Assembly: GCA_030272155.1 (NCBI GenBank) | Contig: CP126191.1 | Coordinates: forward strand, 3,184,501 to 3,248,500 | Length of the DNA: 64,000 nt | From: Tetradesmus obliquus | Taxonomy: Eukaryota; Chlorophyta; Chlorophyceae; Sphaeropleales; Scenedesmaceae | Direction: 5' to 3' | In this document: positions 1 to 64,000 of the stretch, piece by piece | How the letters are laid out: every line of letters begins with the position of its first letter | Numbering within the stretch: position 1 is the first letter of the stretch | Translations under genes and position numbers: made by a program | The notes under the pieces: generated by a model | The model's input: the letters and a program-made list of their open reading frames with translations, nothing else | Told to the model about the DNA's origin: nothing | The model's database searches: none

Positions 1-266
1 GCTGTCATCAGGGGTCGAGGGACGGCTTAAAACTCCGCACTTGTTGCTTGTGCGGCCTCTGCCGCATGCTCTGCATCAACTTCTGCATGCATCCAATTCA
101 AGGCCAACAATCAGCACTGCAGCAACCACCGCTCGCTGTCAGGCCACATGGCCTGCTCAGAAGCTGTGGTGTGCCACACCGCCAGTGGCGTGCCAGTGGC
201 ATTTCTGGGCTTGTTTGTTGTCAGGCTGCCACCTAATGCATCCTGAACTCTTATCGCTGCCTGCAG

Positions 267-1341
267 CTGCGCAAGGACATCAACTCATGGGTGGCCAAGT
301 ACAGGCGTGATGACAAGTTCTCAGGCAGGCCCTCATACAGGTGAGCCGGCCGGCAGCGCGCTGCTGTGAGCTGATATAAAACTGCAAGTGCAGCAGTGCA
401 GTAGCTGGTCAAAGAGGCTGCCACCTCAGCAGCTGAAGCCGCAGTGGCTGGCAACGTCGGAATTATAGGCGGCAGCCAAAAGTTTCTGCCACAGGCCTAC
501 GCGTGCCGCTGGCAGTACTTGACGTCCCTTGGTGATGAACTCAGAGCCTATACAATGTGTCTTATACAGCACATGAGTTACCTAATCAAGGCTTGCCGGT
601 ATCAGTGCTGGTGCGGCTGGCAGACTCAACAAAAATGTGTCCTTTTACAAGATCTGGGTCGTGGCTGGGCTGCCACTTTCTTGAGTGTCAACCGCGGGAG
701 GTGTTGCCAGCGTGTTTTGTTGAGGAGCCCCTACATTATACAGTGGGTGCATTACATCACAGCGCTCTGAACTTCACAGCGTTAGCTCATGTCGCAACTG
801 GCATGTGGCACGACTGCACTGACATGCTGCTGCTTTCTCTGTGTACGTGTGCTGCATGCGGTGTGTGTGTTTGCGCCTGCAGCAACACCTACTCTGCGCT
901 GAACGCACTGGCAGGCCACTACAACAGCTTTGGCGCAACTGCACCTATCCCCAAGAAGCGCCTGGACCGCCTGACAAAGGTGAGAACATATGCATGCACA
1001 ACAGACACGAATGTCTTGCATTTAGCAGGTTGACATGTCGTCCTTGATTGCCGCTCCTTGCTGCTGCTGCCACTTCAGCAGAACATCAGCACAGTTGCTG
1101 CTCGAACCAGAGCAGTTGTGTGGAAACAAGCCAGCAGCCAGGACAGCAGGAAGGCAGACTTTGTTTCACTGCACTTCGTCTGCTAGGTTGCGGTGCTGCT
1201 GATCACTGCAGCCATCCCGCCGCATCGTCAATGCACCCTTTGCTTGTCTTCAGTCACTGATATCCGTTACTGCTGCCCCTTTTCTGTTTCATGTTGCAGG
1301 AGCTGGCTGATGCAGAGCTGCTGCTGAGCCGTGACCGCTAA
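267..1341 (+). CDS. psb27: Photosystem II assembly protein Psb27, C-terminal exons (5' partial)
   Basis: Three exons, 267-340, 883-979 and 1300-1341, join in phase into the last 70 residues of Psb27 and end at TAA. The product reads from LRKDINSWVAKYRRDDKFSG through LAGHYNSFGATAPIPKKRL to ELADAELLLSRDR, which is the conserved helical-bundle core and C-terminus of the family. Psb27 is a thylakoid-lumen factor that binds CP43 in assembling or repairing photosystem II before the manganese cluster forms. The transit peptide, lumen signal and N-terminal helix must lie upstream of the window, because bases 1-266 look like intron ending in CTGCAG and I see no exon there. All introns are GT-AG. Recognition rests on remembered family sequence. 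Confidence 0.85.
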
Positions 1342-1971
1342 ACGGCTGTGGGCGACGCTGTTGTGCTGGGTGCTGTTCCTCTGCTCATGCAGCTGCAGGC
1401 CATGAGACATGACAATGCTGCAGCAGCGCTGTGTTGAATCGGAGCCATGCTGCAATAGATGCATGGTGTTTCTGTCATATATGCATGGAGGGAAGACTGT
1501 GCGTTTTGTGTTGGTCGATTTTGAGCACAGGCCACCTCCAAGAGAGCCCTGGTACCGTGTCAGGCAGAGCTCCGAGGCTTTGTGACGACAATTATTTCAA
1601 AAGTAACACCGAGTGCAGCGGCATGGCGTCTTTGGACCAACAATGCAACAGCATCCAGCGGCGGGCGCAGCCACGGTGTCAGGCAGACCAGGGCGCCTTT
1701 GCATGCGAGTGTTTGTCTGCTGCTGTTCACACACTCAGTGTCAACAACGCTTAAGGGGCGTCACCTAAACCCTGCGATAACAGTGACCACTGCAGTGAGT
1801 ACATAAGCTGCTGCGATGGCGAGAGTCACCAGCCTGAGCTCTTGGCACCAAACGCTGTCATCTGTCCTCGATCGTGGACAAGGTTCGCACCAATAATTTT
1901 ACCTACGTTTTACATCGCAGTGGGCTGTGCCACAGATAGTTCAACAACACCCGTTCGTGTGATGTGCTGCC
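1342..1971. other. 3' UTR of Psb27 plus promoter region of the bromodomain gene
   Basis: This 630-base stretch has no convincing coding exon. The first part must be the Psb27 3' UTR. No TGTAA poly(A) motif was seen by eye. The last few hundred bases should hold the promoter and 5' UTR of the bromodomain gene starting at 1972, but no TATA-like element stands out. Confidence 0.5.
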
Positions 1972-4900
1972 ATGGCCGCTAATGGAGGTAGTCGAAAGCG
2001 AAAAGTGCAGTTAAGGCTAGACGACGGTAGCTTACTCGGCTCAGTAGAGACGCTGCTAGGAAATGGCGGGTCTGGCACTGTGCTGCTGGACTTTGAGGCA
2101 GCATGCAGGACAGGTCGAGCCAGCAAAGCAGAGCTAGAACGCCTGGACAAGCTGATCAGTGCGTTTCAGGCACGGGTGAATGGGTTCCACGCTCTGCCAA
2201 GGGGTGAACTGAAGGCGCGCAACCCATACACACAGGATGTGAGTGCCCTGAGCAGACCAGCAGCATCACAACATGCACAGCAGGCAGTGGCCATGTAAAC
2301 AGCTCCAGCAGCAGCATGATGATTCGTCGTGTTGACGCCTGGCTGCAGCTGCTGCTCGTTTGGCTGCATCTGCTCAGCAAGCCGCACCAGCTGGAACACA
2401 GTATGCATGCACAGATGGGTGACACTGCGGAACTCCGTGTGTCGCTTTGTGTCACAACAAACAGCTCACATAGGTGAAGCAGTTGCAGGGGCTCACGTGT
2501 GTACACGCACCTTCACCTGCACTCTGCATCTCACACATCACACTCCTAGCCCTTCCCCACATACCCCTCACCGCTGCGCTTGCACCAAACATGCACTTGC
2601 ACCTCACATCCTGCCCACTTGCATCTCTGCTGCTGCCAGGTGTCCCGCGCCATCAAGCGCCAGCGCTCCCTGGCCAACGGCGAGGTGCCTGTCTTTGCCT
2701 CACCAGACCAGGCAGCCACTGGAGACTTCCTTGGCAAGTGCGTTGAGGTACTCAACCGGGTGTACGCCTGCTGCGCCACTATCCCGCCCATCTTCAACTG
2801 GTCGGCCAAGGACGTGTTTTACAAGCCGGTCAGCGAGACGTTTCCCACAATCGCGGCCGACTACTACTCGCGCATCCCGCAGCCGATGACGTTCCAGATG
2901 ATTGAGCAGCGGATACGCGGCGGCGTGTACCAGAACGCGCAGCAGTTTGCAGACGTGAGTGCGGCAGCGGGGGACGCTGCAGCAGTTGCAAGGACCAGCA
3001 GCAGCGGATGAGCGGTGGCTTCGCTTCTTGCATGCGCCAGGCGGAGGCAGCAAGTGGCTTATCGCAGCAGGCGTGCCGGGTGCAACATGCGGGGCTTGGG
3101 CCTCGCCTTGACCACATTGCCTGCCCTATACAGGATGTGTCTCGGTCAATGCGTGATTGCCTCCAGTCTTCATGGCAGCTCCTGCAGGTATAGGCATTGG
3201 CCTTTCTGCGCGTCAGATGCTCATGCTGCTGCTGCTGCTGCTGCTTCTGGGCTTGCAGGACATGCGGCTGCTGGTGTCCAACTGCAAGCAGTACAACCCC
3301 ACGCCCACCGATCCCGTGCGGCTGGCAGTGCTGCGCCTGGGAGAGGTCTTTGAGCAGCAGTGGATCGCCAGCGGGCTGTGCGCGGAGGCGCAGCGCGCCA
3401 AGCGCGCCAACGCGGGCATTGCTGCGCCCAAGTTTGAGCCGGAGGAGTATGACGGCATGGCAGGCGGGCCCAAGCCGCACCGCAGCGGCGGCGACAAGCG
3501 GCCGCCGGTGAGCTGCTGGTTTTCGTACATATGCGCATGTAGCCGGACTTGCACGGGGTTTGAAATGCACAGCCATTATTGTTCCATCTGCGGCCGTGTT
3601 GCTGATTGTTACATTCGGTTTGGGGCAGACAAAGCCAGCCCGTTGGAGATCTGACTGCGTTGTTTGTGAGGCAGCTACAGTCTCACACCCTCGTGCATCG
3701 TGTGCTCAAGGTCTCTCTGACTGCTTTGGCTGCCTCCTGTGCTGCTGCTGCTGCCGCTGCTGCTGCCAGGAGGGTGGGCTGGGCCGGCTGCAGAGCCACG
3801 AGGTGTCCAGCTACCGTGAGGAGGAGGTGGAGCAGCACGCTATCCCTGAGGACGTGCTGCAGGAGGTGGCCTCGCAGCTGCAGGAGCTGGGGCAGGAGAA
3901 CCTGCAGGGTGAGCAGCCAGCAGCAGCGGCAGCAGCAGCGGCGGGAGCGTCTTGATGGCGTCAAGAGCAACAGCAGCTGCTGCAGCAACATTTGAATCGA
4001 GGGATGCATGCTGCATGGTCATAGCGGCAAGTAGCTGCAGCAGCGCATGGCTTGGCGTACGGCCAGTGCTAGTGGCCGAGTTGTTCTGCTGCATGTGGCA
4101 TGTTGCCATCTGCTTGTTGCAAGGTTGCCATGTGGCTGAAGCTTTCCACGCTGGGCTTTCTGCGTGACAGCCGTCTCATGCCGTTTGTGCTGTGCTGCTC
4201 TGTGCTGCTGTTTGCTGCTGTGTGCAGTCGCGCTGGGCAAGTTCAACGAGGGCGTGGTCAGCTACGACGAGGAAGGGGAGGTGGAGCTGGACCTGGAGCG
4301 CGTGGACTACGCCAGCCTCATGGAGGTGCGTGGGTGGGGGGCTTGAGGGGAGAGGCGTGAGGGACGCAGGCTTGCATTGGATGGCAGCACATCCGATCAG
4401 CTGTCCGGGTGTGGTTGTTCAAGCTTCTGCATTGGGCAATGCAGTTCTGCACGCTTATTTGTAAGCCTGTACTCTGCTCTATGCTGATGTATTGAATGTG
4501 TGATGGTAGCAGATAGTAAGAAGACATGGAGCTGCTCTGTGCAGGGTTGTCAAATGTGTGATGGCAGCAGATTATAATTATTATAATTGTTGCATTGCAG
4601 AAGCAGTGCGTTGTGTTCACGGCAACCCCAAACACATATGTGCTACCTGTTATGCTTGTGCTGCGCCTGCAGGTTGACGCCTACATCCGGCAGCTGCTCG
4701 GCCTGCCGCCACGGGAGCCGCAGCCGCCGCCGCGAGCAGCAGCAGCGGCAGCGCCGGCAGACACAGCGGAGCCCAGCGAAGGCAACGGCCGGCGCAACAG
4801 GGGCACTGTGCAGGCGGAGCAGGTGAGCCAGCGCTTGCTGCTTGTCATGCCAGCAGTGTGCAGGTCAGCGGTAGCTGAGTGTGCTGCGAGGCTTGTATGG

Positions 4901-5109
4901 CCAGTTGGATGTTGAGGATGCGCCGGGCCTGCCTGATTGGCAGCGAGGTTGTGCGTTGGCTCTAAGTGGTGCAGCCACGCAGGCATTGCGGTGCACAGGA
5001 CAGGAGGCATGGATTCGAGTGCACATGCTGGATTCTGATTCTCTCCCCTCTTGCTCTCTCTCTCTGCCACTCTCTCTCTCTCTCACCAAGTGACTGCAAG
5101 TAAGCATTT

Positions 5110-5154
<45 letters not shown>

Positions 5155-5212
5155 ACAGGATGACGACGATGAGTACTATGGGGAGGAGGACGAGTCAGAT
5201 GACGATGACTAA
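1972..5212 (+). CDS. BET/GTE-type bromodomain protein (bromodomain + NET domain)
   Basis: Seven exons (1972-2238, 2640-2954, 3259-3507, 3770-3908, 4228-4325, 4673-4822, 5159-5212) join in frame to 423 residues. Residues about 115-225 form one bromodomain, with the ZA-loop motif RIPQPMTF and the acetyl-lysine-binding Asn in CKQYNP (N207). Residues about 300-365 resemble the NET domain of BET proteins, with the acidic strand GEVELDLERVDY followed by YIRQLLGL. The tail is acidic (DDDDEYYGEEDESDDDD). One bromodomain plus NET is the plant GTE (global transcription factor group E) layout, so it is probably a nuclear reader of acetylated histones that recruits transcription factors. The ATG at 1972 (MAANGGSRKRK) is the first in frame. 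The last acceptor follows a (TGC)14 repeat. Confidence 0.88.
5113..5154 (+). repeat. (TGC)14 microsatellite at a 3' splice site
   Basis: Fourteen uninterrupted TGC units sit directly before the acceptor ACAG of the last exon of the bromodomain gene, where a polypyrimidine tract is expected. Confidence 0.95.
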
Positions 5213-6439
5213 AATCGTCGCGCCTGCTCTATGTCCAGCGAAATTGTCGATGCGTGCTGCAGCAGGTGGCTACATGGTCGCACTGTGGCCATGCTGCTTG
5301 GTGGTTGGGAGGCTGGGTTACCTCGCCGTTGAACAGGTTGCTGTTGGTGTGTAGCTGACAGCTGGGTCAATAATTTATCGCGTGATTTACACGCTGTACT
5401 GTTGGCCGGTGGTGACTGCTGGTGTTTTGGAGGCAGTTACATCTGCATCTTGCCGCTGACTTTGCCATCAGTTTGGCATGTGCACAGCACCAGACCGTAT
5501 GCATCATTGCCTGCATGTGGCAGCTGTTACGTTGTGTATGCTTTACACTTGAGGGCGAAGCGGGGGGTTCAGTGAGTGTGAGCAGGCCGCTCATGCATGC
5601 TTGCATGTGGCGCACAAGTCTTTGGCTGTGGTGACTGCGTCACAAGAAGCAGACTGTCGTGGGATCGCACTGCTTGAATGGCGGCTTACATGTTTTTAAT
5701 TATCAGACAGATGCTGTTTGTCCCATGGACCAGGGCGCACCAGCAATGGCGTGTTGCCGTATTTGAGTTTTGTCACTGCATGTGCATGGTTGGTTTCCTT
5801 TTAGCCTGGTCTGGCAGCACTGGCTGCAAGTGCCAGTTGCTGTAAACGTTGGTGAAACAGTCAGGGTGCCATTTGCGGCGTCAGACTTTGTGTCGATGCT
5901 TACCAGCCTCGGCAGTATCTGCCATCAGATTGCTGCAGCGAGACCTGTGCAGGCCGGGACGCCTCAGACTGCGCAACGACCTCATGTTTTGATTATATTG
6001 AACTTGATTAGGCTAAACGTGAAATTCAGGCACAGATCAGTCGCGTCCTGCCTAAAGAAATTCAGTAATCAGCCGTGGTCACATGACAGTCAAAGCCAGG
6101 GTTTGAATCACTCGCGACGTGTGCCGTCCACGGCAACACCAAAATCAGTATTTCGACAAGCTGTCAAACATCCTGCTGTGAAGGTCAAGCCTAGCGGCTA
6201 TTCGTGCAGTTGTTGCGTTGTTGTCTGCTCTTCAACATCGAAACATAGACCTCGCGGATCCGATAGCAAGGGTTTCAGACAAACATAGTTACTGTTTGCA
6301 CACTTCAAGCAGTTAGAAGCCCCATGCTGGGTCAGGGCAGCGCTCTCGCTGTGCAGCAGCAGCAGATGGCACAGGTGCAGCGCAGCTGCTCCTGAGCGCA
6401 CCCAGCGGTGTTGCCACAGAAGCAGAACACATCACACTC
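5213..6439. other. Bromodomain-gene 3' UTR and POC1 promoter region
   Basis: No supported exon. The first part is G/T-rich like other + strand 3' UTRs here, and a TGTAA motif lies at 5841-5845, giving a possible 3' UTR of about 630 bases. From about 5900 the base use changes, as expected for an intergenic promoter of the next gene. The open frame across 5770-6288 has no family resemblance and no codon signal. Confidence 0.5.
5841..5845 (+). terminator. Candidate TGTAA poly(A) signal of the bromodomain gene
   Basis: TGTAA is the usual poly(A) signal in chlorophyte algae. It lies about 630 bases after the bromodomain-gene stop and no earlier copy was seen. Confidence 0.4.
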
Positions 6440-9360
6440 ATGCAAGCTCAACTACTTATGCAGCCTGATGACCCTACCCTGGAGCGCTCCTTCAGGGGTC
6501 ACAAGGACGCCGTTACATCTGTTGCTTTCAACAGCAACCTGAAGCAGCTCATCTCCGGGTCACTGGACAATTGTGTCATGGTCTGGAACTTCAAGCCACA
6601 GCTGCGTGCTTTCCGTTTTGCAGGCCACAAGGTAAGCGAGTGCAACAGGAGCAGAGTTGTTCTGACATGCATTGTTCGGCATGCACAACTCTGTACACGG
6701 CCACACGGCACGCAGCAGCCGTGCATGGCTTCACTTTGGCAAGCCCTGAATGGGTGGGCAGGCACACAGAATGCCCTTTGCCTACGACATAACTGCTGTG
6801 CTGCTTTCTTTGTTGCAGGCTGCAGTGTACTCCGTTGCTTTCTCCCCTACACACAGCTTGATTGCTTCTGGCTCCAAGGACAAGTCTGTCCGGCTGTGGC
6901 AGCCCACAGTGTGAGTGCAACTCACAACTCATTGGATAGGTAGCCCAGCAGCTACAGCAGAAGCCAATCAAATATGGCAGCAGCAGCATACTCTGACAAG
7001 GCTGGCCCCAGCAACGCTTGGTTGATAGCTGGTATAGCAACAGCCTGAGCACAGCCACTGTTGCAGTGCTTCATATGCGCCGGCCCTTCCAGGTGGCCAT
7101 TTTGCCTCAGCAAAGCTGAGTCCAGTATCATTCTCATGCTGCTGTACTGCAGTGAGGGCCGCTCCACCATACTTAAGGCCCACACAGGCACAGTGCGTGC
7201 TGTGAATTTCTCACAGGACGGCACCAGCCTCATCACTGCCTCTGATGACAAGACAGCAAAGGTGTGGTTGGCAGGGTTATGAGGGTCGCACCTGAGCACA
7301 GTAAGCCTGTACCAAGTTTGTTTTGCCTCAGACACACCCAGCAGCTTGAGCGTTTCCTGTAAACTGACCCTCCCCGCGCTTCATTATTGCCGCTTAGCTT
7401 CAAGTCGGACCGGGTCCAGCAGCCTTCCTCACCTTAACAACAGTGTGTTTTGCATGCGTCCCGTGTGCCGTTGTGTGCGTGTAGGTGTGGTCACTGCCGA
7501 CGCAGCGCTTCCTCTTCACGCTGAGCGGGCACAGCAACTGGGTGAGGTCAGCTCAGATCAGCCCAGATGGGCGCCTGGCTGTCACCGGCAGCGATGACCG
7601 CACTGTCAAGGTGAGCACTTGGCAGCAGTTGTGTCCCTCCTTCTGCTGGCTTGGCACACTACAGCCAGATGCTGCCTGTGGCGTGTTGGCGTGTGAAGTG
7701 GTCGAGCTGCGCAACATAACTGTCTCTGCATTGTCAACCTTGGGCTTTGCAACAGCCATGTGATGTCCCTGCTGTGTCAACCACAGGTGTGGGACCTGGC
7801 CAGCCGCAAGGTGATCCGCTCGTATGAGGGCCACGGCTCAGCAGTCAACTGCGTGCTGTTCCACCCTGATGGCACCTGCATCGCCTCCGGCAGTGCGGAT
7901 GGCAGCCTCAAGGTGAGCAGCAGTAACGCAACATCACGCATGCACACCACTGCAGGCGACCGGCTGTGTGATGAAGCATTTGTAGGTGTGCTGGCGTACT
8001 GTCGTGCGAGTTTGCTGCAACAGCCGCTGCTACGGCACAATCAGCGTGTGGGCATGTGCAGCCGAGGGCATGCCGCAAGCATGCGGCAGCGTGCCTGGGC
8101 GCTTTTGGACATTCTGTGGCAATTATAGCGATATAAGCACTGCGCATGCCCTCTGGTTAGCTGTGTTGCCGCTTCTGCTGACCTGTGGTGTGGTCTGCTG
8201 CGACTGCGTGCTTTTGACAGCTATGGGATTTGCGGTCAGATGCGCTGCTGCAGCACTATGGTGGCAGCGGCGCTGCTGCCATCACAGGGGCGTCGTGGCA
8301 CCCCAGCGGCAACTTCCTGCTCACCAGCAGCCTGGACACAACAGTCAAGGTGGGTGGGACCTGACAGATTGGCAGCCAGTGTTGCGCTGACTGCATGCAA
8401 ATGTGTATCTTTTCCAGCAGGATCTATGTGTGCTCTGTGGAACAACAGCTGCCACCAGCCAGCCATGATGAGCTGCAGGTGGAGCCAACAAATTGTTGCA
8501 GAAGCTAGCGAGTGGCTTGTAAACAACACTTTTGCTTGTGCTTGCATGTCGCCTTCTGCGCCCCAACCTGGCAACAGGTATGGGACCTGCGGGAGGGGCA
8601 GCTCTTCTACACGCTGCGTGGCCATGAGGGCGCCTCGCTGGGCGTGGCTTTCAGCCCAGCAGGCGACTACTTTGCCAGCGCAGGCGCTGATGAGCAGGTC
8701 ATGGTGTGGCGCACCAACTTTGACAGGCAGCTGGAGGGGTACACGCTCGCCACAACAGAGTATCACCCACCGACTGGCCAACGGCAGCAGCAGCAGCAGC
8801 AGCAGCCGCCAAGCACAATGCAAGCAGCAAGCACTGCAGCTGGAAGGTCTGCCAGCATCATGCAAGCAGCTGGTGGTCAACAGGTGGGCGGCAGTGCAGG
8901 GGTCGTGCCAGCAGCTGCTGCTCAGGTGCAGCAGCCGCAGCAAGGGCAGTTTGTTCCACTGGGTGCAGTGCCTGCTGCTGGTGCAGGCAGCAGCAGAGGG
9001 CGGCCACTGCAGCGCAAGCAGGCGCAGCAGCAGGGAGCTGCAGCCGCTGCAGATGCTGCTGCTGGTGCCGCGGCAGATCAGGGGCTTGCTGGCAGTGCTG
9101 ATGCTGCTGTGCTGGAAGTGCCGCCACCAATGAACCTGGAGGGGGTGCCAGAGTCGGTTGCAGCCACGCTGCAGCACATTGTGACGCAGATGGACGCTCT
9201 GGTGGTGGCTGTTGGGGGCATGAACAGCCGCCTGCTCACGCTGGAGGACAGGCTTGACAGGCTGGAGAGGCAGGAGCCACAGGCAGGGCAGCAGCAGCAG
9301 CAGCAGTGGCAGCCGTTGGAGGCTGGCATGCAGCAGCAGCAGCAACGGCAGCAGCAGTAA
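6440..9360 (+). CDS. POC1: POC1 centriole protein (seven WD40 repeats + POC1 motif)
   Basis: Seven exons (6440-6631, 6819-6910, 7153-7261, 7485-7610, 7787-7912, 8221-8349, 8578-9360) give 518 residues. Residues about 12-305 are seven WD repeats: [15 protein letters not shown] opens repeat 1, and signatures such as [11 protein letters not shown] and GSDDRTVK close later ones. The C-terminus (about 447-490) carries the POC1 motif, [20 protein letters not shown], followed by a short coiled coil. POC1 binds the inner side of centriolar triplet microtubules and is needed for centriole length and stability. Splice sites repeatedly fall at the K|VW boundary between repeats, so the exons track the repeats. 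A Gln/Ala-rich linker (about 315-440) separates propeller and motif. The ATG at 6440 matches the short N-terminus of the family. Confidence 0.95.
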
Positions 9361-9771
9361 GGTGGCCTCTTCATGTTTATAATAGCATTGCATTGTGTTG
9401 TGGTCTGCATGGTGTGTGTGCTCCGATAGGTGCCTGAAAGCAGTATTAACACATATATATCCACTCAGTGCTGGTAGAGCCGCAGTGGCGAGATGTTGGA
9501 TCATGTTGGCGCTGTGCCCTTCAAGCGGAGCCGTCAGCTGGCACTGCAGCGTCAAGTTTCAAATGATGATCAGCCTATTGCACCCGGTATGCATGATGCT
9601 GATGTACGCTCATACATTGTCAGGTTCCTTCTGTTTAAAAGTAAATCAAGGCATCTAGTACTCCTTACCTTTGCATCAGCCTGTTGGCATCACGCTTTAT
9701 ACAACCATTACATCAGCGGCTGGCGCATGCTTCATGCACTGGGAATACACCCTTTACACCAGTTATTAAGC

Positions 9772-9776
9772 TGTAA
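9772..9776 (+). terminator. Candidate TGTAA poly(A) signal of POC1
   Basis: TGTAA lies about 410 bases after the POC1 stop, in the expected 3' UTR. Confidence 0.55.
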
Positions 9777-9924
9777 CCTTTTGAGCTGTTGAACACAAGC
9801 TGTGCTCAGCGCAGCCAAAGCTAGGTGTAGTCTCCCTGTGGCGGCCACGCTTACAATGCCATTGATCCCTTTTGTAACAAAACAATCACGAGCAACATAT
9901 TGCACCTTGGCTCACAACTTGCAG

Positions 9925-9929
9925 TTACA
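9925..9929 (-). terminator. Candidate TGTAA poly(A) signal of the alpha/beta hydrolase
   Basis: TTACA on the + strand lies about 70 bases past the minus-strand stop. A second copy at 9851-9855 is an alternative. Confidence 0.45.
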
Positions 9930-9997
9930 TCGTGCGCGCACTGTGGCACGCACCAGCCAGCAGTCTGTACAATCCCAGTAACAAACAGCGGGCGTGT

Positions 9998-12331
9998 TCA
10001 TGGCTGGCGCCGGGAGCTGGCCATGTACTGCACTGAAAGCTGCTCAGCACCGCCACCGCTACCACCACCGCCAGTCGCTTGCCCTGGCATGGCAGCTGCC
10101 TCAGCGCCTGTGCTGCTGTCGCGTGCTGCGCGAACGCTTGCCATGGGCACCTGCTGCAGCCATGTCAGCAGCTGCTCGCTGACAGCGCTGGCCTGCGGCC
10201 CCAGCAGCATGTCGTGCGTGACGCCGTCCATGAGCACCACATCAGCACCCCAGTACGCGCGCGCAGCAGACACCTGCGGCGGCAGCAGCAGTTGACGTGA
10301 GAGGGGTGGCAGCAGCAGCAGCAGTTGACGTGAGATGTGTCGCGGCACACGGGCTGCGTGAGCTGCCGCGCACTTTGAAGTTGACACTGCCTAATATAGA
10401 CACCTTACTGCAAAGGACACAACACCTGATGAGCTGCATATCATGCAATCAAACTAGCATGCAGGTGCTATTGTACGGTTAGGACACAGCTGGAACAGCA
10501 GCACAGGGGGTTGGGTTGCTGACACACGAACAGATGAGCCTACTCCGAGGCAGGCTGCCAGTCACTGACCTGGAAGGGCCGGATGATCCTGTCGGCCGCT
10601 CCTCCCAGCGCGAGCACTGGCGGCAGCTGCTGCAGTGCTGACGGCTCAGGCGCAGCTGGCTTCCAGGCACCAACCTCCTGCAAGAGCCAGGAAAGTATGC
10701 AACAGGACAAACTCAATAAGTGCCGTTGCACACCAACATGACAAACACACTGCCACACAGCTGCTGTCACAGCGGACGTGTAGCAGCATCATGGCACCAG
10801 GCGCAAGCAAAGACAGCTGCAGCTGCGGGTGTTGCTGGCAACCGCCGCAGCAGCCATTGCACAACACTGTCTATATTTTACACGCGTGCTAAATGTTGGA
10901 GCCTGCAGGCGTACCTTCGTGACGTACGGCAGCACACTGCTGCTGCTCCTGACTGCCTCAAAGTGCTTCACTGCATCCTGCTCATCCATGCTGTCCTGCC
11001 ACCAGCAGTACCTGCAGCAGCAAACAAGCACAGACAGCAAGTAGCACACTAAGAAAGGTGACAGCTGCTGTGATAAACCTACAGCTGAAGTTCTGCGCAC
11101 AGGCGAAATTAATCTATTCAGCATCAGGCAGCCACAACCACAGCAGAAGATGGCACGTCTGCTACTGCTGCAATACTGTGCTTGCTGCTGGTGCCCACCG
11201 TGCAGTGCCGATGTCGTTCAGGTGTGCGCAGCTGAACACGATGTACATCTGGTACAGGAACTCCGGCAGCCCCACATCAGCAATGAACTGCCCAAACGAC
11301 ATCACGGTGCCGGCACAGGCACTGGCCAGCAGCACAGCACCAGACAGGCTGGGTGCGGGCTCCGACAGATGCGGGAAGGCAGCACCACTGCTGCTGCTGC
11401 TGCTGCTGGATGTGGTGATGCTGGCGTCTGCTGCTGCACTTGATGGGAGAACGGCTTGCTGCTGCTGCTGCTGCTGCTGGCGGTGCAGCTGGTGCAGATA
11501 CTCCTGTACAAACATGCCGCCGAGGCTATGGCCCACCAGCACAGGAGGCGTGCTGAAGTTGCGGCTGCGGATAAAAGCTGCAATGTCTGCCACATTCAGC
11601 GCCAGAGGCACACCATGCGCAAACGGCTTGCTGCTGCTGCTGCTGGGTTGACTGGTCACGCCCTCAGCATCACCTGCAGCTGCTGCTGCCTGCTGCCGAG
11701 AGGCGCAGAGCTGGCTTGTGCCCTGCCCGCGTAAGCTGAGTGCGTATGCATCGTGGCCTGCTGCTGCTAGTGCAGGCATGAGGGAGTCCTGCCAGTACCA
11801 GGCAGCCCTAAACAAGCCATGAATCAGCACCACTGGAGGTTGCGGGCTGCTGTTGCTACTGCTGCTGGGTGGTTGTGCACGCATCTCCAGCACCTGAAAG
11901 ATAGTGCCATCAGGTGAGGTCCAGGTGCTGTGCACTACCTGGCTGCTGCTGCTGCTGCTAGCCTGGGCTGCACGTACAAGACTGCTCCTGCGGTTGCGCA
12001 GCCGGCGTTGCTGTGCCACACAGGATTTGGTTGGTGCTGGCGCAAGTGAGACAGTGCCTTTTGCTAGTCCTGTAGCTGAAGCATTCCAGCTGCTGCTGCT
12101 GGCTTGGCTGAGGGCCACACGCTGCGCGCTGAGAATGCTGCTACAGCGGCACAGATGGCCTTGGCATGCTGATACTGGCCACGAGTTGATGTTCCTCGAT
12201 GTAGCCTGCAATCCAGGAGCCGCTGAGCGCTGCATGCCAACGCGTGGTGCCTGCAGGCAATGGTAGTAGAAGTGTGGAGCAGCATGTGGTGACTGCGGTG
12301 ACTTATACAGCCATGCAGCAGGATGAGTCAC
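9998..12331 (-). CDS. Alpha/beta-hydrolase fold protein, probably organelle targeted
   Basis: Four exons on the minus strand (12331-11199, 11011-10915, 10677-10570, 10273-9998) join in phase to 537 residues. The catalytic set is visible: oxyanion motif VVLIHGLFRAAW (about 167-178), nucleophile elbow VGHSLGG with Ser269, acid Asp439 in LALGGAADRII, and His466 in MDGVTHDML. The first 130 residues are Ser/Ala/Arg-rich and precede the fold, which suggests a chloroplast or mitochondrial transit peptide; Met33 is an alternative start. The lid region carries Ser and Gln runs encoded by CAG/AGC repeats, making the protein longer than the usual 280-350 residues. The substrate cannot be told from sequence. 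Lipase, esterase and pigment-ester hydrolase are all possible. The preceding minus-strand gene, encoding the G-patch protein, is transcribed in the same direction. Confidence 0.85.
10281..10335. repeat. Short direct repeat in a hydrolase intron
   Basis: A 20-base unit containing CAGTTGACGTGAGA occurs twice, ending at 10302 and 10335, within the last intron of the alpha/beta-hydrolase gene. Both copies follow CAG runs, so replication slippage is the simplest origin. Confidence 0.8.
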
Positions 12332-12951
12332 CTACATAAACAATTAAGTGCAAATATACCATTTTGATGTGCGACGGCAGCATGCAACCCTATTCTCTGA
12401 AGGCGCTAGACGGGTGTGGCTCACCAGTGCGTTCATGGCCTGTGCTGCTTCTCCTGGTACTGATTGATCTCTTAGAGTAAGAATTCAAAACGCTCACGAC
12501 CGAGGTATGTACGCATCTGTACACTGACGTTATGGGGCGGGCGGAAATATCGTGTGGCACTTGTGTGGCTTACCGGTTGGTGTCGGGAACAGTGTGAGGT
12601 TTCACAGGTAGCGTCGCATGCACCCATACCACAGCGTGCTTAATCTGAGTGCCGACGAATCACGAGCAATTGAGCAAGGGGTGCACATCCGGCCAGCACA
12701 CTTTCACTGTCAGTGATGCTGGTCAACTTCAGTCAACAGACACTGTCTGGCAGGGTGTCAGGTAGACACCGACCCCGCCTGCACAGCGCCTGTGACAGAC
12801 AAGCCATATTGGGAAAGCAGTCTATTGTCTCCACCCTTGCACCCACTTTCGTGCAATCCATTCAGCCAGCGTCAACCAACAGATACACAATTGCAAACCT
12901 CGCATCACAATTTGTGTGTTACAAGACATCCCACTGTCCAAGGTAGCCGCA
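12332..12951. other. Intergenic: hydrolase promoter region and short 3' UTR of the G-patch gene
   Basis: No exon seen in 620 bases. The part next to 12331 should contain the hydrolase promoter. The G-patch stop at 12952 is followed within 30 bases on its strand by TGTAA at 12923-12919, so its 3' UTR may be very short. Confidence 0.5.
12919..12923 (-). terminator. Candidate TGTAA poly(A) signal of the G-patch gene
   Basis: TTACA on + lies 29 bases beyond the minus-strand stop codon at 12952. Confidence 0.45.
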
Positions 12952-13864
12952 TCACTCAGCACCAAGGCCTAACTGCCGATCACGCCGCACTGCCTGCAGC
13001 GGCTCCGGCCTGCCCTGCCGCGCCCTGCCCAGCCCCTCACCCTCCCGCCAGCCCCAACCAGCCAACAGCCTCGAGCCAATGCCCCGTGTATGAGCCTCAA
13101 AGCCAGCAAAGCTGCCATGCACATTGCCGACGGCTGCATCTGCTGCTGCTGCCGCCGCAGCCTGGCCCTGGCCGTCTGCTGCTGCTGCTGCCGAGCGCGA
13201 CTCGCGCCGCTGGTTGCGCAGCTGCTGCTTCTTGGCCTTCTTCACTTGCTGAGCTGTCATGCCCAATGTAACGACCAGGCCAGGCGAGCCATCGTCTCCA
13301 GAGTCAGCATCATCATCGGCAGCAGCAGTCACAACCGATATGCCCATCGGAGACATAGCTGCTGTTGCTGCTCCTATGGCAGGGCCCAAGGCTGTGTTTG
13401 GCGCTGTTAGGCGCTTCTCTAACTGCTGCTGACGCTGCTGCCGGCGCTGCTGCCGCTTCGCTGCTGCTGGGTTTGGTGCTGCCCTCAAAGCTGCAAACTT
13501 GTCCTCAAGCACCTGCAGCTGTTGACTACCCTGCCTGCTGCTGCCAGCCCCTGCTGCTGCATCCCCTGCTGCTTCTGCTCTAGCTTCTGCTGTGCTGATA
13601 TCACCAGACTGCTGCTGCATACCCTCCTCCTGCTGTTGTACAAAGCCGAGGCCTGCACTAAAGCCTAGCCCAAAGTGCAAAGGTGCCCTATCGTACAAAG
13701 GAGCAGACGAACCTGCCCCTGCTGCTGCTGCTCCTGCTACTGTACAACCAGCCTCGGCAGCTGGCACTGCTGCTGCTGCTGCTGGCGCTGCCTCTTGCAC
13801 CAAACCCAGGCCAGCACCAGCTGTAGGCCAGCAGCGGCCCCGGTCTTCAAACCAAGCCGGCTCA

Positions 13865-13899
<35 letters not shown>

Positions 13900-14082
13900 A
13901 GACTGGCCTGAAGCTGCTGCTGCTGCTGCTGCTGGTGTCTGCTCGTCATCCAGCAGCAACGACTGCAAGAACTCACCCATCTCAGAGGCTGCTGCTGCTG
14001 CGCGTGCACTGCTGCCGGCAGCAGCATGATCAGCAGCAGCAGCTTCCGCCCGTGGCCCACTGCCTGCGCCTTCTTCTTGTGC

Positions 14083-14176
<94 letters not shown>

Positions 14177-16932
14177 GCTGCCGCTGCCGCTGCCTCCATG
14201 TCGCCGGGCCCGGCTAGTTCATCTGCTGCTGCTGCTGCCGCTGCTGCTGACGGCAAAATGGACACATGCTGCTGCACCTCATTGTTATCAGTGCGTGTGC
14301 TGCTGTGGTTGGGGTCGAGGGTGCCAGCAGACACAAAGGCCACTGGCTGCTGGAAAGCTGACTCAGCAGCCGCGGCAGCAGCAGCAGCTCCCCTGCTGCC
14401 TTGCCGCTGCGGGGTCCTGTCAACAGCAGAAGAAGTGATACGCCAGCAGCACAAGGAAGGTGAGCAATGGACACGACGGCAACTCAAGAAACCACCAGTA
14501 ACGAAAGAAGCAGAGGGAATGCACAGGCTAAACACGGGCCCAAGCCCAGCTGAGCAGGCAGCACAAACAGCTAGCTTTGCAGGCCCATACCAATGACATG
14601 AGGCACATGACAGCTGTGACAGCTGCATCACCCCGTAGCGCAGTGCAGCACAACACGCGGACAGCTCGCCCGCGCATCCTCAGCCTACCTGCGCTGCCTG
14701 CTGCTGCCACCCTGCTGCCCTGCAGAACCAGCTGTTGCTGCTGCTGGCCGCTCGCCAGGCCCAGCTGCAATGGCAGCAGCAGTGATCTCCCGCGTGAGCT
14801 CAGCAGTCAACAGCACCTGCAGCTGTGCTGCTGCATCTGCTGCTGGCTTGCCTGTGTCGGGTGTAGAGGCAAGCAGCAGCGCAGTCCTGCCACTGCTGCT
14901 GCCGCCTTGCGCTGAGGCACGCACACCGTACAGTGTCGCCACGCAGCGTACGAATGCCTGGGGAACATGAGTCGTTGGGTGGGGTTGCAGCGGGCGGGCG
15001 GGTGGGAGGTCAGTGAAGCAGCGCCAGCAACAGTGTATCAGTGACAGAATCACGACAACACGCGTTGAGTAGCTCGGCATACAGGTGGATTGCCCGTCCT
15101 TCTCGCTGACGTAGCAACTAAGCTGTTTGCTGCACACCATAAACGCGCTAGTGCAATGCTTGCATGCTGTCTCTCTCGCACGTGTGCAAACAAGACACAA
15201 CAAAAGCATCTCTAACTTGAAAACAGCTGCTGGTGCCGCACCACCACCCACCTGCTTGTGCTTGCCGCAGGGAGGCAGCACCTCCATGTCGCCTCCCCCA
15301 AGCGCAAACCTCTCCACAGCCGCCAGCAGCGCCAGCGCGCCCTGCCCCTGCTGCCCGTGCCTCTCGCAGCGCTTGGCAGCAATCTTCTCCTTCCGCAGCC
15401 GCTTCTTCTCGCCTGGCAGCAGCTGACCATGCCGCGCACCTTTTGCGAGCGACTTCTGCTGCTGCCGGCACTGCTGGCGCTGCACAGCGTCGACGTCAGC
15501 CGCTGCGAGCGCAGCCGCGTACGCTGCCTTGGCAGCCGCAGCTGTCACCTCGCATTCAAATGCAGGCGAGTCTGCAGGGAGATCTGCGGGTAGCATCCCT
15601 GCAGCGCCTGTCCTGCCGCTGCTGCTGCGAGAGGGTGCCTGTCGGCCTTGCTGCTGCCGCCTGCGCCTGCTGCTGCCTGCGCCAGTGCCTGCATCCCCTG
15701 CACGTGCCTGCACAGGGAAACGCTGCTGCAATGTGAGGCTCTCCCATACTGCCATGGGCCTGCCCTGTGCATCTACAACCACTGCTGTAGACGCATCCAA
15801 GCTTGACAAGTCCAGCTGCTCGGGTGCGTCCTCATCGCTGCTGCTGCCACTGTCAGAGTAGTCACTACTGCTGCTGCTGCTGGCATCGCTGTCGAAGCTG
15901 TTGTTGCTGTCTCGCCGCATGTCACTGCCCAGGGCTCCTTCAAGAGCCTCATCCAGGCTCACAGCAGCAAAGCGGGCTGCAGCAGCGCCAGCAAAGCCCA
16001 GCCCAGGCCTGCTGCCCAGCTCTTCCCAGTCTTCACTGCCGCTGCTGTCCACATCAGCAGCGGCAGCATGCCTTCTGCTGCCCTGCTGAGTTGCTGCTGG
16101 CGCTGCTGCTGCTGCTGCTCCGTCTGGCTCCAAAGCCTCGCCGCTGTCATCATCATGCTGCAGCGGCATATGAGTACGTGAAGCTGATATAAGCTGGACC
16201 AACAGCAGCGCAGTGAAAGATGATCATGCTTCCTGAAGTGCGGACGAAGCTGCTGTGTGTCAGGCAAGGTTTTGCCACACATACGATGAAGGTGCTCAGC
16301 TGATGGCGTTGAAGATAGCAATAGTTGCTGCTGCTGCTGCTGGTGGGCAAGCAGCTGCTGGTGATGGGCTTGCAGCCAGCCTGAAGGCTGTTCAATGGTG
16401 CCGGCGGTCCAAGGCCACCCTACCTGCTTGACATTGTCTAAGTAATCACGCAGCTCATCGTCCAAAGAGTCTTCAGAAGCAAACAGCCGCTCTAGCTCTT
16501 CCTGTTGCAGCTGTTGAGGGTGGTTGCGCATGCCTGCAGCCCTGCTGCTGCTGACAGGTGCAGCTGCTGGCGCCCTGCTGGGCTTCCTGCCAAGATGCTC
16601 AGCAGCTCGTGATCGTGCGGGTGCACGTACTACAATACCACCGATATGCAGGCCACCGGGCTCATCATCATCGCTGCTGCTGGCTTCCAGCTCCTGCAGA
16701 GTTCGGCAGAGGCATGTTGTCAGCATCGGAACAAGCATCCAAAGTGGTCGGTCTCGATCATGTGCTGCTCGAATACTGTGGATTTACACTCTCTCTGCTC
16801 GTGTATTGCGTTGCAGTGGTTGTTGGTGATGCTTACTTGTCGCAGGAGCACACTAGCTGCTGCCTCAACACCCACCTCAGCCAAGGAGTTCCCCTGTACG
16901 AAAGCCAACTGTTTCTGCTTCCTACGTCCCAT
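12952..16932 (-). CDS. R3H/G-patch domain protein (SQS1-like RNA-helicase cofactor)
   Basis: Five minus-strand exons (16932-16837, 16693-16424, 16157-15252, 14957-14689, 14416-12952) give 1001 residues in one frame. The start MGRRKQKQLAF resembles plant G-patch homologues. An R3H-like segment begins near residue 425 (AFVRCVATLYGVRASAQGG). The C-terminus has a G-patch (about 957-990) with GIGSRLLAGWGWREGEGLG and ends RRDRQLGLGAE. The order R3H then C-terminal G-patch is that of yeast Sqs1 and a plant family; G-patch proteins activate DEAH helicases in splicing or ribosome assembly. Low-complexity inserts are extreme: about 38 alanines from a CTG tract, 11 glutamines and a Ser/Asp region. The start could instead be at 17016, but the shorter start fits the family better. 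Confidence 0.85.
13867..13899. repeat. (CTG)11 in coding sequence, encoding polyglutamine
   Basis: Eleven CTG units on +, read as CAG (Gln) on the minus strand inside the G-patch gene. Confidence 0.95.
14084..14175. repeat. (CTG)~30 in coding sequence, encoding polyalanine
   Basis: About 92 bases of uninterrupted CTG on +, followed by GCC/GCT-mixed units. Read on the minus strand as GCA codons, it forms an alanine run of about 38 with its flanks. It is the longest pure triplet tract in the window and lies in the last exon of the G-patch gene. Confidence 0.95.
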
Positions 16933-17472
16933 GATACCAGCTTTAGATCGGACTGGTGCCACAGACCAAATATGCAAGCTGCTGCAGCTGTGGAAACGCA
17001 CTGGGTGACTGATCACCCCATGAATAGCTGCGGTGACAACTTGCTGCTATAGTTCAGAACATGCGCCAGCTAATAAGTGTGGTCTGCCATCACTAGGTGC
17101 TTGGTGCTCAGCATACAGCCTCTGAGGAGCTGACAACTGCTGATTTTGGGTGCACCGACAAACCCTAGTGTCACACCAAGCCCAGGGTTTGATGCCACAA
17201 GTAACATGTGCCCTGGGCTGATGCCAAGGCACTTTTCTGCATCCCAGATCCTGTTCTCACGTCAGTGTCCCAATGCCTACTACATCACTGAGAGCTTGTG
17301 GCGTAACATACATGCCTGCTGCGGCTCCCTGTGCTGTGCTGCAGCCAGATGGCTGTGTTGTCTCTGCAGTGCTTCAAAACCAGGCCACGCTGGACCATAA
17401 AGTACATAGATCTCCAAATTGGATCAACCACTGCTTCTGCTTTAGCTGCTGCTGCTGCTGCTGCTGGCCAGT
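16933..17472. other. Intergenic between two minus-strand genes
   Basis: 540 bases with the 3' UTR of the small gene at 17473-18158 and the promoter of the G-patch gene. No coding exon supported. In-frame sequence upstream of 16932 (to 17016) could extend the G-patch protein but looks unlike coding sequence. Confidence 0.45.
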
Positions 17473-18158
17473 TCATTGCTGCTCCTTGGCTTTGCTGCAG
17501 CGCAGCTTGCCGCCTGCCAGCGTGTCCTGCAAGGCCCTGTCCAGGCCAGTGGGCTGCCCCGCAGTGCCAATCTTCTCGTTGGTGTAGCGGCTGACCTTGT
17601 TGGTCTTGCGCAGCGTCGCTATGGTGATGTCTGCGTCGCTGCGCAGGTAGAAGTTGCGGGCATGCACCTGCAGGCGGTGGCAGGCAACCCACATGTGTGA
17701 GCTTGCAGGAGCTCATCATGATGCTGGGTGGGTGCTGAGCAGCAACCAAGGAGCACGACTACTCGTAGTACTCTGCAGAGCCTGCAGGTGTACGGAACAA
17801 GCCAGTATCCTGTATTATATAGCCTGTGAGGAGGTGCGTCCATATCTGCACATACCTGTTCCTGCCGTATCACTGGTGTGACAATTTCGGCATGGCCACA
17901 GCTCAAGCGCAGAGGCGTGCCGGTGATAGGGTCACGCACGATGCCGTGCTGCTGGCTGTTGGCGGCTGTCAATGTGCTGCCGCTGATGGGGCTCTGTACA
18001 TTCAAAAGGTCCCTCTGCAGCTCAACCTCCCCCATGGTTTTGCCATAGAAAGCGCTGCGCAAGCCGCTGGCACTGCTGCCTGCTGTCACACCCTTGAACG
18101 TGTCCGCGCCAAGCTGTAGCGTGTGCCGCAGACTGCCGGCACCTTGCTGCTGCGGCAT
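17473..18158 (-). CDS. Unrecognised 165-residue protein
   Basis: Two minus-strand exons, 18158-17856 and 17667-17473, join at phase 0 to 165 residues. The splice sites are clean (CAG|GTATGT and CTGCAG|GTG), and unlike most genes here the protein has almost no homopolymer runs, which argues that it is real and constrained. Readable segments are SLRHTLQLGADTFKGV, FYGKTMGEVELQRDLL, DPITGTPLRLSCG, VHARNFYLRSDADITIATL and KVSRYTNEKIGTAGQPTG. I do not recognise a family. There is no signal peptide, membrane segment or catalytic motif that I can see. Regular short motifs with conserved-looking Tyr, Gly and Pro resemble small structural proteins such as microtubule inner proteins, but that is only an impression. 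An in-frame Met a few residues upstream is a possible alternative start. It is divergent from the FNBP4-like gene. Confidence 0.7.
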
Positions 18159-18703
18159 TTCACTTGTGCTGCAGTTGAGAATCATTGCAACAAAGCAAGT
18201 AGTCCAAAATAAGTAATGCTTACAAGTATTAGCCCAAAAAAAGCACTGCTGAGGTGACAGGGGACCCTGGATGCAGAACTTGACCATCCAGTTACAGCTC
18301 ATGTACAGCTGCAACTGCTGCTACTGTTTTTTCACGAGACAAAACTACGCCTCTAAACGCAAAAGACAGCACAAACCTGATGCAGATAACGACCAAAGAG
18401 TGCCACCACTCCAATGCACGGGGGTCACTGCATTTTGTAGCGTGCTCTGCCTGGACCCCTTGACGAGTTGGACAATACAACGTAAGCGACTTGATTCGGT
18501 TTTCAAAACAAAAAAGGTGCTTTCTCGTCAGTAGAGAGGTGCTCTTAAACGGGCTTGAAAACTGTCAGTGTGTCATGACATCGTTATGCAGCTGAGCATT
18601 CTGACGGAGCAGCATGACCCAATTCATTGCTAGAGTTGCCTTCCCGGTTCTCTATGTTTTGGCTTTGTAGGACACTGTGCGCCGATCGCGCCAGAGTTGC
18701 TGG
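18159..18703. promoter_or_regulatory. Bidirectional promoter region
   Basis: 545 bases between the divergent starts at 18158 (-) and 18704 (+). It must carry both promoters and 5' UTRs. No clear TATA box was recognised. Confidence 0.55.
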
Positions 18704-21700
18704 ATGGGCACCGAGCATTCTGCCAGTGCTGGTCTGTCACCTTCATTAAAGCTCTCAAAGCCGTTGTCTGAGCTGACAGGTGGGTACTGCACCGTGGCTT
18801 ATCGGTGGGGCTGCCCTCGGTCCGCAGAGCACCAAGCAGAGCAGTACACTGACACCACCTCCTTCCTGCCTGCCATGCAGCTGATGAGGTGCGTGCAGCA
18901 GCCTCTGCTGCCCTCAAGGCATTGCCTGCAGGCAGATCTACAGTATTCTTCGTAGAAACATCTGAAGAGTCAGGGGCTGCAGATGAAGGTGAGCATGTGG
19001 GGCCAGGGGGGCTCAGCAGCAGGCAGCAAGCGCTGCCGTCCAACATGCATGCACCCCAGTGGCTGCTCTCTGTGTTGCTGCTTGCCCATACCCTACATGT
19101 GGTGCTGCTGTTGTTGTGCCTCAGGGCCAGATACGCCCGGCGACAGTCCAGTCAGCAAGGCAACAGCAGCAAGCAGGCGTGACTCGCCACCACCCTCCCA
19201 CACCACTGCTGCCAACCCCCTGGCTGGCCTGCTAGGAGGTTACAGGTAAGCACGGTGGCGCTCCTGCTTCATTAAGATGGCGCTGCACTGCTACCGCCAG
19301 CTGCCTTGGCTGGTCGAGCATCCCAGATCAGCATCACATCATCAAATGTTGCAGGAGAGCATTGTATTGGTTGAAAGGGAGGAATCAGCAGATATTCCAA
19401 CCGACACTCACCCGGCGAATCTGTTGCTGCATGCTTCTGCTACACTTCACTTTTGCCGCATGCAGCGATGATGATGCCTCAGGCGGTGGTGAGGACAGCC
19501 CGCGTGTCCGTCCCCAACAACGGGAAGAGCCAGCACAGCAGCAGGACGAGCAGCAGGACCTGCAGCAGCAGGAGCAGCAGCCGGAGCAGCAGCAGCCGCA
19601 ACCAGCCAAGGGCGATCACATGGATGCAGAGGTGAGGGCAGACATGCTGCCAAGGGTGCTAGCAAGGTTTGGAGCATGCAAGCGTCTGCGTGCTTGCATT
19701 CAGGGTGCAGCTGTACACCCTGCAGCAGTGGCAGGCTTGTGTGCATGCTTGCTTTACACATGCCGTTGCTTGTGCGATACTTGCAGACGGTGAACTGATG
19801 CAACCAGTGCAGTCAAGCTATGCGTGCTCGGTAGCCAAGCAAATTGTGCAGTATTTGGGCAGCCACCCTGATTGCTGCATTGTTGTGTGCTTGTACCTGC
19901 GCCTGCCTCGCTGCTGTGTATGCGCAGCTAGCCAGTTTCCTGCAAGAGCTGGAGAGCAGCGGCCTGCTGGCAGATGCTGACGCTGACATGGCAGATGCTA
20001 CACAGCCAGCAGATGCAGCAGCACCCCAGCAGGACAGCATTGCTGCTGCCGGCGAGGATGCCGCCGCTGCAGGTGATGACGCAGCAGCTGTAGAGCCGGC
20101 AGAGGCCCAGGCGCAGGCAGCAGGCACAGCAGACGCGGCAGCGGCAGAGGCAGAAGCAGCAGGCGCAGCCGCAGGCCAGGCAGAGCAGCGCACACTGGGG
20201 CAGCTTGCAGGAGCTCCAGAGTGGTGGAAGGTACTGGATACAGGCAGTGGCAAGCACTACTACTGGAACACTGACAGCAATGAGGTGCTGTGGGAGCCTC
20301 CTGCAGGCATTGATGGCGAGGAGCTGCTGCCAATGGATGCTGCTGCAGCAGATGCCGCTGCTGCCAGCACTGCTGGGGATGCTGATGCTGCTGAAGGTGA
20401 CGCGGCCATTGCTGCTGAACAAGCAGCAGCAGATGATGATGATGCGGCAGCAGAGCGTGTAGTAGCAGAGCTGGATGCAGTTGCAGATGGCATAACATTG
20501 GCTGAGGCGGCTGAAGAAGGTGAAGCACCAGCTACAGAGCAGGATGCTGCTGCTGAGCTTGGTGAGACCCCAGCAGTGGCTGCAGCAGCAGCAGAGGCAG
20601 CAACAGAGGTTGCCGAGCAGCAAAAGCAGCAGCAACAGCCAAGTACGCCCAAGTCGGACGTGCAAGCCGTCTTCAACACACTGCTGGCTGAGCTGCAGGT
20701 GTCACCAGCCGCACAGCAGCTGCAGCAGCAGCTGCCTGAGGCAGTCAAGCTGTCGCTGCAGCTGCAGCTGCTGCAGCAGCAATGGCAAGCGTTTGTGGTG
20801 CAGCAGCAGGCAGCTGTAGATAGTGGCCTGCCTGGCTTCACTTGGGCCAGCTACGAGCAGCATGTGATGCAGCAGCTGCAGCAGGCAGCGCAGCGGCTGC
20901 AGCCAGCTGTGCTGCAGTTGAAGCAGTTAGGACAGCAGCAGTTAGGACAGCAGCCGGCAGGATTAGATACTGCTGCTGGGGGAGATAGCCTGCAGGTTGA
21001 AGGCAAGCAGCAGCAGGAAGCAGGTAGCAGTGTAGACAGGGCAGCGGCAGCTGCGGCAGGTTCTCCTGCTGCTGGTGCTGCTGCCGACAATCCCAGCAGT
21101 GCAGAGGGAGCTGCAGCAGCAGCACCCCCAGCAGCAGATGAAGAGGAAGAGGGAGAGGTGGCTGCGTCGGACGAAGGAGAAGACATGGACGTAGATGGCG
21201 CCTCCCCAGCAGCAGCTGCAGCCAAACTGCAAGCGCCCAAAGCAGCCACAACCAAGGCAGCAAAAGCAGCAGCAGCCGCAGCAGCCACGCAAAGCGAGGA
21301 CTATGCTGCTGGAGCTACATATGCCAGCACAGCACACATGCCGCAGTGGGCACAGCCTAGCTACCATTATGACTTTCATGCACACCCTGGTTATGGCTAT
21401 GACATGCATGCCTACCACCAGTATGCTGGTTACGATGCTGCAGCTGCAGCAGAGTACGCGCACCATTATGGCGGCTACGGAGCCCCCGGCTACGGCATGC
21501 ATGCAGCTTATGATGCACATGCAGCAGGCTACAGCGCACATGCAGCAGCAGTTGAGGACGCAGCAGCAGCAGCAGCGCACTTGCCGCCGCTGCCTGCAGA
21601 CGCCCCGCCACCACTGCCAGATGAGCCGCCTCCACCTGGGGATGCTGAGCCGCAGCAGCAGCAGCAGCATACAGCAGCTAGCAGCAGTGCCACAGGCAGC

Positions 21701-23419
21701 GCAGCGGCAGTGCAGCAGAAGCGCAAGCAGGTAGTTGCTCAAGCCGCAGTGCGCTACCCTGGTGCAGCTGACATTGAGGTCCCTCCAGACTCGGCAGCCG
21801 CTGCAGAGGCATCGCCCGTAGCAGCCGGCAGTGCAGCAGCAGCGGCAGACACGCGCAAGCGGCCTCGCGACAGCAAGGCAGGCAGTGCAGCAGCAGCAGC
21901 AGCAGCAGGCGGAGGTCCTGCCAAGGCCCCCAAGGCTGGCAAGATCCCCAAGATGTCTGCGCTGCTGAACAAGTGGGCCAATGTGCGGCAGCAGCAGGAG
22001 GAGGAAGAGGCAGAGCGGCAGCGCCGCGCTGAGGCAGCGGCAGCAGCAGCGGCAGCAGCAGCAGACCCTGAGGTGCAGGAGGCGCGCCACCAGGCTCAAC
22101 TGGAGGCATGGCGGCAGAAGCAGCTGCAGAGCGGCGCAGCAGAGGATAATGCCAACTTCACGCCTGTTGCTGGTGACTGGAGAGCACGGCTGGGGCTGGA
22201 TGGTGGAGGGGCAGACGGCAGCGCAGCAGCAGCAGCAGCAGCTGGGGACGAGCCGGATGTGCAGGCTGCTACAGCAGCAGCGGCCGAAAAAGCCGCTCGG
22301 AAAGCTGCTCGCAAGGCTGCAAAAGCGGCAAAGGCAGCAGCAGCTGCTGCTGGTGCTAGTGCTCGTGAGGCCGCTGCTGCTGCTGCTGCTGCTTGGCCCA
22401 CCAACTCCAAAACCAAGCCAGACCTCAAGGCGATATCTGTGGGGCTTCCAGCTGGCTGGGAGGCTATGTGGGACAAGGTGAGCTGCCACAGCTGCTGCAG
22501 CTGCTGCTGCTGCTGGCATTTACCAGCTGCTGGCAACTCACCCGGACTGCTAGTAGTGGTACGCAGCAGTACAACTCCGAAGCAATGCAGAGATGGAACG
22601 CAGAGGTCTGTGCATGCGACCATCCATTAATTGTTGATCCTGGAACCGGCGGCAAACCAGCAACAGCACAAATAGCCTGTTGGTCTCAGGTTTTATGCCT
22701 GAAGACGTCGTGCCGAGGCATGTGCCTGACTGGCTGTCCCCTGCCAACTGCTTGTGTGCAGGCAAGTGGCGACATCTACTATGGCAACCCCACAACAAAG
22801 GTGTGTCAAGTTGCCTGCCGCCATTGCTGGCCAAGCTGGTCACTGAGGCGGAGGTGCTGGTGCTGCTGCTTCACTCTGTATTGCCAGCACACTCCTTGTG
22901 TTTGCATGCTCTGCCACAGTATGTATCTGGCCACAAGCTTCAAGCTGTGCATGATGCTGACCACCAGGCTTTTTGTGTGGGGAAAGAGCCATAGCAGAGA
23001 GGTTAGGTAGGTGCAGCTTGTGTGCCCTTGCACGCTTGTCCCGGCCCAGGCTTGCAGGAGACAGGCTGCCTGTCAGCAGTGTGCGGGTGGCACAAGCAAC
23101 TGCCCGCAGCCATGGAGCTGGTGCACCAGGTAAGTATGCAGCAGGTGAGAGGTGGCCGACACTGGATGCGCTTTGTTGTGTAAGGCAAGTTCTCCACAGA
23201 TGCATTGCGCAGTGAACACAGGTGCATGCCCAACTGCATGCTGCCAGCCCAGCCAACTCGTCACCCGCTACCAGGCATACTATGGCGTCAGGCTGCAACA
23301 CATGTTGTCCTGTACAGCCCCCATTTCCACTATGATTGACGATCAGTGCGTGATCTTGTGTCTTGCTTCGTCTTTCTTGCACTCTGCAGGAGGTGAGCTG
23401 GGATAGGCCAACACAATGA
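18704..23419 (+). CDS. FNBP4-like protein with two WW domains
   Basis: Seven exons (18704-18779, 18881-18988, 19125-19245, 19466-19631, 19928-22477, 22762-22800, 23390-23419) give 1029 residues. Near the N-terminus NPLAGLLGGY is followed by LASFLQELESSG, as in formin-binding protein 4. WW1 lies at about 254-283 (PEWWKVLDTGSGKHYYWNT...LWEPP). A Tyr/His/Gly-rich segment, a Pro stretch and the FNBP4 C-terminal block follow: IPKMSALLNKWANVRQQ, then LEAWRQKQLQSG and NANFTPVAGDWRARLG. WW2 (LPAGWEAMWDK, ASGDIYYGNPTTK, EVSWDRPTQ) closes the protein, split across three exons, the last two coding 13 and 9 residues. WW domains bind proline-rich partners. In animals FNBP4 binds formins and is linked to splicing factors. 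The large central exon is full of Ala and Gln runs. Confidence 0.85.
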
Positions 23420-24404
23420 TGCTGCACTGGACACGCCTACCTGGCAAGAATTCAGGACTGGCATCACCAGCGCACCAACAGCCATGCCTTCTGGAGGGGG
23501 AGAGGCTAGACAGGTCCTGAGTGATGTGTGATTGCTGTAGCGGAGCGGATTCCTTGCGGGGATTGTCGTGGAGACAGGATGGGTGTGGGTTTTGTCAGCA
23601 GGGTTTGAGTGACGGAGAGGGAACTTGCCGAGTGACATAAGGGTCGTTTCTTGGCGCGCTGCATAATCGTGTGGTGTGCGATCTGTGGCTTCGTGCTGGA
23701 AGGGTGAATTGATTCGAAAGAAACGGGTGCACCACAACAGCAAGTCCCCACGTCTCCTGGCACCATAGTAGCGCCATTTCCACCTTACTTTACCGATCTA
23801 GTAAGTCACTGACAGCTGAAGCGCGTTCAAGGGCGAAAAGTTCAGAGCTTGGAATTTTAGTTGCAAGTTCAGGCTCTCGCGGCAAGGACTTGTGGAGCGC
23901 AACAGGTAATTAGACGATCGCATGCGCAATCCGGAATTGTTTTACCTGGACTAGGCCATTGTCGAGCACGTGGATGGGCCCAGCATTTGCCGCTCTGAAG
24001 ACACACACTTGTTCGCTGAACGCACGCCCTGTTGCATTGGTTGGCGATATAATGCTCTTTACGTGTGAGAGAGCAGTGCTGCCGATCCACAGTAAAGCAA
24101 TGCGCTCACAAGCTGATAAGGACAGGCCCATGCGTCAGCGACGAAGCTTCATATGCTGCAGTCGCCCTTGTTTTCACTTCTTTTACTTGCATCGGGGTCT
24201 CATATCACAGCACGGCATGTCCACGCACCTAGGTTGGGCTTGCAGAACTGTGGGAAGTGTGAGCAAGTGCCCAGGCACGGCTTCTTACCTCCTGAGCGCC
24301 CGATCTTCTTGCAATTGAATGCAGGAGGTTTCGGCTGCAATGCAAGTTGGGTTGGCCACGTCAAGCCCTGGCACATTTCCCTGTGACAGTCTTGGTTAAG
24401 CAGA
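23420..24404. other. Intergenic between two + strand genes
   Basis: 985 bases containing the 3' UTR of the FNBP4-like gene and the promoter of the next gene. No TGTAA and no coding exon were found. The middle part (about 23.75-24.1 kb) is less G/T-rich than UTRs here, as expected for a promoter. Confidence 0.45.
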
Positions 24405-27400
24405 ATGGTCATGCAGCTTGCAGTGGCAGGAGATAGTTCCTTCTGCGGCACTGGTAGCCCTGGTGACATCACCAACGCCGATTTAGGCCTGCTGTGGCCC
24501 AGCAACAGCTCAGATGATGTCATCAGGTGCGCAGGCATGCCTAGGCCCCGTCACATGTACAGTGCATGTGCCTCAGTTCGTGCCGTCCTTGCGGTGCAAC
24601 ACAACCACCTGTATCCTTCCTTTGCATGCGCTACATGCTGTGCCAGCAGGAAGTGCCCGCCGATATCTACCACCTCACTCCAATGCTGTCCACGTTGCTT
24701 CTTCTGAACTGTCTGCTCTTTCCTGCAGGCGACATCTCACGGCGATCCTCCTGGAGGATCCAGACCACAGGCTGCGCGTGGCACACCTCGAGCCGCTGCT
24801 GCACCTGCGTATGGCCTCGCAGCACGCATGCAGCTCAGGCAGGCTGCAGGCGCTGCTCACAGACCCCGCAACAGCACGCATCTTCCCAGTGGACTTCTCC
24901 AACACCCGCGCCAGCGACTGGCGCAGCAGGGTTGTGTACCTGGACCTGCCGCAGCTGCTGAAAGAGGCGGCAGCACTGAAGCAGCAGCAGCTGGGCAGCG
25001 CCACAGCAGCGGCTGGAGACATGCACGGCATGTATGCGGACAGCGGCAGTGTCCTGCAAGCTGACGGCGAGGCGCAGTGCGGCCGGCTGTCCAGTGATGC
25101 TGCGGCAGCTGCCAACATGCCCAGCCCACAGCACCACCACAGCATGCATAGCCAGGGGCAGCTTATGCTGGAATCTATCTTCGGAGCTAGTCCAGCATTG
25201 GGACGCGTCGGTGATGCTGCTGAGGCATCGCAGCGCCGCACCAGCGGCAGCATGGGAGGCACAGCAGGGGGCAGCTACGGCACAGCAGGCAGCATGTGCG
25301 GCGAGCCACGGGTGTCGCTGTTTGGCAGCTCCTTTGAAGTGCCTCACGCTGTTGCAAGCTGCTGGGCCGGCGCAGCAAGCAGCTGCGGCAGCGGCGCTGG
25401 CTCCATGCCTGGCGCGGCAGCAGCTGCTGCTGCTGCGTCAGGTGCTGGCAACAACAACATCAGCGGCAGCGGCAAGGAGCAGCTCCTGCACGGCGCTGAG
25501 GCCGGCAGCGGCGGCAGCAGCAGCGGCAGCGGCAGCAGCACGCGCAGCGTGAGTGCTGCCACGCGTGCAGCGCAGGCTGCTGCGAGCCGCCTGCGCAAGG
25601 CCAGCAGCAACACGCCAGCTGGCTTTGACTGCAGTGTGGATGGCCCTGGCGCTGACCTGGCGGTTGCAGGAAGCTCGGGAGGCCTCTCAGGCATCGATGT
25701 CTGCACGCCAAAGTCTGCTGGGGTTGGCGTGGCCAGCGGAGACGCCTCTGCATCGCCGGTGCACAGCAGCAGCGCAGCAGAGGAGGATGTGGAGTACTCT
25801 GAAGCCCAGCTGGTGTTTGGTGTGACTGGCAGCGGCAGCGTGCCAAACGGCAATGGCGTCCCGCGCATGTCCGCTGGCGGCAGCGCAGGACCAAGCGCTG
25901 CCACTGCTGCAGCAGCAGAGGCTGCAGCTGCTGACGCGGAATACCTGTCACAGGCTGCAGCAGCGGCAGCCGTAGCACACTCTGGTATGTCGGGCAGGGA
26001 TGGCGCACCTGTGGAAGGTGTGGATTGGGCCCGCGTGGCAGCAATGCAGCGCCAGCAGCAGCAGGGCATGGCTCCCCAGTTTGGCCGAATGCAGCACCCG
26101 CAGCACGCATCGCTGCTGTTTGGACTCGATGACCTGTCTGAGGACTTGCCTGGCAGCAGCGCGCCAGCCGGCCTACAGGGCAGCCAGTACCTGCAGCAGC
26201 AGCAGCACGCCGCGGCGGCAGTGGCAGCAGCGCAGCAGCATGCGTACGCGTCTTCGCTGGCAGCTGCGCGGCAGATGCTGTTGGACCAAGCTGGTTATGG
26301 GGGCTTCGACCCAGCAGCGTCTGCTGCGCTGTTCAGCCCACCACAGCATAGGATCTCACTGGGATCTGCTCCAGCAGCCGGCGCCCACCACGACCTGTTC
26401 CTGCAAGCAGAGCATGCAGCCATGTTTGGCGGCGGCAACGCTGCCGCAGCAGCGGCGGCTGCAGCTGCAGCAGGCTTTGGGTGCATTGGTGCCGGCAGCA
26501 CAGCAGCACAGCTTGCAGAGTCAGTGCTGCTGGAAGGTGATAATGGGCACGGCCTGGGCTCGCAGCAGTTGCAGTTTGGGCTGCACGGTGCCAGCTATGG
26601 CAGCAGCAGCGGCGGCGGCGGCGGCGGCTGCTGGCGCACCAGCCCCAGTGCTCTGGCCGGGCACTTTGGCGCACTGCAGCTGCAGCAGCAGCAGCAGATG
26701 ATGCACAGGCCTTCGGATGCAGCAGTAGATGTCGGCTTCCGCAGCGATCAGGTGAAAGAGCCGGGCGCTGCTGCTGCTCGCAGCGGCAGCGCTGGCGGGG
26801 CAGCTGCTGCAGGCAAGCCGCTGAGCTTCGCTGCTGCTGCTGCTGCCGCTCCTGCTGGGTCAGATGCTGCTGCTGCTGCTGCCGAAGCAGAGAAGACAGC
26901 TTCTGGCACTCCACGCTTGACAGGCTGGGCCTCCATTGCAGCCAAAGACCCCAAGCCACTGCCAGGCACCCCGAATTCAGCAGCAGCTGCTGCTGCTGCT
27001 GCTGGAAGCAGTGCTGGTGGCGGGCCGGGTGGTGCAGCGGCAGCAGGCATGTGGGCACATGGCAGGCCTCAGAGCGCAGCTGGCAGCAGCGCAGCCGCCG
27101 CTGCTGCTGCTGGCAGTAAGGCAGTGGGCTGCAGCTCTGCGGCTGGTGAGGCTGGGAAGCCGCTGGGGCGGCTACCTCCTCGCGTGCGTGCAGAGGTGCA
27201 GGGCTTGGTGGGGCAGTTCAACGGTGTGCTCAAGGTGAGGCTGCAGCTGCAGATGTGTTGTGGCCTGGCTGTTGCTGCTGCATGACTGGCGTGTGTCGGC
27301 AACATGCGGATGGCTTTGTATGTTACAAGCTGGCAGGGCTGCTTTGTGCTCTGGAGCTGTAGTGCTGCCTAGACTGCTGCTGCTGACGGTGCATGCATTG

Positions 27401-28519
27401 CACTGCACATCATCCACTCAGCATCCTGTGCCCCATCACTCTGCTTGCTGACCTGTTATTTTTTGCTTGCTGCAGCCTGAGGACTTTGATGAGGGCGTGG
27501 TGCACCAGCTGAACGCAAAGCGCAGCGAGGAAGAAGCCGTCGCTGCAGTGCGCCACATCGCGCACTACGACCTGGCAAACATCCAGCACATGGCAGCGTA
27601 CCTCAACCACCTCGTGAAGCACTACAACCACGGCGCAGCAGCAGCTGCAGCAGCAGCGGCAGCAGACGGCGCAGCAGCCCTTGCAGGACATGCTGCAGCA
27701 GGATTAAACGGCGCTGTCAGGACTGGCAGTGCTGGCGGCATATCTGCTGGAGGTGGAGGCCAGCTGCAGGCTTGCAGCCTTGGCAGCACGCTCGGCAGCA
27801 GCCGCGGCGGCAGCGGCGCCGGCGGTGTGCCGGGCTCTGCTGCTGCTGCTGCGGGCGGCAACTTGGGCGCATTTGGCGGGCAGATCCGGCTGGCGAGTGT
27901 GCCTGTGAGCACCAAGAGCATGCTGCAGAAGCTGCCGCTGAAGGTGTTCAGGCAGCTGGAGGCGCTGGTGGCGAGCTGCGCGTACCTGGAGTGGCGGCAC
28001 TTTGATGCTGGGGTGGTCAAGGTGGGTTGTTCTTTTTTTGTTCTGCCGAGGCTGCTGCGCTGGAGGGGACTGATGAGCGCGCCGCATGGATCAGGAGGCA
28101 ATGTGTGTTGATGCAGCAGCCCTTGATGTTTGCAGCGCCCCAACTAGGTCACTGTCTCCATGAGCAGCTGCCATGCTGCGCTGTGGTCACGCAGGCGGGC
28201 TCCTGCCTGCGACGCTCCAGCTGCGTGCTGACACCTTAGTGCTAGCTTTGGTTCCTCCGACCATGCATGCATCCTCACGTCCTGCCGCGCCTGCTGCTGC
28301 TTGCTTGCTGCTGCGCTGCGTGCCTGCTGTTGCAACTTGCGGCTGCAGGTGCTGGCGCAGCTGTCCAAGCTGTGTGAGGCTGACGTGTTTGAGGAGCTGG
28401 AGCTGCTGGCGGCGACTGACCTGAGCAATGTGGAGTACATGCCGGCATACCTCAACAAGCGGCTGAACAACAAGCTCTGGAGCAGGCGCAAGGCTGACGG
28501 CCATGTGCCCAGCGGCTGA
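24405..28519 (+). CDS. Protein with two hnRNP-Q acidic-type domains
   Basis: Four exons (24405-24526, 24729-27234, 27476-28021, 28349-28519) join to 1114 residues. Residues 1-140 form a compact non-repetitive block (DPDHRLRVAHLEPLLHLRMA, TARIFPVDFSNTRASDWRSR) that I do not recognise. The middle 700 residues are Gly/Ala/Ser/Gln-rich and probably disordered. Two copies of a helical domain like the hnRNP-Q/SYNCRIP N-terminal acidic domain follow: about 855-925 (FDEGVVHQLNAKRSEEEAV, HYDLANIQHMAAYLNHLVKH) and about 1030-1100 (VLAQLSKLCEADVFEELELL, TDLSNVEYMPAYLNKRL). In hnRNP-Q this domain precedes RRMs, but no RRM is seen here. The role is probably in RNA or ribonucleoprotein binding (inference). 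The exon 1/2 junction restores the Arg in DDVIRRHLTAILL. Confidence 0.8.
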
Positions 28520-31500
28520 GGAGAGGCAGCTGTTTTGACAGCCGGGCAGGCGTGAGAGAGGTGGCTGCGTGTAAGCCCCTCGCCCTATGTGTGCTGTTGG
28601 CAGGCGTAGCAGCGGCGCTGGTGATCTTCAAATCCGGGCGATGCTGATGTTGGGGCTAGGAGGACCACGGAACTGTGAGGGCTGGTGGCTTTGGCCTGCT
28701 GTGGCAGATGTAGATCACCTGCTTGAGGTGGTGATGGTGATATGTGGGCTGCTGCTGCAGCGTTTGGGAGGCAAGTGTATAGCCACCTGTCAAGCTCAGC
28801 ACCAAACAGGTGGCTCCTTGTTGTGTTTTGTTGTCACGTAATGTATGCGTGTCTGTTGTTGCCGCTGCGATGATAGGTCTGTGGTCGCATGTACGGACTG
28901 CCTTGTGTTGTGGCTGTTTGCTCACTGGCAAAGTCTACTATGTATCAGCTATCGTTGTGTCATTTCATGTTGTGCACGTGCCGCGCTAGATGCGGTTGTA
29001 CCTTACCAAGCACCTGCTGTACACTGCGTGTGTGTTGTGCACTGTCTCCTGTATGCGTGCTTCACTTGTTGTTGCTGTCTTCCCGTATTCCCTGTGCTGC
29101 GTGCTGGCGGGGTGATGTTGGCCATACCTTTCGGATGCAGCCGGGCAGCTTGCTGCTTCCGGCAGCTGCTTGTGCTGCAGCACAACACCTGCTGTGCCAT
29201 TGTGCAGTGCACCACCGGCCAGCACGCAGCACGCTAGGCCTAAACAGAACAAGCTTCGATGCGCCTTGCGCAACCAAAGCTGGCTAGGCCTTCCTGTACC
29301 ACCGTTCACTGTTCCACAGTGCATATGCCAGCTGTTGTGTGTGTTTGGCACTTGTTGTTGCCTTGGCGGGGCTGGTGTGCTGGGAAAGGAAGGATGCTGT
29401 GTGCTCGCGCCCATGGCTGCCCTGGCTGCCACACCAGGGCACACGCTGAGCCGAGTGGTGTGTTTGTATGTCAGCGTCTGCTTGCTGTGTGGGTTGCAGC
29501 GGAAGAGGAGTCGCCGCAGACCGCCTTCCAGTGCTTGTACCAACACAATGGCGTGCCGCGGTGTGCATGTGGGGTGCGGCAAGCAGTGGCCAGGCAGCAC
29601 GAGCGCCAGCGCTGCTGCTGCAACACCCCGGCTCCAGCAGTTGCTGTCGAAGCACAGCTTTGACATCAGCTGCATTGTACTGTACGACTTGGGAGAGTTG
29701 CGCCTGTCGCGCGCATGACGTAGAATTCTCGTGTAGCAACAACAACAGTCAGGGTGCCTGGTCGCCCGTCCTTTTGTGACTGTGGGGTGCGCATGCGGCA
29801 TCTGCATCAAAGGTGCTGCATGGTGCTCCACGCCCTACTGCTGCCTGCTTGGATCCCGCCTTTCGCGCAACGGATTCATGCAGCGGCTGGCAGGCATGGT
29901 TGGGATTGACACAGTCTGGCTGTCTAGCTAGGTTAGGCAAGCATCAGCAACGCTGGCAGGTGCTGCATGTGCACCGCACACGTGGGCCTGCCTGCAACTG
30001 CTGATGTGGCTTGTGTTGGTGGGTGTGGCAGCATGCATCATGCGTCCACCAGGGTTGGCTTAGGCTTGTTGGTGCATTCGTTTCTAGAAGCTGTACGATC
30101 AGGTGTGTGCATGTGCATGCGGCGCTGTCGCTGCTGTCCTGCACAGACAGCGTGCATGCCTTCTCACAGATTAGGATGGCACAGATTTAGGATGGCGGGC
30201 GGCACAGGCATGTGCACGCTTGCCTGTATGATGATGCTGGTGTATTTTGCATGTGTGTTGGCTCCAGGCACAAGGATGTCGGTGCTGCTGCTGCGCTCGC
30301 AGCATGCCAGACTGGACTGCCTTGCAACAGAGGCATTAACAGTTACTGACTGTGTGCCAGGTGCACTTGTACCCTATGGTGTGTACTATACCATGCTGGG
30401 GTGACTGCTAGGGATTGTGTTTGCCAGAGTGTTGCGTAGGACTGGGTTGGGGAAGGTTGCGACGTGTGTGTGACAGTGTGCATTGACAGGGGGTGCTGAC
30501 CATTTGGCCTGGCTGCAGGATTGTTGACAGTGTGTGTCTGAACTTCAGGTTGTGTGGGTGTATACTTATGGTAAACAGTGTGTTGTGTGTGTCCTGGGCT
30601 CTCTTGTTGGGACTCCGTCCGGCGGCGCAGCTGCTTGTGCAGTACTATCATATCGGCGTGTGTATGTCAGTCATTTTGTGCATTGCACTGCTTGGGTCAC
30701 ACTGTGGTTCAATGCTACAGCTGTGCGCGAGCAGATGGGTGCCTGTTTGTGGAGGATGCGCATCTGCGTGCATGAGCATGCAGCTCAAAGGGCGATGGTG
30801 CAGATCTTCTGTGCGGTGGGAAGCGCCAGCTTCAGTCTCGTCAGCGCTGGCAATGCTGGCAGCGCTAAAGCAGGGCTCACAGGGTGCGCTGTCGCCCGCT
30901 AGAGTGCCTGGTTTTTGCCTGCGGCCTTTCGGTGTGGGTGTGGTCCTTGGCCTTGCTGCCAAGGCGCGTGTGCGAGCAGAGCGGTTGTGCATGGGTGTTG
31001 TGTACCATCCCACTTGTGTCGGAAGCGTGCATTTTCCTTGCCGCTTCTGTTCACATGGTGTTAACAGTGAGACACGTGGTGTGGGTGTGTGCGGCTTGTG
31101 ACAGTATGACAGTAGCAGGTTGTGTTTGGGGTCCACGGCATGCATGGCACGCAATGACGGGCCACACTTGGCTGACATGCACACAGCATGCATCAATGCC
31201 GGCAAGCCCGCAAGGGCTCTGCTGCATTGAAACCATCATCAGTTTTGTCGCACTTGCCCTGTCGTCTGCAGCGCCAGATTCATGCCCTCGTGTACAACAA
31301 CAACAGCTACTGACCGGGCCCAAGCAACAGAGCGCGTCATTTAACGTGTGACATCCAGCTACTTGGGGCAGCCCTGCTGCAAAGCTGCCGCATTCCTCAT
31401 CATGTTTTGGGCGAGAACGTTGGCGGTGCGTGTCGATCAGGCACCTTGTATACTACCTTCCACTGTGTCTGTGCTTGTTGGGTGGCCTCTGCTGCCGCTG

Positions 31501-34203
31501 CTGCTGGCACCAGCCTGGGGCAGAGTGCCAACGGCTGTCACACCCTCTGTGACAGCCATTTCATTCTCTCAGCAAAGCCTCACTCGAGTGGAGGCTGGGC
31601 TGCAGTCAAGTAAAGGATGCTTCGGATTTTTCAGTTGTGGATGCGGAGAGCTGGTGTAGTTGAGCGCCCACTGGGGCAGAGGATGCAAGGGGTGGCGGCA
31701 TTGCTGGTGCTGTGCGTGCACCTGGCAGGCTCAGGCCTGTGCTGTGAGGCGCTGTCTTGCAGCTTTTGTCCTGCAAGGCATCGGGCAGGCCAGTCTTGTG
31801 GCAGCATGTTGCCAAGTTTTAGCAGCGCACGACCCTGCTGTGTGGTTCCGGTGTTACTTTTCTTTTCACGTTTGGGGCGGTGTGCCTTCGTGTTGCCCCC
31901 CACCATGCTGCGCATCAGCTGCTTGGGTGTATCTCTTGCATGCTGCCAGCAGCTATGATGGTGGTGGTGGCATTGCACTGGTACTGCTGATGAAAGCAGC
32001 CAGTGCATAGAGTTGCACCTGGGGCAACATGGCCAGTTGCTTTTACGTATGGCTGTGCTTCTTATATTATGACAGGTATCGGGTAAAGTAACAACGCTTG
32101 CCATAGTTTTGCTGACGTGCGCTTCACATTGTGGGCATTTCCACCTCGTGTTACATTGAGTATCATGCCAGGGCTTTATCACCTGTTGCAGTTTTGCTGC
32201 ATGCCCGGGAGGCTTCAATGTGTTGCTGTGCTGGCCGGTTTGACTGCTGGCCATTTAGTTGTACTGGTTGTTCAGTGTTCACAAACAGTGTTGCATCCTT
32301 ACTACAATGTAACGCGTTACATTGGACGTACGTCCAGAAATCAAGCCTGGATCTTGCTTCTATGGGCTGATACCCTTGTTCTCCTTTGGCGTGCACCAAG
32401 GGAAGCCTGCTCGTCAGTATCTACGATTGGTTCTACATTGCTTGAAGGTGCGCAGCTCTGCATTTACCACGGTCCTTCTGAATCCTGGGGCCATACACAC
32501 TCGCCCTTCCTCACATACCAGCCAGCGCAACCACGCCCACATGCATGCGCTCACGGACTCTCTGTACTGCCTATCCTCGGCATCTTCAGCTGCTTCAGGC
32601 ATCAGCGCTGCTGCATGCAGGTCAGGCTGGCCGTGTGCATCTTGAAACGTTGCTGCAGCTGCCTGGGCACGCGGCGGGCCACAGACAGGAGATGGAGAGG
32701 GTGTGCACTCACCATGATGGTGGCCCATGCCATGCCAGACCCACTGCTGCAAGACTAGAGCAGGGCTGTTTCTGACTGCTGACCTATCATTGGCTGGCTG
32801 CTGCTTGATCCCCAGCTCTAGTACATGGACGCTGCCTTTTGGACTCCGTTGCAGCTGCAGAGACAAAGCGCTGGTCTGCTATGTCAACAGCAGTATCCGG
32901 CTGCTGCAACATTACTGTATCAGGCTGCTGCAGCAGTACTAGTCACAGAATGTCCCCGACTGTTGCCAAGCCGGTCTTGACAACAACGCCAGGCTTCATG
33001 AAGCGCTTCAGTCGTCATAATACTGCATCGATAGCAAGTTTCGAGCATGTCGACCACAGGGGTCCTCCGTCGCTGTCAGCGCCGAATTTGCCGCCAATCT
33101 TTGCCGCTCAGTGGAATCTGCTCCTCTGATATTCGATTTGCATTGCTCGATGAGGTCTGGCACGCAAGTGTTGATTTCTCTTTGTAATCACCATGCTTAT
33201 TGGCTTCAGAGCGGCCTCGAACAGTACTCCTGCTGCACTCTTGGTTCTTCCCAGGCATTGCACTGGCCACTGTGTACTGCCTCAACGTTTACTTCATGGG
33301 CATCAATGTAGCAATATTCACTCGCACAGCTCAGCACACATATGGTTTTTGCTGCCACACACCATGACGTGGCGTCCACAGCAGCGTCGTAGTAACGCAC
33401 AGGCCTGTTGGGGGGATATATCATAGCATCCAGCAGCATTATGTTCAGTTGACTGTGAAACTACGTAGACAGAGCAAGACCTAGAAGAAGCCACTACGGA
33501 CATCGAGTGCCAGATGCTGGACGACACGACGGACTACCCTTCCTTCTTGCTTTGATAATGCATGTCACTGCTGCTGTGCAGTGATGTGGTTGTGGACGCG
33601 TCTGAGCTCTGCAGCTGTAGCTGCAAGAGTCTAGTGACTTGCACTCGTACACACGGCTCTGCCAGCCTGCCGCAGACAAGGCATGCCCAGCAGGCTGCTG
33701 CATGTACTGGGTCAGTTACCGCGGTTGCTGGCAACGCCTGATTTTGTTGCTGGCCCAGCTGTTGTCAACCAGCACAAGGCTGACTAATCTTTCTCAGTAA
33801 ACAACACGTGAGTGCCTAGAGCTCCGCTCTGGTTTATAATCAAGGCCCGAAACAGTTCGTAGCTGGTTACATTGGTGTGCAACCAAGGCCAGCAATTGAG
33901 ACCTTCTCCAACCCAGCTCAGCACGACAAACAGGAACGCAGGCGGGGTGACGAAACACCGTCACAAACCCCAGCCCAAGACGACTCAGCAGCAACGCAGA
34001 ATGAAAACCAGCCAAACAGCTACTCGGCAAATCATGCTGCTGCTTCACACTCCGGCGCAGTCACCCAAGCTGCTGGTGACATGCACCAATCCAGATGTCC
34101 GCCCACTGTGCAGCTGACATACATCTGTGGCACGTGCCTCGCTTGATCAACAGGACATGGATGTGCAACGCAACCAGCAGAAGCACCTCAATTAGGGTCA
34201 GCC
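28520..34203. other. Gene-poor 5.7 kb region; long 3' UTR or noncoding transcript on + likely
   Basis: I find no exon chain that I can support. From 28520 to about 32.9 kb the + strand is rich in G and T (40 of 60 bases in a hand-counted sample, 30481-30540), the same skew as introns and UTRs of + strand genes in this window. A TGTAA at 28570-28574 would end the upstream transcript early, and later copies lie at 32308-32312 and 33183-33187. From about 33.0 kb the skew weakens, and 33.87-34.2 kb should be the 3' UTR of the minus-strand L-galactose dehydrogenase (TTACA at 33867-33871). No tRNA, LTR or transposase signature was seen. Confidence 0.5.
28570..28574 (+). terminator. Candidate TGTAA poly(A) signal of the hnRNP-Q-type gene
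   Basis: TGTAA lies 50 bases after the stop. If used, the 3' UTR is very short and the following G/T-rich 4.4 kb needs another explanation. Confidence 0.35.
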
Positions 34204-37200
34204 TCACTTCCTGTTGCCTGTGACGCCAACAGGCCACGTCACGTTTGCCACCGGTTGCAGCACGCGCCGAATCTCGGCCAGCGTTGCCACCTCCTGTGCT
34301 GACAGCCCCGCGGCAGCAGCCTTCTTTTGCATGCCAGAGCTTTCGCCATCGCCGCATTCAGCACCGGCGCAGCTGCCAGTATTGTTGCTTAGCTCCTCCT
34401 GCTGCTGCTCTTCCTGAATAGTACCTTGCTTCTCGGGTGCTTTGCCGGCGCTGCCGTGTGTGTTGTACATGTCCAGCATGACTGCCACATTGTCTGACAC
34501 CTCCTCCGGCTTGGCCATGCCTGGCAAAAGCGCAGAAAGCATGCAGCAGAACGGATTTAGTGCCTGCAAAGGTGGCACACAGCGTCATGGTGCTGCACCG
34601 TACCCACAACATGCAGGCTGTTCGAGATGTTTGCACCCCTTCCCCCGCTGCCTTGCCTAACTTAAGTCTGAGACACAACTCAACTGGATGGAGTTCACTG
34701 TAACTCTTTGCTCAATGATGCTGCCCACAACTGTAGCATACAGCATGGTGCGGTGTTTCCTCCTCAACCAAGCAGGAACAGCCAGGTTGAGCCTATAAGC
34801 ACCCTGGCAGCAATAAACCTTGTGTACCCATCTCACCCATGAGGTGCACAGCCACGCCGCTGCCTGCCTGCTGCACGGCTGCCTTCACAGCCAGCCTGGG
34901 CAGTGACACGCCGCCAGCAGCAGCCAGCTGCGCACACTGCCGTGCTGCCTCCTGCAGGGCTGGCGGGGCGGGGTGCCACGGCTCAGGGCCCTGCAGGTGC
35001 GGCGTGGCAGAGGACGCACAGCACAGCATGTAGCCATGACATGGATGTTAGGGCCTGGACAACATTTAAAAACAAGGAGCAAGTTTGGAAGCTGTCGCAA
35101 TGGGCCACCAAGTGCCTGGCGCTGGACAGGAATGAACATGCTTGCGTGTTGGTAGCAAGGAGGACGCTGCATGCTGTCTGCTGTGGTCGTCAAGACCATG
35201 CAGGCCATCAACAAGCTGCAGCTGCAGGGCATGCCATCAGCTGCCACAGGTGCTTGCATGCAGCCCCTCATCAAGTATGCATGTTGCCACCATGGCCAGA
35301 TGTCTCACCTGCGGCCGCCAGAGCCCCATGCACAGCGGTGCAGCGCTGATGACGCCAACGCCCTTGGCCTGCAGGTAGGGCAGCAGCTGCAGGGCAGGCA
35401 GGCAGGCACACGACAGTCGAATCTTGGCGTCATATATAAGCAATGAAGCGCAGCTACAAGGTGCCAACTTGCTGCAAACCTGCTGAGCCAGTTCTTCCTG
35501 CTGTTGTACAGACTCGTGAAAGTACAACTGCGCAAATGCAGGTGCATCATTGTTCGTGTTATCAGCTTGCACACAGCTGCACCGCACATGGCTGTGCATG
35601 CTTGGCGCACATGCGCACCTCCAGCAGCGACGTGTCATGGAGGCTGTTGTGGCAGTAGGACAGCACCACATCAACAGTGCCGGCAGGCACCCTGCAGCAG
35701 CCACCAGGCAAATTGCGGGCGCATTTGGTGCATCACTGTTGCAGCCATGGCTGTGCCGTTAGTGATTGCAAACGGCGTTGCATGATAACCACATCAGAGC
35801 CTGCCTTATCAGGAATGTAAGGCACCTTTGAGATGATGGGGAAAGGGCACCTGGCCCAACAGTTGAGCTGTGTTTGAGCTTACACCAAGTACGATGACAT
35901 GGCTGAGTGGAACTGCAGCCGCAAACCAGCAGCAGCAGCAGCAGCGGCAGCGCACTTGTCCAGGATGTAGCTGAAGATATCCAGCGGGTAGCCAGTGATG
36001 CCAATGGCCCTGATCACGCCCTGCTGCTTCAGCTGCTGCAAGACTGGCAGCGTCTCATCCACAATCTGCAGCAGCAGCAGCAGCAGGACTGCACAGGTAA
36101 GTTTGGGGTTCGGGTCCTTTCCTTGCACAATATTTAAAAAGCTGACGGCAAGCATGCTATACCAGCCGGAGGGCAGCCACTGGCCAGTACTACTAGTGCA
36201 GACAGTAGTACTACTGGTGCAGGAGCTTTGAAGAACAGTGTTTGCAGGTGCTCTCTCCCAAGCCGCAAGGCCCTCACAGCATGTCATACACCCAATAATG
36301 TGCATTTGCTGAGACAATATACCCGCCTCCCTCACCTGCCTCATGTCGGGGCAGAACTCTATGTCGTGGCAGTGCAGGATGTCAATGTAGCTGACACCCA
36401 GCCGCTGCATGCTGGCGCTGATGCTGGCACGCACACGGTCAGCGCTGTAGTCAGGTGCCTCATCTGCACACACCAGCAGCATGTAGGCAGCAGCCACAGG
36501 TCGTAGGTGCAGTGCAGGTGCTAGTGCTTCAAGCTTCAAGCTTCCCATATTGATGTTAGATGCGGTGATATCCCCACCCCTGCAAGACTCGATGTGTACT
36601 GCATCTACAAGGGACCATCAAGCAGCTGCAGGTAAAGCTGTAAGGAGCAGCATCTTCACAGGAACCGCCAGCAAATAAACCAGAGAAAGCTGTGCTTGTC
36701 ATGAGGTTTGCAAGGCGCCAGCAGCTGATGTACATTCACTTTGAGGGCCTCACCAGGCGAGTACTTGCCAATCTTGGTGCACACAATGATGTCTTCGCGT
36801 GGCAGTGACTTGATGGCGGCTCCCAGCAGCTGCAGCGACAGACAGGTCGTCGATAGCTTGCATGCATGCATGATGTGTGCAGCAGGTGTGGCATCGTCGG
36901 TGGCTGACATAGCGTGTCAGCTGATTCTGCCTGGCGAGGCGAGGTGTTTTGTTTTGTTTTTAGCTTGCAGCGCGGCCCCTGTGCATACTTGATGCGGGCA
37001 AAGAACGTGTCCCACAATGTCACTAAGATGCCGTGATGTTGTGTATGCATTTACTGTAAAATGTGACATGACAGGCTCCCTGGCACAAGACAGCTGCACT
37101 GCCCTTGCTGCCGAGCAAGCCTAGTCTGTTTTGCGTTGCTGTGCATTGTGCAATGGCCGCGCACCTGCTCTGCCCTGCCAGAGCCGTAGTATGGGCTGAC

Positions 37201-37642
37201 ATCAAACAGGTTGATGCCTGCTGCATATGCTGCATGCACAGTCTTGATGGCTGTCTCTTCATCTGCCACCTGCATGCAGGTGCGGTACACAAAACATTGG
37301 CAGCTCAGCACGGTGCGCACACCCACGTGGGTGCACCCCACTGGCACACATGCTGCAGCTGCACAGCTGCAAGAGAGATGCGGTGGTTTTGAACTTGATG
37401 TTTACCTAAAATGCTCAAGATAAAGTGGGAAAATAAATTGTTAAAGTAACACAGCAGGGCTTTTGGCCACACAACTTTACAGTGCATTGTGTCTCCCACT
37501 GGCTGCTGCCGCTGTGTGCAGATGCAGCTGCTGTGGCACTCACACCATAAGAGTGGCCTATCGGGGAGCAGCCCATCCCCAGGACTGACACCTGCATCCC
37601 AGTGTGTCCAAGAGCTACACGGGGCACGCGTTTGTCCGACAT
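34204..37642 (-). CDS. L-galactose dehydrogenase (ascorbate biosynthesis)
   Basis: Nine minus-strand exons (37642-37544, 37269-37165, 36829-36754, 36463-36336, 36065-35956, 35691-35619, 35386-35309, 34990-34837, 34520-34204) give 379 residues. It is an aldo-keto reductase that oxidises L-galactose to L-galactono-1,4-lactone with NAD in the Smirnoff-Wheeler vitamin C pathway. Plant GalDH landmarks are all present: LGHTGMQVSVLGMGCSPIG, INLFDVSPYYGSG, IIVCTKIGKY, YIDILHCHDIEF, GITGYPLDIFSYILD, VLSYCHNS, KGVGVISAAPLCMGL and a final EIRRVLQPVANVTWP. The tetrad is Asp56, Tyr61, Lys87 and His124. The protein is about 60 residues longer than Arabidopsis GalDH, mostly from a Gln/Glu/Ser-rich insert in the last exon after MLDMYNTHG. 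It is probably cytosolic, with no transit peptide. It diverges from the SDR gene 387 bases away. Confidence 0.95.
36183..36217. repeat. Imperfect inverted repeat in a GalDH intron
   Basis: CCAGTACTACT and AGTAGTACTACTGG face each other across about 10 bases, with a 3-base bulge. It lies in the intron between 36066 and 36335 and could form a short hairpin in either strand. Confidence 0.6.
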
Positions 37643-38029
37643 GACTTGGGCACACGTGGAACAGTCGTACTGCTGTTGAGAAGGACCGCCCTGACAGACA
37701 CAGCTGTTTGTCAAAGAGGGACTGGTAAAGTCCGTTACAATGCTGGTATGTACATAAGTCAACGGGAGTCTGCAGATGATGCCGTCGAACAGATACTGCG
37801 GATCGGCCTGGGATCAACCCAGGCCACACGCACCGCGATGACCTCAATCAACGGACACTGTGCAGCAGCGAGTGGCTGTCAGATCATCATCAAATGTCAC
37901 TATCGTAATACTAGGATGCCGCTCGCTCGCTAAACTACACATCAGGTTAATCTGGAAGCCAACTGTACTGCTGCTACGTGGTTACCTTGGTCAATCCTCT
38001 GTGCTGCACAGGCACGCTGTAGCAGCAAG
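37643..38029. promoter_or_regulatory. Bidirectional promoter of GalDH and the SDR gene
   Basis: 387 bases between the two divergent ATGs at 37642 (-) and 38030 (+). Both 5' UTRs and promoters must fit here unless a noncoding first exon lies further away. Confidence 0.6.
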
Positions 38030-39888
38030 ATGGGCAGCTTGGGCAGCAGCAATAAGGGCCTGGCAGTGGTGGTTGGTGCAAACAAGGGCATTGCATTAGG
38101 AGTGAGTCTCCGGCCAGGCACAGCATGCTCACCAATAACAGTACTGTGTACAACTGCCTCTTACTGTATCCACGAGAACCTATGGTGGATCCTGTGACAA
38201 GGACACTGCAAAGCCAGCACTGCAGGAATGCATGTGCATGTGCTTGCCTTGTCTGTGAAGCCGCAATGCTCACAGCATGTCGAGCAGCATCATGATGCAT
38301 TACCAACAGCAACCGGTCACCTTGATTGGCACCCTGAAACTGTGTCATGTGGTGTCTTCACTGCAGCTGTGTCAAGTGCTGCTGGCAGAGGGCTATGATG
38401 TGTTGGCCACATGCCGCAGCACCTCACCAGAGCTCGATGCAACGTCAGCCAAAGTTGTGCAAGGTGAGGCAGACAGCAGCCGGGGCATACAGCTGACAGC
38501 ACACAGCTGGGCAGCAGGCACACAAATAACGTCACAGGGCTGCAATATGTCAATGATTGCAAGTGTTTTCTTGCCCTTTTAATGGGCTGTGTACAGCTCA
38601 GCAACAGTTTGTGGTCGGCCAATAATGGTTAGGGTATTTGGCTGCAATTGGAGTCAGACAGCCATGCAGGTCAATCTGCGCTGACTGGGTCATCCCCTGC
38701 TGCATGACTGGCTGCCGCAGGTGTTGATGTGACATCAGCAGCAGGTCTGGAGCCGCTGCTCGCAGCACTGCAATCACGAAGCAAGGTGCGTAATCATTGT
38801 ACAAGGCACGCTCTGCTTCATAAGCAGCAGCTGCATTGAGGTTATTGTGAACATTGGTTGCTGCTGGCTGTTTAGTGCGTGGACCGAGGCAACTACTGCA
38901 GGCTGTGCAAGCTGCCGTGCATACAGCCGTGTTTGTGATCACATGTTATCGTGGTGGCAGGCGCTAGCAGGCGCGGCAGGTGTGACGGCATTGACCTGAG
39001 GCAGAGTTGAAGGTTCTGTCTGCACCTGTGTATCGCAGGTGCAGCTGCTGGTGGTGTGTGCCGGCTACCAGAAACTGGACAGCCTGGCAAGTGTTGACAC
39101 TGATGACCTGGACAAGCACTGGCAGGTCTGCTGCAGCAGGCAACCTGTTCACAAAAGGGAGCACGCTGCACTGCTGTTGGCAGTATGGCAGACATGATGT
39201 CAGCTGCTAGCCAGCCGTCTGCTGCTGGGTTGCTGCCTAGCTACTTGCACAGCTGGCAGCCATCACAGCATGTGTCACGCCGTACTGGTCTGACTTGCAA
39301 GTTGGTAGCCTGTGCGCCTTGCCCACAGCAACCAACCGCATGTACACCGGTCATTAACAGATGGACTGCTGCTTTGCCACTGCGGCGGCCTTGCCCGCAG
39401 ATCAATGCAGTCGGCCCCGTGCGGGTGGTCCAGACATTGCTGCCCCTGCTGGAAGACGGCAAGTCAAAGGTGGGAGCGGCATCTTGCTCGTTAATCAAAC
39501 GGCGGCTGCACATTGCATCACTGCTTGTGCATGCTTGCGCGCAGCACACAGAAACTGAATGGTTGGCAGCCTCTGAGTACAAGTTGCGCCTTACGCAGGT
39601 GGTCATCCTGAGCAGCAAGATGGGGTCACAAGGCGCGCAAGACATTCCTGCGGGAGGTGGACTGGTGAGTGAAGCAGCACATTCATGCCAACCTAGGCAG
39701 GGTGCATCTACACACATGCAGGAGCTTCCTGCCCTTGAAGGGCTTCGTTGCAGCACCAGACATAGCGTTTCTTGCTGGCCATTGCACAACCATCACACGG
39801 CAGTGTTACTGCTGGCGACTGATCCGTCACGGGATGGATGGCATGGATGGACTTGAAGTCCAGGCAGTACATGCGTCCGAATCCCCAC

Positions 39889-39928
<40 letters not shown>

Positions 39929-40709
39929 AGTATGGCTACCGCATGAGCAAGACAGCTCTCAACATGGCTGGCAAGCTGCTGGCAGAAGACCTGGCAGGGC
40001 GGGGCATCCCTGTTGGCATCGTGCACCCTGGGCCGGTGAGACAGCAGTACATGTGTTGCACGTTCGGCTGCTGATTGTCCTGTGACAGGCTCGTTGTCCT
40101 GTTGAGTACGCATTGTGCTGGCGTTGTGTGTGTTGCTTTCGTGCATGCAGGTTCTGAACGTGTGGGTTGCAGTGGGGGTGACCAGGCACCTCAATGTGCT
40201 CATGTTACTGTGAAGCTGCATGTGTCCAATGCAGACACTTTGCTTCAAGTGCCGAGTTGACAGTTGCTGCGCTTTTGTACAGTGTATGCTGCTGGTGCTT
40301 GTCTGGCTGCTAGCCATGCACCGAACACTGCAGCAGGAACTAGGTGTGGTGGCAGAGGCATGCCCAAACTGGACGGCTGTGGTGCTCTGCGACTTCCAAT
40401 TGGCGATTCAACACAGCAGTGAAGCACAGTTGCTAGCTAACACCAGCCTTTGACCAGTAACTGGACACTTTGTCTTTGCATTCTGCCTTGCTTCCCTGTT
40501 GCTGCCATGCGTGTGTGCAGGTGCACACAGATATGCTGAGGTCTCTACGTATCTCAAGGGGAGTGACAGACGAGTCCAAGCTGGCAGCTGGCACCATCAG
40601 TGTGGAGCAGTCATCGGCTAGCATCTGCAGCTACATTGCTACCAAGCTAGACATGAGCACCTCAGGGCAGTTCTGGGCAGCAGACACAGACAAAGTCTTG
40701 CCATGGTAA
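38030..40709 (+). CDS. Short-chain dehydrogenase/reductase (C-factor-like SDR)
   Basis: Eight exons (38030-38101, 38367-38463, 38721-38785, 39039-39125, 39401-39469, 39599-39664, 39931-40035, 40521-40709) give 249 residues, the normal size for a classical SDR. The Rossmann cofactor motif is VVVGANKGIALG (residues 13-24). Further family elements are LLVVCAGY (the NNAG region), INAVGPVRVVQ, VVILSSKMGS with the catalytic Ser at 135-136, and YRMSK with Tyr155 and Lys159. It ends QFWAADTDKVLPW. The set resembles the C-factor-like branch of SDRs; the substrate is unknown. There is no targeting peptide. All exons are short and sum to a clean frame. Introns include a donor GTCTGC after 39125, and a (CTG)12 tract directly precedes the acceptor at 39930. 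Confidence 0.88.
39891..39928 (+). repeat. (GCT)12 at a 3' splice site
   Basis: A pure triplet tract runs into the AG acceptor of SDR exon 7, in the position of a polypyrimidine tract. Confidence 0.95.
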
Positions 40710-40862
40710 TGCGGGCTGCAGCTGCAGGATAATGCTGTTGTGGCTTGCTGGGTCGTTTAATTCACCAGAGGAACATATGCTTATGATTGGTTTTGTGCCG
40801 CAGCCGATCTGCTGGTTCAATGCAGTTGTCTTGCAATTGCAAATAAGTCATGCGCAGTGCTA

Positions 40863-40867
40863 TGTAA
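40863..40867 (+). terminator. Candidate TGTAA poly(A) signal of the SDR gene
   Basis: TGTAA lies 154 bases after the SDR stop codon. Confidence 0.6.
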
Positions 40868-40913
40868 CCCTACCCCTGGCCCTGGCAGCAGGCTAACCTT
40901 AAGTTCTGCAGCG

Positions 40914-40918
40914 TTACA
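40914..40918 (-). terminator. Candidate TGTAA poly(A) signal of the LRR gene
   Basis: TTACA on + lies about 90 bases beyond the minus-strand stop at 41010. Confidence 0.6.
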
Positions 40919-41009
40919 ACTGCACCTGCAACTGGGTTGACTGATTGACTTGTGCCACCAACAGCACGTAATCCACTCCACCACTTCAGCATCCAACCAA
41001 GCCCACAGG

Positions 41010-44000
41010 TCAATCTTCTGCACATCCTGTTTGTGCCATGTCCGTTGTTGGCTGGTCTGCATGCGCAACGCTGTCTTCGCCACACTCAGCTGCATTATGG
41101 CTCATGGCCTGCGCAACAGCTGACAGCTTGTCTGACTGGGCCTGCAGCTGCTGCAGCAGCGTGCCTTCCAGCACCTGTATGCAGCAAAGATTGGCAGCCA
41201 GCAGCAGGAAGCAACAGCAGGCCTGTGGTTGGATCCTGTTTACGGTACTTGGCTTTTGCAGCTCGCCTGCTGCATAAATGCCAAACTTGGCATGCATGTC
41301 TGACAAAGTAGCTGTAACACAAACTAAGCAAAGCCGAGCGGCTGAAGCAGCCATGCATCAATTACAAGCAGGCTCCAACACTGGAGAAGTTGTGGGCTGT
41401 TGCATAGCTCTACAGTGGCTTTGTCCGACTGTAGCCTTGACACTACACCAGCAGCTTGCAGGCTTTGACAGCAGCAGGAGCACTGGGCTGCATGATGCGC
41501 ATCAGCACTACATCGTCCACGCACCTGCAGCCGCCCCCTCATGCTCGTCAGCACAGCCTCAATGCCCTGCACAGCCTTCACCCGCGTGTCCAGCGCAGCA
41601 GGGATGGGCTGCGGCAGCGGCAGCAGCTGCCTGGGGCGCTGCTTGGCCAATGCCGCTGCTGTCATGCCCGTGTGGTGCTGCGGCGGCTGCATGCCCGCAT
41701 CAGCATCCACCAGAGGGTGCGCCAGTGCGTGCCTGCGGATGCAACAGGGTACATGTGTGGAAGGTGCTGTGCTGCCAGCAGCCGACCAGCTGTGGCATGT
41801 CTGCCAGAAGCGGATGCAAATGACAATGCAGAAAGGGCACTAAACATTAAACTGGCAACATTGCATGCATCGAACTCGAGTCAGCCAAGCACCAAGCAGC
41901 TGCAGCGGCAGACCCGCCTCTCTGCTGCAGGCAGCAACCAACTGCGTCAACCCCTACCTGAGCCTGTGAATCGCTGCGAGCGGATTGCCTGGCTGCCTGT
42001 GTGTGTAGTGTGCCAGCTGACAGACCTGCAGCCCCAAGGCAATCGCCAGCCGCTCTGTAGGGTCCTGGAAGCTGTCATCTGCTGCCTGCTGACCAGCATC
42101 TGCTGCTTCCTCATCATCGCCAGGCAGCTCGTCAGTGATGCCAACACCTGCAAGCAGCGAGTTGGTACACAGGATGGAATACAAGTAATGCATGGTTTGT
42201 AATGACCTCAGAGCGTGAAGCAGCAGCCGCAACATTGATGCACTGCCACAAACAGGCCAGCGAAGCCCCCTGCCAATGCCTTGCCCTTGCTCACCTGTAA
42301 GGAAGGTCTGGTCAACAACCGGCTCCCCTGCTTCAGCAATGCCAGCAGCTGCACCTGTCTGCTGCCCCTGCCCATGCTGCTGCCCCTGCTGCTGCTGCTG
42401 CTGCTGCTCTTCCTCGTCCCCATCATCATCCCATGCCTCGCTGCCCTCTTCTGCAACAGGAGCCAGCTGCCAGCTGCCGATGCCTTGCTCCACCCGCTCA
42501 AAAGCAGCCACCAGCTGCTGGTGCTGCAGCCCCATGATGGCATTCCTGCCAGCAGCAGCAAGCACATGCCCAGGCTCAGCAGCAGCATCCACAGTCACCG
42601 GCAGCAGGCGCCGCGGGCTGCTGCTGCTTGTTGATTGACTCGTGCTGCTGCTGCTGCTGCCTGAGGCTGTGAGCTGCTGCCTGCGCTTCGCCTTGTGGGG
42701 TGGCTGTGCCTTGCTGGTGTGCTGCCAAAGAGCTTGCGGCTCGTTGATTTGTGTGATGATGCACAGCCCGGGCTTCTGCAGGTCCTGCAGTGCAGCAGCA
42801 GCGGCAGCAGCACCAGGAATGTTGCAGGGAGCACAGCAGCACTTGCGGAGTGGCAGCAGCACTTCCAGGTGCCTAGGCCTTCTCAACAACAACAAGGTCA
42901 ACAACATGTAGCAAGGCAGGGCACGCCTGGCACTGCACGCAGCGTTGGCAGGCAGTCCAGCAACTGAGCCCCTCATCCTGACCTTGATCGGCTCGCTGCC
43001 AGACCAACAGCGCGCAGCCAGTGGTGTACCAACCAGCTGCAGCTCAGCCAGCCGCGGCAGCAGCAGCAGCGGCAGCAGCTGCGAAGCCTGCGACACCTTG
43101 GTGTGACTCAGGTCCAGCTGCACCAGCTGCTGGAAGCCTGTTGTTCCAGCACCAGCACCAGCAGCACTGCCCTTACTGCCAAAGATGTGATCGGCTGCAA
43201 GCTGGCAGTCCTGCTGCTGCTGCTGCTTGTCGCTTGCAGGCACTTGCCGTATAGGGTTGTGGCCGAGCAGCAGCTGCTGCAAGGCTGGCAGCTGCCCCAG
43301 TGGCATCAGCGCTGCTCCGCCGAGTCTGTTGTGTGACAGGTCCAGGCATGAGAGGCAGGTGAAGGGGCCCAGCTGCTGCGGGAGCTCCTTGAGGCTGCTG
43401 CCAGCAGCGTAGAGTGCGGCCAGCCTGCAGGAAACAACACAATCACAATATCAGCAAAACCAAAAACAGCATGTCAAGTGGTGATCAGCAATCAGAATAG
43501 CATCCCGTAAGCTGTCATGCTGATAAGTTAGATGCTGTGACAGCTGGCCTGCAGCTCAATGGATGACTCACCTGGGCAGCCGTGCCAGTGGCGAAGTCAC
43601 ACCCAGCAGCTGCTCTGCAGGGATCAAGTTGAAGCTGACATCCAGCAGCCGCAAGCAGCTGAGGCCGCTGGGGCAGCACAGCTGCCTCCCCAATGCGTTG
43701 CACTGAGGCACAGCTGCAGTTGCTGCTGCTTCATGTCCCTGCCTTTCTGCTCCTTGCTCCTCTGCTGTCTGCTCCCGCTGCTCATCTGCCACAGGTGGAC
43801 CCTGAGCTGTAGTGCTGCATGCGGCAGTAGCGGTGGTGCGCAGCACCTGTGCTAAGCCCTGCAGGTCCCGCAACCTGTTTGCTGACAGGATCAGCTGCTG
43901 CAGTGCCGGCAGCCATGCAAGGCCTGCAATGCAGCTGAGCCTGTTGTCGCTGAGGTCTAGCGTGCACAGCTGGGTGAAGTCCTGCAGCCCTGGGCCATGA

Positions 44001-46066
44001 CATGCCTGTTGCTCTGCTGTCATCATGTCAGCATTCACAGCTGCTGGCAGCGCCGCTGCTCCTTCGCTGCTTTCAGGTTGCACAGGTGATATGCCCTCTG
44101 CCTCTGCTGTTGCTGATGGTTGTTCAACGTCAGCTGCTGCCGTCTCCTCCTCTGCTGCTGCCGTCGAAGCAGCATCACCAGCTGCTGCATCTCCCACTTC
44201 TGCTGCTGCTTGTGCTGTCTCTGCCGCTGCCTCTGCTGTTGCTGCTGGAGTTGACACAGCTATGTTGTCCGCTGCTGTCAGCCGAGTGGATGGCATGCCA
44301 CCAGGCAATGCCACACTGCTCACTCCAACGGAGTTCAGGTCGACAAACAGCACATCCGCAGGCTGCTCAGCCCCTGGGCAGCTAGCCAGCAACAGCGCAC
44401 CTGCAACACATACAAAAATAGCAGAATGAATCGAGCAGCTGTGCAGAATGCAACAGATGCACAGCATGTAGGGATCCTGCAGCATGCAATCAGCTCAGAG
44501 CTGCATAGGTTGCTGCTCTGGCGTACCTGCCTCAGCGAATGCTGCCATACGCACAGTGCTCTGTGCAAGTTGGCTCGCCTTGGCTTGCTAGTGTTGCGGA
44601 AGCAAGCATATGCGCCAAAATACTCACCATCCAGCAGTATGGGTGGTGGGGAAGCAGACTTAGGCTGCACTGTGCCCTTGGCAAAGGCTGCTGGCCCCAA
44701 CAAGTTGCGCTGCTGAATCCTCATCCTTCGGCTCTTGGCACGGGCAGCGAGAATCTCTGCAGCAGTCTGTGGGGCGCTGTCTGGACACAGCATGAGCTGC
44801 TGGTAATGCAGCTGTTCGAGTGTGGCATGCTGCGCTTGCAGAGCTGTGCCATTGCCTGAAACACTCTGCCTTGCAGCTGATGGCAGCCAGCTGCTTGCTG
44901 CATCGCCGCAGCAGGATGCTGCAGCTCGCGGACTGGCTGCGCTGCAGCTGTCAGCTGCATATGTTGAGGATTGGCGTGCAGCAGAATGTGGCACCCCATG
45001 CACGCTGAGTGGCTCCAGCAGCATGTACTGCGACAAGCCGCTGCTGGTGCTTGCAGCGCAGGGCTGTGGGCTGCCGCTGCTGGTGCAATCCTTCGTTGAG
45101 CCTTTGACAGGGCTTTTCCTGCTGCGCAGCTGCTGCTGCTGTCGGCCCTGCACGGACAACGCCTTCTTCTGCTGCTGCTGCTGTAGATGATGTGCCTGTG
45201 TGCCAACCTTGATGACAGCTGCGGCGGCGGAAACAGCCGCCTCTGCAGCCGCAACATTGACTGCAGCCTGCTGGGATGCAGGCCGCGTGCTGCTTGCGCT
45301 GCTGCGCCGATGGCTGCTTGCTGCAGCTGCTGCAGCTGCCTGCTCTTGCTGCTGCATGCTGCCAGGGTTGTGTGCGGGGGCGTTGCCGGCCGCAGTGCTG
45401 CTGCTGGTGACTGTGCTGCTTGCCAGCATGCCTGGCATCCTTCTTGGTGGTGCAGCTGGCCTTGTAGTACCAGCTGCGCCATGTGACATGCGCGGCTGCA
45501 GGACCTTCTTTGCTGGGCTGCCGGTGCCGCTGCTGCTGCCTGCAACCTCCGCATGCGCTGATGAGGTCCTGAAGCAGCAACAATACAGGCGGCAGAACTG
45601 GTGAACTCACAGAAGGAACTACACTGCAGGTAGATGCTTGCTAGCCTGATCCAATGTCAGGAGGCAGCCTGGCAGCTTGCAGGAAGGCAGCTGCAAGCTG
45701 ACGATGTATGCCGACAATCAGGCTGCGCTGTGTAGCCGCTGTCACCCACCTCTCCCTGAAGGGTGCAATCAGATTTCCTTTGCTGCTTCCAGCACTGGCC
45801 GAGCCCCTGGCAGGCCGTTCTACTGCAGGACCTGCGCAGCAGCACACGTGCATGTGACCAAATTGCAATCAGATGCACGACAACGTTGCCGTTGGTGCCA
45901 GCTTAAACTTACCTGTGGCAGCACTCGGCTTCTTTGGCGCTGTCTTTGCAGCAGGTCTGGGAGCTCCCAGCAGTGCGACCAAGCCCTCAGGTGAAGGAGC
46001 ATCAGGAGCAGGTGTCCAGCCAGCTACTGGCGACAATGAGCTGAACACATCTTGGTGTTGCTCCAT
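41010..46066 (-). CDS. Large leucine-rich-repeat protein, possibly XRRA1-like
   Basis: Nine minus-strand exons (46066-45913, 45831-45750, 45568-44628, 44400-43572, 43424-42983, 42784-42295, 42147-41958, 41732-41525, 41174-41010) sum to 1166 residues. The first 390 are low-complexity Ala/Ser/Gln, ending in a basic segment (EILAARAKSRRMRIQQRNLL). The middle third has SDS22-type leucine-rich repeats, such as FTQLCTLDLSDNRLSCIAGL, LSCLRLLDVSFNLI, FTCLSCLDLSHNRLGG and LPALQQLLLGHNPIRQ, interrupted by an acidic insert. The C-terminal part has a conserved-looking block, LRHALAHPLVDADAG, and a short coiled coil (VLEGTLLQQLQAQSDKL). LRR proteins of this kind are protein-interaction scaffolds, several of them ciliary. 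The layout reminds me of XRRA1, but I cannot confirm this. The start at 46066 (MEQHQDVFSSL) is a choice; in-frame sequence extends further upstream. Confidence 0.75.
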
Positions 46067-46635
46067 TTCGAGGCACAAAGAGTATATGGTTTCACTTGCT
46101 GTACTCAGCAGCGCTGGCTCTGAGAGGTGTGTGACCATGCATCCTGGAGTACTGCTGCACCAGCAATACACTTGGCCAGAGCATGCAGGTCGTCGTACGC
46201 TTAAACATGATTGTAAAGATAGAATACGTGTAGTTGTAACCGATGTGTTCAGCGTGGGTCCCACTAAACGCGTAGGCAACTTTCAAAACCCTCGTTGCAA
46301 AGCAGCAACATGACAGTGTCAACTCAGCATCCGCGCGCGCTGCAAGCCCACAAACTCCGCTAAACATGCAGCAGCAGAGCATTGATCTATCAAGGCCATT
46401 TTTAGATACGAAGAGCCTCGCCTTTGCTGCTTGAAGTGCTCAACAGCACGGTTGAACTGCTAAACAGAACACCTGTACAGCTAGGAGCTCAGCTCACACT
46501 GTTGCGCTATCATATTTGTTGCAAGCTCAACATCACGAGCCAAACTGCATGCATGCATAGGTCAGCAGAACCTGTTAAGGTCCACCACTGAACAGCAGTA
46601 CAGTACTGTTTGGGCTGCAGCAGCACGGAGAGGCC
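46067..46635. promoter_or_regulatory. Bidirectional promoter region of the LRR and RBR-RCR genes
   Basis: 569 bases between divergent ATGs at 46066 (-) and 46636 (+). Less triplet-rich than surrounding DNA. No clear core promoter element was recognised. Confidence 0.5.
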
Positions 46636-49600
46636 ATGGAGTACTTCTGCTGTGACTGCTGCAATGACATGCGCCCGCTGGATGCCTTGCTGGACCTGGA
46701 CTGCCACTGCTGCATCTGCACTAATTGCTGCGATGAGCGGCTGCGCCCATGCATGAAGCCAGTGCAGCCAGCACCAAGCACAGCAGCTGCTGTGTATGCA
46801 GTGGGCGACGCTGTAAGGTACGCGCCACATTTCCTTCAGGAAGATCTGCTCCCTCTCCTGCAAAAATGCGAGCCAGTGACTATGTGTACAGCACGCATGC
46901 ACACCTTGTGCTGCAGGCAACCTCCCGGCAACTGCCCTGGTTTCCTGCTCTGCCTTGCAGGTACAGGCAGCGGGACGGCAAGCTGTGCTTGGCTAAGGTG
47001 GTGCAAGTTGACAGGTCCATCCAGCCGTGGGGCTACGGCATTGAGCTGCAAGGCAACCCAGACACTCGCTTCACTGAGGGCAACCGCCTGCTGCCGCAGC
47101 AGTTGAACAGCGAGTGCCTGCAGGAAGGTACGTGCAAAGCACAGTGCTGGATACTCCTGGACATACTTTACATGCGCCTGTAGCAGCAGCTGCCATGCAC
47201 GGCAGTCCATTGGTCAGGATTTCCCTCGCCTCCTCATTCATGCAGCATTTCTGTCTCGCGCTTGCAGGATTCCCTGTGGTGCGCTGCCCCGAGTGCAGCA
47301 GGCAGCTGGACAGGCAGCAGCTGGCGCGCATCCTGCCTGATGCCCTGCAGCAGCTGGATGAAGCTCTCACTAATGCCTGGCTAGATGCAAAGCGCATCAT
47401 CCGCTGCCCAACACCAGGCTGCGAAGCGCTTATTGAGAAGGTGCCAGCAGCAGCAAGCAGCAGCAGCAGCAGCCGGTGCACATGCAGCAGCAGCAACGGA
47501 CCTAACAGCAGCGGTGGCACCACCTGCAGCAGCTGCCAAGCGCAGCACAAAGCAGCCAACCGCTACCGCTGCAGCGCGTGCAGCAACAGCTTCTGCTCAG
47601 GCTGCAGGACAGTGCCGTACCATGAGGGTCTCAGCTGTAGAGAAGCCGCCGCGCCCTGCTGCCCCTTCTGCGATGTGCGAGTGCCGGATGCAGCAGTTGT
47701 CATCACTGGGGACATGAGTGTGCGGCAGCTGAGGGATGCAGCCAGCAGCTTAGGTGCGGACTGCAGCTGGTGCCTGGAGCGAGGGGAGCTGGTGTCTGTG
47801 TACAAGCGCGCAGCGCAGGTGTGCAGCCGCAGCCGGGTGGTGACAGCAACCACCAGGCATGGCTGGGAGTGGCACTCGGGCAAATACACTTGCGTGCATG
47901 ATGGCAGTAGCAGTAGAGCTTGCTGGGCTGCTTGCGTGTGCGGCAGGCTGCGTGGAGGGCTGACAGCTTAGTTGAGGGCGTTGGCTTGCAGCAGGAACGT
48001 GAGCAGTTGCTGCGAACAGCTGTGCAATATCAGACGCCAGCTGACACTGCTGTTATTCACATATGTTGCTGCTGCTTTTGTTCAACAGGTGTGCAGCAGT
48101 GGCAGCTGCAGGTCGCGGCTATCAGAGCTGTGCACACGGCAATTGCCCTGCGGACACTTCTGCTGCGGCGTGCGGGGCACCAGCCCATGCCTGCCCTGCC
48201 TAGTGGAAGGCTGCAGCAGCCAGGTAATGCTTGCACAGGATTGCTGGCGCCTGCGACGCTGCAACAACAGCAAACAGGGCATTGTTGCAGATTACCATGG
48301 TGTTTACTTGACGCTGCTGTAAAAAACTCATTCGCCCGGCATTTGGGCAGCTGTGTTTTACCTGGCACCATTTGCGCAGCAAGCTTACCCCTTCCTGCTG
48401 CTTCTGCTTTGCTGTGGTGTTCTACTGCAGGCCAGCCAGGCAGGTGATGGCAACTGCTGCTTCTGCTTTGAGCCGCTGCCCTTTGCTGCGGTCATCGCCT
48501 TGCAGTGCCAGGCTGGGCACTTTGTGCACCTCTCCTGCGCCCGCAAACGTCTGCAGGTGCGCTGATTTGCGCAGGGCGCACTGCTCGTAGCTCATAGCAG
48601 GTGCATGAGTGCAGAAGCAGTGTGCTGTACATGCCTGTTACCATGCCCTGCCCTCGGCTGGTGCTGTCAGACTACGACAGGGCGCATTGCCCACATATGT
48701 AGCTCACATACATAGCTGCTGCTTAAACTTACTGTTGCTGCTGCAGGTTGGCTGCCCTGGGCCTGCCCTCACGTTTGACTTCCTGTTCTGCCCCATGTGT
48801 GGCTCTGGCAAGGAGGGGCGCTGCGGCAACATCCAGGTGGGCCGCTAGGGGCAGGCAGCCAGGGCATGGTTGCTGGTGTCTCGCGTGCCTGACAGCTGCC
48901 ATGCAGGATGAGCCAGTCATCCTGCTGTTGCGCTGTGCATGCTGGCAACAGGCGTTGGTTGCCTCAGGCGCTTGCGCTCATTGGGTCTCCTTGTGCAATT
49001 GCTGCGCGCAACATGCGTGCACTGCCTGTGCGTGCAGGTGATGACTGCGCAGCCCCACCTGCAGCATAGCCAGCTGCAGGCAGCACTGGACAAGCCGCTG
49101 CGTATCAGGTGAGCCGAATCTCGCAGTTGAAGCAGACGAACCATGTGACACTGCTGGTGGCTTTCAAGGCAGCCCTTACATTGGCAGGGGGGTGCAGCTG
49201 TCAGTAAGTCTTCAACGTTCCCGTACGTGTACTGCATGTGTGTCGTGCAAGCTTCTGTTCTGATGTGACTGGCCCGGCTGCTGACGCGGCTTGTGGTCCT
49301 TACACTGCCCTGCACCCCGCACCAGGCAGCACGTCGTGCAGCTGGCCAAGCAGCGGCTGAAGCTTGAAGGCGCTACAAAGCGCGACAGGGAGCTGCAGCC
49401 TGGTGGCAAGTTTGACGGCAGGCCTGTTGACTGGGCGCTGTCTAAGTATGTGTTCTTTGAGTGCAGCAAGTGCCACCTGCCGTACTTTGGAGGTGCACGG
49501 GAGTGCGGCGCTGCTGGGGATGCACCAGGTGGGGGACAGGCACTTGCTTGGCTGTGTATTGCTGCAGATACGGATGCTTGCTGTGCCTGCCTGCCAGGTC

Positions 49601-50275
49601 TATTGTGCACCCAGAGCTGTTTGATGCGCTGGAAGGGAGCTGCGCCCTAGCCTTGCGCTATTTTGTGCACCACTAGCACTACATAAGGCTGTTATGGGGC
49701 TGTTCTGGTGGCAGAAGCAGCAACGGATTGATGACGCAGCCTGCTAATTGCGTGTCCTGTTGTGATCCATGCAGCGGCGTATGATGCCCAGGAGCTGGTG
49801 TGTGGCAGCTGCTCTGCACACGCAGCAGGCAACAACTGCCCTTCACACGGCACAGAGTTTGTCGCCTGGAAGTGCAAGTAAGTGTCCCTGCAGCCACCCT
49901 GCAATTACAGGAGCACAAATTGATCAGTAGTGCAGCGCAGCTGCAGCTTGCATGTGTTGCCGGCCGACTTTGCTTGCACTTTTGCTGTAAGCTGTCGCTG
50001 TCTTGTACATGCGTGCTGTGACATGCAACCCTGATACCGACGTTTGCGGCATGTGTGTCCTGTTGCTGCCGTGACCTGGCAGGTACTGCTGCAGCGTGGC
50101 CAGCTGGTTCTGCTGGGGCAGCACACACATGTGCAGCCGCTGCCACGACTACCCGAGCCAGCGGCATGGCAACCGCTGCCCAGGCATGGGCCGCTGCGAG
50201 CTGACTGTGCCGCACCCTCCCCCGGGTGAAAGTGCATGCCTGGGTTGCGAGGCGTGCAGGCACAAGGACGGGTGA
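46636..50275 (+). CDS. Hybrid E3 ubiquitin ligase: RBR-type RING1-IBR front with MYCBP2-type RING-Cys-relay back
   Basis: Ten exons (46636-46817, 46961-47127, 47268-47818, 48089-48223, 48431-48556, 48747-48836, 49038-49108, 49326-49528, 49775-49877, 50083-50275) give 606 residues. Residues 1-38 are a Cys-rich RING1 start. An SH3/Tudor-like insert (VGDAVRYRQRDGKLCLAKVV) follows, then RCPEC and an IBR (CPTPGC, YRCSAC, FCSGCRTVPYHEGLSC). Next come a SAP-like helix pair (SVRQLRDAASSLGADCSWC) and a Cys-rich knuckle (LPCGHFCCG, CLPCL). Residues 354-415 are a second RING. From about 442 the tandem-cysteine domain aligns with MYCBP2: Cys501 (YFGGAREC) with relay Cys4520, Glu515 with Glu4534, Cys553 (SVASWFCWGSTHMC) with catalytic Cys4572, and His564 with His4583. 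The tail HPPPGESACLGCEACR also matches. No RBR RING2 catalytic centre is present. In MYCBP2 this module passes ubiquitin between two cysteines and esterifies threonine; here that activity is inferred. Confidence 0.88.
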
Positions 50276-51150
50276 CCGCTGGGATTGGAAAATGAGATGG
50301 CTTGTGTGGCACAGGACATGTTCTGCCACTGGTGTTGCCATCTGCGACACTGCGTCTGGCCAACCCAACCATTGCTGCTCCTGCTCGCTGTTCAGGGTGG
50401 AGGGCACTTGCCGAGATCATCACTTGCAGCCTGGCACATTCTTTGTGGTATAGCCAATATGCACGCTATTCATTTGTGATGCGCATTTGGTCAAATCCCT
50501 GATGAGACTTGAGGTTATTGCATCATGGCCACTGCAGACCGCCAGCTGGCGGCCAGTGTGCAGGAATAAGCCGCTGCAGCTTGCATATTGCATGCATATG
50601 GAAGCCTGTGGGAGTGCTCTTGTTGCACTCACAGCAGCTGTTTTCTTCTGTGTCATCTGGAGTGTTGTCTCAGCAACCCACCATTGTGCAGGGGTGCATG
50701 ATGCAGCATGCAGATGTTAGCTTGTCAACATTGCCAGAGGAATGTGGCTGACATCCCTTGCATTTGGTTCCCCGTTGTGGTGTGGGGCTCTTTTTTCTGT
50801 TTGGTGCTGTTGCATGGGCAGTGCCTGCTGATCATCACGAAGTTCACCTTGGGCCCACTATGAATGGACGATGGCACGGTAAGCGCGATCAATGAAACGT
50901 GGTTGTTGGAAGTAGTATGCTGTGTAACAGCTTGGTTGCTGGATCGTGGCCAGTCCGCTGCTGTAGGCGGTTTGCCATTCGAAGCCGAGTGACTAGGTCT
51001 TTACTGCAGCCTGACAGTGCTTGTGGGTTTGAAGAATCGTTGGATTGGGGTCTTCTGAGTATGCGTTGCCACCCTGTAGAGCACAAGCAAGCGCCATCCT
51101 CTCTTGGCAAACAGCACAAACTGATAAGCACTAGATCCCTCACCTGGACG
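50276..51150. other. 3' UTR of the E3 gene and promoter of the F-box gene
   Basis: 875 bases without a supported exon. TGTAA at 50923-50927 would give the E3 transcript a 3' UTR of about 650 bases. In-frame sequence from about 50899 runs into the F-box start but carries no recognisable domain, so I start the next gene at 51151. Confidence 0.5.
50923..50927 (+). terminator. Candidate TGTAA poly(A) signal of the E3 ligase gene
   Basis: TGTAA lies about 650 bases after the stop at 50275, just upstream of the F-box gene. Confidence 0.45.
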
Positions 51151-54100
51151 ATGAATGCGCTCGAAGATACGAATGAAGAGGACGTGTGTGTGTTACTCAC
51201 ACTTGACGATGCCTGCCTGGCAGCAATATTAGGCAACCTGAGCGCACAGCAGCTGAGAGCAGCTGCTGCTGTGTGCAAGAGGCTACTGGCCATCAGCTCA
51301 GCGGACTCTCTGTGGATCAAGCACATCAGGGACACCTTTGGCCTCTGCATTTCAACTGTGAAGGGCGCGCAGCGCGTGCCAGGTGCAGCTCTACAGCTGT
51401 ACAACAGGTGCGCTGCTGCAGCAGCAGCTGCCTGTGGCCCGGGCAGCACAGGTGCAGACAGCAACCGCGTATATGTACAGCAACTCACGATGCACTGCAA
51501 AAAAACAAACTTCTAGTCAATGTGGTACAGCATACACACAGCTCCCTGTATCGCTACTGGTTTCAACTACACAAACCCCAACTTGTCCTGCCACTTGAAC
51601 AGGTTGCAGAAGGCCAAGCAGCTGCCACATGCACTGCCAGCACAGGCGCTGTTCACAGATGGCGGCTGCGACGAGCCATTCGATGCTTACTGGGTGAGCT
51701 CTGCACAGCAGCAGGCCAGCCAGGAGCACAGCAACAACCCCAGCAGCAATGGGCAGCTGTCTTCCTTACCAGTGCATGCATATTCCAGGATTACTCAATG
51801 CAATTTTTGCACAACATGGCCAACACAATGAGCAGCATTCACGATTGGCTAAGAGCTAAGCTGCACCAGAACTTGCTTCATGCATTTCGCATGTGGTTCT
51901 TTGCAATGCAGGCGGGCAACATGTTCAGCAGCAAGCGCGCCGCGCTGTACTGCAGCGAGGCCAACACCCGCAACATCCACGTCTTCGCTCGGCTGTGCCC
52001 TCCTGGAGACAGCACCGCAAGTCCAGAGGAGCAGCAGCAGCAGCCAGCAGAGGAGCGCAGGCAGTTCTTGCTAGGCAGCTGTGCTCAAGCTGCGCGGCAT
52101 CTCATCAGTCAGCGCGTGGTAGACGCACACGAGCAGCTACGGCAGACTGACAGCATGCAGCAGCAGCAGAGCGCGGCTGGGCGCTGGAGGTCTCTCACCC
52201 GGCTGGTGTGGGAGCGTGTGCGGCCAGCTGACAAGCTGCGGGCTGCGACTGCAGCGCTGCAGAGCTGCAGCACAGAAGGTGTGCGGAGCAAGCCAGTAGC
52301 CGCAGTGCCTGGTGAAGTGAAGGCAGCATGATTAAGCGCATGCTTTCTTACTTGGGTGTCTTTGTGCAGCGCTGAGTACGCCCGTTTTGCGTGTCCTGTG
52401 AAAAGGTTTGCAGATGCATGTCCTGTTTGCTGCCCGCTTCATGCGCAAGCACCACTGCTGCACAACTCAAAGCACACATACACAGCAGGTGTCGTCATGC
52501 AGTGGTGCAACATTGCATCCTGATGCAAAGTTTTGTAGTCACAACACATCTGCAGCACGTGATCGCGCCCTTGCTGTTGTCCTTCTGCCTGCAGGCCTTG
52601 CAGATTTCATGGTCGCTGCCTACATGGGCCAGCAGCAGTACGCAAGCTGGGCACGCTCCCTGTTCAGCGGCCTGAATGATGAACAGATAGCGCATGTAGG
52701 TTATTCTGAAGATGCAAACATGCCTTTTTATGCATCCTTGAGACACAGGCAATATGCTGTGCCGCAGAGTTGCTTGTGTACACATGGCTTTAGGCGACGG
52801 TGCTGCCTGCATCACAGCAGCGCAAGCATATATGCGTCTCACTCTTGTTGGCTGTGCAGATGGATGGAACTTGCTTGCGTGCGCGCACAGCAGGCACCGC
52901 AGCCAGTGTTGCCCTGACTCCGTGTCTGTACTGAACACTGCTGCTGCTGCTGCTGTTGCTGCTGCTGCAACAAATCAAACTTGCCGGCAGGTGCACGAGG
53001 TTGCCTTTCAGATGTGGAGTGAGATGATGGAGCCCCCGGCCCGCCACAGCTTCCTGCTGCTGCCCGCACCACCGCAGCCAGCGCTGCTGCCAAACGCCCC
53101 AGCACCAGCTGCAGCAGCAGCTGCTGCAGCCCCAGGCCCCAGCAGCACTGCTCCTGGCGCAGCTGCTACTGCTGCACATGGAGCCGCACAGCAGCAGCAG
53201 CAGCAGCAGCAGCGGCGCCTGCTGTGTGCTAAGTACCAGCTGGAAGCAATCTGCGGAAATGCCTCATCGGCTGAAGGCACATGTGAGCAGCCTGGGGGCG
53301 CCGGCAGCAGTCCTGCAGTGCTGTGCATGCATGCATGGCAGTGTCTGTACACTCCTCCTTGCGCAATGCATTCAGTGTACTGGGGCCTGCTGGTCGTAGG
53401 CCGCGGCATACCCTCTGTCTTGCGTCAAACAGGCTCACCTCGTGCGAGCAAAAGTCATAACATGCCCTGCTTGCATGTAGTCAGCATCCAAGCAAGCAAC
53501 TTACAGCCGATGCTCCTCGTGCTGCTGCTGCTGCTGCTGCTTCCGCCTGCTGGTACAGACATTGTGCAGGAATGCATCCTCGCGAGAGATGGCATGAGCG
53601 GCAGCACCTGCCCCGTCCGCAGCGGCTTTGTCTTCCTAGGTCACTATGCAGGCGCCACATCTGCAGACCACAGCACTAGCCTGCTGCAAGCAGGCAGCAG
53701 CAGCAGTGGTGGTGGTGGCGGTGATTTGCTGCTGCACCGCCCAGCAGCAGGGGAGGATGCGGTACGTGCAGCAGCAGCAGGCGAGCAAGCTGACGCTGCT
53801 GTCAAGGTGCTGGCAGCAGACCTAGGTGGCATGGTGCACCAGCCGTGGGTTGCTGCTGCGGCTGACCTGACTAGTGCGGCTGCAGTGCACACAGCAAGCC
53901 GCGCAGGCCTGCTGCCGCCTATTATCGACTATGTTTCGTTTGGGGGAGGCGATGGTGCAGAGTACATAGAGTTTACAGCACCCAGCTCGGAGCAGGTGAG
54001 GCAGCAGCAGCAGGAGTGGGTGGCGCTGTGTGGCGGCAGCAGCAGCAGCAGCAGGGGCAGTGCAGGCGGTGATGGATCGTGGCCGGCACGTGGCTTGCTG

Positions 54101-55160
54101 GCGCCTGTGCTGTGGTTTAGGTGAGCCTTTGGTTGCTGTGACTGCAGTGCAGTGTTTCGGTTGCCAGGACTCAATAGTGTTTGCTGTGCCGAAGCAGCGC
54201 GAGCACTTGCTGCCGGGTAGATGCCTGCTTTGCATGGACGGCATGAGTAACTGTGCTTCAGCTACTTGCATGGTACCAAATACGATGCTTGGTATCAGCT
54301 GAAATCCTGTATGTGCTTGGCATGGAATCTGACGCTGCAACTTTTGATGGTCAGTGCAGTGGGTGGCTGTGGCACACAGACATGCTGGCGTCACCTGTTT
54401 GCTGTGTGCTTGCTGTGTGTTGTGCTGCTGCAGGTTTCATGACGCTGCTGGCAGCCGCGGTGATGATGAACTTCTTGAAAATGATGAGGACGAAGATGAG
54501 CTGGACACAGATGAGCTGGAAGATCAAATTGAACAAGAGATACAAGCGGCTGCAGCTTTTGGGGCAGCTATGTTCATCCAGGAAGCAGAGCAGCATGTCG
54601 AGCCAGGGCCGGGCAGCAGCAGCAGCATGAGCGCCGAGACACAGGATGCAGGGAGCAGCATGTCAGCAAGTGACAGCAACTATAGCGCTGGCCAGCCACA
54701 GCAGCCGCTGCGGCAGCCGCAGCAGCCGCAGGAGGAGGCAGCCAGAGCCATGGGGGAGGGTCAGCCCGGCGTGCTGCAAGCAGCAGCAGCAGCAGCAGCT
54801 GCACAGCAAGCAGTGGCGAGCGACGCTGTTGATATTGAGGCACCTACTCCACGTGTTGTCACGCCCAGCGCTAGCATGGTGTGCACTGCAGCACCCGATC
54901 TCCCAGTTGTCGCAACAGAGGTGTCTGCTGCACTTGGGTGGCAGCCTGCTGCTGGACATGCTGGCATGCTGGCTGTGCAGCTGCTGCAGCCTCGCAGCGC
55001 CAACCTGGTCTGTGCGCTGCTGCTTGACTGTGAGGATGCGAAGCCAGCGTTCAATAGGAGCAGGGGTGGCTGCAACATAGACATGCAGCTGCTGATGCTG
55101 CGAGGACATGCAGTGGGGCAGCTGCCTGTGGGATTGCAGATGGCTGCACCAGGGCAGTAG
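51151..55160 (+). CDS. F-box protein with uncharacterised C-terminal region
   Basis: Exons 51151-51407, 51603-51693, 51912-52278, 52595-52695, 52991-53282, 53559-54120 and 54434-55160 sum to 798 residues. An F-box lies at about 14-57 (LTLDDACLAAILGNLSAQQL, AVCKRLLAISSADSLW), the Skp1-binding motif of SCF ubiquitin ligases. Later segments look conserved but unknown to me: FDAYWAGNMFSSKRAALYCS, NTRNIHVFARL, LADFMVAAYMGQQQYASWAR, VHEVAFQMWSEMM, STCPVRSGFVFLG, and a C-terminal block of LVCALLLDCEDAKPAF plus NIDMQLLMLRG. An acidic stretch (ENDEDEDELDTDELED) and Gln/Ala runs separate them. It is presumably the substrate receptor of an SCF complex; the substrate is unknown. Exon 3 could end later, or an extra exon near 52406-52493 may be used, and both keep frame. 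A tandem neighbour is the hybrid E3 ligase. Confidence 0.75.
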
Positions 55161-55727
55161 TGATGATGCTGAAGCGGATGATGTGAACGTGAAGCCTTCG
55201 TTGCTTTTTTTTTGCAGTTAGATGAGTGCGGAGGGGGCGATGCTTGTGAGTGCGGGTCGTCACCCGGGAGGTGAATCACGGCAGCAATGACGCAGGCCTC
55301 ATCCCTGCAGCTGTTGGCGTTGCCACAGCTGTTCAGCCCTGGAATTGTGGCAAACTACATTTCAGCAGCATTTCTAGCCAAAAGCGGCTGCGTGTGCTGC
55401 AGTTTGCCTTGATAGTACTCATTATGCTGCATTATACTTGAAATGATTGACCTGCTTGCACGTTGTACCAATTTTATACTTGATACACGGATGGTCGGAG
55501 CTGCGGTTCGTACGGACCTGAGAACGACGGTGTCATTTTCGGAGGGGCGTTCACCAGGCAACCTTTTGGCAAGACGGCCTACTTATTCCAATGCAGCAGC
55601 GTTTGAACCAAACTAGTTTGTGAGTCCTTTTACGGTGCAGCCGCAGCATTTACTATTGATCTGTAGACGCTGTGCTGCGTGTAGGACCGCAAACTAGCAC
55701 ACTACGCACCCGTCATACAGTGCCAGG
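55161..55727. other. F-box 3' UTR and metalloprotease promoter
   Basis: 567 bases with no exon seen and no TGTAA noticed. Sequence from about 55440 onward is less skewed and probably carries the promoter of the secreted protease gene. Confidence 0.45.
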
Positions 55728-58700
55728 ATGAGGCGATCAACCATGAAAGCGATGCTAGCCTCTTGTGTGCTGCTTATGCTGGCGTCATCAGCATGTGCAA
55801 GGTGCCTGCACGGTGCCGGTGGCAGGCCTGCTGGTCAGGACAAGGGTGCTGGCAACGACGGCAGGGAGTTCCTAGGCAAAGGCAACGGCGTAGTAAACAA
55901 GCCAGAGACACCAGAGACACCAGAAGAACCCAACAGCGATGAGAAAACCAACAGCGGACGTCATGTTGGGCACAAATTCAAGTTCGACAAGGAGCCTCGC
56001 GGTGCTGCTGGCTTCCTGGACGACATGGATGCTCAGTCCCCTGGCAAACTGCAGCGTATCATCGCGAAGTCAAAGTGGCAGGGGGGCAAGGATGAGCTCG
56101 CCAAGGAGCTTGAGCACGATACTGACCTGGTGAGCAGTGCTGGCTAAGCAGTAGGATCCCAGGCAGTAACCATCACCGGCCACTTGCTGGCACAAAGCAG
56201 CTGCTGCAATGTGTGCATCACTTGGCCTGCAGCAAGTCTCATCAAGCGCTGCCAATCCCTTATGTCCAATGCGGTATCCTTGTATACGCTGCGTACAGAG
56301 TCTGCGCATGCCCGGCAGAGTCTGTTCAGCAACCAACCATTCTGTTGTAACCCCCTTGCAGGGCATTGACCTCGACAACGAGGCTCTGCTGTACCAGTGC
56401 GAGTCCCTAGCATCAGCTGCGCCCACCACTGCTGAGGCAGCAGGCCTGGAGATCTTGTCTGGTGTGCTGCCAGGCGACATCGACCCTGCATCAGTGCAGG
56501 CATTCGCCCTCAGCTCGAGGCCATCTGCCACACGCAAGGTGTACCTGGACTTCATTGGCGGCTCTGTGACCAACACTGCATGGAATGTGAAGTATCCCAA
56601 CATCAACATCCCAGCTTTCTCCGTGGACGGCGACCTCAGCACGTTCTCAACTGTTGACAATGGCGCCATTTATGCCATCTGGAGGGCAGTCAGCGAGTGA
56701 GTGACTCCAGCACGGTGTGCTGCTGTGCTGCAAGCCTGGCTGCTGCTGCAGTGGTAGTAGAAGCTACAAGTGTATTGTGTGCTGCACGCAGCTGCTCCTG
56801 CGGCATTGCAAGCAGCTGCTGCTCTAATGTACAGACGCACAGCAGCTGCAGCAGTACACGCGCATATCTGTCCTGCGACTACCATCTCAGCAGCAATCCC
56901 TGCCCCTCTATCTCGGTCGCTCAATCACTCACCTGCAGTTGCCACTCAACTTCCTGCTTTCTTTTCTCAGGGACTACGCTGCCTTTGATGTGGATATCAC
57001 CACCATCAGGCCAGCAAGCTTTGAGGGTGTGCACCGCATCATGATCGGAGGTGCAGGCGAGTGGTACAGCGCCAACCCTGTGGGCGGAGTGAGTTACACC
57101 GGAGGTTTTAAAAACAGCTTCTACAACCCTGGCTTCGTCTTTGCAGTGAACCTCGGCCGCAAGTGAGTAGAACCAAGGATTGCAAGCATAGACTGGCAGT
57201 ACAGTGCATGCTGATGCTACTTTAAACCATGCTCGCGCCGCGGCGTGCAACCGGCAAGCATCTGCTGCAGTGTTCATTGCCTGTCTTCACAGAAAGCTCA
57301 GCACTATGTTCCAAACGTTTGGCATTCGATCCTGACCTGTTCCCCTGCACTGATGTCTGGCTGCAGTTACCCCAAGTACGTCTGGGAGGCGGTGTCTCAT
57401 GAGCTGGGCCATGGATTAGGCCTGGCCCATGATACCACCAATGCAGGCGCATACTTTGAGGGCCAGGGCGACTGGGCTCCTGTGAGTGTGTGCTGCTGTG
57501 GCGTGCTGCGTGCTGCATCAGGGCTGTGAAGTGTGGCTTGCTGCAGAATGCACTGCACATCATCTTGACATGCAGCCAGCTGCGAGAGTTTGCGCGTGCT
57601 GCACACGCTGTTGCCGCATGTTTGAGTGCTGAGAGCAGCAGCATGCATGCCTCGCCATGCCCGCGGTACTTCCATGTGCATCACAGCAGGTGTTCTGACT
57701 GTTCCGTCCTGCCTGCTGCTGCTGCTGCTGCCCTGCCACACAGATCATGGGTTACTCCTACTTGAAGGCCGTGACCACCTTCGACAAGGGAGAGTACACA
57801 GGGGCCTCAAACATGCAGGATGACTTTGCAGTCATCAGCAACACCCTGCCACTGCTGCCCCAGGACAACAACAACATGGCCGCCGCCACACCCCTGACAG
57901 TTGCTGCCGCAACCGTGCCCGGCAGCGTCACTGGCACCGCGTATGGCATCATCTCCCAGCCTGATGTTCCAGAGTTCTTCTCATTCACAGCCACTGCAGC
58001 CGGCCCTGCCACTTTCTCTGTGGCAGTTGTGTCGCCATACGGCGGCTCCGCACGCAGCAACCTGGACGTGCAGCTTGCTGTGTTTGATGCGACAGGCGCA
58101 AGCCTGGGAGCCCTGAACCCTGCCGGCGTGGATGCAATCGACGGCCTGGGCATTGCCAATGCAAGACTCACCCTGCCAGCTGCAGGCACATACTACGTGG
58201 CGCTCACTGGTGCCGGTGCCGGGGATGTCAAGGCAACTGGCTACAGCAGCTATGGCAGCCGTGGCCAGTTTGGCCTCACTGTGACCATCCCGACACCAAT
58301 GCCCAGCCCCAGCCCAAGCCCATCACCCAGCCCCGCCCCTGCCGCCCTGCCGCTGGCTAGGGCCAGCATTGCAATGAGCAAGTCCTGCAAGTCAGGGCAG
58401 TGCACATGCTCAGCCACTGTCACTGTCACAGCCTCAAGGGTGAGTGCGCTTGTTGCTGCTGCTGCTGGGTGCTGCGTGCTAGCCTCTGTTCAGCGCTGAG
58501 GCAGCTCTGCCATGCCTGTAAGGACAGCACGTGTCAGCATTTTGCCGTGCATTGTGCATTTGATGTGTATGGCCAATCCGCTGGTCAGGGCGCCTAGCTG
58601 CACCAGACGTGACGGCGCATCTGTTCATCTGCATGCAAACGCGGCACATGCAGCACAGCCTGAAGCTGCACAGACATGAAACAAACACGCCTGTATTTTG

Positions 58701-58982
58701 TTTTCAGCAGTGGCTGACGATCGCTGACCTGCTCTGTGTCTGCCACACCGCTGTTTGTGCCTGCATCTGTAGAGCGTGAGCAACTTGGCTATCGGAGGCA
58801 GCTGGACGACGCCGAGCGGCACACAAATACAGACAGCCACCATCTCAAGCAGGGGTCAGGCTCTGTTCACTGCCAGCCGCCAGAGTACAAGGACCAGCTG
58901 CACATTCACGCTGACAACACCCCCAGCTGGCTATGCTTGGGACCCTGCCAGCATGATGACAGGCACCCTGACCAACCTGTAA
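55728..58982 (+). CDS. Secreted zinc metalloprotease (HExxHxxGxxHD metzincin type)
   Basis: Six exons (55728-56129, 56362-56696, 56971-57162, 57367-57481, 57744-58439, 58773-58982) give 649 residues. The N-terminus is a classic secretion signal (MKAMLASCVLLMLASSACAR). A charged propeptide-like region follows to about 150. The catalytic motif is HELGHGLGLAHD (321-332: His321, Glu322, His325, His331), with a Met-turn candidate, Met350, in APIMGYSY. After it comes a beta-rich domain (about 395-540) resembling bacterial pre-peptidase C-terminal domains, a PSPSPSPSP linker typical of algal wall proteins, and a C-terminal domain with four cysteines. It is probably extracellular, acting on wall or matrix glycoprotein. 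It differs from Chlamydomonas gametolysin-type M11 enzymes as I remember them, so the peptidase family is open. The ATG at 55728 puts five residues before Met6, either of which fits. Confidence 0.85.
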
Positions 58983-60485
58983 AAGTGCCGCCAGAGCACA
59001 ACATTTGAAAGGTTGCTTGAGCAATGTATTGCTGAGTGCGGCACACTCGTACAGAGCAATTAGATCTCTCGGATGTGATTGTATGTGCAGCCGCAGCAAT
59101 GTGCTGTTGCAGTTGTTAGCTGAGCTGGCTGCGCACTACCTGCCAGTGCAGCGCACTGCGCAACGAAGGCAGTTGTTTTACGTGAGAATTGGAACATAAA
59201 TCGCAGCGCGGCGCGGCGCTTCGAATGCCAATCAGACGCACCTGGCTGCACAAGCCTTGTGTAGTACATGCAGTGCAAATAACACTTGGAAGCTCCCTTG
59301 GTGGCATTACTATGTGTGCCTTTTAGAATCCATGTCCATTTCGCTTTTTTCGATGCTTAGGCTCTGTTCATTGTGAGCTCAGCCGATGTGCTGTGCACAG
59401 CAGTTTGAGGCAGTTTGCAGCCCTGGGCAGGCATGCCAAGACAACAAGAGACGCAGGGACTACACCTGTGGGCCACAGCTGGCTGTATAACGTGGCGCAT
59501 AAACCATTCAGCGCTCATCTACGGGATGACAACTGGGTGTTGGCAACGCTTTCTAAGGCTGCCAGCCCAGCAATTTGAATTTTCAGAGTGCAGTCAGCAG
59601 TCGTTACATATCTTCTTCTTCTTTTTTGGACCCTCTGCATGCGACCGGTGGTGTAGCACTTGGTTAGCGCCAAAAATACAGTACAAACAGGAATGTGTTT
59701 CGATTTGCAGGGTGCACTTGCACGTCTGCATGTAGCGCGCGTGCTGTTGATTTGTGGAGTTTGCCTTGTGCCTTGGCAGCTCTGTGAATCTTTGAATGCT
59801 GCTCAGCACCACTTGACTCTTGGTCTACTGTGCACAGTTGCTTCAAGTACAACATTGTGTGGCTTGTTGTGTCCGCTGTGCTGAACTTCCAGTATTGAAC
59901 ACAGTGGCTGCAGCAGCCAGCCTAGTACGCTGTACTTGCATGCAGCATGCCGCCTGTAGGGGAGGTTGGTTGTGCATTATGTATCGTGCTAGCACAGGGT
60001 GGAGTTGTCTGTTGGAAAGTTTGAGCAGGCCGCCTGTGCAAGCACAGCCCCTTGCTGGTGATCCAACATGTTATAACTCGTAACAGACGCCAGCAGGCCC
60101 CTGCTCATCGACGCTGCTGTTGAAGCTGTGGTACATTTGGACATTGCAGCTGCAACGAGCGTGTGTTAGTGGATGTGCAAGCGCAACAATAATAAGCAGG
60201 GCAAAGGCAGTTGTTCAGCATGTCCAGGCTTGCTGTTTCTCACAAACCAAGGCCCTTGGTTGGTCCCCAGGATGTCACATCTTAGTAAGAGATCTGGTAC
60301 TCTAGAGGGTGGTGGTTTTATGCGGCCGGAAGCTTGGTCCACAACTGGGTCGCTCGGTCATCTTTCTTAGAGTAGAAGCACGAAATCCGCGCCACGTGTA
60401 GCCTACACCTGAGGTCCTACCACCAGCCGCTAAGCAGGTGAAGCAAAGCAATAAGGAAAGATGCATATGTGTTTGTGATGAACAG
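58983..60485. other. Metalloprotease 3' UTR and intergenic DNA
   Basis: G/T-rich on the + strand up to about 60.05 kb, as 3' UTRs of + genes are here, then unskewed. No exon, no repeat family and no clear TGTAA on + were found. It lies between convergent genes. Confidence 0.45.
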
Positions 60486-60490
60486 TTACA
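60486..60490 (-). terminator. Candidate distal TGTAA poly(A) signal for the minus-strand WW gene
   Basis: TTACA on + lies where the A/C-rich (+ strand) sequence ends. A nearer copy at 62346-62350 is an alternative. Confidence 0.3.
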
Positions 60491-63436
60491 GTCAGCGCAA
60501 TGGCTTCATATGCCAGATGGTGACTGCTAACAGAGACAAGTCAACAAATAGCCTGTCCAAACAACACGACAATATAAGTCACAGTTAGATACATCAGCAA
60601 CATAACGAGGACGACCAATGGCAAGGCAAGCAGATGCATCAAGCAACTACATGGTACAACACCGCAAAACAGGCTGCATCGGCAGTAACACTGCCAGCTC
60701 ACCGCCGCTGCCAGCACAAGTGCATCTACGTCAGCCAACAGACCCCAAAACAGCACACGGGCTGGCAACCCTTCCTCCTCCTGCCACCGACAGCAGTGAC
60801 TTTGAGCAGGCCCATCGTCTGCCAGATTGAAAGTACAGTGCGGCCCACTGAAATCCTTGAACATGAAGACTCTCTGCAAGCAGCCGTCAGAGCACTTGTA
60901 CCATTGAGCTAGCAGCACGCACAGCATGTGATAGATGCCCCTGAGCCTGCAGCTGCCTGCACCGCTGCTGTTGTGTTTGGGAAGCCAGAGTCCCACGGGC
61001 AGCACTCGCAGTACACACTGTACGTTGCATCATCAACGTGCGTGCATTGTGTCAGGCAACGCACCGCTCACTCCGTCGCGTTCAGTGCAGTGCAGCAACA
61101 TCCAACCCGCCACACGTGGGGCAGCCATTGCGGGAGCCTGGTCAAACCAGGCTCCTGAGTACGGCCGCATACTTAATCTTGCACAAGCTGCATGGGGTGC
61201 ACGGGCTGCGTCGCTCACAGCCCGTCGCACATCCACAGGCCAGCAAAGCGTGCGAAGTCAATGCAAATTTGATCTGAGCTTGGATCAAGCGGCCGGTCAG
61301 AGCAAACTGCCGCGCCGCTGCGCCACCACACCCTGTGCACAGCTCCAACCACACTTGCGCGACACAACACCCTGCTCCTTCATCACCATGGGTCCTCATA
61401 ACAACACGCGTCAACACAACAGCTGCTCAACCATGCTGCGAGTGCCGCACACTCACAAGCATGCAGCAGACAAACCCTAATTCAACGCACCAGGCAGTCA
61501 GAGCACAGATACCTGCCACTGATACCTGAGCCAACAGCCTGCTTGCACTAAACGCCCATGACAAAAGGAATGGGGCGGCACCTCACTCGAAGAGAGATCC
61601 CATATCTGCCCAAGCCACACAGCTCCGTGCTGCGGCTGCAATCGCTGTTGCATCTAATGGTTAGAAGTGCTGTTGCGTAACATGCATGCAACAAGTGCTG
61701 TTGCGTAGCATGCATGCAACAAAGCTCAAGCTCACGCACAAGTCGGTACTAAGGCTGCGCCTGCCACGGCTGCAAGGCAGAAGCAGACATGCCGCAGTCC
61801 ATCAACATAACCTCATGCTACTACACCCCGTGCACATGCAGAGATGGCTCAGCAAGCAACACAGTACATACACGCAGGCGAGGCGTCAGCATACATATCT
61901 ACAAGAACCGCCTGGAGGTACCGGCTACTGCTGGCCAGTGCACGGCCGCACGCGGCTGCCGCCACCATCACAAAGGCATCATGGAAAGCACACGCAAGGA
62001 GGCAGGGTTGAGTTGCGCACAAAAGCTGGAGGCACCAAAAATAGACACCAGCAGCCGAGTTGAGTTTGAACGACGAGCGCCCGCTATGGGCTAAACAGCC
62101 AGACGACGCTGCAGGCAGCCATGTAAAGAAGACACATGCTGCCAAGCACGCCAGTGCACGCAATTCTTGCCCCCGAAACAGGCAAGCAGGGAGTCAGCAG
62201 CCTGCTGCTGTACACCTACTGCCCCAAACCTAGCACTGATTGGGCACGCCACTGCTGCTCAATCAGCAAGAGCAGCTGCCAGGGTGTGCTGCTTGGCACA
62301 CTTGCCGCGGCAAAATGCCCTGCGGTGCGGCCGCCCACACTGCCTTTACAAGCACTGCACAAACCACAGTGGAGACACAAGCCTGGCCTGTCAGCGCTCA
62401 TTCACTGACACTGTATGCCGGCCGGTGCCACTGCACATGCAAGAGCTGCTCGGCGCGTCACCTGGCAAGCATCATGGCTGATGCTTGCCTGCAACGCAGC
62501 CAGCAGCACCTTTATGTCACCATCAGGCCCTACGCAGCCACGGAAACCTGAAGAGGAGCCAGCTGTGCACGCGGCTGAGTGAATTACGCACACGGAATAT
62601 GGCAGCTGAGAACGGCTGCCAAGAACCCGTGTGGCCGCTGCACCTGCTGCTAAGAGTGATTTCATTGTCGATATGCTCGGCTGCAGGCATCAATGACATA
62701 GCCTGCAGCCTCCTGGTACAAACACACGCACACGCCCAGCCCACTTGCAAAGCAAAACGCCGTGCCGGCGCACCCACTGCAAATACAAAGCGTACTGCAG
62801 CACATGCACCACGCACTTATGCATATGTTGCCCTGCTTGCCACCACTCCTTAGGTATTTCGCCCAAAGATACCAAGCGCGTGCAAACCCCGCCATCCTGT
62901 CCCTCAAACACCCCCAAACACCCTTGTGTACCGCAGCAAACACACCGGGCCTTCGTCATGCTGGTTTTGTACACAAAAGGGTGTGCATTACGCCTGCGGC
63001 CGCAGCCCATGCATGCCGTCTTGGACCTACCAGGGAGAAGGGCCGCAGACCCCAGAATCAAACAACCGTGCGGAATGTTCTTGATACACTGCCAGCCTGC
63101 AGCTCCCACACAACCAGACGCACACCTGCCGCGCTGTACCCCCTTTCAAAAGAAGATGGGCAGCAGGCCCAGGTGCAGCAGGATCACAACACACACTGCT
63201 GTGAAGCACACACATGCTGCCCACCACCAGCACTGCAAGCCAAGCTGCTGCGTCCAGCCAGCAGCGCAGAACACCAGCAAAACCGGCACAGCGCTGGACT
63301 TGTTCCAGAGACAGCAGCAGCCAGGCAGGCGGCAGCAATCAGCGGGCAAGCACATGTTGACCTGCCGCTGCTGCACACACCAAAGCAGCCAGCCAGCTGG
63401 CAACCTTCCACCAGCTCAGCTGACAACTGCAGCTGC
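60491..63436 (-). other. Probable long 3' UTR of the WW-domain gene
   Basis: About 2.9 kb with no supported exon on either strand. The + strand is A/C-rich throughout, the mirror image of the G/T skew seen downstream of + strand genes, which fits a transcribed minus-strand 3' UTR. Apparent open frames here (for example + strand 62745-63440 and 62762-63913) have no domain and follow from low stop-codon density. Confidence 0.45.
61666..61721. repeat. Tandem 28-base duplication
   Basis: Two adjacent 28-base units, each containing GTTGCGTA then CATGCATGCAACA, differ at one base (A/G). They lie in the probable long 3' UTR. Confidence 0.9.
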
Positions 63437-63839
63437 CTAGGCTGCTGCATTAGCGGCAGCAGCAGCAATAGCAGGCTGCTGCGGCTGCTGCTGGTCGCCG
63501 GCCACGCCACTAATCGCCCCACCAGCTGCCGCAGCCACTGCCGACAGCGTGCTGCTGCTGCTGTTGGCCTGCTGCTGCGCGGCGTTGTTGTTGCCGCCGT
63601 GCGAGTGGTGCCCGCTGCCGGTCGCGCTGGTGTTGCGGCGCTTGCTGCCGGGCAGGCAGTCACGCGGCTGCTCCATACTCATGAGGCGCGTGGCTGTGAC
63701 TGTGTTGGCAGTGGCGTTGGGCTCCACTGGCCGCGCCCAAGTCTTCTCCTTGGTGTTGGGGTTGTAGTAGTAAGGCTGCAGCGTGAGCGGGTCCTGGAAC
63801 TCCTGCCAGCCCTCCGGCAGCTTCGTCCACACACACGTC
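63437..63839 (-). CDS. WW-domain protein, last exon (5' partial)
   Basis: A minus-strand exon starts after CTGCAG at 63840 and runs to a stop at 63437. It codes 133 residues of the C-terminus of a protein whose remaining exons lie beyond the window or are not recognisable in 63840-64000. A complete WW domain opens it: WTKLPEGWQEFQDPLTLQPY followed by YYNPNTKEKTWARP, with both signature Trp residues and the final Pro. The rest is Ser/Asn/Gln/Ala-rich and probably disordered. WW domains bind proline-rich peptides; the partner and process are unknown. It is not a second copy of the FNBP4-like gene, whose WW sequences differ. The frame is phase-compatible with an upstream exon supplying two bases. 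Confidence 0.8.
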
Positions 63840-64000
63840 CTGCAGGGGCAGCAGCAGCAGCAGCGCCAGACAGCAGCAGCAGAAGGTACAGGCAGGTGTC
63901 AGCAAGCAGCTAGCTCAGCGCCGGCAACAGCAGCCAGCTGCGCGGCACACGGCAAGCTCTAAGCACGATACATCAACGTCCCTGCCACCGCATGCACTGC

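Follow-up and report, generated by a model that had tools for sequence, protein, structure and literature searches.

Within the window, i.e. the whole stretch of 64,000 nucleotides of the Tetradesmus obliquus genome that was analysed, a gene was rebuilt from the DNA at 46636-50275 on the + strand. It has ten exons and encodes 606 aa plus stop; the start ATG lies at 46636, the TGA stop ends at 50275, and 9/9 introns have GT-AG borders. The ten-exon model of an earlier interpretation made from the letters alone (the sequence-only reading) was thereby reproduced exactly, and Cys501, Glu515, Cys553 and His564 are found at the positions named there. The features of the gene and its surroundings are listed in Table 1.

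Table 1. Exons of the rebuilt gene with their predicted protein content, and neighbouring features (positions refer to the window).
Feature	Position	Strand	Residues	Predicted content	Basis
Exon 1	46636-46817	+	1-60	Start Met; RING1-like ligands 1-6 (C5/C6, C8/C9, C23, C25, C28, C31); start of insert	Rebuilt model, spacing, in-frame codon usage
Exon 2	46961-47127	+	61-116	Remainder of insert within the RING1-like finger	In-frame codon usage
Exon 3	47268-47818	+	117-300	Last Cys pair of the RING1-like finger (C123, C126); IBR (C163, C168, C218, C221, C226, C229, H235, C240) with Ser-rich loop; weak ARMET_C/SAP-like motif	Pfam IBR and spacing (IBR ligands)
CAG/AGC-rich stretch in exon 3	47440-47598			Codes for the Ser-rich IBR loop; accounts for 59 listed DNA matches elsewhere in the genome	
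Exon 4	48089-48223	+	301-345	Cys-rich linker with CGHxCCG and CLPCL	
Exons 5 and 6	48431-48556, 48747-48836 (intron 48557-48746)	+	346-417	MYCBP2-type RING (C354, C357, C371, H375, H378, C381, C402, C405)	Homology to human module
Exons 7 and 8	49038-49108, 49326-49528 (intron 49109-49325)	+	418-508	Linker region, then start of tandem-cysteine domain with upstream relay Cys501	Homology
Exon 9	49775-49877	+	509-542	Tandem-cysteine domain with Glu515	Homology
Exon 10	50083-50275	+	543-606 and stop	Tandem-cysteine domain with downstream Cys553 and His564	Homology
F-box-like protein gene	51151-51516	+		About 0.9 kb downstream, same strand	Pfam F-box-like, 28.1 bits (cut-off 24.3)

The C-terminal part of the protein was compared with the Protein Data Bank sequences using phmmer. 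Residues 346-603 match human MYCBP2 (5o6c_A, E 5e-44) and align with residues 5-259 of this 263-residue chain, i.e. nearly end to end; residues 350-603 match human MYCBP2 6t7f_A (E 3.6e-43). At E ≤ 1, five distinct sequences were obtained, and the three others have E-values of 0.073 to 0.14. In a MAFFT alignment, the algal relay half and the human module share 41% identity, and Cys501, Glu515, Cys553 and His564 are invariant. The local alignment score of the two is 464. The best score was 70 in 2000 full shuffles and 157 in 2000 shuffles with every Cys and His fixed; since the latter reach only this value, cysteine richness or composition is not the cause of the match. In the aligned region, 28/33 human Cys and His residues meet an identical algal residue. 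Of the five mismatches, three concern His and two concern Cys; one of the latter is paired with a Cys by phmmer. An ungapped stretch of 84 residues of the tandem-cysteine domain, which starts just before its first Cys pair and ends just after His564, contains 41 identities.

Cys501, Cys553, Glu515 and His564 correspond to C4520, C4572, E4534 and H4583 of MYCBP2. When the human sequence was anchored on C4520, it showed the expected letter at 7/7 positions (C4520, E4534, C4572, F4573, F4578, H4583 and F4586). A RING-Cys-relay E3 is characterised by a RING followed directly by a tandem-cysteine zinc domain, by the spacing of its two relay cysteines and by a Glu and a His which complete the esterification site. 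Residues 346-603 have the RING and the tandem-cysteine domain in this order, Cys501 and Cys553 are 52 residues apart as in the human numbering that we assume, and Glu515 and His564 are both present. The change of C4520 to Ser inactivates MYCBP2 according to the available part of PMC12664034. Judged from these alignments, the homology of residues 346-603 to the human module and the conservation of the four catalytic residues are real, as the sequence-only reading had claimed for the C-terminal ~250 residues. On account of the end-to-end homology, together with the matching position and identity of the four catalytic residues, we place the protein in the relay type.

The relay half also differs from the human module. 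Its RING has two extra residues before the first His and a longer stretch behind the last Cys pair (MAFFT), and the loop behind His564 is shorter than in the human protein. With zf-RING_2, the algal RING reaches 14.8 bits, far under the Pfam cut-off of 27.3, whereas the human RING reaches 27.6 bits. For the tandem-cysteine domain, no Pfam-A model was found at E ≤ 10, either with the human module or with algal residues 443-606; the Pfam matches of the human module fall in the RING and just behind it. This silence of Pfam-A may be the reason why the domain has been overlooked. The positions that we assume to form the three-Phe pocket of MYCBP2 read Trp554, Met559 and Tyr566 or Pro567 in the alga, hence the Phe pocket is not kept. 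In MYCBP2 this pocket is said to seat the methyl group of threonine (PMC6769291, available passages). The pocket is regarded as a feature of the acceptor choice of MYCBP2 and not of the relay itself. Because it is changed, threonine esterification, which had been carried over from MYCBP2, is not transferable as it stands, and the residues at these positions suggest that the acceptor choice may be different from that of MYCBP2.

Given the changed Thr-pocket positions and a RING that is weak by Pfam, the protein could be relay-shaped yet no longer a relay enzyme, acting as an ordinary RING E3 or an adaptor. However, Cys501, Cys553, Glu515 and His564 were kept along with 28/33 Cys and His residues. 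Had the relay function been lost, the catalytic cysteines would no longer be held in place, and this reading is considered unlikely.

In the front half, the IBR was recognised by Pfam on exon 3 with 32.9 bits (cut-off 24.3, E 6.7e-8). The score is under the cut-off for three other queries, namely 23.1 for a shortened front, 22.3 for residues 1-300 and 20.4 for the whole 606 aa. In the search of the own genome, the IBR with its in-frame neighbours reached 36.3 bits; matches occurred in 3/14 control genomes, of which none was above the cut-off. An eight-ligand IBR pattern was widened so that the long Ser-rich loop and an additional residue ahead of the His are tolerated; it occurs once (163-240) and in 0/5000 shuffles of residues 117-300. 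For the RING1-like finger, the spacing of the first six ligands was reached by 19/5000 shuffles of residues 1-60. The finger has Cys where the usual RING1 pattern has His, and neither a Pfam family nor an RBR structure matched it at E ≤ 10. An insert of ~70 residues splits it between ligand six and the last pair. No significant relative of the insert was found in PDB, Pfam or elsewhere in the own genome; its part in exon 2 appears Tudor-like by eye only.

Behind the IBR, the ARMET_C/SAP-like motif is non-significant (Pfam ARMET_C E 0.089; CDNF E 1.3). Exon 3 folded alone from one sequence gave a mean pLDDT of 46.2 and a pTM of 0.22, which is uninformative. The linker of exon 4 has no Pfam match at E ≤ 10; we presume that something similar to its CGH and CLPCL pattern stands ahead of the MYCBP2 RING. 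When the 606 aa were searched as a whole, the Pfam matches at E ≤ 1 were limited to IBR and DUF3446 (E 0.5). The NCBIfam search gave no match at E ≤ 1. One RING2-type pattern was tried on the protein and did not match, and no RING2-like family or structure was found for residues 239-352 at E ≤ 10.

From these results, a front half supported by the IBR, with a plausible RING1 and no detectable RBR catalytic cysteine, is predicted. Of the RBR front half proposed in the sequence-only reading, the IBR stands, whereas RING1 is a spacing match interrupted by an insert. The reported absence of RING2 agrees with both searches. The idea that RING2 had simply been swapped for a relay domain was given up: a RING of its own (C354 to C405) is part of the relay half, and the protein would thus have two RING-like modules, i.e. 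a whole RING-relay module behind a RING1-IBR-like front.

Whether front and relay half belong to one gene was judged from codon usage and possible starts. Using a codon model trained on exons 5-10 (only six short exons), exons 1-4 scored 0.088, 0.199, 0.118 and 0.060 in the predicted frame, which was the best of the three forward frames in each case; for exon 4, one reverse frame scored higher (0.12 vs 0.06). Alternatively, two adjacent genes could have been wrongly joined, with exons 1-3 coding for an RBR-like fragment and exons 4-10 for a relay E3 of its own. No profile or structure bridges the junction at residues 300-346, and past its donor exon 3 remains in open frame until a stop codon whose last base is 47971. 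This read-through tail (47819-47971), however, has a codon score of -0.127 compared to 0.118 for exon 3, and since the tail scores as non-coding, the splice at 47818 is supported. The open frames that lead into exons 4 and 5 lack an in-frame ATG. Beyond residue 266, the protein has no Met before M404, which lies within the RING; an additional spliced upstream exon could nevertheless carry a start. TGTAA, the usual poly(A) signal of green algae, occurs in intron 4 (48318), which would fit two genes, but is missing between exons 3 and 4, which would fit one. Its positions (46812, 48318, 49986 and 50923) indicate that the signal is not specific. One gene is favoured because of the codon usage and the missing start before exons 4 and 5, and a wrong joining is improbable.

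The gene lies on C1, one of the 17 contigs that make up the 104.7-Mb genome. Three separate matches to the RuBisCO small subunit were found on C17, a contig of at least 3.0 Mb. This agrees with a nuclear gene for the subunit, as is established for the green lineage. The own genome contains no second tandem-cysteine match at E ≤ 0.5 with either the algal or the human query. Apart from the relay gene, the human module gave only weak hits at E ≤ 1, four in number. Three of them cover the RING part only (best E 3.9e-4), and the fourth (C12:571508, E 0.52) covers residues 124-230 with a stop inside. A front-half match at C3:5683044 (E 3.1e-4) was dropped, as its frame has a long Ser run and no IBR was seen by eye. 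The only match to the Pfam PHR domain in the genome (C9:40207-40398, 26.7 bits, one stop inside) was rejected as a MYCBP2 gene due to an adjoining BTB-like stretch (by eye). No relative was found in viral contigs using the algal tandem-cysteine domain, the alga-human alignment and the human module as queries, and none in bacterial and archaeal contigs; few short peptide patterns were used in both cases, hence these are weak negatives.

As the relay E3s named in the available literature passages and listings are animal, contamination with animal DNA or a recent transfer from an animal was also considered. However, the gene lies inside a contig of at least 10.5 Mb, is interrupted by nine introns and is only 41% identical to the human module, and its front part is without a PHR-protein domain; both contamination and a recent transfer are thus highly improbable.

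It is quite likely that the gene encodes a compact RING-Cys-relay ubiquitin E3 with the following relay. The RING at 354-405 would bind the charged E2, and ubiquitin would pass from the E2 to Cys501, located on a mobile loop, and from there to Cys553. Cys553 would hand it to a substrate, probably to a hydroxyl group, with the help of His564 and Glu515. A role in binding substrate, E2 or ubiquitin is probable for the front part (RING1-like finger with insert, IBR and Cys-rich linker). We infer the fold, the transfer chemistry, the acceptor and the role of the front part, and the mechanism is proposed by homology, following the MYCBP2 accounts in the available parts of PMC9527308 and PMC6769291.

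MYCBP2 is called the first example of a relay E3 in passages of PMC9527308, and a passage of PMC6769291 raises the question whether it is the lone E3 of its specificity. A human compendium names MYCBP2 alone for the relay mechanism in its available part (PMC13061254), and in the corresponding part of a plant paper RCR is mentioned solely as one of the E3 classes (PMC11668491). No algal or plant relay E3 was found among the listed titles and abstract starts on MYCBP2, RING-Cys-relay, PHR, the tandem-cysteine domain and RBR genes in Chlamydomonas or Volvox. As far as we looked, the predicted architecture (RING1-like finger with insert, IBR, linker, RING and tandem-cysteine domain) is undescribed. 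It had been proposed that ubiquitin relay extends to green algae in a new architecture. What holds of this is that a single short green-lineage gene codes for a relay module with the four residues behind an IBR; the RING1 part is weaker. On balance, we lean slightly towards a relay chemistry older than animals, with compact relay E3s in the green lineage in which the relay is joined to RING1-IBR in a new two-RING architecture and has a different acceptor choice. If true, animal MYCBP2 would be a late and giant member of an old enzyme class, and an algal relay E3 would hint that ester-linked ubiquitin is not a speciality of animal nerves. A short relative from the green lineage would offer a natural comparison for the relay and a small construct for assays, and its changed pocket a test of what sets the acceptor choice.

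Among known systems, the RZ-finger E3s RNF213 and ZNFX1 form another zinc-domain class with transthiolation (PMC9527308, available passages); they gave no match to the algal protein among PDB sequences or in Pfam at E ≤ 1. With RBR E3 ligases, the algal protein shares an IBR over the Pfam cut-off on exon 3 and a RING1-like spacing before it. In contrast to them, no RING2 or RBR catalytic cysteine was detected, and RING1 is split by an insert and missed by the Pfam and PDB searches. The PHR proteins (MYCBP2, Highwire and RPM-1) have RCC1-like and PHR domains in a giant chain, whereas none was found in the algal 606 aa (Pfam, E ≤ 1). By its predicted domains, the algal protein is not a PHR protein and, by its catalytic end, not an RBR ligase. 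It has in common with the RING-Cys-relay of MYCBP2/PHR1 (PDB 5o6c, 6t7f) the order of RING and tandem-cysteine domain as well as the two relay cysteines with their Glu and His, but these are placed in a chain of 606 aa instead of a giant protein, behind an IBR and a RING1-like finger and with a changed Phe pocket.
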